A DNA stretch of 64,000 bases from the NCBI RefSeq assembly GCF_900089495.1, contig NZ_LT605203.1:2774319-2838318 (forward strand), given 5' to 3'. Shown here piece by piece: positions 1-64,000 of the stretch. The stretch comes from Thiomonas sp. X19. Its GTDB lineage: Bacteria; Pseudomonadota; Gammaproteobacteria; Burkholderiales; Burkholderiaceae_C. The notes under the pieces are model-generated. The model ran no database searches and was not told the DNA's origin. It was given only the letters and a program-made list of their open reading frames with translations. The position numbers were made by a program, and so were the translations under genes. How positions within the stretch are numbered: the first letter of the stretch is position 1; the number at the start of each line of letters is the position of its first letter.

Positions 1-456
1 AAGGGCCAGGAGGTCGAGGCGCTGGTTCTTGGCATCGACATCGAGCGTGAGCGCATTTCCCTTGGCATCAAGCAGATGGAAGGCGATCCGTTCATGAACT
101 TTGCCGCCATGAACGACAAGGGCAAGGTTGTCGAAGGCACCGTCAAATCCGTGGATGCGAAGGGCGCCACCATCGACCTCGGCGACGACATCGAAGGCTA
201 TCTGCGCGCCTCCGAAATCTCGCGCGACCGCGTCGAAGATGCCCGCAACTTGCTGAAAGAAGGCGACCAGGTCTCGGCCATGGTCATCAACATCGACCGC
301 AAGAACCGCAGCATCCAGCTCTCGGTCAAGGCCAAGGACAGCGTGGACCAGCAAGAGGTCATGAACCGCCTGGCCGGCGAGCAGCGCGAAGCCACGGGCA
401 CCACCAATCTGGGGGCCCTGCTGCGCGCCAAGCTCGACAATCAGCAACAAGAGTAA
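1..456 (+). CDS. rpsA: 30S ribosomal protein S1, C-terminal part
   Basis: The reading frame is open from the first base of the window and stops with TAA at 454-456, so only the last 151 residues are present. They contain parts of two S1 (OB-fold) RNA-binding repeats; the second begins near [18 protein letters not shown] and includes the GYLRASEIS segment typical of S1 repeats. Ribosomal protein S1 helps the 30S subunit bind and unfold mRNA. The alanine- and glutamine-rich tail ending in QQQE is usual for proteobacterial S1. It is followed by a strong terminator and then ihfB, the standard order in beta- and gammaproteobacteria. Confidence 0.95.
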
Positions 457-472
457 GTTGTTTTGGAACGAG

Positions 473-507
473 CGCCCGCCGGCCACAAGTCAGGCGGGCG
501 TTTTTTT
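473..507 (+). terminator. Rho-independent terminator after rpsA
   Basis: An 8-bp perfect GC-rich stem (CGCCCGCC at 473-480 with GGCGGGCG at 493-500) is followed at once by seven T residues (501-507). It lies 16 bp after the rpsA stop, so it should end rpsA transcription and leave ihfB to its own promoter. Confidence 0.9.
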
Positions 508-589
508 AAGCGGTCTGTTAAGCGATGAATTCAAAAATCCATTCGAAACGGGTCCATCCAATCCACCTGCTGCAACTTCAACCCTTGCC

Positions 590-916
590 ATGACCCGTTC
601 CGATCTGGTGGATTTGCTTGCCGAGCGCTTTGCTCAACTGACCCATCGCGATGCCGAGTTGGCCGTGAAGACGATACTCGACGCGCTATCCGACGCGCTG
701 GAAAACAGCCACCGCGTCGAGATTCGCGGCTTCGGCAGTTTTTCCGTCAGCCATCGTCCCGCACGCATCGGCCGCAACCCGCGTTCCGGCGAACAAGTCA
801 TCGTGCCGGAAAAGCGCATGCCCCATTTCAAACCGGGCAAGTCCTTACGCCTGCTGGTCGACCAGCCCGAGGCTGCTGCCTCGACGCCAGCCTCCAACCT
901 CAAATCCAGCACCTGA
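590..916 (+). CDS. ihfB: Integration host factor subunit beta
   Basis: A 108-residue DNA-bending protein of the HU/IHF family. It starts [14 protein letters not shown] and carries the family signature around [19 protein letters not shown], then [10 protein letters not shown] near residue 80. IHF-beta pairs with IHF-alpha (not in this window) to make sharp bends in DNA for transcription, replication and recombination. The ATG at 590 was chosen because the protein then begins exactly where the family does; an upstream in-frame extension to 458 runs through the rpsA terminator and is not credible. The tail is about 14 residues longer than usual and rich in A, S and T. Confidence 0.95.
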
Positions 917-944
917 GCCACAAAGCGGCTGGCCTTTCACGCGC

Positions 945-970
945 CCGCATGGGCCGATCGGCCCATGCGG
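945..970. repeat. 26-bp perfect palindrome downstream of ihfB
   Basis: The 13-bp half at 945-957 (beginning CCGCATGGGCC) is followed directly by its exact reverse complement, with no loop and the symmetry axis at GATC. There is no T-run after it, so it is not a textbook terminator. It sits 29 bp after the ihfB stop, in the 195-bp gap before lapA. It could be a protein-binding site or a transcript-end hairpin. Confidence 0.6.
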
Positions 971-1111
971 CAGGCCATCAGTTCGACACGACAAGCCGCT
1001 CGCGCCAAGCCGTCGCGACCACGGCCGTCTTCCCCAGGATTTCCCTTCGCGCCCGCCGCCTAAAATGCGCGCTACTGCGCACTCCACGCGCGGTCTTTCG
1101 AACTCTTACCC

Positions 1112-1432
1112 ATGCGCGCCCTCAACTGGTTCGTCCGTCTGATTCTGTTCCTGCTGCTGTTCGGCCTGGCGCTGAACAACCTGGAGCCCACGGTTCTCCA
1201 TTTGCTGTTCGGCACGCAATGGACCGCCCCGCTGTTCGTATTGTTGCTGGCAGCGTTCACGTTGGGCGCCGTGCTCGGAGCCCTGGCCATGCTGCCGGGC
1301 TGGATGCGTGCGCGTCGCACCCAGGTCGCTCGAAATCCTGGTCCCAACATGCCAGCGCTGGAGCCCCAGGAGCAAGCGCCCGTGCGGTCTGTGCCCACCG
1401 CCATCGACGGAAGCACGCCCGATGGAGTTTGA
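1112..1432 (+). CDS. lapA: Lipopolysaccharide assembly protein A (LapA domain, DUF1049)
   Basis: A 106-residue inner-membrane protein with two hydrophobic segments (about residues 8-25 and 40-60) and a short charged cytoplasmic tail beginning MRARRTQ. The motif NNLEPTVLHLLFG resembles the central part of the LapA/YciS family. In E. coli LapA works with LapB to adjust LPS synthesis by controlling LpxC breakdown. It overlaps lapB by 11 bp (ATG at 1422, TGA at 1430), so the two are translated together. Placement upstream of lapB and two ADP-heptose genes supports a role in the envelope. Confidence 0.85.
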   Translation: MRALNWFVRLILFLLLFGLALNNLEPTVLHLLFGTQWTAPLFVLLLAAFTLGAVLGALAMLPGWMRARRTQVARNPGPNMPALEPQEQAPVRSVPTAIDGSTPDGV

Positions 1433-2594
1433 GCTGTGGTGGCTGCTCGCGCTGCCCATCACCTTTGGGCTGGGCTGGTTGGGTTCCAGGCTGGATCTGC
1501 GTCAATGGAAGCGTGAGAGCGAGCTCAAGCGCGACGCTCCCCTGTCCTATTTCCGTGGCCTGAATTTCCTGCTCACCGAGCAGCAGGATAAAGCGATCGA
1601 CGCCTTCATCGAGGCCGTCACCGCCGACCCGAACACGGTGGATTTGCACTTCGCGCTCGGCAACCTGTTCCGCCGGCGCGGCGAGTACGAACGTGCCGTG
1701 CGCGTGCACCAGAATCTGCTGTCGCGCAACGACCTTCCCGCTGCCGAACGGCAGCGCGCCCAGATCGCGCTCGCGCAGGATTTTTTCAAGGCGGGTCTGC
1801 TCGACCGTGCCGAAGCTGTCTACACCACGCTGGCGGCATCGCCCTACAAGTCCGAGGCGCTGGCGGCCTTGCTGCAAATTCACGAACGCACCAAGGAATG
1901 GCCGCGCGCCATCGACATCGCCGGCCAACTCGAACGTCTGGGCGCCGGCAGCTATGGCCGGCAGATCGCGCATTACTGGTGCGAACTCGGCCTGCAACGT
2001 CAGCAGTCGGGTGACATCCAGGGCATGCAGGAGGCGCTGGAGCAGGCGGTGCAGGCGCAGCCCCAGGCGGTACGGCCCTGGCAATTGCGCGCCGCCATCG
2101 CCCAGCAGCAAGACAACCCGCCGCAGGCACTCGAGCACTTGCGCCACATTGCGCAAATGCAGCCCGATTTCACCGCGCTCGTCGCGCTGGATGCAGCGCG
2201 TTTGTTCCAGCAACTCGGCCAAGCCGATGCCGGCCGCGCCTGGCTGCTGGCCCAGTTGCAGGACTACCCCGCCATCGATGTGCTCGATGCCGTGCTTCTG
2301 CTCGAAGCCGACGCCAGCGAGCGTTACCACCTGGCGCTCTCGTATTTGCAGACCCACAAGAGCCTGCTGTCCGCGCGCCGCGTGCTCGACCAGTCCAGCA
2401 CCGCCTTGTCGCCCGAACCGGCGCGGCTGGCGCTGGCGCAAGCCGTGGAAGGCGCGCTCAAAACCCGGCAGCGCTACCGTTGCGCCGCCTGCGGCTTCGA
2501 GGCGCGCAATTACACCTGGCATTGCCCGGCCTGCCAGGGCTGGGAAACGTATCCGCCGCGCCGCACCGAAGAACTCCAACTCATCACTCCATGA
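1422..2594 (+). CDS. lapB: LPS assembly protein B, TPR and rubredoxin-like
   Basis: A 390-residue protein with an N-terminal membrane anchor ([19 protein letters not shown]), several tetratricopeptide repeats through the middle, and a C-terminal rubredoxin-type metal site (RCAACGF, then WHCPACQGW: two CxxC pairs). This is the LapB/YciM architecture: a membrane-tethered adaptor that brings FtsH to LpxC and so tunes LPS synthesis. The start at 1422 lies inside the end of lapA and gives the expected membrane anchor. Its stop overlaps the next start (ATGA, 2591-2594), so lapA-lapB-rfaE1 form one coupled unit. Confidence 0.93.
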
Positions 2595-3520
2595 CCGCCG
2601 ATCAACTCGCCAAGGCCCGCGTGCTCGTCGTGGGCGACGTCATGCTCGACCGCTACTGGTTCAGCGCCGTCGAGCGCATCTCGCCCGAAGCGCCGGTGCC
2701 GGTGGCGCTGGTGCAGCGCGAGGAGGACCGCATGGGCGGCGCCGCCAATGTGGCGCTCAATGCCGCCAGCCTCGGTGCCCAGACCACGCTGCTGTCGGTG
2801 GTGGGCTCGGACGACGCCGGACGGCGCCTGGCCCATCTCGTCACCGACTCGCCCATCCGCAGCGCCATGCGCCAGGTCGTGGGGCTCAGGACCACGATGA
2901 AACTGCGCGTGGTCTCGCGTCAGCAGCAACTCATCCGCATGGACTTCGAGTCCAAGCCCGACCACGAGGTGCTGCTCGACCTGATGGACCGCTACGAGCA
3001 GGAACTCGACCTGCACGACGTGGTGCTGCTGTCCGACTACGGCAAGGGCGGGCTCACCCATGTGGCGCGCATGCTCGAAATGGCGCGGCTGCGCGGCAAG
3101 CCGGTGCTGGTCGACCCCAAGGGGCGCGACTACTCGCGCTACAAGGGCGCCACGCTCGTCACCCCCAACCGCGCCGAGTTCGCGCTCGCCACCGGCGACT
3201 GGCAAGGCGAGGCCGAGCTGCAACAGCATGCCGACAAGTTGCGCGCCGCGCTCGGGTTGCAGGCCGTGCTCGTCACCCGCGCGGAAGACGGCATGAGCTT
3301 GTTCACCGACGCCGGCCACTTGCACGTGCAGGCCGCGGCCAAGGAGGTGTTCGACGTCTCGGGCGCGGGCGACACCGTCATCGCCACCCTGGCCGTGATG
3401 CTCGGCGCCGGCAGCAGCCTGGAAGAGGCGGTACGCACCGCCAACCGCGCCGCCGGCATCGTCGTCGGCAAGCTAGGCACCGCCAGCGCCACGCCCGCCG
3501 AACTCTGGCCGCAGCCCTGA
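2591..3520 (+). CDS. rfaE1: D-glycero-beta-D-manno-heptose-7-phosphate kinase (RfaE domain I)
   Basis: A 309-residue PfkB/ribokinase-family kinase for ADP-heptose synthesis, a precursor of the inner LPS core. It begins [15 protein letters not shown], has the substrate-side [11 protein letters not shown] segment, and near its C-terminus the [11 protein letters not shown] motif, whose aspartate is the catalytic base. It ends right after the kinase domain, so it is the stand-alone kinase (HldA type) rather than the two-domain HldE of enterics; the nucleotidyltransferase must be encoded elsewhere. The start overlaps the lapB stop by four bases, and rfaD follows 59 bp downstream. Confidence 0.93.
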
Positions 3521-3579
3521 ATGTGCCGCCCCGATTCGGATTCACACGCAAGAGCCCACGTAAGAGCGCACGCCCCACC

Positions 3580-4584
3580 ATGACCCAGCGCATCATCGTC
3601 ACCGGCGCGGCCGGCTTCATCGGCAGCAACATCGTGCGCGGCCTGAATGCACGCGGCATCACCGACATCATCGCCGTCGACAACCTCACCCAGGCCGATA
3701 AATTCCACAATCTGGTGGATGTGCAGATCAGCGACTATCTCGACAAAACCACCTTCTACGCCGACTTCGCGCAAGGCCGTTTCGGCAAGGTCGAAGCCAT
3801 CTTCCACCAAGGCGCCTGCTCCGACACCATGGAGCGCAACGGCCGCTACATGCTGGACAACAATTACGCCGCAAGCAAGCTCTTGCTCGACGCCTGCCAG
3901 GCCAGCGGCACGCGCCTGCTCTACGCCTCCAGCGCCGCCACTTATGGCGGCTCCACCAGCTTCATCGAGCAGCCGCAGTTCGAGCGCCCGCTCAACGTCT
4001 ACGGCTATTCCAAGCTGCTGTTCGACCAAGTGGTGCGCCGCGCCCTGCCTGCGGCGCGCAGCCAGGTTGCCGGGTTTCGCTACTTCAACGTCTACGGTCC
4101 CGGCGAGCAGCACAAGGGCCGCATGGCCTCGGTGGCGTTTCACCACTTCAACCAATACCGCAGCGACGGCAAGGTGAAGCTGTTCGGCAGCTACGGCGGC
4201 TACGGCCCCGGCGCTCAAATGCGCGACTTCGTCTACATCGACGACGTCGTCGCAGTGAACCTCTGGTTCTTCGATCACCCGCAGCACAGCGGTGTGTTCA
4301 ACCTCGGCAGCGGCCGCGCCCAGCCCTTCAACGACGTGGCCTACGCCGTCATCAACAGCCTGCGTGCCGCGCACGCACTGCAAGCGCTGAGCCTGGAGCA
4401 GATGGTGCGGGACAAGCTGGTGGAGTACATCGACTTCCCCGCCGCCCTGGTCGGCAAATACCAATGCCATACCGAGGCTGACCTACAAAACCTGCGCGCC
4501 ACCGGTTGCAACCATGTCTTCACCGACGTCGCCATGGGCGTGGGCAGTTATGTGCGGCACCTGCTGCAACATCTGCCGCATTGA
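3580..4584 (+). CDS. rfaD: ADP-L-glycero-D-manno-heptose-6-epimerase
   Basis: A 334-residue short-chain dehydrogenase/reductase-type epimerase that makes ADP-L-glycero-D-manno-heptose for the LPS core. The N-terminus has the Rossmann NADP motif [10 protein letters not shown]. The catalytic tyrosine and lysine lie in [11 protein letters not shown], preceded by the serine-rich [32 protein letters not shown] is characteristic of RfaD/HldD. It follows rfaE1 directly, so two steps of the same pathway are adjacent. The next gene starts 54 bp downstream. Confidence 0.95.
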
Positions 4585-4638
4585 CGCTGTGGCGCTTCTC
4601 TCCAACCGCACCAAGCCCCACCCCGCAGGATCGACGCC

Positions 4639-4935
4639 ATGAAAACCGCCCTTCTCCGCGCCATGCTGAAAGGCGGCCTGCTCGCCCTGGCCGCAACCGC
4701 GCACGCTGCCACCGAGGTCAACACCGCAACCCAGTCGGAACTGGAAAGCATCCATGGCTTGGGCGTCACGCGGGTCGAGCAAATTCTCGCGGAGCGCGAG
4801 CACAACGGCCCTTACACCGACGCCGCCGATCTGGCGCGGCGCATCCCGGGTCTGGGCCGCAAGTCGGTGCGGCAGTTGCAGGAAAACGGCTTGAGCATCA
4901 ACAGCCAGACAGCAGCACCTTCGCCTGACAACTGA
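4639..4935 (+). CDS. comEA: ComEA-like helix-hairpin-helix protein, secreted
   Basis: A 98-residue protein with a signal peptide (basic start, hydrophobic stretch, likely cleavage after TAHA near residue 24) followed by two helix-hairpin-helix motifs (IHGLGVTRVEQIL and IPGLGRKSVRQL). This is the layout of small ComEA-type proteins of Gram-negative bacteria, which bind incoming DNA in the periplasm during transformation. DNA uptake is inferred from the family; no other competence gene is nearby. Its stop lies one base before the end of the convergent kinase gene, so the two genes meet with no gap. Confidence 0.8.
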   Translation: MKTALLRAMLKGGLLALAATAHAATEVNTATQSELESIHGLGVTRVEQILAEREHNGPYTDAADLARRIPGLGRKSVRQLQENGLSINSQTAAPSPDN

Positions 4936-5870
4936 TCAGCGCTGGCTCCACAGCCAGGCCGCTCCGCGCACGCCGGACGAGTCGCCGTGCTGCGCGGGCA
5001 GCAAGCGGCTGCGCACCGCATCCGAAAACACCCACGCGCCCCAGCGAAACGGCACCTCGGCGTACAACTCCGCCACATTGCTCATGCCGCCACCCAGCAC
5101 GATCACATCCGGGTCGAGGAGGTTGATGACGACGCCAAGCCCCCGCGCCAGCCGGTCGCAATAGCGGGTGAAACTCGCCCGCGCCGCAGCATCACCCGCG
5201 CGCATGGCAGCGATGATGTCGGGCGCAGTCAAGGACTGCCCGGTGTGCGCCGCATGGTCGGCGGCAAAACCCGGACCGCTCAGCCAGGTTTCGATGCAAC
5301 CCAGTTGCCCGCACCAGCAATGCGGCCCTGGCAGTTCACGCCACGCTGTGGGTGGGCGCGGCCAGGGCAAGGGGTTGTGGCTCCACTCCCCGCCGATGGC
5401 GTTCGCGCCCAGCCAATCGACACCGCCGATGGCGATGCCGGCACCCACGCCAGTGCCCAGAATCACCCGAACACCATGCGCGCACCCTGCCCCGCGCCGT
5501 CCACCGCCTCGCTCACCGCCAGGCAGTTGGCGTCGTTGCGCACCCGCACCGGGCGCGCCAGCGCCTGCTCCAGATCGCGCAGCAGGGGCTGGCCGTTGAG
5601 CGCGGTGGAGTTGGCATTGCGAATCAGCCCGCTCGTCGGCGACAGCGATCCTGGAATCGCCACGCCCACAGGCAGCGCGCTCGCCCCGATCCGCCCCAGC
5701 CGCGCATCCGCCAAGGCCACCAACTCCGTCATCACCCGCAGCGTGCCCGCATAGTCGCCTTGCGGCGTGGCCTGCCGCTCGCGCAGCAGAAAGCGCCCCT
5801 GCGCATCGAGCGCGGCGACTTCGATCTTGGTGCCGCCAAGGTCGATACCGAGAAAAACATCAGGCGTCAT
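4936..5870 (-). pseudogene. ROK-family sugar kinase, split by a frameshift
   Basis: The two halves together make a complete ROK-type kinase (glucokinase/fructokinase-like). The N-terminal half (5463-5870) has the phosphate-binding FLGIDLGGTKIE and the catalytic region RVRNDANCLA. The C-terminal half (4936-5466) has GTGVGAGI and the ROK zinc motif HCWCGQLGCIE. The frame breaks at about 5464: the first half ends TTC GGG TGA and the family sequence resumes as VILGTG in the -1 frame, so one base appears to be missing. The halves overlap as GTGA, so the second could be re-initiated from GTG. Options are a real inactivating deletion, a split but functional pair, or a sequencing error. Confidence 0.8.
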
Positions 5871-5972
5871 GGCGATGGTCAAAGTCGTGTTCTGGATAGG
5901 CAAGGTTTCGCATCATGACCGTGTCGGATTGCGCGCACACCCCGTGGAAGCCGGGCCTAGTTCAGCGCCGGC

Positions 5973-6692
5973 TCAATCCAGAAACTCGCAATGGGCTTCG
6001 ACGTGGTCTGCAAGGTCAAGCGAATGCTGGCGCACCAGCTTTTCCGCCAGCTCCGTGTCGCGCTGTTCCAGCGCCTCGATGATGCGCAGGTGATCGACGA
6101 TCGAGCGCGAGGCGCGGTCGCTTTGCGAAATGGTCATGCGCCGGATCGCCCGGACATGGATGAAGATGTTCTTGATAGCCTCCATGATGACCTGCGATTT
6201 CGACAACTGCACGATGGCTTGGTGAAAGGCGATGTTGGCGTCCGAATATTCCTGGATATGTTCGGCGGGGGTCGTGTCGCGGAAGTTGTCAAACATGTGC
6301 CGCAGCGACCGGATCTCCTCGTCGCTGGCCCGTTTGGTGGCCAGGCGCGCAGCCATGCTTTCGAGCGCTGCCCACATCTGGATCATTTCGACGATTTCGC
6401 GCTTGGTCTTGCGCACGACATAGATGCCGCGCCGCGGCACCATGCGCAGGAAGCCCTCCTGCTCGAGCAGGGTCATGGCCTCGCGGATCGGGGTGCGGCT
6501 GACGCCCAGCGCCTCGCTCAGGACGCGCTCGTCGAGACGGATTTCCTCGCGTGTCTGGTAGATGTCGGCATCGGCAATCGCCTGGCGCAGCATGGCATAG
6601 GCCTGATCGCGCAGGCTCGCGACCGGGTTGATCGGCTGCAGCGACCGGGTCAGGGTGTTGACCCGTGCTTCAGTTGGAGAAATGATGGACAT
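5973..6692 (-). CDS. GntR-family transcriptional regulator, FCD type
   Basis: A 239-residue regulator with an N-terminal winged helix (YAMLRQAIADADI through LSEALGVSRTPIREAMTLL, about residues 30-95) and a C-terminal FCD ligand-binding domain (from about residue 100, with the acidic and histidine residues that usually hold a metal, e.g. NIAFHQAI and IVDHLRIIEAL). FCD regulators usually sense small organic acids. It is the last gene of a minus-strand run and may control the nearby carboxylate cluster. The start has no clear ribosome-binding site but follows a small reading frame directly (TGAATG), suggesting coupled translation. Confidence 0.88.
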   Translation of the reverse strand: MSIISPTEARVNTLTRSLQPINPVASLRDQAYAMLRQAIADADIYQTREEIRLDERVLSEALGVSRTPIREAMTLLEQEGFLRMVPRRGIYVVRKTKREIVEMIQMWAALESMAARLATKRASDEEIRSLRHMFDNFRDTTPAEHIQEYSDANIAFHQAIVQLSKSQVIMEAIKNIFIHVRAIRRMTISQSDRASRSIVDHLRIIEALEQRDTELAEKLVRQHSLDLADHVEAHCEFLD

Positions 6693-6878
6693 TCATCGAC
6701 CCGTACTGTGCTTGCAAATGCCCCGGCCAAGCGCCTGGGCGACGCTGCCGGCGAGCCGTGGGAGTTCCTGTGAAGGCTCATCCGCCTTCACAGGAATGCT
6801 GTCGGCCAGCAAAAACGTCGCAGCCGAACCTGCCGCGATCAACTCGATGGCGAAAATGAACAACGATGACGTATCCAT
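6693..6878 (-). CDS. Small hypothetical protein with one membrane segment
   Basis: A 61-residue frame with one hydrophobic helix near its start (LFIFAIELIAAGSAATFLL) and a polar tail. I do not recognise the family. Its stop abuts the start of the GntR regulator (TGAATG), which otherwise lacks a ribosome-binding site, so translation of this frame could drive the regulator. An in-frame start also exists at 6926. It may be a leader peptide or a small membrane protein, or it may not be expressed. Confidence 0.35.
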   Translation of the reverse strand: MDTSSLFIFAIELIAAGSAATFLLADSIPVKADEPSQELPRLAGSVAQALGRGICKHSTGR

Positions 6879-6961
6879 GAAAATTCCCGATCCTGCTCGA
6901 TGCAAAAGTGGTTGAGAAGTTTTCATTCTACGCTGCGCTGCAACAAAATTTCAACGTATCC

Positions 6962-6977
6962 TTGATACAGTATACAA
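6962..6977. promoter_or_regulatory. Possible GntR-family operator
   Basis: TTGATACAGTATACAA is a near-perfect inverted repeat (TTGATAC against GTATACAA) in AT-rich DNA upstream of the small frame and the GntR gene, in otherwise GC-rich sequence. FCD-type GntR operators often have this TTG-n-CAA shape. Autoregulation is inferred from position only. Confidence 0.4.
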
Positions 6978-7086
6978 AAAACAACGAGCCTTGCCCACGT
7001 TCTTTGCGACCCCTGAAAACCTGCACGGGCCATGACCATGGCCTGCAACACGGCGCGGGCCTGCGTTCGGCAGCGGATGGCGCGGC

Positions 7087-8064
7087 TTATTGCCGCAGCA
7101 GCGCCATTTTCTCTCTCAGCTTGATGAGGGCGAGCACGGCATCGGCCAGTGGCGTCGGCCGGCCGACCAGGCGTCCGATTTCCTGGATCACGCCCAACAA
7201 GGGATCGATCTCCATCGGCCTGCCCTGCTCCAGATCCTGCAACATGGATGTCTTGTGGCCGACGATGGCGCCGGCCCCGTCCAGGCGCCGTTCGATCCCG
7301 ACCCGGAAGCGCACCCCCAGCAATTCGGCGAGTGCTTGCGCTTCCAGCATCATGCCGCGCGCCAGCGCGCGCGTCGCCGGGTCTGTGGTGATAACGTCCA
7401 GGGTCGCGTGCGTGAGCGCGCTGATGGGATTGAGGCACAAATTACCCCAGAGCTTGAGCCAGATCTCGTCGCGGATGTCGTTGCGAACCGGAGCGTCGAA
7501 CCCTGCGGCCGTCATCACTTCGTGCAGGCGGGCAATCCGCTCCGTGGACTGTCCGCTCGGTTCGCCGATGGGGAATTTCTTGCCATAGGCATGCTGGATC
7601 ACCCCAGGGGCGATGAGATCGGCCGCCGGGTACAGCACGCAGCCGATGCCGCGTTCGGGTCCCAGGATGTTCCACTGCAGGCCGCCAGGATCCACGCTGT
7701 TCAGTACGGTGCCCGCATACGGGCCGCCATGCTGATGGAAATACCAATAAGGCAGTCCGTTCACTCCGGTGACCACGGCGGTATCCTGGCCCAGCAGCGG
7801 GTGCATCGACTCGACCGCGCCAGGCACTGAATGAGCCTTGAGCGTGATGAAAACATAGTCCTGAGGACCGAGGTCGGCGGGATTCGAGGTGCACGGAACC
7901 CGGACCACATGCTCCTGGCCGTCGATCCGCAGGCGCAGCCCATTCGTTTGCATGGCCTGAAGATGCGCTCCCCTGGCGACGAAGCTCACGTCGATCCCGG
8001 CCCGGGCGAGCTGGCCTCCGATCAGGCCGCCAATGGCACCGGCGCCAAAAATACAAACTTTCAT
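7087..8064 (-). CDS. 2-dehydropantoate 2-reductase family protein (PanE-like)
   Basis: A 325-residue NADPH-dependent reductase. The N-terminal Rossmann motif CIFGAGAIGGLIGGQLA (residues 4-20) and the C-terminal helical domain with EIWLKLWGNLCLNPISALT match the ketopantoate reductase superfamily, including the conserved lysine (WLKLWGN) and asparagine. PanE makes pantoate for CoA synthesis, but many paralogues reduce other 2-keto acids to 2-hydroxy acids. Next to an acyl-CoA cluster both readings are possible. A good ribosome-binding site (AAAGGAGG) precedes the ATG. It lies between sucD and the GntR regulator on the same strand. Confidence 0.82.
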   Translation of the reverse strand: MKVCIFGAGAIGGLIGGQLARAGIDVSFVARGAHLQAMQTNGLRLRIDGQEHVVRVPCTSNPADLGPQDYVFITLKAHSVPGAVESMHPLLGQDTAVVTGVNGLPYWYFHQHGGPYAGTVLNSVDPGGLQWNILGPERGIGCVLYPAADLIAPGVIQHAYGKKFPIGEPSGQSTERIARLHEVMTAAGFDAPVRNDIRDEIWLKLWGNLCLNPISALTHATLDVITTDPATRALARGMMLEAQALAELLGVRFRVGIERRLDGAGAIVGHKTSMLQDLEQGRPMEIDPLLGVIQEIGRLVGRPTPLADAVLALIKLREKMALLRQ

Positions 8065-8260
8065 CGCCCCCTCCTTTCATGTGTCCAATAGGCATGCAAC
8101 GCGCCGTTCAGCGTGTCGGGAAAGACATGGCGCTGACTGAACCATCGTGCATTTCGCCAGGCGCGTCCAGCACGGACGGTACGCTGCCAAAAATCCCTGG
8201 CCAATCGCGAGGCGCGCTCTGGATGCTTGCGATTCAAAGTCCTGGCCCGCCTCGCCCGTC

Positions 8261-9157
8261 TCAGCGCAGTTTTTGGTGGATGAGTTGGCCCATTTCCGAC
8301 GGGTTGCGGGTGACGGTGAAGCCGCAGGCGTGCATCACGTCCAGCTTGGCTTCGGCGGTGTCGGCGCCGCCGGCGATGAGCGCGCCGGCATGGCCCATGC
8401 GCTTGCCCGCAGGCGCGGTGACCCCGGCGATGAAACCGACGATGGGCTTGGTCATGTGCTGCTTGGCCCAGAGCGCGGCCTCGGCCTCGTCGGGGCCGCC
8501 GATCTCGCCGATCGTGATGACGCCATCGGTGTCGGGGTCGTCGTTGAACAGCTTGAGCACGTCGATGTGCTTCAGACCGTTGATGGGGTCGCCGCCGATG
8601 CCCACCGCGCTGCTCTGCCCCAGCCCCAGCTCGGTGACCTGCCCCACCGCCTCGTAGGTCAGCGTGCCCGAGCGCGACACCACGCCGATGCGCCCCTTGC
8701 GGTGGATGTGCCCGGGCATGATGCCGATCTTGATTGCATCCGGCGTGATCAGCCCCGGGCAGTTCGGCCCCAGCAGCAGGGTGCGCTTGCCGCCGCCGGC
8801 CTCCTTGGCGCGCATCCTGGCGCGTACTTCCATCATGTCGCGCACCGGAATGCCCTCGGTGATGCAGATGACCAGATCGAGGTCGGCCTCGACGGCTTCC
8901 CAGATCGCCGCGGCCGCGCCGGGGGGCGGCACGTAGATGACGGAGACGGTGGCTCCGGTGGCCGCGCGGGCCTCGGCCACGCTGGCGTGGATGGGAATGC
9001 CCTCGAAGTCCTCCCCGGCCTTCTTCGGGTTGACCCCGGCGACGAAGGCGGCGCGGCCGTGGGCGTAGTCGCGGCACATGCGGGTGTGGAACTGGCCGGT
9101 CTTGCCGGTGATGCCTTGGGTGATGACTTTGGTGTTCTTGTCGATGAGGATGGACAT
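8261..9157 (-). CDS. sucD: Succinyl-CoA ligase (ADP-forming) subunit alpha
   Basis: A 298-residue protein, the usual length. It starts [20 protein letters not shown] (CoA-binding Rossmann region) and carries [21 protein letters not shown] and the active-site phosphohistidine loop [10 protein letters not shown] near residue 250. With SucC it converts succinyl-CoA, ADP and phosphate to succinate, ATP and CoA in the TCA cycle. The sequence is of the ordinary betaproteobacterial type, not an obvious malate-CoA ligase. It follows sucC in the same direction with a 145-bp gap. Confidence 0.93.
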
Positions 9158-9302
9158 ACAAGCCTCCGAGCGGGGCCAAGTTTCGGTCGCTGCGCTCCCG
9201 CGATACTTGGCCCCGGATTGAATGGGCGTCCAAAGCTTGGGGCGGCCCTGCGCTTTGGACGTGCAGAAAGGATGGAGAAAGGCTCCGGAAAGGGGTGTGG
9301 GC

Positions 9303-10463
9303 TCAGGCCGCCGCGGCGACGACCTTCTGGGCGGCTTCGGCCAGGGTTTCGGCGCTGATGATGGGCAGGCCGGACTCGGCCAGCATCTGCTTGCCGATGT
9401 CCTCGTTGGTGCCCTTCATGCGCACCACCAGCGGCACCTTGAGCGCCACGGCCTGGCTGGCGGCAATCAGCCCTTCGGCGATGGTGTCGCAGCGCATGAT
9501 GCCGCCGAAGATGTTCACCAGGATGGCTTTGACATGCGGGTTGTGCAGCATGATCTTGAACGCGGCGGTGACTTTCTCGGCCGTGGCGCCGCCGCCGACG
9601 TCGAGGAAGTTGGCCGGCTCGCCGCCGAACAGCTTGATGGTGTCCATGGTGGCCATGGCCAGGCCGGCGCCGTTGACCAGGCAGGCGATGTTGCCGTCGA
9701 GCTGGATGTAGGACAACTCGTGCTTGGAGGCTTCGATCTCTGCGGGGTCTTCTTCGTCGAGGTCGCGCAGGGCTTGCAGCTCGGGGTGGCGGAACAGGGC
9801 GTTGTCGTCGATGTTGAACTTGGCGTCCAGGGCCTTGACGCTGCCGTCGCCTTGCACGATGAGGGGGTTGATCTCGGCCAGCGAGGCGTCGTTGTCCCAG
9901 AAGGCGCGGTACAGCCCTTGCAGGGCGGCGGCGCCTTGGGCCCGGCTGGCTTCGGGCAGGCCGATCTTGGCGCACAGGGCCAGCGCGTCGGCGTCTTGCA
10001 GGCCGGTGAGCGGATCGACCCACACCTTGTGGATCTTCTCGGGGCTGTGGGCGGCGACGTCTTCGACGTCCATGCCGCCCTCGCTGGAGGCCATCACCAC
10101 CACGCATTGCGCCGCGCGGTCGATCACCAGCCCGGCGTAGTACTCCTGGCGGATGTCGGCGCCTTCTTCGATCAGCAGCCGCCGCACGGTCTGGCCCGCA
10201 GGCCCGGTCTGGTGGGTGATGAGTTGCATGCCAAGCATCTGCCCGGCCAGGGTGCGCACCTCCTCCACCGAGCGCGCCAGCTTCACGCCCCCGCCCTTGC
10301 CGCGCCCGCCGGCGTGGATCTGCGCCTTGACCACCCACACCGGCCCGCCGAGTTGCTGCGCCGCATGCACGGCCTCATCCACCGTGTACGCGGGCGCGCC
10401 GCGTGGCACGGACACCCCGCATTCGCGCAAGATCTGTTTGCCCTGGTATTCGTGAATCTTCAT
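9303..10463 (-). CDS. sucC: Succinyl-CoA ligase (ADP-forming) subunit beta
   Basis: A 386-residue ATP-grasp subunit that binds the nucleotide and succinate. It begins [20 protein letters not shown], has the lysine and glycine ATP-binding region [19 protein letters not shown], and ends with the SucC segment [17 protein letters not shown]. Start ATG 10463 reproduces the family N-terminus; the upstream in-frame extension is not conserved. Housekeeping sucCD is usually not beside carboxylate transport genes, so it may have been recruited here to supply or recycle succinyl-CoA, but the proteins themselves look ordinary. Confidence 0.93.
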
Positions 10464-10770
10464 GTTCGGAGGCCTCTGGCAGGTTAGGGTGGAGTTGAAC
10501 AGGCGCAGATGCCCGCCATTCTCATGGGCGCAGCGAGCGCAGGCCAGTGGCCATCCGCCCGGCGCTTCGGGGACAAACTGCGAGGGGGGTTGAACGGAGT
10601 GCGGCCGGAGCCGGGAGTCCGCCAGGCGGAGCCCCGGCCAGCGGCCGCGGTACAGCGAGGAACCTACGCTGCCTCCCGCTTCCTTTCCAGGAAGGCTGCC
10701 CCAATCAACACCGGACAACCTGGTCAGGACGGGCGTGGGCGCAGGCGTGAGTCATTGTTTCCAGTGCCGC
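10464..10770. other. Non-coding gap between MFS transporter and sucC
   Basis: About 307 bp upstream of sucC and downstream of the MFS gene. Short open frames exist on both strands but none has a recognisable product or ribosome-binding site. The sucC promoter should lie here; I cannot point to convincing -35/-10 boxes. Confidence 0.5.
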
Positions 10771-12102
10771 CTACTCGCCGGCTTGTAGCGGGAGATCGCG
10801 GAAATGTCGGGCATCCTCGCTTGCGGATTCGGCGCGCCGACCGATCCAGCGCCGCCGCATCGGGGCCAGGACCAGCTTTGCCGCCAACGCCGCGATGATC
10901 GAAGCCAGACCGGCGACGATGAACACCGCATTCCAACTGGAAGTGGCCGCCAGCACGCTGGCTAAGGGAACAAGCAGTGAAGCCGTGCCTTTTGCCGTGT
11001 AGAGAATCCCGGCATTGGTCGTTGCGTATTTCGAACCAAAAGTGTCGGCGTTAAGTGCCGGGAAAATCGAAAAGATCTCACCCCAGCAGAGAAAAATCAC
11101 CGGCGCGAGCACCATGAAAGCGTACGGATTATGGCCAAATTCCATCAAGCCGAGCAACGCCAATCCCTCACCAAAAAAGATAATGAGCATGGTGTTTTCT
11201 CTGCCGATTTTGTCCGATATGAATCCGCTCAAAGGGCGTGTAAAACCATTGGCCAGGTTATCGATGGCAAGCGTCATCGTCAGCAGGGGCAAGGTCAGGC
11301 CGAACAGCGCGATCGGCATCTTCGCGAATCCGTAGTCTTTTGCGATCGGTCCGATCTGGGCGGTGGCAATCAATCCGCCGGCTGCGACCGCGACAAAACA
11401 GGCATACATCATCCAAAATACCGGCGTCCTGACCATCTGGCCCGGCGTGTAATTTTCACGGCTGATCAGCACGGCTTTCGCTGCCATGGCGCCCTGAGGC
11501 GGTTGTGGCCTCACCATCAGCATCGCCAGAACAAAAATTGCGATGCCCTGCAAGGTTCCAAAGAAGAAAAAGGCGTGTTCGTAGCCGGCAGCGTGGATCA
11601 TGTTGGCAATCGGGATGACGGTGACAGCCGCACCGGCGCCAAAACCAGCAGCAGCCAAGCCAGCAGCCAAGCCCCTCCGGTCCGGAAACCATTTAAGCGC
11701 AATACCAACGCTGGTGCCGTAGACACAACCCACGCCGATACCGGCAACGACTGCCGCAAAATATAAGGCATGCAGCGATGCAGCATAAGAATTCAACACC
11801 CATGCCAAGCCGACGCAAATCGCGCCGAACGCAACGACCGGTCGCGGTCCAAACCTATCGACAAGCCAACCCTCCAGCGGGACCAGCCATGTTTCTGTCA
11901 GCACGAAAATCGAAAATGCAACCTGAATATCCGCAATACTCCAATGATATTTGGTATGTATCGGCGATACGAAAAGAGTCCATGCATACTGCAGATTGGC
12001 AACCAAACCCATGCAAACAATTGCCAATATAAGCTGAAACCAGCGATTATGTTGCCGCCCGGCAACATTTGAGTAACCGCCACCATTTTCTAGTCTCATC
12101 AT
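10771..12102 (-). CDS. MFS transporter of the oxalate/formate antiporter (OFA) family
   Basis: A 443-residue protein with about twelve hydrophobic helices. NRWFQLILAIVCMGLVANLQ then YAWTLFVSPI, VDRFGPRPVV, KWFPDRRGLAAGLAAAGFG and FISDKIGRENTM match the OxlT pattern closely in order and spacing. OxlT exchanges oxalate for formate; other OFA members carry different small carboxylates. The start at 12102 was chosen because CAGGAGA lies just upstream, inside the longer frame that begins at 12126. It is divergent from a LysR regulator, a common arrangement for a regulated transporter, and sits near an frc/ThDP operon that would use such a substrate. Confidence 0.85.
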   Translation of the reverse strand: MMRLENGGGYSNVAGRQHNRWFQLILAIVCMGLVANLQYAWTLFVSPIHTKYHWSIADIQVAFSIFVLTETWLVPLEGWLVDRFGPRPVVAFGAICVGLAWVLNSYAASLHALYFAAVVAGIGVGCVYGTSVGIALKWFPDRRGLAAGLAAAGFGAGAAVTVIPIANMIHAAGYEHAFFFFGTLQGIAIFVLAMLMVRPQPPQGAMAAKAVLISRENYTPGQMVRTPVFWMMYACFVAVAAGGLIATAQIGPIAKDYGFAKMPIALFGLTLPLLTMTLAIDNLANGFTRPLSGFISDKIGRENTMLIIFFGEGLALLGLMEFGHNPYAFMVLAPVIFLCWGEIFSIFPALNADTFGSKYATTNAGILYTAKGTASLLVPLASVLAATSSWNAVFIVAGLASIIAALAAKLVLAPMRRRWIGRRAESASEDARHFRDLPLQAGE

Positions 12103-12409
12103 TTGTCTCCTGTGGGTTTTGTGCATCCATTGTTTTCAAGCGCGTCGTGTGATCCTGGCGCATCGCGTTTCAATGCAGAATGGCGAGTGCTACCATTCGA
12201 AATCATCAAAGAGAAAACCGCGCATCCTCGACAACAGGCGCATCAGGCCGACCCAGCTGCAGCACCATCGGTGTTTACCCGGATATGGATGATGTCCGTC
12301 GGCGTGTTGACCTGCGACCCATGCTAGGTCTAAAGTCGAATTAGCAATAGTGAAAGTTTTTTATTATTATCATTACGCTTTATTGATGGATTGCGAACCA
12401 TGGTGAATC
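12103..12409. promoter_or_regulatory. Divergent promoter region between MFS transporter and LysR gene
   Basis: A 307-bp gap between divergent genes, with an unusually AT-rich block at about 12330-12385. A possible promoter for the LysR gene is TTGACC with CTAAAG 17 bp downstream (around 12309-12337). Shared control by the LysR protein is expected from the arrangement; I could not pick out a single convincing T-N11-A site. Confidence 0.4.
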
Positions 12410-13354
12410 ATGAGAAATGCCACTTTACGTCAGCTCAAGGTTTTCGAGGTTGTCGCACGACAGTTGAGCTTCTCGCGCGCTGCCGAGGAACTTCATCTCA
12501 CCCAGCCAGCGGTCTCGACTCAGGTTCGTCAATTGGAGGGGCATGTCGGCTTGCCGTTATTCGAACAGCTGGGCAAGAAAATTTATTTGACGCCGGCGGG
12601 GGTGGAAATGCTCCATTACAGCCGGGCAATCATCCAGCAATTTCACGAAGCCGACGAGGCGATGTCAAGACTGAAGGGAGTGTCGGGTGGGAAACTGAAT
12701 ATTGCCGTCATCAGTGCGGGAGATTATTTCTTCCCCCGCTTGCTGGCCGAATTCCTTCGTCGGCATCCGGGCGTGAGTCTGAATCTTGCTGTTTACAACC
12801 GGGAGGAGCTGCTGCATCAGTTGTCGGCCAATCTGACCGATCTGGCCGTCATGGTCCGGCCGCCGCAAGGCATCGACACGGTCAACCAATCGTTCGCGCC
12901 ACATCCGTACGTGATCGTGGCCGCGCCCGACCATCCACTCGTCGGCCAGCGCGACATCCCGCTCGAGGACCTGGGTTCCCAGTCCTTCATCGTTCGGGAG
13001 AAGGGGTCCGACACCTGGAACTCCATGGAGGAGGGTTTCGCCGGCCGCATCCGCAACCTGAAGATCGCCATGGAGATCAAGAGCACGGAGACCATCAAGC
13101 AAGCCGTGATTGCCGGCATGGGGATCGCTTTCCTGTCGGCGCATACCGTGAGCCTGGAACTCGAAGTGGGCAGGCTTGCCGTGCTCGATGTGGAGGGCTT
13201 CCCCGTCATGCTGAATTGGTATGTGGTGCATCGCAAAAGTAAACGACTCCCCCCTGTCGCCCAAGCGTTCAAGGAGTTCCTGATGCTTGAGGGCGCCAGT
13301 CTCATCCAAACCATCACCGGAATCCGAGGAAGGTTCGACATGCCGAAACCATAA
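12410..13354 (+). CDS. LysR-family transcriptional regulator
   Basis: A 314-residue LysR regulator. The N-terminal helix-turn-helix (TLRQLKVFEVVARQLSFSRA, then LHLTQPAVSTQVRQLE, residues 5-48) resembles CbbR-type members. The C-terminal effector domain runs from about residue 90, with the hinge near GGKLNIAVIS. It is divergent from the OFA-type transporter and so is its likely local regulator. Target and inducer are not known; a small carboxylate is the reasonable guess. The stop codon lies inside the stem of the following terminator. Confidence 0.9.
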   Translation: MRNATLRQLKVFEVVARQLSFSRAAEELHLTQPAVSTQVRQLEGHVGLPLFEQLGKKIYLTPAGVEMLHYSRAIIQQFHEADEAMSRLKGVSGGKLNIAVISAGDYFFPRLLAEFLRRHPGVSLNLAVYNREELLHQLSANLTDLAVMVRPPQGIDTVNQSFAPHPYVIVAAPDHPLVGQRDIPLEDLGSQSFIVREKGSDTWNSMEEGFAGRIRNLKIAMEIKSTETIKQAVIAGMGIAFLSAHTVSLELEVGRLAVLDVEGFPVMLNWYVVHRKSKRLPPVAQAFKEFLMLEGASLIQTITGIRGRFDMPKP

Positions 13355-13373
13355 GCAATAATTTATGGTTTTT
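13346..13373 (+). terminator. Rho-independent terminator of the LysR gene
   Basis: AAACCATAA (13346-13354) pairs perfectly with TTATGGTTT (13363-13371), running into a T-stretch ending at 13373. The TAA stop of the LysR gene is part of the left arm. Confidence 0.7.
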
Positions 13374-13462
13374 CAAAAAATATTTAACTATCATTAATCG
13401 ATCTTCGCGACTAAGCTCGATTGCAAACGTCACCCATGGATGATGGAATCAGGAGTCGGACC

Positions 13463-13834
13463 ATGCAATCGATCAACGCGACGCCGGGTTATGCGGAACC
13501 CGGCATGATGGACCTGCCCAAGGATCTTCAAATCTATGCCTACAACGCCGCTTTCAGCGAATTGGGCCTTCGCTTTCGCTGGGATCCTGGCGTGCTGGAC
13601 AGTCTGGGCAGCATCCAGTGCGAAAAATCCCGTATTGCCGAGTTCATCCGGCAATACCATCCCCATTTGCTCAAATCCTATAATGCGGAATTCCTGAGCA
13701 CCCTGATTTACGAAAGAAAGAATGAATACCTTCGACTGCGCAGCATGCAGGATCAAGGGGAAGCCGCACATAACGCCCAAGGTGCGTCCAATCGAACCGT
13801 CGAACACACGCGGCAAGTTGCGCAGGTTAGCTAG
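13463..13834 (+). CDS. Hypothetical protein in the carboxylate cluster
   Basis: A 123-residue soluble protein I cannot assign. It has no signal peptide or membrane segment. The central part (DLPKDLQIYAYNAAFSELGL, then FRWDPGVLDSL and KSRIAEFIRQYHPHLL) looks helical and well ordered; the last 25 residues are polar and probably disordered. The start at 13463 has a good site (CAGGAG) 7 bp upstream. It lies between the LysR gene and the convergent operon, so it may be co-regulated with the transporter or a small accessory of the pathway. Confidence 0.6.
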   Translation: MQSINATPGYAEPGMMDLPKDLQIYAYNAAFSELGLRFRWDPGVLDSLGSIQCEKSRIAEFIRQYHPHLLKSYNAEFLSTLIYERKNEYLRLRSMQDQGEAAHNAQGASNRTVEHTRQVAQVS

Positions 13835-13854
13835 TCTGGTGAATCAGGAGTTGG

Positions 13855-14844
13855 TCAAGACGATTTTTCCAAGGTGCGCACTGCTTTATCAGTGTGCGTG
13901 CGCGGAAGCCGCCTCCGATAATAGGTACGGTAGACAACGGGTTTCATGCGGCCTGACGCGAAAAGCGGCCAGACGGATTTGTGCAAGGCCGATGCCATGG
14001 CGGCCTTGACCGCCAACGGCCTCGACCTGAGCGTGGACCCGGTCATCGTCAAACGTTTCACCATGACATCTCGCAGACTGATTTGCACCTGCCCGCCCAT
14101 CATGGTGTTGATGGACACCAGACGGCCATCGTCGGCCAATGCAGTGGCATTGCGCTGGAGATAATCGCCACCGACCATGTCGAGAATCACATCGACACCT
14201 TTTCCGCCGATGATCTGGCGGACCGCGGCGACAAAATCCTCAAGCGCATAATCGATGGCGTGCTCGGCCCCCAGGCGCTGGCAGAACGCGCATTTCTCCG
14301 CGCTGCCCGCGGTGACCAACACATGGCTGCCCAGGGCCTTTGCCATCTGGATCGCGGTCGCTCCGATGCCGCCGGATCCGCCATGGACCAAAAGCGTTTC
14401 GCCCTTCTGCAGATGGGCCCGTTCGAACACGTTGCTCCATACGGTCAAACAGGGTTCCGGCAGCGACGCGGCCTCCACGGCATTCAGGCCATCCGGGATC
14501 GGCAAGCAAAGCTCAGCGGGAGCAACGCAGTATTCGGCGTAGCCTCCGCCCGTCACCAGGGCACAGGCCTGTTCGCCGACCGCGGGGTGGTGAGCACCCT
14601 CCCCCTGCGCCACGATCCGCCCCGCCACCTCCAGACCGGGAATATCGGAAGCGCCGGGAGGCGGGGGATAGATGCCTTTGCGTTGCATGACGTCGGGCCG
14701 GTTCACTCCGGCGGCGGCAACCTCGATCAGGAGCGCGCCCGGCCCGGGTACGGGACGGGGCCGCTGGGCGATGCGCAGGACCTCGGGGCCGCCGGGCTGG
14801 CTGATCTCGACCGCTCGCATCATCGGCTGGCTGGCTGCGCACAT
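13855..14844 (-). CDS. Zinc-free MDR oxidoreductase (quinone oxidoreductase-like), altered C-terminus
   Basis: A medium-chain reductase of the NAD(P)H:quinone oxidoreductase/enoyl reductase type. Residues 1-300 look normal: AAAGVNRPDVMQRKGIYPPP, the nucleotide-binding LLVHGGSGGIGATAIQMAKA and GGDYLQRNATAL. The last about 25 residues (from YRTYYRRRL) do not fit. In another frame of the same strand, pieces of the expected end appear (EAASAHA, then SSAHLGKIVLTNS with a stop at 13844), separated by two in-frame stops. The 3' end has thus suffered at least one shift plus base changes. It is last in the ThDP-frc-synthetase operon, 39 bp after the synthetase. Activity is uncertain because the C-terminal strand helps close the fold. 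Confidence 0.75.
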   Translation of the reverse strand: MCAASQPMMRAVEISQPGGPEVLRIAQRPRPVPGPGALLIEVAAAGVNRPDVMQRKGIYPPPPGASDIPGLEVAGRIVAQGEGAHHPAVGEQACALVTGGGYAEYCVAPAELCLPIPDGLNAVEAASLPEPCLTVWSNVFERAHLQKGETLLVHGGSGGIGATAIQMAKALGSHVLVTAGSAEKCAFCQRLGAEHAIDYALEDFVAAVRQIIGGKGVDVILDMVGGDYLQRNATALADDGRLVSINTMMGGQVQISLRDVMVKRLTMTGSTLRSRPLAVKAAMASALHKSVWPLFASGRMKPVVYRTYYRRRLPRTHTDKAVRTLEKSS

Positions 14845-14883
14845 GTCCCTGTCCTCCCCGAGAGCGCGCAGGCCGGGGCCTGG

Positions 14884-17109
14884 TCAGATCAGGCCGGCGC
14901 CGCGCGCCCACTGGTACTTCGCGCCCAGAACCGCCACCGGGATCTCGGTCGAATAGGCATAGGCCGGGACGCCGTGCCGGTACAGATACTCGGCGGCCTC
15001 CTCAACCTCCACGTCGCCGGCAAGCGAGGCGACGATGGGTTTTTCGATGCCCCTGGCCATCATCTCCTCCTTGACCTCCACCACCAGCTTGGCGAACACC
15101 ATCGGCGGGGTGATGATGGTGTGCCAGTAGCCGAGGATGATGGCGTGGATGCGCGGGTCCTCGAGCCCGAGCCGGATGGTGTTGGCATAGGTGGCGGGCG
15201 GCTCGCCCCCGGTGATGTCGACCGGGTTGCCGGCCGCGCCGAACGGGGGGATGAACTTGCGGAAGGCGGCGTCGAGATCGGCCGGCATGGTCATCAGCGA
15301 CAGGCTGTTGTCGACGCAGGCGTCCGACAGCAGCACGCCGGAGCCGCCCGCGCCGGTGATGATGACGACGTTCTCGCCCTGCGGCGTCGGCAGCTTGGGG
15401 ATGCCGCGCGCGAATTCGAGCAGGTCGCGCAGCGAGCGGGCGCGGATCACCCCGGCCTGCTTGAACACGTCGTCGTAGATCTTGTCGTTGCCGGCGAGCG
15501 CGCCAGTATGGGATCTGGCCGCGCGCGCGCCCTGGCTGGTGCGGCCGGCCTTGAGCACCACCACCGGCTTTTTCTTCGAGACGCGCCGCGCCACTTCGGC
15601 GAACGAACGGCCGTCCTTCAGGTCCTCGAAGTGCTGGGCGATGATTTCGGTGTTCTCGTCCTGCTCGAAGAAGGTCAGCAGGTCGTCCTCGTCGATGTCC
15701 GATTTGTTGCCCAGCCCGACGATGGCCGAGACCCCCATGCCGGCCGAACGCGAGAAGCCGATGATCGCCATGCCGATGCCGCCGGACTGCGAGGACAGCG
15801 CCGCCTTGCCCTTGACGTCGTAGGCCGTGCAGAAGGTTGCGCACAGATTCTTCGGCGTGTAGTAGAAGCCGTAGATGTTCGGGCCCATCAGGCGAATGTT
15901 GAATTGGCGCGCGATGCGCACGAGCTCTGCCTGGCCTTCGACATTGCCGGTTTCGGCGAACCCCGAGGGAATCAGCACGGCGCCGGGAATGCCCTTTTTC
16001 CCGACCTCCACAAGCGCCTGGGCGACGAGCTTGGCGGGGATCGCGAACACCGCGACGTCGATGTCGCCGGGCACGTCGAGCACGCTCTTGTACGCCTTGC
16101 ATCCCATGATCTCGTCGGCCTTGGGATGGATCGGATAGATCTTGCCCTGGTAACCGCCGTTGATCAGGTTCTTCATGACCGAGTTGCCGATCTTGCGGTC
16201 CTCGGCCGAGGCGCCGATCACCGCCACCGTGCCCGGGCGCATGATGCGGTTCATCTGGCGCACGATCTCGTCCTGGCTCGGACGGTAGCGCTCGGGCTGC
16301 GGCGCGAAGTCGACGACGATGCGCACGTCGGCGGCCACCGCGCCCTTCGCGCTGGCGAACACGGGGTTCAGGTCCATTTCGGAGATTTCCGGGAAATCGG
16401 CAATCAGCTGCGAGACGCGCTGGATCATCGCCGAGAGCGCCTCGCGATCGGCCGGCTCGGAGCCGCGCACGCCCTTCAGAACTTGGGCGGCCTGGATGCT
16501 GTCGAGCATCGACATCGCCTCGTCCTGCGCCAGCGGCGCCAGGCGGAAGGTGATGTCCTTGAGCACCTCGACCAGAATCCCGCCGAGACCGAAAGCCACC
16601 AGCTTGCCGAAAGAGGGGTCGGTCACCGCGCCGATGATCACCTCCTGCCCGCCGCCGATCATCTGCTGCACCTGCACGCCGAGCAATCTGGCCTGCGCGT
16701 CGTACTTCCTGGCGTTGGCCATGATGGTCTTGAACCCGCGCTCGACCTCGGCCGCGGACTTGAGCCCGACGAGCACGCCGTCCGCCTCGGTCTTGTGCAG
16801 GATCTCGGGGGACACGATCTTCAGCACCACGGGAAACCCCATGGCCTGCGCAAGCCGGGCCGCGTCGGCCGCGGATTCGGCCACCCCCTCCTGCGGCACC
16901 GCGATGCCGTAGGCGTCGCACACCAGCTTGCCCTCGGGGGCAGTCAGCGCGGTACGTCCCGCGGCCTTCACCTGATCGAGCATGCGCCGCACGGCGGCCT
17001 TGTCGAAAACCGCCTGGGCCGAAGCCTGCGGTGCCGCACGCGTTGCGCCGCGGCCGCCCGCTTTCGGACCGGCCAAGGCCTGTCCCTCAATCGTTTCGTC
17101 GTATGCCAT
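14884..17109 (-). CDS. ADP-forming acyl-CoA synthetase (fused beta-alpha subunits)
   Basis: A 741-residue single-chain NDP-forming acyl-CoA synthetase. The ATP-grasp half comes first (residues about 30-250, with GFPVVLKIVSPEILHKTEAD and MDLNPVFA), followed by the CoA-binding half (GTVAVIGASAEDRKIGNSVM) and the succinyl-CoA-ligase-like domain with the likely phosphohistidine in ARSHTGALAGND. It can either activate an acid with ATP or run backwards to turn a thioester into ATP. In this operon the second use, harvesting energy from formyl-CoA or another product, is attractive but is inference. Start ATG 17109 follows a 61-bp gap after frc; the extension to 17331 overlaps frc and is rejected. Confidence 0.88.
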   Translation of the reverse strand: MAYDETIEGQALAGPKAGGRGATRAAPQASAQAVFDKAAVRRMLDQVKAAGRTALTAPEGKLVCDAYGIAVPQEGVAESAADAARLAQAMGFPVVLKIVSPEILHKTEADGVLVGLKSAAEVERGFKTIMANARKYDAQARLLGVQVQQMIGGGQEVIIGAVTDPSFGKLVAFGLGGILVEVLKDITFRLAPLAQDEAMSMLDSIQAAQVLKGVRGSEPADREALSAMIQRVSQLIADFPEISEMDLNPVFASAKGAVAADVRIVVDFAPQPERYRPSQDEIVRQMNRIMRPGTVAVIGASAEDRKIGNSVMKNLINGGYQGKIYPIHPKADEIMGCKAYKSVLDVPGDIDVAVFAIPAKLVAQALVEVGKKGIPGAVLIPSGFAETGNVEGQAELVRIARQFNIRLMGPNIYGFYYTPKNLCATFCTAYDVKGKAALSSQSGGIGMAIIGFSRSAGMGVSAIVGLGNKSDIDEDDLLTFFEQDENTEIIAQHFEDLKDGRSFAEVARRVSKKKPVVVLKAGRTSQGARAARSHTGALAGNDKIYDDVFKQAGVIRARSLRDLLEFARGIPKLPTPQGENVVIITGAGGSGVLLSDACVDNSLSLMTMPADLDAAFRKFIPPFGAAGNPVDITGGEPPATYANTIRLGLEDPRIHAIILGYWHTIITPPMVFAKLVVEVKEEMMARGIEKPIVASLAGDVEVEEAAEYLYRHGVPAYAYSTEIPVAVLGAKYQWARGAGLI

Positions 17110-17170
17110 CGTTGTCTCCAGAGTTGGGGGAGGATCGGCGCTCGCCTGCGGCAAGCGCTCCCAGGAATCG

Positions 17171-18418
17171 CTAAATCGCCCCGGCGGCGCGCAATGCAGA
17201 GATCTGCTCCGGGGTGTAGCCCAGTTCGGCCATGACTTCATCGGTGTGCTCGCCCAGCAGCGGGGAGCGCCTGACCTCGGTGGGGCTGTCCGAGAGCTTG
17301 ATCGGGTTGCCGACCGAGAGGTATTTGCCACGCTGGGGATGATCCACCTCGACGATGGTCCCGGTCCTGCGCAGCGACGGGTCCTGCGCGATCTCCTTCA
17401 TCGAAAGAATCGGCCCGCAGGGAATGTCGTGCTTGTTGAGGATTTCCATGGCCTCGAACTTGGTCTTGGTCATGGTCCACTGCTCGATCGCGGCGAACAC
17501 CTCCGACAGCCGCGGCAGCCGTGCGGCGGGTGTCGCGTAGTCGGGGTTGGAGATCCAGTCCTCCTTGCCGATGACCTTGCAGATCGACTCCCACACCGGT
17601 GCCTGCGTGATGAAGTAGATGTAAGCGTTCGGGTCGTGCTCCCAGCCCTTGCACTTCAGGATGGAGCCGGGCTGGCCGCCGCCCGAGGCGTTGCCGGCGC
17701 GCGGCACGGCTTCGCCGAACTTGCCGTTGGGGTATTGCGGGTATTCCTGCAGCACGCCGTTGCGCGCGAGCCGCTGCTGGTCGCGCAGCTTGACGCGGCT
17801 GAGGTTGAGGACCCCGTCCTGCATGGCCGCCATCACCCGCTGCCCGCGACCGGTACTGATCCTCTGATAGAGCGCCGTCACGATGCCGAGCGCGAGATGC
17901 AGGCCGGTACCGCTGTCGCCGATCTGGGCACCGGTGACCAGCGGCGGCCCGTCGTCGAAGCCCGTCGTCGAGGCGGAGCCGCCCGCGCATTGGGCAACGT
18001 TCTCGTAGACCTTGCAGTCTTCATAGGGTCCCGGGCCGAAGCCCTTGATCGAGGCGACGATCATGCGCGGATTGAGCTCCTGGATGCGCTCCCAGGTGAA
18101 CCCCATGCGGTCCAGCGCGCCCGGGGCGAAGTTCTCGACCAGCACGTCGCACATGCGCACCAGCGCCTCGAGAACCTCCTTGCCCTGCGGCGTCTTGGCG
18201 TTGATCGTCACCGACCGCTTGTTGTGGTTGAGCATCGTGAAATACAGGCTGTCCACGTCGGGTATGTCGCGCAGTTGCCCGCGCGTGATGTCGCCTTCTC
18301 CTGCGCGCTCGACCTTGACGACGTCGGCACCGAACCAGGCCAGCAACTGCGTGCAGGTCGGACCGGACTGCACATGCGTGAAGTCGAGGATGCGTACACC
18401 TTCCAATGCCTTGCCCAT
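17171..18418 (-). CDS. frc: Formyl-CoA:oxalate CoA-transferase-like class III CoA-transferase
   Basis: A 415-residue CaiB/BaiF (class III) CoA-transferase, close in length to known Frc/YfdW proteins (416-428). The catalytic aspartate is Asp168 in [16 protein letters not shown]. The glycine loop is present as [20 protein letters not shown] (around residues 241-260), and [18 protein letters not shown] and [11 protein letters not shown] also match Frc closely. Frc moves CoA from formyl-CoA (or succinyl-CoA) to oxalate. It lies 20 bp after the ThDP enzyme gene and 61 bp before the synthetase, in one operon. Oxalate is the best-supported substrate from this protein alone. Confidence 0.88.
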
Positions 18419-18438
18419 CTGGCTTCTCCCCGTGCTGT

Positions 18439-20196
18439 TTACTTGTACATGGTCTGGTTCTTCGTGCCCGGCGCGTACTCGCGCGGGTCGACCCAGATGT
18501 TGACCACGGCGGAGCGCCCGGTGCGGCGGATGGACTCGCGCGCGCGCCGCAGCGCCGCGGCGATCTGGCCCGGGTCGCGCACCTCCTCGCCGTAGCCGCC
18601 GAGCATCTCGGCGAACTTGCCGAACGGGATGTCGCCGAGCAGGTTGCCGACGTTGCCGCGCGCTTCGCCATATTTGGCCAACTGGCCATAGCGGATCTGG
18701 TTCATCGCCGAGTTGTTGCCGATGACCGCGAGGTAGGGCACGCCGAAGCGATTGGCCGTTTCCATGTCGAAGGCGGTCATGCCGAACGAGCCGTCGCCGT
18801 AGTAGCAGAGGACTTCCTTGCCCGGGCTGGCGAGCCCGGCGGCGATGGCAAAGCCGGTGCCCACGCCGAGCGAGCCGAGCGCCCCGGGGTCCATCCAGTG
18901 CCCGGGGCGGCGCGGGCGCACCGCCTGCGCCGAGATGGTGACCACGTCGCCGCCGTCGCCGATGTAGATCGTGTCGTCGGTCAGGAATTCGTTCAACTCG
19001 TAGGCCACGCGGTAGGGATGGATCGGCGTGTTCTCGGACCTGAACAGCGGCATGAGTTTTTGCGTGGCCACGTCCTCGGCCTCGGTCAACTGCTGCATCC
19101 ATTGGCGCCGCGCCTGGCGCTTGTCGTTCTTGATGCGGCCGCTGGCGGCCTGCAGCACGGCGCCGAGGATGGCGCCGGGATCGCCGACCAGGCCCAGGTC
19201 GATGTCGCGGTTCTTGCCGACGGTGCGGTAGTCCATGTCGATCTGCACCAGCGTCAGCTCTTTGCTGATGCGCTTGCCGTAGCCCATGCGGAAGTCGAAC
19301 GGCGTGCCGACGATGACGATGACGTCGGCGTTGGCGAAGGCCTGCGAGCGGGTGCGGTCGAAATGGTGGGGGTCGCCGGGCGGCAGCAGGCCGCGGCTGG
19401 CGCCGTTGAAATAGCCCGGGATGTCGAGCCCGCGCAGCAGCGCCACCGCCTCCACGTGGCCACGCGCGGTCCAGACCTGCTGGCCATAGAGGATGGCGGG
19501 CCGTTCGGCATTGACCAGGATGTCGGCCAGCTTCTCGATGTCGCGCGGGTCGCCGATCGACTTGGTCGAGGCGCGGTAGTGGCCGGGGCGTGGAATGATG
19601 GCACGGGCCGTATCGATTTCGCGGTCCAGCACATCGCGCGGAATTTCCAGATAGCTCGGACCCATGGCGCCGTTGAAGCATTCGCGCACCGCCATCGAAA
19701 TCATGTCCGCCACGCGCTCGGTGCTGGGCACGCTGGCGGCGAACTTGGTGATCGGGGCCATCATGTCCACATGGGGCAGATCCTGCAGCGAGCCCATCTT
19801 GTGCTGGCTGAGCGCACCCTGTCCGCCGATGTGCAGGATGGGGCTCTCGGAGCGGAACGCCGTGGCCACCCCCGTCACGGCGTTGGTGCAGCCCGGACCG
19901 GCGGTGGTCACCACGCAGCCCAGCTTGCCGGTCTGGCGGGCATAGCCGTCCGCGGCATGCGCGGCGACCTGTTCGTGGCGCACGTCGACGATGCGAATGC
20001 CCTCGTCGATGCAGCCGTCATAGATGTCGATGATGTGGCCGCCGCAGAGGGTGAAGATGGTGTCGACGCCCTCGTTCTTCAGTGCCCTGGCCACCAGGTG
20101 CCCGCCGGAAATGACTCCGGCCGCCCTGTTTTTCAGCTTCAGTGTGTCGTCGGCCGTGGTCGTTGCCGATTCTGCAATCCCCGCTACTGCTGACAT
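18439..20196 (-). CDS. ThDP-dependent lyase/decarboxylase next to frc (oxalyl-CoA decarboxylase-like role)
   Basis: A 585-residue three-domain thiamine-diphosphate enzyme. The catalytic glutamate is Glu75 in [18 protein letters not shown]; the ThDP/metal motif is [19 protein letters not shown] (GDG at 467-469) with NN at 494-495. By position beside frc it should be oxalyl-CoA decarboxylase, but the segments I know from Oxc and YfdU (GVVGIP near the N-terminus, NNGGIY after the ThDP motif) are absent; it reads FTLCGGHI and [11 protein letters not shown] instead. It looks more like acetolactate-synthase-like or 2-hydroxyacyl-CoA-lyase-like enzymes. Start ATG 20196 has a strong site (AAAGGAG). 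Confidence 0.7.
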
Positions 20197-20575
20197 CGTC
20201 GTCTCCTTTAGAACTTTGTCGCATTCATCAAAAAAGCGCCTGAAAGCGCCGCTTGCGGCGGCCCTCGCATCCTTCGGGTGGCAATGGTTTTTTCGGAGCG
20301 CAGACATGGCCGATGCCCCATTCGCCAATCTCCATATCCAACACAATATGTGATATATCAACTTTCCGCAAGCGCTATTTCCCGGATTTCCTGGGCGTCT
20401 CCTTTCACGTGTTCGCTGCTCCGGGCACCGTGACGGCGGCTCGCCGCAGCGGCCGTGCGAGGAGCTTTCGGGAGTGGAGCGCCCGGCTGCGAGCGCCTGC
20501 ATGGCAAGCACGGCCAGGGATCCGGCGAAGCAGGCGTCGGCGCGTTCCTTACCGGGAACTGCGGCTGCCACGCAT
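20197..20575. promoter_or_regulatory. Upstream region of the ThDP-frc operon, with a palindromic AT-rich site
   Basis: A gene-free stretch of 379 bp. At 20351-20360 there is a perfect palindrome, TGATATATCA, in AT-rich DNA; on the minus strand it reads GTTGATATATCAC. Its TTGATA half-site matches that of the inverted repeat upstream of the GntR gene (6962-6977). A weak minus-strand promoter (TTGATA, 17 bp, GATATG) overlaps it, so a bound repressor would block the operon. The rest shows nothing recognisable. Confidence 0.4.
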
Positions 20576-21537
20576 CTGGGGGAGGTGGACGACATTCCGG
20601 TGATCATGCAAGATCGGCGCATTGCCGCCGCCGGCCCTGCACAACATGACCGGCATGATGGACCGCATGGGCATGAAGGGCGACCGCTTCCTGGTCAACG
20701 GCCGCGAACAGCCCTACGTGCGAGTGCCGGCGCGATGGGCGCGCTTGCGCCTGCTCAACGGCTCGAACGCGCGCGTCTACAACCTCGCCTTCGCCGACCG
20801 GCGCGCCTTTCACGTCGTCGCCACCGACGCCGGACTGCTGGCGTGGCCGGTGGAGGTGCGCAGCCCTGATGCTGCGCAGCGACTCGGGCGCGGTGGTGCC
20901 GGGCCTGAACACCATGCCGATGGGCGCCGACCGCTACGACTACGAGGGCTTCGACCTGATGCAATTGCGCGTGGTGGCGCCCAGCGGGCATGCGGGCGTG
21001 CTGCCCGCATGGCTGGCCGTAATCCCCGCGCTCCAGCCCGACGCCCCGGTGCGCCGCTTCAGCCTGCAGGGCATGATGGACGCCATGATGGGGGGAGGCG
21101 GCATGGCGGTGGGGTCGACGATGGGCGGCATGGGAGGTGGGCAGGACGCGCCCGCGGCCTCCGGCCCCGGTGGCATGAGCCTGGGAACCGGTGGACAGAA
21201 GCTGTTTTCCGTCGACCACCAGTTCATGAACATGGCGCGGATCAACCAGTGGGTGCGCCTGGGCAGCACCGAGGTCTGGGAAGTGAGCAACGACGGGAAC
21301 ATGGCCCACCCTTTCCACTTCCACGGCACCTCGTTCCAACTCCTCGCCCGCAACGGCGCCGCGCCGCCCGAGCATGAGCGCGGCTGGAAGGACACGGTGC
21401 TGGCGCGCCACGCCGAAACCGTGCGCCTGATCGCCCGCTTCGGCCAGCCCGCCGGGCCGTCCCATCCCTTCATGTACCACTGCCACATCCTCGAACACGA
21501 GGACAACGGCATGATGGGGCAGTTCAGCGTGGCGTGA
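20576..21537 (+). pseudogene. Multicopper oxidase (CueO/CopA type), 5'-truncated and frameshifted
   Basis: Remnant of a periplasmic copper oxidase. The recognisable sequence begins at about 20579 with EVDDIPVIMQDRR, equivalent to the middle of the protein, so the signal peptide and first cupredoxin domain are missing. Three frames are needed to read it: EVDDIPV, then KGDRFLVNGREQPYVRVPAR, then the rest from about 20869. The last part is well preserved: a Met/Gly-rich loop, the copper ligands HPFHFHGTSFQLL, and MYHCHILEHEDNGMMGQFSV at the end. The intact copA at 32.7-34.5 kb would cover its function. Confidence 0.8.
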
Positions 21538-21564
21538 ACTCGGCGGGCGCGCGTTCTCGGCGGC

Positions 21565-22269
21565 TCAGGCCTGTTCGCGGCACTGCTGGGCCAGCGCCAC
21601 CAGCGCCTCGCGCACCTCGCCCGCGTTGTGCACCGGCGCGGCGAAATCGATGCGCAGCAGCCGGCCGTCGGCGCGCAGGTCGAAGCCGTCGGTGTCCACC
21701 CCGACCATGCTTACCTCCTGCGCCTGCACGCCGTGGAGATGGGCGCAGTAGGCCCTCAGGTTGTGCACATGGTCAGCGTTCATGTGGGCGAGGATGCCGG
21801 GCTCGGCCTGCTCCAGGCTGTTGGCCGGAGGGGCGAAATCGGCCGGAGCGATCCAGTGGATCTTGCCGAAGCCGCCGATGAAGCGCACCGCTTCCACCTC
21901 GATGCGGTAGAAGAAAAAATCGTGCATGCCGAAGTAGCCATCGGCCTCGGGCAGGTAGCGCAGATAGCGCGAGCCCGGCGCATCCTTGTCCGCCAGGCGG
22001 CTCGCACGGCCGACGAGGGTGACGCGCCCCGCCGCCTGCGCATCGTCGGCGCAGGGGTGGGCGATGATGCTGGCGCGCGGGTCGGCGTCCAGGTTCTTGG
22101 TGTGCTCGGCCAGGGTTGAAATCAAAATCACCGGCCGACCCTGGTGGTCGAGCATGAACGGCGCGATCGAGCCGAAGGGCATGCCGCCGAGGCGTTTCGA
22201 CAAGGTGGACAGCACGCCGTTGGGATGGGCGCGGACGAATTGGCGGGCTTCGAGGCCGAGATCGTGCAT
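21565..22269 (-). CDS. HugZ-like pyridoxamine-phosphate-oxidase-fold protein with DUF2470
   Basis: A 234-residue protein. The N-terminal split-barrel domain (LSTLSKRLGGMPFGSIAPFM, VILISTLAEHTKNLDADPRA) matches the pyridoxamine-phosphate-oxidase/HugZ fold; the C-terminal DUF2470-like domain has ILAHMNADHVHNLRAYC, usually part of heme-handling members. HugZ-type proteins bind and degrade heme; related ones bind flavin. A heme or flavin role is inferred from the fold. It is intact although decayed genes lie on both sides. The start is a plain ATG at 22269. Confidence 0.75.
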   Translation of the reverse strand: MHDLGLEARQFVRAHPNGVLSTLSKRLGGMPFGSIAPFMLDHQGRPVILISTLAEHTKNLDADPRASIIAHPCADDAQAAGRVTLVGRASRLADKDAPGSRYLRYLPEADGYFGMHDFFFYRIEVEAVRFIGGFGKIHWIAPADFAPPANSLEQAEPGILAHMNADHVHNLRAYCAHLHGVQAQEVSMVGVDTDGFDLRADGRLLRIDFAAPVHNAGEVREALVALAQQCREQA

Positions 22270-22402
22270 GGGTGTGGACCTGGTGTAGGGGGTTGCGCGG
22301 CCGGGCGGCGTCTAGGGCCTGTCCCACGTATGGCCATTGTGCCGCCCCCGTGGCGACTCCACAGGTGAGGGGGCGGCGATGGCGGCGAACCCCGCGGCCT
22401 GC

Positions 22403-22951
22403 TCAGCTTGCCGCCAGCAGATGCTCGACCTCGGCGAAGTTCTGCGCCCGCTCCGACGCCTCGCTCGGCGCGCCGAGCGGGCGTCCGATCTGGGTGGTGG
22501 AGAAGATGCCGCGGATCGCGGATGGTCGGCACCGGGCCTTGTTCGAGCGCCAGGGAGTGCCGCACCTCGCTGTAGTCCAGCACCTGGATGCGCTCGCGCG
22601 GCACCATCACCCGCGCTGCCGTCACCGCGTCGCGCGCGAGGCCATCGTCCACCGCGATGCGGATCGGTTTCTCGCTGAGCAGGTCGCGCGCGGTGACCAG
22701 GCCCAGCACGTTGCCGCTCATATCGGTCACCAGCAGCAGGCGCACGCGGGCGTGGATCATGCGCTGCTGCGCCGCCTCCATATCGGCGAGGGTAAAGAGA
22801 TGGAATCTGCCGGTGAGCGCCCCCACGGCAGGCGCGCGTGGCGCAGGCGCAGTGCGTCGTCGAGGAACGCGAACATGAAATTTTGCAGCATGTTGGCCAC
22901 CGTCGCGAGCGACAACTGGCGCGCCGTGGCGATGCCGGTCTTGTCATGGAC
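22403..22951 (-). pseudogene. CBS-domain protein, frameshifted
   Basis: A small CBS-pair protein broken in at least two places. The pieces are: near 22891 MLQNFMFAFLDDALRLRHA; a second frame with FTLADMEAAQQRMIHARVRL then LLVTDMSGNVLGLVTARDLL; and a third with RGIFSTTQIGR running to EVEHLLAAS and a TGA at 22403. Read together they make a plausible protein with two CBS motifs, whose usual role is to sense adenine nucleotides. It lies between the HugZ-like gene and the copper ATPase. Confidence 0.65.
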
Positions 22952-23006
22952 CCGGCTCGGCGCGGGCCCGAGCCGGCCCCAGCCGAGGAATCATCTCCTG
23001 GCCGCC

Positions 23007-25430
23007 TCATATCTTGGCGGCCCCGCCAGGCTGCCGGATGCCCGCCAGCCTGGTGCGCTTCAACATCAGCGCATTGATGGCCACCAGCGCCGAACTGCCG
23101 GACATGGCCAGCGCCGCGATCTCGGGACTCAGCGTGAACGGGTAGAACACGCCCGCGGCGAGCGGGAAGGCGATGACGTTGTAGCCGACCGCCCAGCCGA
23201 GATTCTGGTGCATCTTGCGCAGCGTGGCGCGGGAAAGCTCCAGCGCGCCGACCACATCGAAGGGGTCGCTCTTCATCAGCACCACATCGGCGCTCTCCAT
23301 CGCCACGTCGGTGCCGGCGCCGATGGCGAAGCCCACGTCGGCTTGGGTCAGGGCGGGCGCATCGTTGATGCCATCGCCCACCATGCCGACCTTGCTGCCT
23401 TGCGTTTGCAGTTCCTTGACCTTGTCCGCCTTCTGTCCCGGCAGCACGTCGGCGAGCACGATGTCGATACCAAGTTCCCGGCCGATGCGCTCGGCGGTGG
23501 CGCGGTTGTCGCCGGTGAGCATGGCCACTTTCACGCCGCGTCGCTGCAGCGCCTGGATGGCATCCTTCGACGTCGGCCGCAGCGCATCGGCGATGGCGAT
23601 GAGCCCGAGCAGCTTGCCGCCATGGGCGACGTGGACGACGGTGCGGCCCGCGCCCTGCATCTCGTCGGCCCTGGCGGCCAAGTTGTTCATATCAACCTGT
23701 TCCGCGTCCATCAGTTTACGGTTACCCAGCAGCGCGGTGCTTCCTGAAACTTCCGCCTTGGCGCCCATGCCGTCGATATTGGTGAAGCCGCTGCTGGGCT
23801 GCGCCGGCATGCCGGCCGCACGCTTCAGGATCGCCTGGGCGAGGGGATGTTCGGAGCCCTGCTCCACCGCGGCGGCCAAGGCCAGCATGGCGTCCACGTC
23901 GGTGTCCGCCGCCGTCGCCACATCCACGACCTCGGGCTGCCCCAGGGTCAGGGTGCCGGTCTTGTCGAAGATGATGACGTTGAGCTTGGTGGCCTCCTCC
24001 AGCGCGGCGGCGTTCTTGAACAGGATGCCGTTCATGGCCCCCAGGCCGGTGCCGACCATGATCGCCATGGGCGTGGCCAGGCCCAGCGCGTCCGGGCAGG
24101 CAATCACGAAGACGGTGATGGTCAGCGTCATGGCAAACAGCAGCGGCTGGCCGATCCACCAGAACCACACCGCAAAGGTCGCCAGACCGGTAATGATGGC
24201 GGCGAGCACCAGCCATTGCGCGGCCCGGTCGGCCAGCCGTTGGCCGGGCGCCTTGGAGTTCTGCGCCGTCTGCACCAGCTTGACGATCTGGGCGAGTGCG
24301 GTGTCGGCGCCGACCTTGGTCGCGCGGTATTTGAAGCTGCCGCTCTTGTTGATGGTGGCGCCGATCACGCTGGCGCCGAGCGTCTTTTTGACCGGCATGG
24401 ATTCGCCGGTGAGCATGGATTCGTCCACCTGCGATTCGCCCTCGATGACTTCGCCGTCCACCGGAATTTTATTGCCGGGCCGGATGATCACCGTGTCGCC
24501 GACTTGCAAGTCCGCCGTCGGCAGTTCGATCTCGCGTCCCTCGCGCAGCACGGTCGCCTTCGGCGGGGCGAGGTCCATCAGCGCACGGATGGCATCGGAC
24601 GCGCCGGCGCGGGCGCGCATCTCCAGCCAGTGGCCCAGCAGAATGAATACCAGCAGCACCGACGAGGCTTCGTAAAACTGTTCGCCGGCGAAGAAAAACG
24701 TGGCGCCCACGCTGAAAAAATAGCCGGTTCCCACCGACAGGAGAACCAGCACCGCCATGTTGGCCACGCCGTTGCGGATGGCGCGGAACGCGGCGACGTA
24801 AAACGGCCAGCCGGGGTAGATCACCGCACCGCTCGCGAGCACGAACAGCAAAATGTTGCGGTCCATCCCGAATGGCGGTTCGAGCTTGAGAAACTGCATC
24901 CCCATCGAGGTGTAGAGAAACACCGGGACCGCAAATGCCAGCGCAATGAAGAAACGATTGCGCATGTCGCGCGCCATCGCCTGCATGTCCATGCCGGCGC
25001 CGTGGCCCATCTCATGGCCCATGCTGTCCATGTCCGCATGCTCGGCAGGTTGGCCAGCTTGATCGGTCCCGGCCGGTTCGACATGCCCGGTGTGCTGGCG
25101 ATGTTCCGCGGGCGCGGGCTGCTCGCCATGACCGGGTGGCACTGCGGGGGAAGGGATGGGTACTGCCATGACTTGTGCACCAGGCGCAGCTTCGGATTCG
25201 CAAAGATGCATGGGCACCAGCTCGCCGCCGCAGTGATGGCCGCACTCGCGCACTCTCGCCTTGATGGCATTGAGGTCCGTCACCGTCTCGTCATACACCA
25301 CCGTCGCGCTGCCCGAAACGTAGTTCACATCGACCTGCTTTACCCCCGGCATCCTGACCAGTTGTTTCTCGACGCCCCGGGCACTCAGCGGGGAGAGCAG
25401 GTCGCGCACATCAATGACGGTCGTTTTCAT
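23007..25430 (-). CDS. P1B-type heavy-metal (copper) ATPase with a CPD motif
   Basis: An 807-residue metal-exporting ATPase. Visible parts: a heavy-metal-associated fold at residues 1-70 that lacks the usual CxxC but has Cys in ECGHHCGGE; a His/Met-rich linker (about 100-150); membrane helices; the actuator loop TGES (341-344); the transmembrane motif CPD at 445-447 ([13 protein letters not shown]); the phosphorylated Asp489 in FDKTGT; the HP motif ([10 protein letters not shown]); and GDGINDAP. Most copper pumps have CPC, some CPH; CPD is less common. The copper assignment rests on the surrounding genes and the linker. The next gene downstream on the strand is a decayed CBS gene. Confidence 0.88.
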
Positions 25431-25473
25431 CGTTGCTCCTCAGTCGTCTTCAGCATGTTTTGTCAGTCTCCGG

Positions 25474-26742
25474 CTACGGCGCAAGCAGGCCATTTCCGAG
25501 ATTACGGGGCACGAGTAAATGCGGCAGTCCGAGGCTTAGCAGGAAGCCCAGTGCGGCAAGGCCCGCGGTCAGGACGAAGGGGGCGCCAGGCAAGGCGGCG
25601 ATATTGAAGAGGAGTCCGCCTGCCGCCGAGCCCACGGTGCCCCCCAGGCTGGCGGCTGCCGTCTGCTTGCCGAGTTCCCAGCCCTGCGCGCTCCCGGCCT
25701 TGGCCGAGATCCAGTAAGTCAGTATCGGCGAGAGGATGCCGGCGCTGGCCGCGACTGCACCGATCACGACCAGCATCGAGGTAAAATCAGACGCCCACGG
25801 TACCAGGAACAAGCCGGCCGTCAGCACGGACAGCGCGGGCGCGATGAGCCAGCGGGTCCTATCCGGCTTGAACCAGGGCGAGAATACGATTGCCTGTATC
25901 ACAAACATGACCAGGCTGCATTCGGTGAACATCAGCGCGATCTGGTACGTGGTCAAGCCGAGCTCCTGCTTGCCGCGCAGTGCGAGTCCGACCTCGAACA
26001 CCCCGACGCCGGCCGAGACGATGAAGGTGAGGATGAGCAGCTTCGGCACGACCCATGCGGTCCTATCGACCGAGGCGGTCGAAGCCTTCTTCGACCGATC
26101 ACTGCCCTGCCGACCTGGAACGGCAAACACGACAGCGAGGCTGACGAGAAAGGCGAGCAGTGCGGTCGCCGCGAGCGGGACCGCGACCGATCCGGCCGGC
26201 AGGGCGAGAGTGAAAAAACCCGCCGCAAAGCGCGTGACGAACACACCCAGCATCGGTCCAAGCAGGAAACCGGCAATGCCGGCCATGCTGACGAACGCGA
26301 GCCGGCGGGCGCGCCCCTGCTCGGTCGTAGTGAAGTTGCCGATCACAGCCGCCGCCACTGGCGTCACCGCCGCGGCGAACATGCCGCTCAAGAATCGCTC
26401 GGCGTAAACCGCAGTAAGACTCTCGATGAACGAGAAAACCAGCATGGTGACGCCGAACCCGAGGAGCCCGACAAGCAGCACGCCACGGCGTCCATGCCGA
26501 TCGGATAGCCGGCCCCACGCTGGAGCGAACAGGAAAAGCGCGAGGGTATAGACAGCGGTCAGTAGCCCGGTGTGCCGGGAAACTTGCGCAGCCTCGACGC
26601 CCGCTCCCAGGAGCCGCTCGATCAGGTAGGGCAGAAGCGGAAGCACGACGCCAAAGCCGACCGACACCGTGAAGACGGCGAGCATGGGCGTGGCCATGGT
26701 GGCACGGGGCATGCTGGCTGAGCGCTGCGTGGTGACCGTCAT
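25474..26742 (-). CDS. MFS efflux transporter
   Basis: A 422-residue membrane protein with twelve predicted helices. The loop-2 motif GRLSDRHGRRGVLLVGLLGF (around residues 75-94) and LPLLPYLIERLLGAG near the start are typical of drug/H+ antiporters of the TetA-like type. The substrate cannot be told from sequence. Its ATG overlaps the stop of the preceding 62-residue frame (ATGA, 26739-26742), tying it to the ppk2 operon. Co-location with the copper pump suggests a stress or metal-complex efflux role, which is inference. Confidence 0.82.
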   Translation of the reverse strand: MTVTTQRSASMPRATMATPMLAVFTVSVGFGVVLPLLPYLIERLLGAGVEAAQVSRHTGLLTAVYTLALFLFAPAWGRLSDRHGRRGVLLVGLLGFGVTMLVFSFIESLTAVYAERFLSGMFAAAVTPVAAAVIGNFTTTEQGRARRLAFVSMAGIAGFLLGPMLGVFVTRFAAGFFTLALPAGSVAVPLAATALLAFLVSLAVVFAVPGRQGSDRSKKASTASVDRTAWVVPKLLILTFIVSAGVGVFEVGLALRGKQELGLTTYQIALMFTECSLVMFVIQAIVFSPWFKPDRTRWLIAPALSVLTAGLFLVPWASDFTSMLVVIGAVAASAGILSPILTYWISAKAGSAQGWELGKQTAAASLGGTVGSAAGGLLFNIAALPGAPFVLTAGLAALGFLLSLGLPHLLVPRNLGNGLLAP

Positions 26743-26927
26743 GCCGGCACCTGCGCCGCAACGGTCGCTGCCGCCGCCGCTCCGCCAGGCCGGATACCTG
26801 CCAGCTTGGTGCGCTTCAGCATGGGCGCATTGATCGCCAATAGCGCGGAGTTGCCGGACATGACGAGTGCCGCGATATTCAGGTTATTCATGAACGAGCC
26901 CTCATCTCCGCCGCGCGCCTGATTCAC
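26739..26927 (-). CDS. Relic tail of a P-type ATPase, in an operon
   Basis: A 62-residue frame whose core (NIAALVMSGNSALLAINAPM then LKRTKLAGIR) is the C-terminus of a metal P-type ATPase; the intact pump nearby ends almost the same way ([30 protein letters not shown]). Only the last transmembrane stretch survives, behind an unrelated start. It is tied into the operon by overlaps on both sides: its GTG overlaps the stop of ppk2 (GTGA) and its stop overlaps the MFS start (ATGA). It is probably a truncated duplicate, but the overlaps mean it could be translated as a small membrane peptide. Confidence 0.6.
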   Translation of the reverse strand: MNQARGGDEGSFMNNLNIAALVMSGNSALLAINAPMLKRTKLAGIRPGGAAAAATVAAQVPA

Positions 26928-27724
26928 TCGGCAATCATGCCGTTTTTCAAATACGTTTCGTCGTACATAAAGACAACATCAGGGTCCGGCAGGATCAGCC
27001 GCTTGTCCTTGCCTGCATAGTGAAGCCGGCCGAGCAGGTTCTTGATGATGTTGAGCCGCGCCAGATGCTTGTCGTCGGCGCGCACGATGGCCCACGGCGC
27101 TATGGCGTTGTGGGTATGCGCCAGCATCTCGTCGCGCGCCAGGCTGTACTGCTTCCACTTCTTGAGCGCCAGGTTGTCAAGCGTGCTGACTTTCCATTGT
27201 GTGAGTGGATCACGCTTGCGCTCATTCAAGCGTTGCTTCTGCTCGGGTTTGCTGATGTCGAGGTAGTACTTGAGGAGCTTGATTCCCGAGCGCACCAACA
27301 TATGCTCGAACTCTGACACCGAGCCCATGAACTCCTGGTACTCGGCCTCGGTGCAGAAGCCCATGACCCGCTCCACCCCCGCCCGGTTGTACCAGCTGCG
27401 GTTAAACAGCACGAGTTCCTGGGCCGCCGGCAAATACCGGACATAACGCTGGAAGTACCACGATGTACGGTCTCGGTCCGAGGGCTTGCCGAGGGCCACG
27501 ACGCGTGTTTCGCGCGGGCTCAAATGCTCAACGATGCGCTTGATCGTGCCGTCCTTCCCGGCGGCGTCCCGGCCTTCAAAGATGATCAGGATTTTGTCAT
27601 CGCACTGAATGAAATGTCGCTGCAGCTTGACCAGTTCGATCTGGAGCTTGTGCAGGCTGTCCTTGTAGGACTTTTTTGAAATCTCGGGCGCGTTCGATTC
27701 TTGTTGTTTGATTTTCTTGCCCAT
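26924..27724 (-). CDS. ppk2: Polyphosphate kinase 2 family protein
   Basis: A 266-residue PPK2-type enzyme that transfers phosphate between polyphosphate and nucleotides. The Walker A motif is FEGRDAAGKDGTIKRI (about residues 48-63) and the Walker B/lid region includes LFNRSWYNRAGVERVMGF, both diagnostic. KWKVSTLDNLAL-like helices follow. Start ATG 27724 lies 2 bp after the stop of the DUF5676 gene. Polyphosphate is known to bind copper and to be used in metal resistance in acidophiles, which would explain a PPK2 in this cluster; that link is inference. Confidence 0.9.
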   Translation of the reverse strand: MGKKIKQQESNAPEISKKSYKDSLHKLQIELVKLQRHFIQCDDKILIIFEGRDAAGKDGTIKRIVEHLSPRETRVVALGKPSDRDRTSWYFQRYVRYLPAAQELVLFNRSWYNRAGVERVMGFCTEAEYQEFMGSVSEFEHMLVRSGIKLLKYYLDISKPEQKQRLNERKRDPLTQWKVSTLDNLALKKWKQYSLARDEMLAHTHNAIAPWAIVRADDKHLARLNIIKNLLGRLHYAGKDKRLILPDPDVVFMYDETYLKNGMIAE

Positions 27725-27726
27725 AG

Positions 27727-27987
27727 TTATTGCTTGCCCCACCTGCGATGCAGAAAATTGTAAATGGGCACGTAGACGAGACCCGCGTACGCGCCATAGA
27801 GGAAACTCTGAATCAAGCCAGCGAAAAAGCCCCGCCAACTGAGCCATTCGAATCCCGGCAATACTTGCTCGAGAAACGCAACCATGTGCATGCTCGCCGG
27901 CGTCAGCAGGCCGTAGACGACACAAAACACGAACGTAAACGTGGTCCAAATCGCCAATGACCAAGTCACGATTTTTATATTCAGCAT
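27727..27987 (-). CDS. Small membrane protein, DUF5676-like
   Basis: An 86-residue protein with two hydrophobic helices (LAIWTTFTFVFCVVYGLL and GLIQSFLYGAYAGLVYVPIY). N-terminal sequence and length match the DUF5676 family of small inner-membrane proteins often seen beside metal-resistance genes; function unknown. It has a clear ribosome-binding site (GGGGAGA) and is followed 2 bp later by ppk2. Confidence 0.7.
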   Translation of the reverse strand: MLNIKIVTWSLAIWTTFTFVFCVVYGLLTPASMHMVAFLEQVLPGFEWLSWRGFFAGLIQSFLYGAYAGLVYVPIYNFLHRRWGKQ

Positions 27988-28023
27988 GTCGTCTCCCCTG
28001 TTTAAAAACCAATACCTAAAGGG

Positions 28024-28212
28024 TCAATGTTTGTGCCCCGGCCCTTGTTCCGGAGTGCGTTGCTCACTGTCTTTGCCTGCGGGCTTGTGGTCATTATGGT
28101 CACCGCCACTCCCACCACCGTGTCCACCGTGCCCGCCGTGGCCGAACAGATGCATCGCGATCATTCCGGCGAAGAACAGCACCCAAACCCAGTTTTGTGA
28201 AAGCCATTCCAT
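28024..28212 (-). CDS. Small His/Gly-rich membrane protein, DUF2933-like
   Basis: A 62-residue protein: one membrane helix (NWVWVLFFAGMIAMHLFG) followed by a histidine- and glycine-rich tail (GHGGHGGHGGG and a His-rich end) that could bind metal. This is the DUF2933 layout. A good ribosome-binding site (GAGGAG) precedes the ATG. It is first in the run DUF2933-DUF5676-ppk2-relic-MFS. The metal role is inferred from histidines and context. Confidence 0.7.
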   Translation of the reverse strand: MEWLSQNWVWVLFFAGMIAMHLFGHGGHGGHGGGSGGDHNDHKPAGKDSEQRTPEQGPGHKH

Positions 28213-28252
28213 GATTTGCTCCTCTACTCAATCAAACAGTCGATTGGCGATT

Positions 28253-28531
28253 TCACTGATGGATATCAGCGCGAGTCAGCCGCAGCAGCCGCCCTTGCCT
28301 TGAGGTTCCTGCGCGGTGTTGGGTGGTATCCACGCCATAGCCCGCGCCTTTCACGGCCGATTTCAGTTGGTCGGGCGAGGTCAGCCGCTCGTCATACTGC
28401 ACCGTGGCTTCGCCGGCCGACAGCGACACTTTTACCTCGCCGACTCCGGGAATCGCCTTCAGCGCGTGCGTTACATTGCTGGTGCAGCCCCCGCAAGTCA
28501 TGCCTGTTACTTTCAAAAGTTCAGTTTGCAT
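28253..28531 (-). CDS. copZ: CopZ-like copper chaperone, C-terminus shifted
   Basis: A small heavy-metal-associated (HMA) protein. The metal site MTCGGC is at residues 10-15 of KVTGMTCGGCTSNVTHAL, and the ferredoxin-like fold runs to AVKGAGYGV. Such chaperones hand Cu(I) to export ATPases. After residue 70 the sequence (HRAGTSRQGRLL) is unfamiliar, while the neighbouring frame reads TAQEPQGKGGCCG with a stop at 28276, the usual Gly-Cys tail. A single-base indel near 28305 therefore probably altered the end. The core domain is intact. Confidence 0.85.
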   Translation of the reverse strand: MQTELLKVTGMTCGGCTSNVTHALKAIPGVGEVKVSLSAGEATVQYDERLTSPDQLKSAVKGAGYGVDTTQHRAGTSRQGRLLRLTRADIHQ

Positions 28532-28616
28532 GGTGATGCCTCTTTCCAAAGGGTGTCGACTTGATGAGGCGCTCCTGAAATTGTATTGGTGATAAACCCG
28601 GTTTTCCGGGCCGGGT

Positions 28617-28847
28617 TTATTTCTTGGTGTCGAAATAGGCGTGCAGTTCCACTTCCGTCGGCTGTTTCCGGAACACGACCTCATCGTCCACCACCAGATT
28701 CGGCGAATGCCGGATGCCGAACTTTTGGACAAGGTCGGCGCAGTCTTCCACGAAACACACGCGGTACGGAATCCGCAAGCATTCGAGTTCCTTTTCCAGG
28801 TTTTTACGATGCGTACAGGCTTTCGTCGCGATGATCATTACATCCAT
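28617..28847 (-). CDS. Thioredoxin/glutaredoxin-fold small protein
   Basis: A 76-residue protein with the outline of a thioredoxin fold: strand IIATKACTHRKNL with one cysteine at the usual active-site place (CTHR, not CxxC), then RIPYRVCFVEDCADL and a cis-proline-like segment RHSPNLVVDDEVVF. It resembles the small glutaredoxin-like proteins found beside copper chaperones. With only one Cys in the active-site turn it probably acts by glutathione or metal binding; this is inference. The start at 28847 has an excellent site (GGAGGT, 4 bp away). Confidence 0.65.
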   Translation of the reverse strand: MDVMIIATKACTHRKNLEKELECLRIPYRVCFVEDCADLVQKFGIRHSPNLVVDDEVVFRKQPTEVELHAYFDTKK

Positions 28848-28895
28848 AGTTACCTCCAAGCAAACCAGGCGGGTTGCCCGCCTGATTTAGCACGC

Positions 28896-29318
28896 TCACA
28901 TCTTCGCGGGTGAAGCAGGCATGTCCTTGCGCATCTGGTCCATCTGTTTGCGCATCTGGCCCATCGTCTTCTGCGTACCGGCGTCCATCGCCATATCCTT
29001 GTTCATCATGCCCGACATGCTGTTCATCATGGCGCCCATTTGCTTCATCTGGCGTGACATCTTCTTCATCGTGGCCGGGTCCATGCTGCCGCTTTCCAGC
29101 ATGCCGGACATATCTTTCATCTCACTCGACATGTCGTTCATAAGCCCCGACATTTGCTGCGCGCCAGACTCGCCCTTGTCGCTCATGCCCTGCATACCGG
29201 ACACGCCGGGCATCGTTCCACCCTGTCCGGCATGGTTTGCTGCATAGGCCGGAACCGCGAATGCGGTGCCTGTGATCAGCAATAACGCGCCAACTTTTCC
29301 TAAAACCGAATGTTTCAT
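28896..29318 (-). CDS. Secreted methionine-rich protein
   Basis: A 140-residue protein with a signal peptide (cleavage likely after AYA near residue 26) and about 30 methionines in the rest, often as M-x-x-M or MM (e.g. MKKMSRQMKQMGAMMNSMSG). Methionine clusters bind Cu(I). It has no known catalytic motif. Helix-friendly spacing suggests long amphipathic helices. A strong ribosome-binding site (AAGGAG) precedes the ATG. It is likely a periplasmic copper buffer; function inferred from composition and location. Confidence 0.7.
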   Translation of the reverse strand: MKHSVLGKVGALLLITGTAFAVPAYAANHAGQGGTMPGVSGMQGMSDKGESGAQQMSGLMNDMSSEMKDMSGMLESGSMDPATMKKMSRQMKQMGAMMNSMSGMMNKDMAMDAGTQKTMGQMRKQMDQMRKDMPASPAKM

Positions 29319-29605
29319 GATTTACTCCTTGGTTAGCGGGGACATCCCCCGGTTTTATTGCCACCACGTTCAGGTTGTCACACGTGCCAGCAGTAAATTG
29401 CTAAAGCTGTTGGTATACAAACGTGACCGCCTCACTGCTCTTTGTTACTGAATATATCCGTACTGCGAATTTCGTATTCATCTTGCTGTGGTGGAGTTTC
29501 CTGATCAGCCGACCCTGGCAGCAAGCCTTGGCGCAGCGCTTACCGTTGCTCCATGTCATGCGCGTCGCATTGCTTCGCGCACCCGTCGCAAATCTGCTTC
29601 GTGAT

Positions 29606-29758
29606 TCATCTTTTTAGGACGGTCACTTCTTCTTCTGCCGGAAGATGACCAAACGAGCAGCACATTCTGCGGCAGATGCTGGGGCCGGCTTGCCGGACCT
29701 GCGGATGCATCGGGCAGGTGCACTCGGTGCCGGGCGGCAGATGGGTCATCTCGGGCAT
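29606..29758 (-). pseudogene. Relic of a heavy-metal-binding (CPMHP) domain
   Basis: A 50-residue piece starting MPEMTHLPPGTECTCPMHPQ. The CTCPMHPQVRQAGP stretch is the hallmark of the small metal-binding domain found at the N-terminus of some copper P-type ATPases and of CusB-like proteins. The usual following CPxCGM is ruined (ICRRMCCSF), and the frame ends soon after. The intact ATPase here lacks this domain, so the relic comes from another gene, perhaps the one whose tail survives at 26739-26927. Confidence 0.5.
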
Positions 29759-29860
29759 GGCGACATCCTCATCAAGGGGTCGGTGCAAGGCAGTGCTGCC
29801 GATGCGCGAGGGTGAAGGCGCGGCGCGATCCGCCCCCGCTCGCAACCGCGGACCAGCCGT

Positions 29861-30088
29861 TCACGCGCCTCCCGTCAAGTCGGCGCGCCGTTTCACATAC
29901 TCGTCGCGGTCGATCTCGCCGCGGGCGTAACGCGCGTCGAGAGTCTTGAGAGCCGTGCGCTGGCGCGGCTCGGACCGATCCTGCATGAAATAGCGCACCA
30001 GCCCGACGATCAGAAAAACCGGGATGGCCCAGACCAGGATCATCCCAATCCATCCCAACCCCATTCCGCCATATTCGAAGCCCATCAT
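29861..30088 (-). CDS. Small membrane protein with SHOCT domain
   Basis: A 75-residue protein: one membrane helix (WIGMILVWAIPVFLIVGLVR) and a C-terminal SHOCT motif (ALKTLDARYARGEIDRDEYV). SHOCT domains are short helical motifs thought to mediate protein association. The role is unknown. The start at 30088 follows GGAGG at a good distance. It belongs to the minus-strand cop run, 72 bp after the Met/His-rich gene. Confidence 0.75.
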   Translation of the reverse strand: MMGFEYGGMGLGWIGMILVWAIPVFLIVGLVRYFMQDRSEPRQRTALKTLDARYARGEIDRDEYVKRRADLTGGA

Positions 30089-30160
30089 GGTCCGCCTCCA
30101 GGCATCCATGGAATATGCCGTGCGCCGTGCGCAGAGCCCGGCGCGGCGCACGGCCGCCGT

Positions 30161-30562
30161 TCACTGCCCCGGGTTCGCCGGGTTGGGCTGGGACTTGCCC
30201 ATGTCCATCATGGGGCCGTGGCCTGCTTCGCTGCCGTGCATGCTTTGGCCCTGCATGCCCATGCCGTTCTGCCCACCGGCCTTGGAGCCGTGATCCATGC
30301 CGCCCATCATCCCCTTGCCGTCTTTCATCTGCGATCCATCATCCATCGGCACGGACGGCTTGGCCGCCCCGCTCTGAAGCATGCCTTGTGGGCGCCCCTG
30401 CCCGGACTGCGTCGCGCTGGTGGCCTGGGTCGGCTCGGGGTGGTGCGCCGCATGCGCATCCGGGTTCAACTCGGCGGCCAGCAGGGCGGAGGGCGCCGCC
30501 AGGGCGAAGGCCAAGGCCAGCAGCGCGCGCTGGAGGGTCGAGGTGTTGCGGGTCGGTTTCAT
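30161..30562 (-). CDS. Secreted Met/His-rich protein
   Basis: A 133-residue protein with a signal peptide (ALLALAFALAAPSALLAA, cleavage near residue 30) and a low-complexity mature part rich in Met, His, Gly and Gln (DHGSKAGGQNGMGMQGQSMH and similar). No known fold or enzyme motif. Such proteins act as copper traps in other cop clusters; that is inferred here. It lies directly downstream of copG on the strand. Confidence 0.65.
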   Translation of the reverse strand: MKPTRNTSTLQRALLALAFALAAPSALLAAELNPDAHAAHHPEPTQATSATQSGQGRPQGMLQSGAAKPSVPMDDGSQMKDGKGMMGGMDHGSKAGGQNGMGMQGQSMHGSEAGHGPMMDMGKSQPNPANPGQ

Positions 30563-30607
30563 GGTCGTTCCTTTCGTGAACGTGGGTCGGGGTGAGGCGA
30601 GATGTGT

Positions 30608-31057
30608 TCAGTAACGGGCGTACTGGCGAGTGGAGCCGTCGCGGTCAATCAGGAGGACATCGAACGCGTCCTTGCGTTCGCCTTCCATGCCGGGAGACCC
30701 CATCGGCATGCCCGGCACAACCAGCCCGCGCACGCGGGGCCGCTCGCTCAGCAGGCGCCTGATGTCTTGCGCCGGCACGTGGCCTTCCACCACGTAGCCG
30801 CCCACTTCGGCGGTGTGGCAGGAACCCACGCCGAACGGCACACCCAGGCGCTGCTTGTGGGCCGCCACGTCATTCGTGTCATGGGCGACGACCTGGAAGC
30901 CGTTGGCTTGCAGGTGCTTGATCCAGGCGGTGCAGCAGCCGCAAGCCGGGTCTTTGTAGACCTGCACAGTCGGCGGCTTCACCGCGCCGGGCGCGGCCCA
31001 CGCCGCCGGGGCCGTCATCAGGCCGATGAAAATCAACTTGAGGATTGGGGTTTTCAC
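30608..31057 (-). CDS. copG: CopG-like periplasmic copper protein (DUF411)
   Basis: A 149-residue exported protein of the DUF411/CopG family. After the signal peptide (cleavage near AWA) it has a thioredoxin-like start with the cysteine cluster KDPACGCCTAWIKHL, then VPFGVGSCHTAEVGGYVVEG, and the conserved end GLVVPGMPMGSPGME. CopG in other bacteria binds a copper-sulfur cluster and may change copper's redox state. The start codon is GTG with GGGAGA upstream. It lies between the cupredoxin and the Met/His-rich gene. Confidence 0.88.
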   Translation of the reverse strand: MKTPILKLIFIGLMTAPAAWAAPGAVKPPTVQVYKDPACGCCTAWIKHLQANGFQVVAHDTNDVAAHKQRLGVPFGVGSCHTAEVGGYVVEGHVPAQDIRRLLSERPRVRGLVVPGMPMGSPGMEGERKDAFDVLLIDRDGSTRQYARY

Positions 31058-31112
31058 GTCGATCTCCCGAATTCGATGCCCGCGCCATGGCGCAAGGCCT
31101 GGATGGCGGCGG

Positions 31113-31631
31113 TCATTCGACCAACACCTTGCCCATCATGCCGGCCTCCATGTGCCCGGGCACGAGGCAGGCGAAGTCAACCGTTCCAGGCTTGTCGAAC
31201 TGCCAGACGATGCTGCCGCGCTGCCCTGGTGCAAGCCGGACCATATTGGGTTCGGCGTGCTGCATCATCGGCATTTTGCGCATCATCTCGGCATGCTCCT
31301 TGAGTTCGTCCGGAGTGCCGAGCACCATCTCATGGGACATCTTGCCGGCGTTCTGGAGCGTGAAGCGGACGGTCTCCCCCTTTTTGACCTGGATGGTGTC
31401 CGGCGCGAAGCGCATGGAGTCGTCCATCGTGATGTCGATGGTGCGGCTGACCCGGGACGGATCCCCGGGCTTGCCCGCCATCGACGCATGCGTGTCCTCA
31501 TGCATGCCGGCCATGTCGTGGCCCTGCATCGTCTGCGGGCCTTCCATGCCGTGGCCTGCGCCATGGCTGCCTGCCGCCAGCGCCAGGGCCGGCAATGCGC
31601 CGAGGGTCAGGATCAAGAGTGTCTTTTTCAT
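31113..31631 (-). CDS. copI: Periplasmic cupredoxin (CopI-like)
   Basis: A 172-residue blue-copper protein. It has a signal peptide (LLILTLGALPALALAA), a His/Met-rich segment (about 20-55), then one cupredoxin domain with ligands His in GKMSHEMVLG and Cys-His-Met in FACLVPGHMEAGMMG near the end. CopI-type cupredoxins bind copper in the periplasm and are needed for Cu(II) tolerance in some betaproteobacteria. It lies 64 bp after copB. The gene name is from context and may be changed. Confidence 0.78.
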   Translation of the reverse strand: MKKTLLILTLGALPALALAAGSHGAGHGMEGPQTMQGHDMAGMHEDTHASMAGKPGDPSRVSRTIDITMDDSMRFAPDTIQVKKGETVRFTLQNAGKMSHEMVLGTPDELKEHAEMMRKMPMMQHAEPNMVRLAPGQRGSIVWQFDKPGTVDFACLVPGHMEAGMMGKVLVE

Positions 31632-31695
31632 CGAAACCTCTGTAGTTCGTTCGCGTGAAATGAAAGATCCCGGTCTTGCGTAGCCGGGCGGGAAA

Positions 31696-32664
31696 TCAGA
31701 ACCACAATCGCACCCCGGCGACCAGACGCGTTTGCCTGGGTCGTTCGCCGGCGGCGCGGGCCAGGTCGGCGGTCTGGCCGAACTTGCCGGCCCACTCCAC
31801 GCCGACATAGGGCGCGAACTGGCGCGTGAATTCATAGCGCAGGCGCAGGCCGGCGGTGAGGTTGGACAGCCCGCTGCCGATGTCGCGTGCCGGGTCGCTC
31901 TTGCCGTAGACATTGGCGTCGATGCGCGGCTGCGCGATGAGCTTCTGCGTGAGCAGAACGTCATAGCTCGCCGCCAGGCGCAGCGCGCTGCGCCCCTGAT
32001 CCCCCAGATAACCGGTGGCCTCGATGTCGAACCAGTAGGGGGCGATGCCCTGCACGCCGAATGCCAGCCACTTGCGGTCCGGCCCCGCGCCGCTGTCGTA
32101 GCGCAGGCCCAGTTGCGTATCCCAGAAGGTGGCCGCTGCGTGACCCCAGAGCAGTTCGGTCCGGGCGCCCTGCAGCCGGCCCCGGGCGGCATCGCCCTCG
32201 GCCTTGAGCACCAGCTTGTTCTGATCCCGGCCGAACCAGGCTTGTGCGTCGTAGGCCGTGGCGTTGCCGTCGCGGGTGTAGACCCGCTCCAGCCGGTCGA
32301 TCAGCAGCGTACCGAAGCTGTGCTCGTCGGCCAGCCGGGGCGGCTGCACGCCGGCAAGGGTGTACGGCCCTGAACCCAGCGTGTAGCCGCCGGAATAGGC
32401 GTTCGGATCCCGCGCGCCGGGCGGCGCGGAGCCGCCTTGCATCGGCGCCATCGGCATCGCGCTCCCCGCAGCTTCGCCATGGCTCATGCCGCCCATTCCA
32501 GACATGCCGGGCATTGCGGCCGAGGCCGGGCTCATGTCCTGCGCCCCGGCGGCCGATGGCATGTCCATGCCGCCGTGCGGCGCCGAAGCCTGCGCCCAGG
32601 CGGGTGCCGCGCCCAGAGTCAACAGGACGGCGGCGATGCAGCTCAATCGAAGGTTTGTGTTCAT
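31696..32664 (-). CDS. copB: Outer-membrane copper resistance protein CopB
   Basis: A 322-residue protein with a signal peptide (cleavage near AWAQA), a Met-rich region (PGMSGMGGMSHG, about 45-85), and a C-terminal beta-barrel of the CopB family: alternating strands such as ERVYTRDGNATAYDAQAWFG and a final aromatic strand VAGVRLWF. It works with CopA in copper sequestration or export across the envelope. An in-frame ATG 18 bp upstream (32682) is also possible; the later one gives a better signal peptide. It lies 36 bp after copA. Confidence 0.9.
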   Translation of the reverse strand: MNTNLRLSCIAAVLLTLGAAPAWAQASAPHGGMDMPSAAGAQDMSPASAAMPGMSGMGGMSHGEAAGSAMPMAPMQGGSAPPGARDPNAYSGGYTLGSGPYTLAGVQPPRLADEHSFGTLLIDRLERVYTRDGNATAYDAQAWFGRDQNKLVLKAEGDAARGRLQGARTELLWGHAAATFWDTQLGLRYDSGAGPDRKWLAFGVQGIAPYWFDIEATGYLGDQGRSALRLAASYDVLLTQKLIAQPRIDANVYGKSDPARDIGSGLSNLTAGLRLRYEFTRQFAPYVGVEWAGKFGQTADLARAAGERPRQTRLVAGVRLWF

Positions 32665-32700
32665 GTTCGTGTCTTTGTCCATCAGGCGATTGCGGGCGGC

Positions 32701-34482
32701 TCAGGCCACCACCACTTCGCGAAACATGCCCGCTTCCATGTGGAGCATGAGGTGGCAATGCCAGGCCCAGCGGCCGAGGGCGTCCGCGGTGACGAGGAAA
32801 CTGATCCGCTGGGCGGGCTGCACGGTGATGGTGTGCTTGCGCACCTGGAAATTTCCCTGCGGACTTTCCAACTCGCTCCACATGCCGTGCAGATGCATGG
32901 GATGGGTCATCATGGTGTCGTTGACCATCACCACGCGCAGGCGCTCGCCGTGGCGAAAGTGCACGGGCGTGGATTGGCCGAATGGGAGGCCGTCGATCGA
33001 CCAGGCATAGCGTTGCATATTGCCGGTCAGGTGCAGCTCGATCTCGCGCTCGGGGCGGCGCGTGTCAAGCGGTCCGCCGAGGGTGCGCAGATCGGCGTAG
33101 GTCAGCACGCGGCGGCCGTTGTCGCGCAGGCCGATGCCCGGGTCGTCCAGGTTGGTTCGCGGCGTATCCACATGCATGTCCGTACTCGGGCCGTATTCGC
33201 TCTTGGCGTGCCGCACCGCGGCGCCCGGGGCCTGGCCCGGCCCCATGTCCATGCCCGACATGTTTCCCGTACCCATGCCGGGCATGCCAGCGTGCTCCGC
33301 ACCATTCGCGCCGCCCGCTGCAGAAGCCATCGCGCCCATCATGTCGGCCATGCTCAGCCATTCGGCCTTGTCGAGCGCGGGAACCGGCGCCGCCAGCCCG
33401 GCGCGGGTGGCGAGCGTGCCGCGGGCATAGCCCGTGCGGTCCATGGACTGCGCGAAGAGGGTGTAGGCGTCGTGCTTCGGGGTGACGATCACGTCGTAGG
33501 TTTCGCCGGGGCCGAAGCGGAATTCGTCCACCTCGGCGGGCTCGACATTCTGGCCGTCGGCCTGCACCACCACGAGCTTCAATCCCGGGATGCGCACGTC
33601 GTAGTAGGTATTGGCTGCGCCGTTGATGAAGCGCAACCTGACCCTCTCCCCCGGGCGGAACAATCCAGTCCAGTTGCCGGCAGGGGTGGTGCCGTTCACC
33701 AGATAGGTGAGCGTCGCGGCCGAGAGGTCCGACAGATCGGTCGGATTCATGCGCATCTCGTTCCACATCTTGCGCTTGTCCAGCGCGGCCGCCAGGCCTT
33801 GGCGCGAGACGTCGCGGAAGAAGTCCACCACCGTGGGCTGGTTGTAGTTGTAGTAGTCGCCCTGCACCTTGAGCTTGGCGAAGACGCGCATCGGGTCTTC
33901 GTCGGTCCAGTCGGAGAGCTGCACGACGTGGTCGCGGTCGGCGCGGATCGTCTCGCCGCCGGACGGCTCGATGACGATGGCGCCGTACATGCCGGTCTGC
34001 TCCTGCATGCCGGAGTGCGAGTGGTACCAGTACGTGCCGCCTTGCTCCACCTTGAAGCGGTAGGTGAAGGTTTGTCCCGGAGCGATGCCGGCGAAGCTGA
34101 TGCCCGGCACGCCGTCCATCTGGAACGGGAGGAGGATGCCGTGCCAGTGGATCGAAGTGGATTCGCGTAATCTGTTGGTCACGCGGATCGTGACCGTGTC
34201 GCCCTCGCGCCAGTGCAGCGTGGGGCCGGGAATCGAGCCGTTGATGGTGGTGGCCGTGCGCGGCTTGCCGGTGAAGTTCACCGGCGACTCGGCGATGACG
34301 AGGTCGAACTCGGTGCCGCGCAGCACTGGTGCTGCGCCCGTTGACGTAGCCTCGCCGTCCGCCCGCGCGGGCCGGGCGAAGGGCGACAGCCCGAGCGCGA
34401 CGCCTCCGGCGGCCAGGCCCTGGACAAAGCGCCGGCGCGGAAGGTGGGGCGCGGCGGCGAACTCGGGCGTATGCAGTTTCAT
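32701..34482 (-). CDS. copA: Multicopper oxidase CopA
   Basis: A 593-residue periplasmic multicopper oxidase. A twin-arginine signal (LPRRRFVQGLAAGG) shows export of the folded enzyme. Copper ligands are present in all four usual places: SIHWHGILLP, GTYWYHSHSG, THPMHLHGMW and WAWHCHLMLHMEAGMF. A Met-rich insert (GMGTGNMSGMDMGPG, about 370-400) could hold extra copper. It oxidises Cu(I) and binds copper in the periplasm. ATG 34482 was chosen because the Tat motif is then properly placed. First gene of the minus-strand cop run, divergent from copRS. Confidence 0.95.
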   Translation of the reverse strand: MKLHTPEFAAAPHLPRRRFVQGLAAGGVALGLSPFARPARADGEATSTGAAPVLRGTEFDLVIAESPVNFTGKPRTATTINGSIPGPTLHWREGDTVTIRVTNRLRESTSIHWHGILLPFQMDGVPGISFAGIAPGQTFTYRFKVEQGGTYWYHSHSGMQEQTGMYGAIVIEPSGGETIRADRDHVVQLSDWTDEDPMRVFAKLKVQGDYYNYNQPTVVDFFRDVSRQGLAAALDKRKMWNEMRMNPTDLSDLSAATLTYLVNGTTPAGNWTGLFRPGERVRLRFINGAANTYYDVRIPGLKLVVVQADGQNVEPAEVDEFRFGPGETYDVIVTPKHDAYTLFAQSMDRTGYARGTLATRAGLAAPVPALDKAEWLSMADMMGAMASAAGGANGAEHAGMPGMGTGNMSGMDMGPGQAPGAAVRHAKSEYGPSTDMHVDTPRTNLDDPGIGLRDNGRRVLTYADLRTLGGPLDTRRPEREIELHLTGNMQRYAWSIDGLPFGQSTPVHFRHGERLRVVMVNDTMMTHPMHLHGMWSELESPQGNFQVRKHTITVQPAQRISFLVTADALGRWAWHCHLMLHMEAGMFREVVVA

Positions 34483-34606
34483 CTGAGCAGGTCTCCAGGG
34501 GGAAAAGATCTGGACCGAACCTGCATCGGCCGCATCCGGCACGCAGATCCCGTCTTCATGACCGCAACCATAATCAGGCGGCACTGTCACGCGCATGACC
34601 GGTCCA

Positions 34607-34620
34607 TTACATTCATGTCA
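34607..34620. promoter_or_regulatory. Candidate CopR box between copA and copR
   Basis: TTACATTCATGTCA is an imperfect inverted repeat (TTACAT against ATGTCA) similar to the TGACA/TGTCA-type sites bound by CopR/CusR regulators. It is in the 254-bp gap between divergent copA and copR, where such a site is expected. Not tested by comparison with other sites. Confidence 0.45.
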
Positions 34621-34736
34621 TCAATCGGTCATCTTGCCGGCAGCATCGGGGGCGTACATTGGGAGCGTGCATCGCCACGCGGCCCCAGACATTCGCGCCC
34701 GGCTGCGTGACGACCGATCTGCGGTGAGGATGGCCC

Positions 34737-35420
34737 ATGAAACTTCTGGTGGTCGAGGACGAAAGCAAAACCGGCGACTATCTGCGCCAGGGCCTGGTCG
34801 AAGCCGGCTTCGTCGTGGACCTCGCCCGCAATGGCCTGGACGGACATCACCTGGCGATGACCGAGCCCTATGACCTAATCGTGCTCGACGTCATGCTGCC
34901 CGACGTGGACGGCTGGCGCATCGTGCAGTCCTTGCGCGGCGCCGGCAAGAGCACGGCCGTGCTGTTCCTGACCGCCAGGGGCAGCGTGGACGATCGCGTC
35001 AAGGGCCTGGAGCTTGGCGCCGACGACTACCTGGTCAAACCGTTCGTGTTCTCCGAGCTGCTGGCGCGGGTGCGTACCCTGCTGCGCCGAGGCGGCGCCC
35101 CCGTCCGGGCGGATCGCCTGCAAGTGGCGGATCTGGTGCTCGACCTGCCGCGCCGCCGCGCCACGCGTGCGGGTACGCGCATCAACCTCACGAACAAGGA
35201 ATTCGCCCTGCTGGAACTGCTGATCCGGCGTCAGGGCGAGGTGTTGCCGCGGTCCCTGATCGCCTCACAGGTGTGGGACATGAACTTCGACAGCGACACC
35301 AATGTGATCGACGTGGCCATTCGCCGCCTGCGCGCCAAGGTCGACGACCCCTTCGAGCCCAAGCTCATCCAGACCATCCGCGGCATGGGCTACACGCTGG
35401 ACGCGCCCGATGCCGGCTGA
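34737..35420 (+). CDS. copR: Copper response regulator, OmpR family
   Basis: A 227-residue two-component response regulator. The receiver domain has the acidic pocket (VVEDESKT), phospho-acceptor Asp in [14 protein letters not shown] (about residue 51), and the conserved Thr and Lys (FLTARG, YLVKPF). The C-terminal winged helix ([20 protein letters not shown], then [15 protein letters not shown]) is OmpR-like. It starts divergently from copA and overlaps copS by 11 bp, so it should control copABI and copG when periplasmic copper rises. Confidence 0.93.
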
Positions 35421-36828
35421 GGCGAACAAACGCCGCCCGGCCTCGCTGGCGCTGCGGGTCACGGCATTCGTCGGCGTGGCGACGACGCTGGTGTTCCTGA
35501 TCTTCGCCTGGGGCATTGAGCACTCGATCGAGCAGCACTTCGCCGAGCAGGACCTCGACGAACTTCGGGCCGTTGCGCAATCCATCCAGGCGGCGCTCAG
35601 CGATGCCGCGGCGGAACGGGACCGAAGCGCACTGGAACATCAGCTCGCCGGCGCGGTGGCAGGACATCACGGCGTGTTCTTTCTCGTCCTCGACGGGCAG
35701 GGACGGCCCTTGTACGACACCGCCGGCCGCGGCCTGGCGGACGTGGCGCGAACCCAGCCGGCAGCGGCGCGCCTGGACACCGACGCGCTGCGCATCTGGA
35801 CCGTGCGCGACCGGCCCTACCGCGGCACGGTGCTGCGCATGGGCGCCTACACCGTGCTGCTGGCAACGGCCATGGAGTCCCACGTCCGCTACCTGTCGGA
35901 ACTTCGGCACCGACTGTTGATCGGCACGCTTTCAGCCTGCGCGGTTGCCATCCTGGTCGCGTGGCTGGCGGGGCAATGGGGGCATGCGCCGATCCGCCGC
36001 ATCAGCGACAGGATGCGCAGCGTGACCTCCGAGCAGTTGCATGTCCGGCTCGATCCCGGGCAGGTTCCCATCGAGCTGGCCGAACTGGTGTCGTCGTTCA
36101 ACGCCATGCTCGAGCGCATCGAAGAGAGCTTTCGCCGCCTGTCGCATTTCGCCGCGGACATCGCGCACGAGTTGCGCACGCCGGTGACCAACCTGTCCAC
36201 CCAGACCCAGGTTGCGTTGTCCAAGGCGCGAAGCCTCGAGGCGTACCGGGAGATCCTCTATTCCAACCTGGAGGAGTACGAGCGCATGGGCAAGATGATC
36301 GGCGACATGCTGTTCCTCGCACAGGCCGACCGCGACCTGATCCGGCCCGAGCTGGCCGATGTGGATCTCGCCGACGAGGTGCAGGGGCTGTTCGAGTATT
36401 TCGAGGCCTGGGCGGAGGATCGCGGCGTGGCCCTGGCGCTTCGCGGCGAGGCGCCGAGCGTGCGCGGCGATCGCCTGATGCTGCGCCGCGCGCTGAGCAA
36501 CCTCATGTCCAATGCCATCCGCCATACGCCGTCGGGGCAGACCGTCGCTGTCACGCTTGCGCGTGGGGCTGACTGGATCGAGGTCCAGATGGAGAATCCG
36601 GGTCCTGAGATCCCAGCCGAGCATCTGCCGCGCATTTTCGACCGCTTCCACCGCGTCGATCCCTCGCGTCAGCGCAAGGGCGACGGCGCCGGACTCGGGC
36701 TGGCGATTGTGAAGTCCATCGTCGAGGCGCACGGCGGGGCCGTTTCCGCCGTTTCGGCCGCTGGCCGAACACGATTCCTCGTCAAGCTGCCAAGGGGTTC
36801 CGTCCCGAGCTCGCACCGGGCATCGTGA
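35410..36828 (+). CDS. copS: Copper sensor histidine kinase
   Basis: A 472-residue membrane kinase of the heavy-metal sensor type. Two membrane helices (about 15-35 and 170-192) frame a periplasmic sensor domain. Then comes a HAMP segment, the phosphoacceptor His in [18 protein letters not shown] (about residue 247), the N-box [15 protein letters not shown], and the G-box [20 protein letters not shown]. It phosphorylates CopR. Start at 35410 lies inside the end of copR. The next 600 bp hold only debris. Confidence 0.92.
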
Positions 36829-36903
36829 CGACGAGGCGCCGCCTTGCGCAAGAAGGCGCGATTGCGCCGAGCCCGGGCAAACCGCGCTAGAGCAAAGGCC
36901 CGA

Positions 36904-37424
36904 TCACATCCAATCGGCGCGCAGGCGCGGGAGCAGGACGCGATCCAGTACACGCGCCAGGACCAGGGAAGGCGGCTGTGTCGGCAGGTGGCGCAAAACG
37001 CGGCACACCGGCCCGGGGGTCGCGGCGGCGAGCCCCACCGCGGCACCGCCCAGCCTGCTCAACCACGCCTGGGCATGGTCTTGCCCGGCCGCCAGAGGCT
37101 GCGTCCGGCGCAGCGCCGACGCATGCCCCACATCACGGGAATGCGGCGGCGAGGACATCATGCGCAGTCCTGCGAAAACTGCATGCCCGGTCGGCGGTGT
37201 GCATACCCGTTGATCAATCCCCCACGGCAGGTCGAGGGCGCGCAGACGAGCCAATGCCTCGCCGGCGGGGCGCCGTGGTTGTAGACCGCGTCGAATTGCC
37301 GGAGCATATCGACAAAACCGTGGCTGCAGGGCGACAAGCGGATGCGGGAAACGCCAGCCTGGCGCAAAGCGTTCGCTTCACCGATCAACGCCTGCACGCC
37401 GGCGGACCGGATGGTGATCAACAT
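36904..37424 (-). pseudogene. Fragments of ubiV (and possibly ubiT)
   Basis: On the minus strand from about 37424 down to 37158 the frame reads as the C-terminal end of a UbiV-type (peptidase U32 family) protein: VQALIGEANALRQAGVSRIR, LSPCSHGFVDMLRQFDAVYN, and the end GGLINGYAHRRPGMQFS. UbiV with UbiU and UbiT makes ubiquinone without oxygen. The N-terminal two thirds are missing. Further down (about 37130-36904), in another frame, HAQAWLSRLGGAAVGL and PPSLVLARVLDRVLLPRL loosely resemble the start of UbiT, cut short at the copS end. The UbiV match is fair, UbiT weak. Confidence 0.5.
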
Positions 37425-37691
37425 GGACGAAACGCGACTGACCACAATCGCGCAACTTGAGCAATTTCTCAGCGCCAATGCCCAAGTCGGGTTTTCGGCG
37501 CATGGCGACGATACGCAGCGCGACGCCCACATCAGCCGGATGCTCGGAGAGCTTTTCGACGGCCCCGGCGCACCCAGCGCGAACGCGGGGTGGTGCTGGC
37601 CTATCTGCGGCACACCAGCGGCTATACAGCCACCCGCCGCAACTCACCCGATTGGTGAGGCGCTGGCATGCCAACCGCGTGGCCCCAGAGC
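37423..37691 (+). pseudogene. Integrase/transposase fragment truncated by an IS
   Basis: Begins MDETRLTTIAQLEQFLSANA, then HISRML; in a second frame RRTQRERGVVLAYLRHTSGY; in a third PQLTRLVRRWHANRVAP. Put together this is the N-terminal DNA-binding part of an integrase-like transposase family common in betaproteobacteria. Two frameshifts break it and the sequence stops at the left end of the IS3-family element (37692). The catalytic part is absent. Confidence 0.5.
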
Positions 37692-37751
37692 TGAATCGTC
37701 CCCGGTTCCGTAGACACATGCGCGCCTTCTACGATGACGTCAGGAGGCATC

Positions 37752-38033
37752 ATGACCAGCGGCAAACGGTACACAGAAGAGTTCAAGATGGAAGCGGTCA
37801 AGCAGGTGACCGAGCGCGGGTATCCGGCGGCTGACGTGGCGGCGCGGCTGGGTGTATCGGCGTGGAGCCTTCATCGGTGGACGAAGGAACTCAGCAAGCC
37901 TGCGGGAGCGCGCGTGGAAGCCCAGGAGCAGTCGGCCGAGATTCGACGGCTGAAGGCCGAACCCAGGCGCGTGACCGAGGAGCGCGACATCCTAAAAAAG
38001 GCCGCAGCGTACTTTGCCAGGCAGTCCGGGTGA
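37752..38033 (+). CDS. IS3-family transposase OrfA
   Basis: A 93-residue protein with the IS3 OrfA helix-turn-helix (GKRYTEEFKMEAVKQVTERG, then VAARLGVSAWSLHRWTKEL) and a C-terminal leucine-zipper-like helix (EEQ...RRVTEERDILKKAAAYFA). It gives sequence-specific binding to the IS ends. Start 37752 has a perfect AGGAGG 4 bp upstream. It overlaps the start of orfB by a few bases, as in most IS3 elements, where OrfAB is made by frameshifting. OrfA itself is intact. Confidence 0.9.
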   Translation: MTSGKRYTEEFKMEAVKQVTERGYPAADVAARLGVSAWSLHRWTKELSKPAGARVEAQEQSAEIRRLKAEPRRVTEERDILKKAAAYFARQSG

Positions 38034-38903
38034 AGTACGCGTTCATCAGGTCCCAGGAAGAGATCCATTCGGTTCGAAGGCTGTGCAAGATGATGGCAGT
38101 TCACCCGAGCGGCTACTACGCCTGGCGCAACGAGCCGCAGCGCGCGTGCCGTTGACGACCAGCGCTTGCTCGGGCGCATCAAACAGTCGTGGCTGGAGAG
38201 TGGCGGCGTCTACGGTTATCGCAAGGTCCATGACGACATGCGCGATCTCGGCGAACGCTGCGGCCACAACCGCATTGCACGCCTGATGCGAGCCGAGGGG
38301 TTGCGTTCCCAGAGCGGGTATGGCCGGCGTCCCAGGCCGTTCGGCAACAAGCCTGCGGTCGTGGCGCCGAACCATCTGGCACGCGAGTTCGACGTAGCCG
38401 AGCCGAACAAGGTTTGGGTGACCGACATCACGTACATCCGAACCCGCGAGGGCTGGGTTGTATCTGGCCGTCGTGCTCGATTTGTTCTCGCGCCAGGTCG
38501 TGGGCTGGTCCATGCAGCCGCGCATGGACCGCGAGCTGGCTAGCAGCGCATTGCTGATGGCCGTGTGGCGCAGGCGGCCTTCTGGCGAAGTTCTGGTGCA
38601 CTCGGACAAGGCAGCCGGTTCTCCAGCTACGACTGGCAGGACTTCCCGAAGGAACACAACCTCAAACCCAGCATGAGCCGTCGCGGCAACTCCCACGACA
38701 ATGCCGTGGCCGAGAGCTTCTTCCAGTTGCTCAAGCGCGAGCGCATCCGCCGCAAGACACACCCCGACCGCGAGGCGGCCAGGCGCGACGTGTTCGATTG
38801 CATCGAGATGTTCTACAACCCCAAGCGCCGCCACGGCAACAACGATCGGCTCTCGCCGGTCGAGTTCGAACGGCAGTATTTCAACTCGCTCGCAAGTGTC
38901 TAG
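38030..38903 (+). pseudogene. IS3-family transposase OrfB, three frameshifts
   Basis: The DDE integrase part of the IS3 transposase. All three catalytic acids can be found: Asp in VTDITYIR, Asp in VLVHSD, Glu in NAVAESFFQLL. The frame is broken near 38152 (ACR stop, continuing as VDDQRLLGRIKQ), near 38455 (one extra G before [10 protein letters not shown]) and near 38609 (one base lost before GSRFSSYDW). The last part to FNSLASV and TAG is clean. The TAG stop is part of the CTAG at the inner IS boundary. The element cannot move on its own. Confidence 0.85.
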
Positions 38904-40505
38904 GAGGCTGTCGGACTTGAACCCGAGCGAATCCGATTGATCAGTGCGACGCGTTTTTTTTGACAGCGGCGCGCTGATCGAACGCTCTCGATGGTTGGCG
39001 AGACACTGTGAGGGCACATGGGGCGGCCTGGGGACTCGGTTTTGGCGTGGTCGGGGCGCACTATTGCCCTCACGCGGCTCGCAGGACGTGCATGCGCTTG
39101 ATGTTCCAAGCCATGGTCACCAAGCTCCATTCGCCTTGTGCCTTGGCCAGCCCGCGCATGCTCATCTGGCGCCAACCCATCACTTGCTTGATGATGCCGA
39201 ACACCGGCTCCACTGTCTGCTTGCGCAGGCCGTACAGGGCTCGGCCTGCTTGCGTGCCCAGGCGGTGTGCCATCTGCACGAGCGGATCCGTCGTCTGGGG
39301 CTCGGGCACATCGGGTGCAAAGCGCCCCATCACCGGCGTGTGATGCGACTCCCGCTTGAGCGCCAGCAGCGGCTCGATACCCGCGTCGTTGCACGCGATC
39401 ACGTTGGCTTGGCTGAAGAAGCCGTTGTCCGTGATGAGCGTGTGCACCTCGCCCAGCACCGCGGGTAACGCTTGGATCTGCTGCAGCGTAGGCACAACTT
39501 CGCGCTTGTCGTTGGATGCCTGGCTCACATGCTGGGTGATCACCATCATCGTCGCGATGTCCACGCCGGCTTGTGCGTTGTAGCTTTGCTCGAAGCCCCC
39601 ACCCGACACGGGCATGATGCGCGACTCTTCATCCGTGAGGTTGACCTGATCGCTGCTCCGGGGGCCGGCCTCTGGCGGCTCAGGGTCCTTGCCGCGCGGC
39701 TTCTTGCCCGCCTCGCGCTGGGCTTGGCGCTTGGCGGTCTTGGCCTCGTACTCCTGCTGCTCGACCTGATGGCGTTCGCTGGCGCGCTGCTCGATCTTGG
39801 CCTTGGCCTGCGCGATTGCGCTCAAGCGATCTGCACGCAGGGCGATCTCCGCCGGCACATCCATGCCGTCGGGTACCGTCGCGCGGTCGCTGTTCTCTGC
39901 CAGCGCCAGCAGCGTTTGTACTTCCTGGCGCAGCTGCGCCTCGATCTTGTTGGCATGAGCCCACGACAAGGCCTTGTGCTTGCTGGCGTTGGCGTCGATC
40001 TTGGTGCCATCCAGCGCGATGTGTCCGAGCTTGAGCAGCTTCATCTCGCGCGCCAGAACCAGCACCTGCACGAACAGTGCCTCCACCTCCTTCAAGAAGC
40101 GGCGGCGGAACGTCGCCAGCGTGTCGTGATCGGGGTGGGTATTGGCCGCAACAAAGCGGAACGCCACCGAGTCGTAGGTCGCCCGCTCGATCTTGCGGCT
40201 GGAGTGCACGCCGTTGGCGTAGCCGTAGATCAGCAGGCCCAGCAGCACCGCCGGATGGTGCGCCGCCGAGCCCCGGCCTGCGTACTGTCGGGCCAGATCG
40301 CCCAGATCAAGCTGCTCGATGACTTCGACCACGAAGCGCGCCAAGTGATCAGTGGGCAGCCATTCGTCCACCGACGGTGGCAACAGATATGCGGTGTCTC
40401 GGTCAACAGGGACGAAGCGGCTCATCGGCTCGGGCTCTCGGTTGTGCAGCAGCAATTGTCTCGGATAGCGTCTTCATCCGGAAGACCGCAAAGTCCGACA
40501 GTCTC
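38904..40505 (-). mobile_element. IS1182-family insertion sequence with CTAG target duplication
   Basis: A 1602-bp element. Its ends are GAGGCTGTCGGACTT (38904-38918) and AAGTCCGACAGTCTC (40491-40505), which are inverted repeats with 14 of 15 matches. Each end is flanked directly by CTAG (38900-38903 and 40506-40509), the likely 4-bp target duplication. It carries one intact transposase gene. It landed inside the right terminal repeat of the IS3-family element, so it is the younger insertion and may still be active. Confidence 0.85.
39070..40425 (-). CDS. IS1182-family transposase
   Basis: A 451-residue transposase beginning MSRFVPVDRDTAYLLPPSVD. Typical IS1182 features: LPTDHLARFVVEVIEQLDL; the first acidic site in ALDGTKIDANASKHK; the second near LITDNGFFSQAN; and the C-terminal YGLRKQTVEPVFGIIKQVMG with the catalytic Glu. 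A charged coiled region (KTAKRQAQREAGKKPRGKD) lies in between. The frame is complete, unlike the IS3 orfB around it. A TTG start 30 bp upstream is possible; ATG 40425 was chosen to match the family start. Confidence 0.92.
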   Translation of the reverse strand: MSRFVPVDRDTAYLLPPSVDEWLPTDHLARFVVEVIEQLDLGDLARQYAGRGSAAHHPAVLLGLLIYGYANGVHSSRKIERATYDSVAFRFVAANTHPDHDTLATFRRRFLKEVEALFVQVLVLAREMKLLKLGHIALDGTKIDANASKHKALSWAHANKIEAQLRQEVQTLLALAENSDRATVPDGMDVPAEIALRADRLSAIAQAKAKIEQRASERHQVEQQEYEAKTAKRQAQREAGKKPRGKDPEPPEAGPRSSDQVNLTDEESRIMPVSGGGFEQSYNAQAGVDIATMMVITQHVSQASNDKREVVPTLQQIQALPAVLGEVHTLITDNGFFSQANVIACNDAGIEPLLALKRESHHTPVMGRFAPDVPEPQTTDPLVQMAHRLGTQAGRALYGLRKQTVEPVFGIIKQVMGWRQMSMRGLAKAQGEWSLVTMAWNIKRMHVLRAA

Positions 40506-40568
40506 CTAGGAAAGCAGGGGCAATTCACTTTCGATCTTGGCGCCACAGAGGTTGGTGCTGAGAAAACT

Positions 40569-43872
<3,304 letters not shown>

Positions 43873-44030
43873 GTGTTCGTCCTCGTTCGTATTCGTTGGT
43901 GATGGAGCTAAGACCATGCAGGCTGGCTTGGTTCCGGTGTTGCTGCGCGCCTTGTGCACATGGCCGCTGTGGGCTGGACGCAATGCCCGCTGCGCTCACC
44001 ACCACATTCAGGCCAACATTCAGACCACCA

Positions 44031-47000
44031 TCAAGCCACCGCTTCGGCCATGTGCGCCGCGGTGTCCATATCCACCGCGACGATGCGCGACACGCCTTGC
44101 TCCTGCATGGTCACGCCCACCAACTGCTCGGCCATTTCCATGGCAATCTTATTGTGCGAGATGAACAGGAACTGAATCGCATCGGACATGGAGCGCACGA
44201 GCTGGGCAAAACGCTCCGTGTTGGAATCGTCCAGCGGTGCATCGACCTCGTCAAGAATGCAGAACGGCGCGGGATTGAGGTGGAAAATGCCGAACACCAG
44301 GGCAATGGCGGTGAGCGCCTTCTCGCCGCCCGACAGCATGTGGATGGAGCTGTTGCGCTTGCCCGGCGGCTGGGCCATGACCTGCACGCCGGCATCGAGT
44401 ATTTCCTCGCCGGTCATGACCAGCCTGGCCGCGCCGCCGCCGAAGAGCTGCGGGAACAGGCGGCCGAAATGCTCGTTCACGGCGTCGAAGGTCAGGCGCA
44501 GTTGCCCGCGGGTTTCGCTGTCGATCTTGCGAATGGCGTCTTCCAGCGTGCCGGAGGCCTGCTCCAGGTCGGCCACTTGCGCGTCGAGAAATTGCCTGCG
44601 TTCGCGCGCCTGGCCTAGTTCGTCGAGCGCGGCCAGATTCACCGCGCCCAGGGCGGCAATGTCGCGCTGCAGGCGTTGCGTGTCGCGGCCCAGTTGCTCG
44701 GGTTGCACGCCTTGCGGCAGGCTTGCGGCCAGTTGCTCAAGGTCCACCTGAGCGTCGGCCAGCATCTGCTGGAACTGCTCGCCCTGCAGCCGTGCTTCCT
44801 GCTCGTCGAGCTGGCGGGTATTGATGGCGGCGCGCAGCGGTTCGGCCTCACGCTCCAGGCGCAGGCGGCTTTCCTCCAGGGCGCGCAGGCGTGCGGCAAT
44901 TTCGTCATGCTCGGCACGGCGCAGCGCCAGCCGCTCCTGGCTGGCCTGCTGGACGGCGAGGGCGTCCTGCAAACCGGCGCTGGCGGTCTGGTCGCTCAGA
45001 CGCGCCAGTTCACCTTCCACGCCCAGCAGCCGCGCGGCCACTTCGCCGAGGTGCTGCTGCGCGGTGGCCGCCATGCGCTGGGCATCCGCTTGGCGTTGCT
45101 GCAGGCTGCGAATGGCGTAGCCGGCTTCGGCCTGCTGCTGCTCCAGCGCGCGCAGCTTGGCGCGGGCCTCGTTGAGCGCGGCCTGTTCGCGCAGGGCCTC
45201 GCCGTCGAGGTCGGCCTGATCCTGCTGGCGTTGCCCGAGTTCGGCGTCGAGCTGCTCGAAACGCGCTTCGCTCTCGGCCTGTGCGGCGGCGAGTTCGTCA
45301 CCCTGCGCGGCCAGTTCGGCGAGGTCGGTGTCGAGCCGTTCGGCGCGCGCGGTTGACTCCTGCTCCTGCTGCTGCAGCTTGAGCCATTCCACCTGCACGG
45401 CGTGGAATTGCTGGGTCAGCGCCTGCAGCCGACGCCCCTCGGCGGCGGCTTGCTCCTGCGCCTGGGTCCAGGCGGCTTCGGCCTGCAGCGCGGCGCTGCG
45501 GGAGCCGTCGGCCATGAGTTGCTGCGCCTTGGTCTGGCGTTCCAGGTTTTCAATCTCCTGGGCACGCGCCAGCATGCCGGCCTGTTCGCTGTCGGCGGCG
45601 TACAGGCTCACGCTGTGGCGCGTGGTGGCATGGCCATCGCGCGTCACCAGCATGGCGCCCGGCGGCAGGCCGGCACGGCGCTGCATGGCTTGCAGCATGG
45701 AGTCGGCGGTGAAGACACCGGCCAGCCAGTCGTCGAGCACGGCGCGCAGGCCGGGGTCGACATGGCGCAGCAATGCGGCCAGGGGCTGCAGGTCCATCGT
45801 GGCTGGGATGGGGGCGGCTGCCTGTGGCGCGGCGAAAAACACCAGCTTGGCCGGAGGCGGGTCGGCGGCGAAACCGGCCATGGCGTCGAGCCCGCGCACT
45901 TCCAGAGCTGCCAGGCGCTCGCGCAAGGCGGCTTCGAGCGCAGTCTCCCAACCGGGTTCGATGTGGATGCGGGTCCAAAGCCGGGCCAGGGTGTCCAGGC
46001 CATGCCGCGCCAACCAGGGCTGGATGCGGCCCTCGGTCATCACCTTGTCCTGCAAGGCCTTGAGCGCATGCAGCCGCGCGGTGCTGGAGCCAAGCTCGGC
46101 GGCTGCCTGCTGCGCTGCGGCCTGCTGCAGTTGGCGCGCGTCCTGCAGCCCGGGCAGTTGTTCCCGCAAAGCCTGCAGCCGGGCTTCGGCTTCGTCGCGC
46201 TCGTCGCCAAGGCGACTTTGCTGCGCGTTCAAATCGCCAAGGCGCAGGCTGTCGGGGCGCCGCACGGCGCGGCGTTCGGCCTGCAGGCGCTGCAGGCGTT
46301 GTTCAATCTGCTGGGCTTGCTGGCCGAGGGCGCGCTGGCGCTCGGCCTCGGCTTGCAGGCGCTGTTGCGCTGCCGCCGCCTGGGCACGCTGCTCGGCGGC
46401 CCGCATCTGGGCATCGCTCAGCCGCGCTTCGAGCGCGGGAATTTGCTCGCCATGCTCCACCACCCGGGCCTCGGCTTCGGCCTGCAGCAGCTCGGCTTCG
46501 GCCATCTCGGTTCCGGCGGACGCGGCATCCTGCTGCGCCGCCTGCTGCCTTGCCAACCACTGCGACTGCTCGGCGCCCAGCTCGATCTGGCTGCGCAGGG
46601 CGCGGTCGCGCGCCTCGACGACATAGCGGATTTCCGTCTCCAGCCGAGCCACTTGCGCCTGTGCCGCGTACAGCTCGGCTTGCGCGGCATTGAGCGCGTC
46701 GCTCGCGGCGTATTGCGCCTGGCGCAGGGTTTCCAGCTCGGCCTCGGCGGCACGCAACTGCGCGGTTTGCGCCTCCAGCGCATTCACCGCCTGGCCAGCC
46801 GCGGCGGCAATGCGGGTCTGCCTTGCCTGGGCTTCCTGCCAGCGCAGCAGCCACAAGCCATGCTGGCTGGTTTCGAGCTGCCGCTGCAACTGCTGGTACT
46901 GCTGCGCCACGGCGGCCTGCTGCTCCAGCTTGTCGATCTGCGCATTCAACTCGCGCAGGATGTCATGCACGCGCAGCAGGTTTTCACGCGTGCCGTGCAG

Positions 47001-47549
47001 GCGATTCTCGGTTTCGCGCCGGCGTTCCTTGTACTTCGACACGCCGGCCGCTTCTTCCAGCATGACGCGCAATTCTTCCGGGCGCGATTCGAGAATGCGG
47101 GTGATGGTGCCCTGGCCGATGATGGCGTAGGCGCGCGGCCCCAGCCCCGTGCCGAGGAAAATGTCCTGCACGTCGCGCCGGCGCACGACTTGGTTGTTGA
47201 TGAAATAACTGGAGGCGCCGTCGCGGGTGAGCACGCGCTTGACGGCGATTTCGGTGAACTGGCCCCAGTTTCCGGTGATGCGATGCTCGCTGTTGTCGAA
47301 CACCAGTTCCACGCTGCAGCGCCCGGCCGGCTTGCGCGTGCTGCTGCCGCTGAAGATCACGTCCTGCATGGACTCGCCACGCAACTCCGAGGCCTTGGAC
47401 TCGCCCAGCACCCAGCGCACCGCGTCGATGATGTTGGACTTGCCGCAGCCATTCGGCCCGACCACGCCAATGCGTTGCCCGGGCATTTGAAAGGCCACGG
47501 GGTCGGCAAAGGACTTGAATCCGGCGAGCTTGATCCAGGACAGGCGCAC
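44031..47549 (-). CDS. smc: Chromosome partition protein SMC
   Basis: A 1172-residue SMC ATPase. Walker A VVGPNGCGKSNIIDAVRW near residue 30; two long coiled coils (rich in A, Q, E, L) around a hinge near residue 520-650; and the C-terminal ATPase half with the signature LSGGEKALTAIALVF and the Walker B/D-loop LDEVDAPLDDSN. It forms ring complexes that fold and separate chromosomes. The start ATG 47549 gives MRLSWIKLAGFKSFADP, the family start. It heads the smc-zipA-ligA run, divergent from queF. Confidence 0.97.
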   Translation of the reverse strand: MRLSWIKLAGFKSFADPVAFQMPGQRIGVVGPNGCGKSNIIDAVRWVLGESKASELRGESMQDVIFSGSSTRKPAGRCSVELVFDNSEHRITGNWGQFTEIAVKRVLTRDGASSYFINNQVVRRRDVQDIFLGTGLGPRAYAIIGQGTITRILESRPEELRVMLEEAAGVSKYKERRRETENRLHGTRENLLRVHDILRELNAQIDKLEQQAAVAQQYQQLQRQLETSQHGLWLLRWQEAQARQTRIAAAAGQAVNALEAQTAQLRAAEAELETLRQAQYAASDALNAAQAELYAAQAQVARLETEIRYVVEARDRALRSQIELGAEQSQWLARQQAAQQDAASAGTEMAEAELLQAEAEARVVEHGEQIPALEARLSDAQMRAAEQRAQAAAAQQRLQAEAERQRALGQQAQQIEQRLQRLQAERRAVRRPDSLRLGDLNAQQSRLGDERDEAEARLQALREQLPGLQDARQLQQAAAQQAAAELGSSTARLHALKALQDKVMTEGRIQPWLARHGLDTLARLWTRIHIEPGWETALEAALRERLAALEVRGLDAMAGFAADPPPAKLVFFAAPQAAAPIPATMDLQPLAALLRHVDPGLRAVLDDWLAGVFTADSMLQAMQRRAGLPPGAMLVTRDGHATTRHSVSLYAADSEQAGMLARAQEIENLERQTKAQQLMADGSRSAALQAEAAWTQAQEQAAAEGRRLQALTQQFHAVQVEWLKLQQQEQESTARAERLDTDLAELAAQGDELAAAQAESEARFEQLDAELGQRQQDQADLDGEALREQAALNEARAKLRALEQQQAEAGYAIRSLQQRQADAQRMAATAQQHLGEVAARLLGVEGELARLSDQTASAGLQDALAVQQASQERLALRRAEHDEIAARLRALEESRLRLEREAEPLRAAINTRQLDEQEARLQGEQFQQMLADAQVDLEQLAASLPQGVQPEQLGRDTQRLQRDIAALGAVNLAALDELGQARERRQFLDAQVADLEQASGTLEDAIRKIDSETRGQLRLTFDAVNEHFGRLFPQLFGGGAARLVMTGEEILDAGVQVMAQPPGKRNSSIHMLSGGEKALTAIALVFGIFHLNPAPFCILDEVDAPLDDSNTERFAQLVRSMSDAIQFLFISHNKIAMEMAEQLVGVTMQEQGVSRIVAVDMDTAAHMAEAVA

Positions 47550-47792
47550 GTGAGTAAGTTATTGATTTACAAAGTAAAATAGCCTGATCCAAGGCCTTTT
47601 TTGGATGATAGCATCCGCCCGGCGCTCATCCCGTACAGGCGCCGCCGCCGAAGCCGCCGTCAAGGCCTCGGATAATTCGGGTTTGCACGGTGCCGCAACC
47701 CGCATGCGGCCTGCCAGTACGCCGCATCGAGCCCCTTCATCGGCCCTTCATTCGCACTTCATCCGCCCTACCCCCGACCCTTTCCAACCCCC

Positions 47793-48218
47793 ATGAGCAG
47801 CCCACCCAGCAAGACTCTGCAGACCTTCCCCAACCCGGCCACCGAGCGTGACTACCACATTCATATGCAGGTGCCCGAGTTCACCTGCCTGTGCCCGCTC
47901 ACCGGCCAGCCGGATTTCGCCCGCATCGTGCTCGACATCATTCCCGACAAGAAATGCGTGGAACTCAAGAGCCTCAAGCTCTATATGTGGAGCTACCGCA
48001 ACGAGGGTGCTTTCCACGAAAAAGTGACCAACACCATTCTGGGCGATCTGGTGAAAGCCATCGCCCCGCGTTTTCTGCGCGTCACGGCCCAGTGGTATGT
48101 GCGTGGCGGCATCTATACCAATGTGGTGGTGGAACACCACAAGCGCGGCTGGAAACCCAAACCCCGCGTCGACCTCAGCCAGTTCGAACCGGCGCAACCG
48201 GCGCTGACGGGCGGTTGA
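47793..48218 (+). CDS. queF: NADPH-dependent 7-cyano-7-deazaguanine reductase
   Basis: A 141-residue single-domain QueF that reduces preQ0 to preQ1 in queuosine synthesis for tRNA. The catalytic Cys is in [16 protein letters not shown] (about residue 34), with the conserved Asp shortly after; the E-S/L-K-L substrate loop is [20 protein letters not shown]. It matches the short (unimodular) QueF. ATG 47793 is the only good start. Convergent with the NHL-repeat gene. Confidence 0.95.
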
Positions 48219-48230
48219 GACCCGTCAGCG
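48202..48230. terminator. Hairpin between convergent queF and NHL genes
   Basis: CGCTGACGGG (48202-48211) pairs perfectly with CCCGTCAGCG (48221-48230) across a 9-base loop that holds the queF stop. It lies in the short gap between two converging genes and so could stop transcription from both sides, although no strong T-run follows. Confidence 0.5.
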
Positions 48231-48237
48231 TGCCGAT

Positions 48238-49347
48238 TCAGGCGGCTTCGGTGATGCGCAACACGGCCTCGCCGCTGCTGACCAGCACGCTGCCTTGCGG
48301 CCCCGGCGCCACGCCATAAGGCGTGATGAGCGCGCCCGGCAAGGGGCCGAGTTCCACCTTGTCGAGCTGGCCCTGGCCGGCCAGGGTCGTGACCTCGCCG
48401 GCGGGCGTGATGCGGCGCACCTTGTGGTTGCCGCCATCAGCCAGAATGATGTTGCCATGCGCGTCGAGACAGAGTTGCTGCGGTTTGCGAAACAGCGCGG
48501 CAGCGCCCCGCCCGTCGGTGTCCCCCCGCTTGGCCGGGTTGCCAGCCAGGGTGCCGACCATGCCCTGCGGGGTGATCTTGCGCACGTCCTGGTTGAAGAA
48601 TTCGCTGACATAGATGGCGCCGTCGGGCGCCACGGCAATACCCACGGGCGTGTTGAACAACGCCTGCTTCAGCATGCCGTCGCGATGGTCGTTCACCCCC
48701 GGCTGCCCGCCGATGGTGCGCACGCGCCCCTTGGGGCTGATGCGCCGCAAGGTGTTGTTGTAGGCGTCGGCCACCAGCACGTCGCCGGTGCGAGGGTCCA
48801 CCGCGATGCCCACCGGATGGTTGAACTGCGCGGCCGTACCCTGCCCGTCGGCATACCCCTGGCGCCCCACCTGCCCGGCCAGCGTGGACACTTCGCCGTT
48901 GCGCAGCACGCGAATGGTGTTGGCGTAGGAATCGGCGATGTAAATCGTGCCATCGAGCGCCACCGCCAAGGCGTCGGGGCCGACGAAGCACGCTTGCAGC
49001 GCCGGGCCATCCTTGCTGACGCGGTCTTCGGCGCCTCCGGCCAGGGTGCTGACCTCGCCGGCCGGGGTGATGCGGCGAATCAGGGCATTGGCGGCGTCGG
49101 CGAGGATGATGTCGCCGTTGCGCGGATCCACGGCCAGGCCGCGCGGGTCGAAGAACGTGGCTTTGCCCACGGGGCCGTCGGTATGGCCATGGAGCTGAAT
49201 CCGCCCCGCGAACAAGCTCAGTTGGCCGGCACGTTCACCCGGGCTGGATGCGGCGCCGGCCGGAGTTGCGGTCGAACTGGCGAAGGGGCTGGCTCCGAGC
49301 AGCAGGCTGGAGGCCCATTGCAGGGTCTGGCGGCGGGTGATGGGCAT
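48238..49347 (-). CDS. Exported NHL-repeat protein
   Basis: A 369-residue protein with a twin-arginine-type signal (MPITRRQTLQWASSLLLGAS) and at least five NHL-like beta-propeller repeats, each with a segment such as NHPVGIAVDPRTGDVLVADA, followed by LRRISPKGRVRTIGG. Such six-bladed propellers bind proteins or ligands, or act as lyases; no catalytic signature stands out. Function unknown. ATG 49347 was chosen because the signal then starts the protein. Confidence 0.85.
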   Translation of the reverse strand: MPITRRQTLQWASSLLLGASPFASSTATPAGAASSPGERAGQLSLFAGRIQLHGHTDGPVGKATFFDPRGLAVDPRNGDIILADAANALIRRITPAGEVSTLAGGAEDRVSKDGPALQACFVGPDALAVALDGTIYIADSYANTIRVLRNGEVSTLAGQVGRQGYADGQGTAAQFNHPVGIAVDPRTGDVLVADAYNNTLRRISPKGRVRTIGGQPGVNDHRDGMLKQALFNTPVGIAVAPDGAIYVSEFFNQDVRKITPQGMVGTLAGNPAKRGDTDGRGAAALFRKPQQLCLDAHGNIILADGGNHKVRRITPAGEVTTLAGQGQLDKVELGPLPGALITPYGVAPGPQGSVLVSSGEAVLRITEAA

Positions 49348-49468
49348 GGCGGCGACACAGTTGGGGGTAAGGAGAACTGGAACCGATGCTAACGGCAACC
49401 TGCAGCCAGCGCTCGGCCATGACTGCAGCTTCACTGGGGCGGCGCGGTGGTGAAACCCGCCCTCGTTC

Positions 49469-50080
49469 TCAAGCGCCGCGCCGGTCCACCAGGGCGCGGG
49501 CGATGGTGCCGAGGTCGACATATTCCAGCTCGGCGCCCGCCGGTACGCCGCGCGCCAGGCGGGTGATGCGCAGGTCGAGCGGCCTCAGGGTTTCGGCAAT
49601 CACATGGGCGGTGGCCTCGCCCTCGTTGGTGAAGTTGGTGGCGAGAATGATTTCCTCCACCTCGTCGCTCTTCAAGCGCTGCACCAGCAGATCCAGGCCG
49701 ATGTCCTTGGGGCCCACGCCGTCGAGCGGGCTCAAATGCCCCATGAGCACGAAGTACAGGCCGCGGTAGGTGAGGGTCTGCTCCACCGCGGCCTGGTCGG
49801 CCGGGCTTTCCACGATGCACAGCAGGCGCCGGTCGCGCTTGGAGTCGGCGCAGGTGGCGCAAACCTCTCGCTCGGTGTAGGTGTTGCAGCGGCTGCAACG
49901 CCGGATGCTGCCCAGCGCCTGGGTCAGGGCGTCGGCCAGGCGCGAGGCTGCGTCGCGATCGTGCTGCAGCAGATGAAAGGCCATGCGCGCGGCGGACTTG
50001 GGGCCGACGCCGGGCAGGCTGCGCAGTGCGTCGATCAGGGCGTCGAGCGTGGCAACCTGGGTGAGCTGGGAAGCGCTCAT
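49469..50080 (-). CDS. recR: Recombination protein RecR
   Basis: A 203-residue protein: N-terminal helix-hairpin-helix ([20 protein letters not shown]), a four-Cys zinc finger ([18 protein letters not shown]), and a Toprim domain ([29 protein letters not shown]). With RecO it loads RecA onto gapped DNA. It follows ybaB and dnaX, the classical order. ATG 50080 matches the family start; a longer start at 50107 adds only unconserved residues. Confidence 0.95.
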
Positions 50081-50159
50081 CGCAGCACCGCCTTGCGGCG
50101 GTTCCATGACAGGCCGAGTGGGCCTGCACGACCGCCAGGAGCAGACACGGCGCGCAAAT

Positions 50160-50489
50160 TCAGAACGGCAGCTTCATGCCGGGAGGCAGGGGCATGCCGG
50201 CGGTGACGGCCGCCATTTTTTCCTGGGACGTGGCCTCGGCCTTGCGCACGGCGTCGTTGAAGGCGGCGGTCACCAGGTCTTCGAGCATGTCGCGGTCGTC
50301 GCCCACCAGGCTGGGATCGATGGCGACGCGGCGCACGTTGTATTTGCAGGTCATGAGCACCTTCACCAGGCCGGCGCCGGATTGGCCCTCGACTTCGATG
50401 TTGCCGAGTTCATCCTGCACGCGCTTCATGTTGTCCTGCATCTGCTGGGCCTGTTTCATCAGGCCGGAGAGTTGTCCTTTGTTGAACAT
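50160..50489 (-). CDS. ybaB: YbaB/EbfC nucleoid-associated protein
   Basis: A 109-residue DNA-binding protein. [20 protein letters not shown] opens a helical hairpin; [20 protein letters not shown] and the end [13 protein letters not shown] are diagnostic. It acts as a dimer that binds DNA loosely and shapes the nucleoid. It lies between dnaX and recR in the same operon, with gaps of 58 and 79 bp. Confidence 0.95.
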
Positions 50490-50547
50490 GGGTTGGGTCC
50501 TCGTTGGGAATGTGGAAGGGGATGGCGGGAATGGAACGACAGCGGGT

Positions 50548-52350
50548 TCAGGCGTCGAGCGGGCGCACCGAACCGGGCACGATCTGCGCGCCCAGGTCTT
50601 CCATCAACTGTCGCACCAGCGGATCGGCGGCAATGGTGGACTCGGCCTCTTGCTGCCGCTGTGCCCGAGCGGCGGCGGCACGCAGGCTGGCGCTGTCGCG
50701 CACCGCGCCCACCTCGATCTGCAAGCTGATGGGCCGGCCCACGGTCGCGCTCAACACGGCCTGGAGTTTGTCCAGCGCGCCGGCGCGGGTGAATTGTTCG
50801 CTGGGCACACGCAGGCTCCAGCAGTCGCCCTCGGCGCCCATCCACTGGCTTTGCAACGCGAGGCTGCGCGCCAGGGCGACGACTTCCAGGCGCTGGGCCA
50901 GGCTGGGCCAATCGACCTCGGGACCCGGGAACGGTGCACTCGAGGCGTCGGCAAGCGCCGGAGCAGAGCTTGTGGGCGGCTCAGCCGCTGGCAGCGCAGC
51001 CGTTGCAAGCGGCGTGTACGACGCCTGCGTTTCGGCGACGGCGTGCACGGTGCTGGTCGCCTCAGCATGTGCGTCAGCCTTGGGAGGCGTGACGGAGTCG
51101 ATCGTGACGATATCGGCGGCATACGCCGGTTTGGCGGCAAGAGCAGCCGAGGGTGCAGCTGTTGCGGCAGTTGACTGACGGTCCGCTCTTGCCTCTGCAG
51201 CCGAACGGCTCTGGTCGCCCTGTCCGATGGCAAGGTTGGTGCCCTGGGTGCCCACCGGCGCGAAGGCCAGCAGACGCAGCAGCACCATGCAAAAACCGGC
51301 ATGCTCGTCCGGCGCCAGCGCCAACTCGCCCCGGCCATGCAACACCATGCTGTAGGCCAGTTGCACGAGTTCCGGGCTCAAGGCCGCGGCCAATTCGCGC
51401 AGCGCAGCGCCATCGGGGTCTGCGGCATCCAGCGCCTGTGGCACCACTTGCACCACGGCAATGCGCTGCAGCAGCGAGGCCAGTTCCTCCAGCGCGGCGG
51501 GGAAGGACAACCCGCGTGCATCCATGTCGTCAGCCAGTTGCAGCAAGACGGCACCGTCAGCGGCAGCCAGGGCGCGCAGCAGGTCGAACAGATAGCCGGC
51601 GTCCACCGCACCCAGCATCTGCCGCACAGCCTCGGTGGTGATGCTGCCGGCGCTGTAGGCGATGGCCTGGTCGGTGAGTGACAGGGCATCGCGCATCGAG
51701 CCATGCGCGGCGCGGCCGATGGCCTGCAGCGCCTGCGGTTCGCAAGCCACGCCTTCCGCCTGCAGCACCTGCTGCAGATGTCCGGCAATGGCCGCCGGCG
51801 GCATGGACTTGAGGCTGAACTGCAGGCAACGGCTGAGCACCGTGACCGGCACCTTCTGCGGATCGGTGGTGGCGAGCACGAACTTCACCGACTCGGGCGG
51901 CTCTTCCAGCGTTTTCAACATGGCGTTGAACGCGTGGTTGGAGAGCATGTGCACTTCGTCGATCATGTAGACCTTGAAGCGCCCCGAGGTGGGTTTGTAG
52001 ACGGCCTGCTCCAGCAGCCGGGTCATGTCGTCCACGCCGCGGTTCGAGGCGGCGTCGAGCTCGATGTAGTCGACAAAGCGGCCAGCGTCGATCTCGGTGC
52101 AGGCCTGGCAGACGCCACAGGGTTCTGCCGTGATGCCGCCCTGCCCGTCCGCCCCGGTGCAATTGAGCGACTTCGCCAGGATGCGCGCAATGGTGGTTTT
52201 GCCCACGCCACGCGTGCCGGTGAAGAGGTAGGCATGGTGCAGGCGGCGTTGTTCCAGCGCATGGGTCAGGGCACGCACCACATGGTCCTGGCCGACCAGG
52301 GTGGAGAAGGTTTTAGGGCGCCATTTCCGCGCCAGCACGGTACTGGACAT
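50548..52350 (-). CDS. dnaX: DNA polymerase III subunits gamma/tau
   Basis: A 600-residue clamp-loader ATPase. Walker [21 protein letters not shown] (residues about 45-64), a zinc site with Cys in EPCGVCQAC, Walker B with MIDEVHML, and the sensor region around [16 protein letters not shown]. The C-terminal tau part is low-complexity in the middle and ends in a conserved domain. ATG 52350 gives the family start [20 protein letters not shown]. No A-rich slippery run for a gamma product was noted. Its start lies 76 bp from the SRP RNA. Confidence 0.96.
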
Positions 52351-52426
52351 GCAGCGGATTGTAGGGGGCGAAAACCCGTCCGGGCATGGGCAAGGGCAGG
52401 CCATCGACCGGCCCGCCTACAATGCT

Positions 52427-52530
52427 GGTTGACGGGCCGCCCCGCATTGTGGCGCGGTGAACCTGGTCAGGCCGGGAACGGAGCAGCCACAGCCGTTTAC
52501 TGCAAGTGCCGGGGGAACGGCTCGTCAACC
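52427..52530 (+). ncRNA. ffs: Signal recognition particle RNA (4.5S type)
   Basis: The conserved core of SRP domain IV is present: GGTGAACCTGGTCAGGCCGG, then AACGGAGCAGCCAC, the tetraloop and symmetric loop that bind Ffh. The outer ends pair: GGTTGACG (52427-52434) with CGTCAACC (52523-52530), so the RNA is a single hairpin of about 104 bases, as in 4.5S RNA. A -10 box TACAAT lies at 52418-52423, a few bases before the start. Together with Ffh it targets membrane proteins to the translocon. Neighbouring dnaX is a classic location. Confidence 0.93.
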
Positions 52531-52610
52531 TCCCCTCCCCATTTCGCCATGACGCCCCACCCGGGCGTCGTCGTCCCGTGCGCGCTGAGCTGGGCGAAAA
52601 GCCGAGCACA

Positions 52611-53438
52611 ATGCGGCGTATGCAACGCATCCACCCGCTTCTGCCTGACGAGGCCCCGTCGTGGGTGCCGCGGACCTTGGCCGTTGCTCTGTGCTGCCTT
52701 GCATCGGCCCGCATGCCGGTTGATGCGGCAACGCTGCCCGCAACGCCCGCCGCTTCCGGCCCCGCCGGGGCGCTGGCGCCGGCTCTAAGCGCGCCCGCGC
52801 TGCTTCAGGCACCCGCGTCCGAAGCCATTCCCGCATCGTCAACCGCCTTGGCTGCCGCTTCGCGTTGCCGCGCCACATTGCAGCAGCACCCCTTGCAACT
52901 GCGGCTCGAACCCGCTGCGCTGCCGAAACACTTCGATATGGCCGTGCGCTTTTTTGCGCCCGTGCCGGTGCAGATGGCCTGGCAAGCCATGACCGATTAC
53001 AACGCGATGGCCAGCTACATACCTGGCATGGAACGCAGCGAAGTGCTGGCGGCCGATGGCGACAGCCTGCGGGTGCTGCAGGTGGGGCGCGGCGGCATCG
53101 AGCCCTTTCGGCCGACGCTGCGCAGCACGCTGGACATCACCTTGCGCGGGCATGTGGCAACGTGGTTCACAATCCACGGCAATCTCGATTCGCAAGGTCG
53201 CGCCGGGGTGAGAGCGCAGGCTGGCGGCAGCGCGGTGCACTACACCGCCCAACTGCACCCGCGCACCTGGCTGCCGCCGTTGTTGGGACCGTGGCTCATG
53301 CGCAAGCAGCTGCAGCAGCAGATGACGGCACTGCGCGAGCGCATGTGCGTGCTGCTGGGCGAGCCGGATGCCAGCAAGGCGGGTGCTCCAGCCGCGGCCT
53401 CTACGCGCTCCGAGGCGACTCAGGCCGCGGCGCGTTGA
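52611..53438 (+). CDS. Exported SRPBCC-fold protein (polyketide cyclase-like)
   Basis: A 275-residue protein. The first about 35 residues include a hydrophobic stretch (TLAVALCCLASARM) that may be a signal peptide; a low-complexity Ala/Pro linker follows; residues about 105-245 form an SRPBCC-like domain (MAVRFFAPVPVQMAWQAMTD, then YNAMASYIPGMERSEVL). Such domains bind hydrophobic ligands; the ligand is unknown. Its 3' end overlaps the convergent addA-like gene by 38 bp. A second ATG at 52620 is equally possible. Confidence 0.75.
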   Translation: MRRMQRIHPLLPDEAPSWVPRTLAVALCCLASARMPVDAATLPATPAASGPAGALAPALSAPALLQAPASEAIPASSTALAAASRCRATLQQHPLQLRLEPAALPKHFDMAVRFFAPVPVQMAWQAMTDYNAMASYIPGMERSEVLAADGDSLRVLQVGRGGIEPFRPTLRSTLDITLRGHVATWFTIHGNLDSQGRAGVRAQAGGSAVHYTAQLHPRTWLPPLLGPWLMRKQLQQQMTALRERMCVLLGEPDASKAGAPAAASTRSEATQAAAR

Positions 53439-56400
53439 TGGCCTCGGGCACCTGCCATTCCAGCACCGAGCCATCGCCCGCAATCAGGGCCACCCGCACC
53501 CGCTTGCCGGGACGCAGGCTGGCGCAGGCCTGGGCATAGCGGGCGAGGATGGGAGCGTAGTGTTCGGTTTGCAGGCTGCTGGCCGCGAGCTTGTAGTCCA
53601 GCACCCAAACGGCGTCATCGAGTTCGACCAGGCGGTCGATGTGCCCCCAGCCGGGCTCGCCTCCGGCCTGTGCATTCCACGCAACCTCCACCTCATTACG
53701 CGCCCAGCGAATGTGCGCCGCATCGAAGTACATGCTGGCCTGCGGCGAGCGCACGATGCGCAGGGCCGCGTGAATGGCAGCCTGCGCCTCGCCCGCGTCC
53801 AGCCCGAGCTGCAGGGCGACGCCTGGCGCATCCAGGGCCTCGATCACGGCACCGGGCCGGGCCGTGGCGCTGGCGGACTGCAGCAAGGCATGCAGGGCAA
53901 TGCCGATGCGAGTGGCGCGCATGTCAGCCTGGGGGGGATTGGCCGGGCTTGCCGCTGGCGCGGTTTGCGGCCTGCTCAACCAGGGGATCTCGACGGGCAT
54001 CGTCGGCGAAGTGGCTGGGGCCTGCGGCTCGATGGCGCCCTGCCCCGCGCCATCCGGCAGCTTGGGAAACGCATCGGCCACGGCGGCTGGAGTTGCACCC
54101 GCCCCCACGGCCAGGCGCTGGCTCCACTGTGCCTGGCCGCGCATCGGCAAGCTGGTGACCCAGAGCTGTTGGCGGGCGCGGGTCATGGCCACATAAAGCA
54201 GGTTCCAGTCTTCGCGCTCGGCTGCATCCAGCTCGGCTTGTACCAACCGCCGCTGGGCCGGATGCAGGCGCTTGGACGAAAGTTGCAAGGAAAAATGCAG
54301 CGGATGCGTCTGCTCGGCCGGCCAATGCAACAGCACCGAAGGGCCGTTAGCGGCAGGACGGGAGTCGGCATCGGCCAGGATGACGATATTGGCCTCCAGG
54401 CCCTTCGCGCCGTGGATGGTCGACAGGCGGACCACGTCATGGGGAAACGCCGGGCCGCCCCAGGTATCCCCATCCCCATCGGGGGACGGCTGCTGCGCAG
54501 CATTGGCCTGGGGATACGCTCCAACGTGCAGTTCGGGCAGAGGCGCCCGAGCCAGGCCGCGCTTGAGCTTGCGCACGAAGGCGTAGGGGGTGAGGAAGCG
54601 GCCACCGTCCATGTCCAGCGCGAGATGCACAAAGGCGTCGATCTGCGCCAGGCTCTGCGCCCGCATGGTTGCCGGCACGGCCTGGGCATAGCGTTGGCGC
54701 AGTTGGCCCTCGGCGACGATGCGGTCGAGCAGGTCATGCGGCGGCAGGCTGCCGAGCAGGGTCATCCAGCCCTCGGCCAGGGTCATGAAGCGGCGCAGCG
54801 CGGGCATGGCCGCGTCGCGCTCGGCCAGGGTTTGCGCCGCCTGCCACCAGCTCTGCCGGGTTTCGCGCGCGCAGCGGGCCAGCGCGAGCAAATCGTCATC
54901 CACCAGTCCGCCGATGGGCGACTTGAGCACCTGCGCCAGGTCCAGATTGCCGCCGGGCGACACCAGCACGCTCAGCAAAGCCAGCAGATCCTGGGCTTCG
55001 ATGGTGTCGAGCAGACTGGCCTCGCTGTCGCCCGCTGCGGCGGGAATGCCGGCCGCAAGCAAGGCGCGCAGGTACAGGTCCATGCGATCCTTGCGCTTGC
55101 GCAGCAGCAGCAACACATCGCCCGGCCTGGCTGGGCGCAGTCGGCCATGGGCGTCTTCCACGCAGGGGCGCTGCATCAGCTCGCGCAACAGTGCGGCCAC
55201 GCGCTGGGCGTCGTGCTCGACCTTGTCGATCTCGGCATCCACGTCGGGCTCGGTCAGAGTGTCGCGCACGCGCGGGGCGGTTTCCATGAACTGTGCCGGC
55301 GTGGCGGCAGCCGTCGCTTCACCTTCCGTTGCGGGCGCGGGCAGCAAGGCGGTATGGCCCTGCACCCGGCTCTCGGTCGTGTGCGCGATGAAGGCTATGG
55401 TGGGGGCCTGGGCGAACACCGCATTGACCCAATCCAGCACGGCGAGCGACAGCCTGCGGGTGTGCTGCGCCGAGAGCAGCACGGCACCAAAGCCCTGGCG
55501 CAGAAAGCTGGCCGCGGCCTCGAACACCTGCGGGTCGGCGCGGCGAAAGCGGTAAATCGACTGCTTGTCGTCGCCAACGATGAACACCGAGGGGCGCTGC
55601 GCGTCGCCGGCATAGGCCGAGAGCCACGCCTGCAGGGCCTGCCACTGCACCGGGTTGGTGTCCTGGAATTCGTCGATCAGCACCTGGCGGTATCGGCGGT
55701 CGAGCCGGGTCTGCACCCAGGCCGAGACATCGGCATCGGCCAGCAAGGTGCGGGCGTGCAACTCCAGGTCGCTGAAGTCGAGCAGGCCGCGCTCGGCCTT
55801 GAACTGCTCGTAGCAGCCCAGCAGTTCCGCCCCGAGGCGCAAGGCCCAGGCGTGGATGGTTTCGATGTCGAGCGCGTCGTGCGCCTGCACCACGCCCAGG
55901 CAGTCGCTCGCCAGCGTGTCCCAGCGGCCCACGGGGTCGCCTTCCAGGCCAAGCCTGAGGATTTCGAGCTGCACCGCCCTGGTCGCCAGATTGCGCGCCG
56001 AGCGCGGCTCGCCCTGGGCCGTGAGCATGACCTTGCGCAGCAAAGCCCCCACCTGTTGCGCGTCGCTCGCGTCGAGCGCGGCCTGCAGATGGAGCAGCGC
56101 TTCGCGCGCATGCGCGCCGCCACATGCGCCCCAGGCTTGCGCCCACAGCCGCAATTCGGCCAGGTTGCGCGTGCGCCAGGCCGGCCAGCTTTCGGGCTCG
56201 GGCGCGTCCAGCCCTTGCGCCAGGGTGCCGGCTTGGGCGGCGAGCATGAATTCGCCGCGCCGCTGCACCACCAACTCCATCAGTTGAGCCGCCGTGCTGC
56301 GTCCGGTTCGAGCCACCAGGGCGCGGTAGTCGGCACGCATCTCCGGCTCGGCTTGCAGCTTGTCGAACAGCCTGCGCCAGGCTTGCTGCACCCAGGGCTT

Positions 56401-56892
56401 CTCGTTCTCGATCAACTCGAAATGCAGCGGAATGCCGAAGCGCAAGGGCGCGGCGCGCAGCAGTTGCGCAAACCAGCCGTGAAACGTGGAGACCGTGGCC
56501 TGCGTGCCGCCAGCGAGCACCGTGGGATAAAGCGCCCGTGCCCGCTGCAGCAATGCGGCGTCGGCACGCGGCAGGCCGCGACGCGCCAACTCGTCGGCCA
56601 GCGCCCGGTCGTCGAGCTGGTTCCAGTGCTGCAGCAACTCCAGCAGGCGCTGCTGCATTTCAGCCGCGGCCTTGCGGGTGAAGGTGATGGCCAGCACGTC
56701 CTGCGGGGCGTAGCCGTCCAGCAGGCAGCGCGCCAGCCGCGCCACCAGCAGCCAGGTCTTGCCGGCACCGGCGCAGGCGCGCACCACCACGCAGGCGGCT
56801 GGGTCGCAGGCCAGGCGCACATAGGTTTCGGGCGTGACCGGCGCGGCCTGGTCCTGGCCCGGGAGTTGTGCGGCGTAAGCGGGGGCGCTCAT
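53401..56892 (-). CDS. addA: AddA-like UvrD-family helicase-nuclease
   Basis: An 1163-residue protein. Helicase motifs of the UvrD/Rep superfamily: Walker A RACAGAGKTWLLVARLAR (near residue 40), motif Ia ITFTRKAAAEMQQRL, motif II IDEFQDTNPVQWQALQ, and later TIHGAKGLEANIVILADAD. The C-terminus has the PD-(D/E)XK nuclease core (GHIDRLVELDDAVWVLDYKL). This is the AddA/RecB layout for processing double-strand breaks. Its start overlaps the stop of the addB-like gene (ATGA). Confidence 0.9.
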   Translation of the reverse strand: MSAPAYAAQLPGQDQAAPVTPETYVRLACDPAACVVVRACAGAGKTWLLVARLARCLLDGYAPQDVLAITFTRKAAAEMQQRLLELLQHWNQLDDRALADELARRGLPRADAALLQRARALYPTVLAGGTQATVSTFHGWFAQLLRAAPLRFGIPLHFELIENEKPWVQQAWRRLFDKLQAEPEMRADYRALVARTGRSTAAQLMELVVQRRGEFMLAAQAGTLAQGLDAPEPESWPAWRTRNLAELRLWAQAWGACGGAHAREALLHLQAALDASDAQQVGALLRKVMLTAQGEPRSARNLATRAVQLEILRLGLEGDPVGRWDTLASDCLGVVQAHDALDIETIHAWALRLGAELLGCYEQFKAERGLLDFSDLELHARTLLADADVSAWVQTRLDRRYRQVLIDEFQDTNPVQWQALQAWLSAYAGDAQRPSVFIVGDDKQSIYRFRRADPQVFEAAASFLRQGFGAVLLSAQHTRRLSLAVLDWVNAVFAQAPTIAFIAHTTESRVQGHTALLPAPATEGEATAAATPAQFMETAPRVRDTLTEPDVDAEIDKVEHDAQRVAALLRELMQRPCVEDAHGRLRPARPGDVLLLLRKRKDRMDLYLRALLAAGIPAAAGDSEASLLDTIEAQDLLALLSVLVSPGGNLDLAQVLKSPIGGLVDDDLLALARCARETRQSWWQAAQTLAERDAAMPALRRFMTLAEGWMTLLGSLPPHDLLDRIVAEGQLRQRYAQAVPATMRAQSLAQIDAFVHLALDMDGGRFLTPYAFVRKLKRGLARAPLPELHVGAYPQANAAQQPSPDGDGDTWGGPAFPHDVVRLSTIHGAKGLEANIVILADADSRPAANGPSVLLHWPAEQTHPLHFSLQLSSKRLHPAQRRLVQAELDAAEREDWNLLYVAMTRARQQLWVTSLPMRGQAQWSQRLAVGAGATPAAVADAFPKLPDGAGQGAIEPQAPATSPTMPVEIPWLSRPQTAPAASPANPPQADMRATRIGIALHALLQSASATARPGAVIEALDAPGVALQLGLDAGEAQAAIHAALRIVRSPQASMYFDAAHIRWARNEVEVAWNAQAGGEPGWGHIDRLVELDDAVWVLDYKLAASSLQTEHYAPILARYAQACASLRPGKRVRVALIAGDGSVLEWQVPEAINAPRPESPRSA

Positions 56893-59800
56893 GCACGCTC
56901 GCCCTGCGTGGACTGCGAGCGTGCGGATTGTGGCGACGGCCGATGGTCACGCCGGCACAGCCCGCGTGCTTCGCAGTGATCGCATAGGGGCGGCTCGCCA
57001 AGCGCAGGCATGGCCTGGCCTGTGCACAGCGCGCGCCAGTCGCGGCGCATCTGCGCCAACAGTTGCGCCGATTGCTCGCGCAAGTCATCAGGCGCCCATG
57101 GCAGTTCGGTCGCGGCATCGGTGTGCTCGGGATCGCGCCGTTCCGAGACCACCAGATAGCCGGCAGCGATGCGCGCAGGGCTGGCATCCGCAGGCTGTCG
57201 GGAGCCGGCATCCGGCGCATCGGCACCCAGCAGCAGCGCGTAACACAACAGTTGGGTGTCTTCGGCGTAGCGTTTCATGCGCGACTTCAGCGCCTGCGGG
57301 TCGCCGGTCTTGTAGTCGAGGGCGTAACGCTCGGCACCCCGCCGGTCGATGCGGTCGATCCGGCCTTCGAGCCACAACGCGTCACCTTCGCTGGTCGCGT
57401 CGTCTGCCGGGTCGGCTTCGATGCCGATCACCCGACGCAGGCTCTGCTCCTCGCCCTGCGCCTCCCAGCCCCGCGCTCGCCAGGCCTGCAACCAGTCGAG
57501 ATAGTTGTCGCGCACGGCGGGCCAGACGGCGGCAAAAGGCTCGGCCAGCGCGCCGGCGCTGCTCCAGGCTTCGGCCGCGATGCGGTCGAGCAAGTCACGA
57601 TTGGTCGGCAAGTCCAGCCCCGGCTGCTGCTGGTGGAATTGCTCCAGGATGCGGTGCAGCGTGTTGCCGAAATCGCGCTTGGAGAAGTCGGGCAATAGAT
57701 CTTCGTCCTCGGCCAGGCGCAGGATCCGGCGGGCGAAAAAGCGGTAAGGGCAGGCGCGCAAATCGGCGTAGGCGCTGGGTGACCAGCGGGAAGGAATGTC
57801 GGCCGGAGCCGCCGGGTGAGCCTGCGGCGCGGCTGCCTCGGTGGGAACTCGCTGCGGCTCGACTCCCAGTGTTTGCAAGTCAGCCATGGACAGCTCGGGC
57901 ATGGCGGAAATATATGGCGCCTGGCCAAAACGGCCCATGGCCCAGCGCCACAATTCCAGCAAGGGACTGGGTCCTGGATGGTCGGGGCGTGGCGACGCTT
58001 CGAACACGACAAGGCACCGGCAACCGAGCACGAGTTTGACGGCCAGTTGAACCGCCTGGGTGCGACGCTCCCCACGGGTCGGCAGGCCCAACTGATTGCA
58101 GGCTTGGTCGCCCAACCCGCCCGGCGCATCCGGCCAGGCGGGGAGATTGCCAGCATCCGCACCGGCCAGGATGCACAAGTCCCAGGGGCGCAGCAAGGCG
58201 TCGCGCAAGGCCAGCACGTGAACGGCCGGCTCGCCCTCGGCCGCATCGGGCTCGGGACGAAACACGGCGGCTTCCAGTGTCAGGCGCAGCCAGGCGAGAT
58301 AGTCGTTCTGCTGCAGATGGACGGCGTGGGCCGTGCTCGGGTCTTGCGCTTGCGCCTGCAGCAGAGCCAGGATTTGGGCTCCCGCAGCGTCCTGGCTCCA
58401 GGCCTGCGCCAAGCCCAGGCTGTGCAAGGTTTGCAACAAGGCATCGGCCCATCCTGCGACCGGGTGTTTGCCCGGTTTGCGCATGCGGCGCATGCATTCC
58501 CCAAGCCAGTCGAGCACGCGCTGGTGCCGCCCGGCCGCCGGGCTTTCTTGCTGCAAGGCCCAGGCGCGCCAGGCGCGTGCGTCGAGCAGGCGTGCGGCGC
58601 GCACATCCACCTCGATCGCCTCCAGTTCCTTCGCCTCCAGGCCTGCGGCAGCGGCGACGCCGGGCTGCTTGAGCAAGTCGAGCTTGGCATCGCTGCCGGC
58701 CTGCGCATCGAGCACTTCGAACACAGCTTCCAGGCTGGCCGCTGCGCGCGTGGTGGAGAGCAGCCAGCCAGCTTCGTCGCGCACCGGCAAACCAACGCGT
58801 GCGAGCAAGGCGTTCACGCGGCGCGCGAGGCGCCGGTCGAGCGCGATCAGGGCCATGCGCGACTGCGGCAACGCTGCCCGTTGACGCAGGACCAGCCCGA
58901 CGGTGGCCTGCGCCTGCTCTTCCAGCTTGCTGCCCGTACCACACAGCAAGCGCTGCGCCAACAAGCGCGCCATGCGCGGCGGCAAGGAACAGCTTGCTGC
59001 GCCGAGCGAAGCTGTGCGCTGCTGATCGCGCAAGTGGTTCGGCAACTGCGTGCCGTTCGAATCTTCACCACGCGACAAGCTCGCGTGGGCCGCCGGAAAA
59101 CAGCCGCTGGCACGCGCCAGCGCCGGGCCAAAACCCCGGCCGAAACCGGCTTGCAGACACAGCAACGGCAAACCCCGCGCCTGTGCCAGCTGCATCAGGC
59201 GGCGCAGGCGCGGTTCTGGCTCCTCCGCCAGCACCAGCACCAGGGCGCCGCGCTGGGCCGCGCACCAGGCATCGAGTTGCGCGGCGTCGTTCCACCAGGC
59301 GGCGGCCGGCATCTCCTGCAAGGCCATGCGCAGCATCCAGCCGCCGTCATCCGGGCTGGATGCTGCCTCGGCGACGACGCCATGGTCGCTTGCCATGTGG
59401 TTTTCGGCTGACGCACCTGCTGTGATGGGCGCCATCTGGGCGAGTGGCGCCCATCGTTCGCGTAACTGCAAGACGTCGCGAGCCAGGGCCAGGCGGCTAC
59501 CAAGCTGCGCGGCGGCGTAGGCCTTGGGCAAATGGCCCTCGGCCTGCCAGCGCTGGGCCAGGGCAAGGGCCTGCAGCTCGAGGTTCTCTGCCCCGCTCCC
59601 CGACGGACCTGCCTGTTGCAAGCGCTGAAGCGTCAGGATCTGGCTCAAGGTCAGCAACTGGGGCAGGACCGATGCAGTTGGAGCCAGGCCGAGCCAGGCG
59701 GAGCGGAACAGTCCTTGGTGCATCGCCTGGGGAAGTATGACGGTCAAATCAATCGACGAAATGCTGATCTGTCGCAACCACAACCCAATTTGGCGAGCCG

Positions 59801-59924
59801 CGTTCTGCCAGAAATGTGAATTCGGGGTTAAATAGAGGCCATTGGCCGGCTCTGGCCCGTCAATCGACTTGTGCAATGGCCGCGCCTCGCTGTCCGTGTC
59901 GGCGCCTTCTGATCTGGAATTCAT
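56889..59924 (-). CDS. addB: AddB-like PD-(D/E)XK nuclease
   Basis: A roughly 1011-residue partner of the helicase downstream. The N-terminal two thirds is a degenerate helicase-like region (e.g. [20 protein letters not shown]). The C-terminus has the nuclease domain: [20 protein letters not shown] with the first Cys, [20 protein letters not shown] as the catalytic core, and a [14 protein letters not shown] cluster, forming the Fe-S-bound nuclease of AddB-type enzymes. The start is uncertain: ATG 59924 abuts the trxA start on the opposite strand. Confidence 0.85.
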
Positions 59925-60251
59925 ATGAGCGATCTCATCAAACAAACAACCGACGCGTCTTTCGACATCGACGTTCTCAAATCCACGACCCCCGTGTTGA
60001 TCGATTACTGGGCCGAATGGTGCGGCCCCTGCCGCATGGTGGCGCCCATCCTCGACGAAATCGCCGGTGAGTACCAGGGCCGCCTGAACATCATGAAAGT
60101 GAACGTGGATGAGAACCGTAGCATCCCGGCGAAATATGGCATCCGCGGCATTCCCACCTTGATGCTGTTCAAGAATGGTGAAGTGGCTGCGACCAAGGTT
60201 GGTGCCCTGTCGAAGTCACAACTGACAACCTTCCTGGACGCGAATATATAA
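59925..60251 (+). CDS. trxA: Thioredoxin 1
   Basis: A 108-residue thioredoxin. Active site [15 protein letters not shown] (Cys at about 33 and 36), cis-proline segment [13 protein letters not shown], and the buried Asp in VLIDYWAEW are all present. It reduces disulfides in the cytoplasm. The ATG at 59925 touches the addB start on the other strand (CATATG), so the two promoters must overlap coding DNA. Followed by a terminator, then rho, as in many proteobacteria. Confidence 0.97.
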
Positions 60252-60262
60252 TTGCGTTTCAT

Positions 60263-60296
60263 GGCATGGGGCAGACATCTCTGCCCCATGCCTTTG
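60263..60296 (+). terminator. Terminator-like hairpin after trxA
   Basis: GGCATGGGGCAG (60263-60274) pairs perfectly with CTGCCCCATGCC (60281-60292) across a 6-base loop, followed by TTTG. It lies 11 bp after the trxA stop. The T-run is short, so read-through into rho is possible. Confidence 0.75.
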
Positions 60297-60506
60297 CAAG
60301 ACGCGAGTAACCCGCATCCATTGGGTTGCTCCGGCGCTAAGAGCGCCCGATGCACCGTTTTCCGTGCTGCATCCCCCCAACTTTTTTTCTTCTAGCGTTG
60401 CCACGAGCGCCTGCACAGGGCCGATGATCGGAATCCGATTGTCACGTCCCTGCCACACAGCCCCCGGTCCGGCGCACACCTCTCCCCTCTTGCCTCGCCC
60501 CCTGCC
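60297..60506 (+). promoter_or_regulatory. Leader region of rho
   Basis: A 210-bp gap. The last 100 bases before rho are C-rich and G-poor on the sense strand, with few strong hairpins, the composition Rho prefers on RNA. rho is autoregulated by early termination in its leader in E. coli; the same is plausible here but inferred only from composition. No clear ribosome-binding site precedes the ATG. Confidence 0.4.
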
Positions 60507-61769
<1,263 letters not shown>

Positions 61770-61932
61770 AGCATTTGCCGCCGGTCTTCAGCCCGACTCG
61801 TGTCCGCCGCGACGATCTGCTTTGGCATCAAGCCAAATTCATGAAATAATTGCGCTTTTGGTTAAGTACAGCGGACACGCATCCTCCTTTGTTGTCTGCG
61901 CTGCGGCTGACCTCACTTTTGGACCCACCCCC

Positions 61933-62199
61933 ATGAAACCTGGAATCCACCCCGCATACCGCGACGTCTGCTTCGTCGATCTGTCGAACGGCAGCAAGTT
62001 CGTCATCCCCTCCACCGCGCAAACCCGCGAAACCGTGAAGATGGACGACGGCCGTGAATTGCCGCTGTTCAAGCTCGACACCTCGTCCGAGTCGCACCCT
62101 TTCTACACCGGCACGCAAAAGAGCGTCGACGCCCTGGGTGGTCGCGTGGACAAGTTCCGTCAAAAATTCGCGCGTGCGGCTGCCGCCGCGAAGAAGTAA
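61933..62199 (+). CDS. rpmE2: 50S ribosomal protein L31 type B
   Basis: An 88-residue L31. It starts [20 protein letters not shown], lacks the zinc-binding Cys pairs of the other L31 type, and has [22 protein letters not shown] near the end (type B signature). The zinc-free form replaces zinc-bound L31 when zinc is low in many bacteria; here it is in the normal rpmE position after rho. ATG 61933 was chosen to match the family start; an upstream frame extension is unlikely. Confidence 0.95.
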
Positions 62200-62250
62200 A
62201 CCTTCGACACGCTGCTGACGGGTCGCATGGCGACGCGTTGCGCATCCACG

Positions 62251-62279
62251 AAACGGGCAGCCTGGCTGCCCGTTTTTAT
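62251..62279 (+). terminator. Rho-independent terminator after rpmE2
   Basis: AAACGGGCAGC (62251-62261), a 3-base loop CTG, and GCTGCCCGTTT form an 11-bp stem that runs into TTTTT (62273-62277). A textbook terminator 51 bp after the rpmE2 stop. Confidence 0.95.
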
Positions 62280-62318
62280 TGAGCAAACTCGCCAACAACG
62301 CCTTTCCTGGCCAGGACC

Positions 62319-64000
62319 ATGAGCTCGCCCAACACCACCCCAGGCCAGGGGAAATCGCCAGCACGCCCCGTGGTCTCGGCCGAAGCCGTCGCCAGACTGC
62401 CGCGCTGGCCGCTGTGGCTGTTGTGCGCGGCTTACGTGCTGCCGGGTTTCGTCGGCCGCGACCCCTGGAAAGGGGACGGCCTGAGTTTCGGCGTGATGTG
62501 GCAAATCGCGCAGGGCCAATCGAGTTGGCTGGCACCCAGCCTCTATGGCCAGCCTGTCGGCGGTGGCTGGCTCCCCTACTGGCTGGGGGCCGCCAGCATT
62601 CGCGGCCTCGGGCCGTGGATCGGCACCATTGCCGCCAGCCGCCTGCCTTTCATCATTCTGCTTGGCCTCGTCTTGGTGCAAACCTGGTACGCCGCCTATC
62701 ATTTCGCGCAACGCGAGGCGGCACAACCGGTCCAGCCTGCTTTTGCCGCGGCCATTTCCAGGCGCAACTATGCCCGCGCCATGGCCGACGGTGCTTTGCT
62801 CAGCCTCGTGGCCTGCCTGGGCCTGCTGGCCCGGGGCCACGAAACCATTCCCGAACTGGTGCAACTCACCGGCTTCACCGGGGGGATGTTGGCTCTTTCA
62901 CTCCTGCCCACCCGGGCGGTTTTGGCCTCCGTGGCCCTGTTCTTCGGTTTGCTATCGCTCGCGGCAAGCGGAGCACCCTGGCTCGCCCTGCTCACGACGC
63001 TGACCGTCACCTTGCTCATGCTGAAGCTGGGCTCGCGCAAGGAAAACCTGGAAGTTCTTCGTAACCCTCTCGCAGCCACTGCACAGCAGGCTCCTGAACC
63101 CGGTCTCAAACAGTGGCCCATCCTTGGTTTCGCCCTGGCCTGCGGTGCGACTTTCGCGCTCGGCGTCCTGGTTTTGCTACACGGACAATCCGTGGCGCAC
63201 TGGCCCAGCATGGCGGCCTTCCAGCATTTTCTCGGCACCTTCGCCTGGTTCGTCTGGCCAGCGTGGCCGCTGGCTGCATGGGCCGTGTGGCGTTGGCGCG
63301 AATCGCTCGGGGAATGGCATGTGCTCGCGCCGCTGGCACTGCTGGTGCTGGCCACCCTTGCCGCCTTGCTGGCCCCGGGCAATGCGGCAACGCTGGTACT
63401 GGTTCTGCCACCGGCGGCAGCGCTGGCGGCTCTCGCCTTGCCGGTGATGCGCCGTGGCAGCATGGCGGCGTTGGACTGGTTCTCGCTCATGTTTTTCAGC
63501 TTGCTCGCCCTTGTGGTCTGGGTCTTGTGGCTGGCCATGCTCACAGGGTTTCCCGCCAAGCCGGCTGCCAATATCGCCCGGCTCGCCCCAGGCTTCATCG
63601 CCCATTTTTCCTGGCTGCCAGCCTTGCTGGCTCTGCTCGCCACGGCGGGCTGGGCTGCTCTGGTGGCATGGCGCGCCGGGCGGCACCGCCATCCGCTTTG
63701 GAAAGGCATGGTGCTGTCCGCCGGAGGCGTGACCCTGGTGTGGGTCCTGGTGGGGTTGCTCTGGCTGCCGGTGCTGAACTACGCCAGCACCTACCGCCCA
63801 CTCGGCGCGCAACTGGCAAGCCGGTTGCGCGCCGAGCATCAGCCTGGCCTGCCTGCTCCTTGTGTGCAAACCCTGGGCTTGAGTTTGCCGCAGCAAGCGC
63901 TGATGGGCTATTTCAGTCGTGTAGCCCTCGTTCCGGGCCTGCGCGGTGGCCGCTGCCCCTACGTCCTCATCGCACCGCCAGCGCACAACGCACCAGCCTC
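62319..64000 (+). CDS. Membrane glycosyltransferase-like protein (ArnT/PMT type), cut by the window end
   Basis: An open frame from ATG 62319 to the end of the window (560 residues so far, no stop). It is strongly hydrophobic with about ten membrane helices. Near the start, LPGFVGRDPWKGDGLSFGVM has the acidic pair in the first outer loop that is typical of ArnT/PMT-type GT-C glycosyltransferases. These use lipid-linked sugars to modify lipid A, proteins or glycans. The call is tentative because the diagnostic C-terminal part is missing. A weak ribosome-binding site (CCAGGA) precedes the ATG. Confidence 0.65.
   Translation, partial: MSSPNTTPGQGKSPARPVVSAEAVARLPRWPLWLLCAAYVLPGFVGRDPWKGDGLSFGVMWQIAQGQSSWLAPSLYGQPVGGGWLPYWLGAASIRGLGPWIGTIAASRLPFIILLGLVLVQTWYAAYHFAQREAAQPVQPAFAAAISRRNYARAMADGALLSLVACLGLLARGHETIPELVQLTGFTGGMLALSLLPTRAVLASVALFFGLLSLAASGAPWLALLTTLTVTLLMLKLGSRKENLEVLRNPLAATAQQAPEPGLKQWPILGFALACGATFALGVLVLLHGQSVAHWPSMAAFQHFLGTFAWFVWPAWPLAAWAVWRWRESLGEWHVLAPLALLVLATLAALLAPGNAATLVLVLPPAAALAALALPVMRRGSMAALDWFSLMFFSLLALVVWVLWLAMLTGFPAKPAANIARLAPGFIAHFSWLPALLALLATAGWAALVAWRAGRHRHPLWKGMVLSAGGVTLVWVLVGLLWLPVLNYASTYRPLGAQLASRLRAEHQPGLPAPCVQTLGLSLPQQALMGYFSRVALVPGLRGGRCPYVLIAPPAHNAPA

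Follow-up and report, generated by a model that had tools for sequence, protein, structure and literature searches.

Gene content of the locus

The window, the whole stretch of 64,000 nucleotides of Thiomonas sp. X19 that was analysed, was found to contain on the minus strand the genes of a ThDP-dependent enzyme, frc, an ADP-forming acyl-CoA synthetase and an MDR reductase, in this order. The same order had been given in the first-pass annotation and was confirmed by the coordinates and the profile scores. The ThDP-dependent enzyme (20196-18439, 585 aa) is proposed here as an oxalyl-CoA decarboxylase of a second family; its database name is simply thiamine-binding protein. It was followed by frc (18418-17171, 415 aa), encoding formyl-CoA:oxalate CoA-transferase, which contained the GGGQPG loop, scored 727.8 bits against TIGR03253 (cut-off 504.2) and was the sole match above that cut-off in the Thiomonas genome. 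The synthetase (17109-14884, 741 aa) belongs to the acetate--CoA ligase family and contained Pfam ATP-grasp, CoA-binding and ligase domains; no named equivalog above cut-off was found for it among the NCBIfam profiles. Its SHTGALAG motif starts at residue 533, and the His of this motif is presumably functional. The MDR/PIG3-type quinone oxidoreductase (14844-13855, 329 aa) scored 437.5 bits against TIGR02824 (cut-off 296.8). The first 372 bases of the interval 13463..20196 were found to be a separate plus-strand open reading frame (13463-13834) for a conserved 123-aa protein of unknown family, which had no match in Pfam or NCBIfam.

Beside this frame, a LysR-family (CbbR-like) regulator was identified by profile matches on the plus strand (12410-13354), followed by the presence of an OFA-family, OxlT-type oxalate/formate antiporter-like MFS transporter on the minus strand (12126-10771; TIGR04259, 608.9 bits, cut-off 335). 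Both had been placed near the operon before, together with a GntR regulator; the GntR/FCD gene assigned by profile match (5973-6692, minus strand) was found to lie further off and to be peripheral to the cluster. A minus-strand block of sucC, sucD and panE-like genes (10460-7087), absent from the first-pass annotation, adjoins the cluster. It contained a sucC-like gene for the beta subunit of ADP-forming succinate--CoA ligase (9303-10460; 575.2 bits, cut-off 370), a sucD-like gene for the alpha subunit (8261-9157; 450.3 bits, cut-off 336) and a PanE/ApbA-family reductase identified by family profile match (7087-8064), a putative oxalyl-CoA reductase of the PanE2/ApbA2 type. Gcl, Hyi and Tsr were found above their cut-offs, clustered elsewhere in the genome. 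The early assignment of frc and the transporter to oxalate is thus supported, both being above their equivalog cut-offs, with a PanE-family gene near and Gcl-Hyi-Tsr in the genome.

Family scores and phylogeny of the ThDP-dependent enzyme

The ThDP enzyme scored 224.3 bits against the canonical Oxc profile TIGR03254 (cut-off 739.4), and a profile search of the Thiomonas genome gave no match above the Oxc cut-off, the best being 224 bits. It scored 353.6 bits against the 2-hydroxyacyl-CoA lyase profile NF058623 (cut-off 600), for which a Methylibium petroleiphilum protein served as positive control with 741.8 bits, and 288.1 bits against the acetolactate synthase profile TIGR00118 (cut-off 538). 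The top NCBIfam score was 436.8 bits with PRK05858 'acetolactate synthase' (NF004516), below the cut-off of 587, and three more divergent relatives of the enzyme reached 472-518 bits on the same profile. We take PRK05858 to be the mycobacterial IlvG/Rv1820 type, with P66947 as a member. The nearest solved structure by sequence was AcHACL (269 bits) followed by Oxc (186 bits), so that structure and profile scores bear out the earlier view of an enzyme nearer to the HACL and acetolactate synthase side.

The tree separated the 15 Oxc rows from the 25 rows of the ThDP family, each group forming a clade of its own with 100/100 support. The RuHACL-type rows were sister to Oxc, and the ThDP family was placed outside the Oxc and HACL1 clade. 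It was sister to AcHACL at a weak 93/84, a grouping that was not starred and that involved long branches. A joint clade of the ThDP family with Oxc was rejected (AU p 2e-6), and a joint clade with IlvI-type acetolactate synthases was also rejected (AU p 1e-5, with two IlvI-type rows in a tree composed without PRK05858 or mycobacterial members). Placement within Oxc, or within acetolactate synthases devoid of a link to frc, was thus not found, and the link to frc recurs as described below.

Active-site residues

The segments GVVGIP and NNGGIY, which the first-pass annotation had noted as lacking in this enzyme, were indeed absent, their counterparts being FTLCGGHI and a second segment of 13 residues. 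The residues Y120, E121 and Y483 of OfOXC were found to be replaced by L, Q and N in the eight ThDP-family rows inspected, whereas the ThDP-activating E56 was E in all 17 rows shown, eight of them of the ThDP family. In these eight rows the S553 column contained N in seven and S in one, and the R555 column contained T; the C-terminal columns are gappy and offer no clear counterparts. The acid/base Glu493 of AcHACL, present in AcHACL and the Methylibium protein, was Ile in 8/8 rows, and the Gln at the Oxc E121 position is the counterpart of AcHACL Gln128. The family was also found to contain motifs of its own, NQIR in a helix and QTMYK at the C-terminus.

The Oxc active site is described as highly conserved in surveys, in the available parts of PMC7190790 and PMC10192776, and in the canonical OXCmm the loss of Y126, E127 and Y485 left about 10% activity (PMC7190790, in part). 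Such key residues are absent from the ThDP family, which counts against the decarboxylase assignment; its chemistry would have to proceed in another way. The NQIR helix and the QTMYK C-terminus may serve in place of Oxc Tyr120/Glu121/Tyr483/Ser553. Val or Ile at the Glu493 position is found in acetolactate synthase, pyruvate oxidase and glyoxylate carboligase, as tabulated in the available part of PMC13327070. In those enzymes the carbanion is not simply protonated, which is a counterpoint to the decarboxylase assignment.

The ThDP family resembles canonical Oxc/YfdU (TIGR03254; OfOXC 2c31, EcOXC 2q27, MeOXC 7ayg) in the ThDP fold, Glu56, the frc partner, an interchangeable gene position and the predicted reaction, and differs from it in its separate clade, its score, the L/Q/N residues and its own motifs. 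The first judgement that it is not a textbook Oxc holds on the score, the missing key residues and the position outside the Oxc and HACL1 clade. PRK05858 is likened to it by the highest NCBIfam score and set apart by the cut-off and by the E493 position, which is Ile in the ThDP enzyme and Glu in the mycobacterial entry P66947 (PMC13327070, in part).

Linkage to frc and conservation of the gene set

Among 80 related loci, five with less than 900 bases downstream were dropped, and frc was found directly downstream of the ThDP gene in all of the remaining 75. The same was found in 34/34 ThDP-bearing genomes of two order-wide samples, always on the same strand at 16-277 bp. The linkage is far beyond chance, and the recurrence across genomes, which the first-pass annotation had proposed to check, is borne out. 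In the 45 well-flanked loci, the OFA transporter at ≥45% identity (39 loci), LysR at ≥55% identity (36) and relatives of the 123-aa protein (34) were the most frequent neighbours, followed by the ADP-forming synthetase (28), the PanE-family gene (27), sucC-like (20) and sucD-like (19) genes. The MDR gene was present in 4/45 and is not a recurrent member of the set. Relatives of the 123-aa protein were also present in some canonical-Oxc clusters (L108, L111, L120). The same gene set was carried by a Streptomyces plasmid.

Proposed replacement of canonical Oxc

The two orders were sampled with 300 and 297 genomes (597 in all), in which a ThDP relative was defined by E ≤ 1e-150 and Oxc and frc by scores above cut-off, scored on the best four (ThDP, Oxc) or best five (frc) first-look candidates per genome. 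ThDP relatives were found in 12/300 and 22/297 genomes, canonical Oxc in 52/300 and 60/297, and frc in 66/300 and 85/297. Among the best four candidates per genome, no canonical Oxc match was found in 33 of the 34 ThDP genomes, that of the Thiomonas window included. The 151 frc genomes contained the ThDP enzyme only (33), Oxc only (112, with G550 counted on a truncated match), both (one, G237) or neither (five); the last count stands against the decarboxylase assignment. This near-exclusivity gave a Fisher p of 8e-27, uncorrected for kinship. Of the genomes behind the 80 related loci, 78 were searched for Oxc and two were left out; 70 had no match at E ≤ 1e-150, seven were above cut-off and one was partial, and in these eight the ThDP enzyme could do something else.

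The ThDP enzyme and Oxc swap places within similar clusters. Canonical Oxc was found beside LysR, a small ORF, Frc and synthetase of like kinds in L120, and beside OFA, LysR, a small ORF, SucCD and PanE in L108, and an oxc-frc-acetate--CoA ligase order is annotated in Skermanella. On the best frc tree (88 proteins) the decarboxylase partner switches 13 times, at least five of them on well-supported branches; the partner label is more clustered than shuffled labels (mean 23.5 switches, with 0/500 shuffles as low).

Paraburkholderia kururiensis LMG 19447, P. tuberum LMG 21444 and P. phenoliruptrix LMG 22037 were oxalate-positive in the available part of Kost et al. 2014 (PMC3886118). The genomes of these three strains (G308, G314 and G359) were found to contain the ThDP gene, and no Oxc match was found in them. 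The ThDP gene was likewise present, with no Oxc match, in P. graminis (G316), which counts as a fourth oxalate-positive strain only through a strain synonym, C4D1M being presumably LMG 18924.

Proposed pathway and alternative readings

The cluster very probably serves oxalate catabolism and assimilation, with the ThDP enzyme as a second, phylogenetically separate family of oxalyl-CoA decarboxylase with a different active site, a reading drawn from sequence and gene context. Oxalate would be imported by the OFA transporter, and Frc would form oxalyl-CoA and release formate by passing the CoA of formyl-CoA on to oxalate. In place of canonical Oxc, the ThDP enzyme would convert oxalyl-CoA to formyl-CoA and CO2. 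The PanE-family enzyme may reduce part of the oxalyl-CoA to glyoxylate, on the model of C. necator ApbA2 (PMC7486775, in part), and glyoxylate would enter the Gcl/Hyi/Tsr route. SucCD and/or the ADP-forming synthetase may replenish the CoA thioesters lost at the glyoxylate branch. This scheme resembles oxalate assimilation in C. necator and M. extorquens (Frc, Oxc, PanE2/ApbA2, Gcl route) in Frc, the PanE-family reductase, likened to PanE2/ApbA2 by family and context rather than by alignment, and Gcl-Hyi-Tsr; it differs in the decarboxylase family, the comparison being with the route as described and not with the Oxc of C. necator H16 itself. ATP saving by the synthetase had been suggested as an unusual step, which the results do not support; the same synthetase also accompanies canonical Oxc and so marks no new pathway. 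Since the Frc cycle draws on the formyl-CoA thioester for the activation of a further oxalate, use of ATP by the synthetase for priming is no less likely than ATP saving.

It is unlikely that the enzyme is an oxalyl-CoA-dependent carboligase of acetolactate-synthase-like action, which would decarboxylate oxalyl-CoA and add the resulting hydroxy-CoA carbanion to an aldehyde such as glyoxylate to form tartronyl-CoA or another 2-hydroxyacyl-CoA, the synthetase then yielding the acid and ATP. With its Gln121 and Ile493 the enzyme does resemble the carboligases tabulated in the available part of PMC13327070, the synthetase adjoins in more than half of the well-flanked loci, and glyoxylate could come from the PanE-family reductase. 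However, the synthetase, PanE and SucCD accompany canonical Oxc too, and formyl-CoA is required as the Frc donor. Genes for the handling of formate were found after frc in four small genomes, those for formate--THF ligase and formate dehydrogenase in some of the loci, and T. delicata has a gene for the formate dehydrogenase alpha subunit upstream; such genes after frc point to formyl-CoA or formate as product. The ThDP family also replaces Oxc, whose joint deletion with frc abolished growth of C. necator on oxalate, as reported in the available part of PMC7486775.

A 2-hydroxyacyl-CoA lyase, releasing formyl-CoA and an aldehyde or ketone from a short 2-hydroxy acid loaded by Frc or the synthetase, is quite improbable. 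It would agree with AcHACL as the nearest solved structure, the weak tree grouping and the conserved Gln, and formate genes after frc would fit it as well; some HACLs also have no E493 homologue, and human HACL2 has Ile there (PMC13327070, in part). Against it stand the score far below the NF058623 cut-off and the Ile at Glu493, and it accounts neither for the OxlT-type antiporter nor for the near-exclusivity with Oxc or the oxalotrophic strains in which Oxc was not detected. AcHACL/HICL of the actinobacterial type (7pt1) also has other partners, the hcl and mpd genes given in the available part of PMC7176365, whereas those here are oxalate genes. The 2-hydroxy acid substrate first suggested is therefore not supported. 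An accessory role in oxalate metabolism, for example on another CoA-bound dicarboxylate, is scarcely credible, since it agrees with the few genomes having both enzymes (8/78 related, one of 34 order-wide) but requires a further unrecognised oxalyl-CoA decarboxylase in precisely the genomes, 33 of 34, where no Oxc match was found.

Implications

For oxalate degradation via CoA, Oxc is regarded as the decisive gene. Its apparent replacement recurs in many other bacteria. If the ThDP enzyme is a second oxalyl-CoA decarboxylase, about one fifth of the frc-bearing genomes sampled in the two orders (34/151), published oxalate degraders among them, would rely on an enzyme left uncounted by surveys of Oxc. 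Were the carboligase activity true, it would be a natural version of the one-carbon condensation that engineers attempt from Oxc and HACL. If the decarboxylase assignment holds, the ThDP superfamily would have evolved oxalyl-CoA decarboxylation at least twice, by way of different active sites, and engineers of carbon fixation would gain a new CoA-dependent one-carbon scaffold.

Gene cluster of the window

The minus strand was found to contain the gene of the ThDP enzyme (585 residues; 20196-18439), frc, and the genes for an ADP-forming acyl-CoA synthetase and an MDR reductase in this order, followed by the presence of a 123-residue ORF and a LysR gene on the plus strand and of an OFA transporter gene, sucC, sucD and a panE-like gene on the minus strand again, in a host genome of 4.67 Mb. 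Frc and the transporter scored above the curated thresholds of the formyl-CoA transferase and the oxalate/formate antiporter models, respectively. The conserved 123-residue protein beside the LysR gene (13463-13834) is of unknown family and also occurs in some of the canonical clusters. The region upstream of the oxalate operon contained a short ORF for a multicopper-oxidase C-terminus (20869-21537, plus strand) and, by our own reading of the sequence, a P-type metal ATPase-like ORF (23007-25430, minus strand); Thiomonas delicata was found to contain formate dehydrogenase genes at this place. The ThDP protein of T. delicata (locus L016) was 97% identical to that of the window and was the nearest named relative among the 80 top-ranking of at least 587 loci. 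The C. metallidurans CH34 orthologue showed 90% identity.

Phylogeny and active site of the ThDP enzyme

The ThDP enzyme scored 224 bits against the model of canonical oxalyl-CoA decarboxylase (Oxc; cut-off 739), 354 bits against that of 2-hydroxyacyl-CoA lyase (HACL; cut-off 600) and 437 bits against PRK05858 (cut-off 587). In a maximum-likelihood tree of 54 rows, the ThDP family (25 rows, the others being 51-97% identical to the window protein) and Oxc (15 rows) formed separate clades, both fully supported, and the sister of Oxc was found to be the RuHACL/HACL1-type proteins. The tree test rejected a joint clade with Oxc as well as one with IlvI-type acetolactate synthases, ruling out both placements; the family grouped weakly with AcHACL, and the tree output carries a warning of several long branches meeting. 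The first-pass annotation had read the gene set correctly and was right that the enzyme is no textbook Oxc. Among the matches listed in the open-licence literature, no earlier report of a second Oxc family was found in the titles and the starts of abstracts.

The ThDP-activating Glu was found to be conserved in the ThDP family. In the eight rows inspected, Tyr120, Glu121 and Tyr483 of OfOXC were replaced by Leu, Gln and Asn, and the acid/base Glu493 of AcHACL by Ile, the residue roles being taken from excerpts of PMC8760513 and PMC7190790. The reading frame was recovered at 104 of the 105 loci tried, 103 of which contained NNxx[MW]NQIRxGQ and 101 of which ended in QTMYK. The enzyme thus matches neither known active-site pattern (Oxc or HACL). 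As candidate ligands of the oxalyl carboxylate we propose the arginine of the NQIR segment (Arg502; the glutamine is Gln500) and the C-terminus.

Gene neighbourhood across relatives

Among the best 80 related loci (79-97% identity to the window ThDP protein), frc was found downstream of the ThDP gene in all 75 with at least 900 bases there. Neighbours were counted in the 45 loci flanked by 8 kb or more on each side (tblastn, E ≤ 1e-8, at least 40% of the query; identity floor 45% for OFA, 55% for LysR and 50% for Frc), which contained Frc (45/45), OFA (39), LysR (36), the 123-residue ORF (34), the synthetase (28), PanE (27), SucC (20) and SucD (19). The MDR reductase was found in 4 of the 45 and was ruled out as a pathway member. 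The gene set crosses phyla: plasmid p1 of Streptomyces fungicidicus contained sucD-sucC adjoining ThDP-frc-acetate--CoA ligase-OFA, its ThDP protein (66% identical) being annotated only as thiamine pyrophosphate-binding protein.

Genome G006 contained two ThDP copies of equal score about 16 kb apart (L129 and L130; C1:2351717-2353456 and 2368126-2369865), with frc adjoining the second only. Six clusters of Labrys, Phyllobacterium and one further genome (L067, L079, L082, L083, L106 and L162) contained two distinct sucCD pairs, of which the first shared about 40-47% and the second about 52-58% identity with the pair of the window; one of the two may be specific for a different carboxylate.

Replacement of canonical Oxc

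Of 300 genomes sampled from the window's order, 12 contained a ThDP relative, 52 canonical Oxc and 66 frc; among 297 from the order to which Labrys okinawensis (L067, G330) belongs, the numbers were 22, 60 and 85. In 34 of 34 ThDP genomes, frc was located downstream in the same orientation at a distance of 16-277 bp, so that the recurrent link to frc looked for by the first-pass annotation was found here as in the related loci. All Oxc genomes were also frc genomes. The 151 frc genomes comprised 33 with the ThDP enzyme only, 112 with Oxc only (including G550, with one truncated Oxc match below cut-off), one with both (G237) and five with neither (G029, G100, G268, G442 and G580), in counts that ignore kinship. 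The best few first-look candidates were scored per genome and an Oxc could have been missed, which would hardly produce this exclusivity; in 78 searched of the 80 genomes behind the related loci, Oxc was over cut-off in 7, a partial match in 1 and not found in 70. The 9.5-Mb assembly of Burkholderiaceae bacterium 16 (L019, G302) contained the ThDP gene and three canonical Oxc genes and may be a mixed assembly.

Canonical Oxc fills the slot of the ThDP enzyme in otherwise similar clusters. Locus L120 contained LysR (65%), the small ORF (36%), Oxc, Frc (85%) and the synthetase (78%), and L108 contained OFA (68%), LysR (82%), the small ORF (58%), SucCD, Frc, Oxc, Frc and PanE (71%); Skermanella mucosa is annotated with oxc-frc-acetate--CoA ligase. 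A tree was made by a quick method, with SH-aLRT as its only support measure, from 88 Frc proteins (61 beside ThDP and 27 beside Oxc). The best tree showed 13 changes of the decarboxylase partner, 5 or more of them on well-supported branches. Shuffling the partner labels gave a mean of 23.5 changes; the actual labels are thus still clustered, and therefore frc and its decarboxylase also travel together.

Product and one-carbon genes

Ten small genomes of the order of L. okinawensis (G380, G426, G459, G487, G512, G535, G555, G571, G588 and G605; 1.3-1.6 Mb, 34-37% GC in two stretches measured) contained ThDP-frc with a spacing of 16-27 bp, which suggests oxalate use in apparently streamlined bacteria. 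In the four whose surrounding stretches were analysed (L154-L157; 66-69% identity), a formyltransferase-like gene and the gene of formate--THF ligase came after ThDP-frc; L154 also contained genes for a NuoF-like subunit and for the formate dehydrogenase alpha subunit there. The formyltransferase-like gene (L154, 7069-7974, minus strand) is methionyl-tRNA-formyltransferase-like at 165-173 bits, below the TIGR00460 cut-off of 201.5. It was located directly 3′ of frc in many clusters with either decarboxylase, being also present in L131-L139 and in the canonical loci L113-L115, L117, L118, L122, L123, L125 and L127, accompanied in some oxalate clusters by formate--THF ligase; its protein might catalyse formyl transfer between formyl-CoA and tetrahydrofolate. 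At least one of four one-carbon queries matched in 58 of 139 loci and none matched the window. The ThDP gene of T. delicata is preceded on its own strand, at a distance of about 1.4 kb, by a gene for formate dehydrogenase alpha (950 bits, cut-off 666). The window genome contained Gcl, Hyi and Tsr over cut-off, adjoined by a glycerate kinase-like gene below cut-off. The one-carbon neighbours together with Gcl/Hyi/Tsr speak for formyl-CoA/formate rather than a carboligation product, and would fit a lyase too; the 2-hydroxy-acid substrate proposed at first found no support.

Role of SucCD and the synthetase

The first-pass annotation had suggested that the thioester is saved as ATP through the synthetase. 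In the Frc cycle the next oxalate is activated by each formyl-CoA, so no surplus thioester is left to save while all oxalyl-CoA is decarboxylated. Once oxalyl-CoA is drawn off to glyoxylate, a thioester supply is needed, which SucCD could feed with succinyl-CoA as donor; for this reason SucCD and the synthetase are more plausibly feeders than savers. Both were also found beside canonical Oxc, and the synthetase, adjoining it in L120, L151, L163, L164 and L168, was ruled out as the mark of a new pathway. ATP saving is thus unsupported.

Link to oxalate physiology

B. kururiensis LMG 19447, B. tuberum LMG 21444, B. phenoliruptrix LMG 22037 and B. graminis LMG 18924 are oxalate-positive according to a table of Kost et al. 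2014 (PMC3886118). For the first three, assigned through their strain numbers, the genomes were found to carry the ThDP gene (L026/G308, L038/G314 and L047/G359), and a search of these drafts for Oxc alone among oxalate decarboxylases gave no match. The draft genome of P. graminis C4D1M (L044/G316) likewise contained the ThDP gene and no Oxc match in the same search; if C4D1M is LMG 18924, it is the fourth oxalate-positive strain. Growth on oxalate was lost on oxc disruption in B. phytofirmans (Kost et al., PMC3886118) and on frc-oxc deletion in C. necator H16, where deletion of apbA2 (PanE2-like, near frc-oxc) slowed it (Claassens et al. 2020, PMC7486775). Because of this slower growth, the panE-like gene of the window is by analogy a candidate oxalyl-CoA reductase.

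The oxalate reading of the cluster is therefore strongly supported. Taken together, its phylogeny, the near-exclusivity with Oxc, the exchange of positions and the phenotypes in print make a second, unannotated oxalyl-CoA decarboxylase family, of predicted activity, the best description of the ThDP family.
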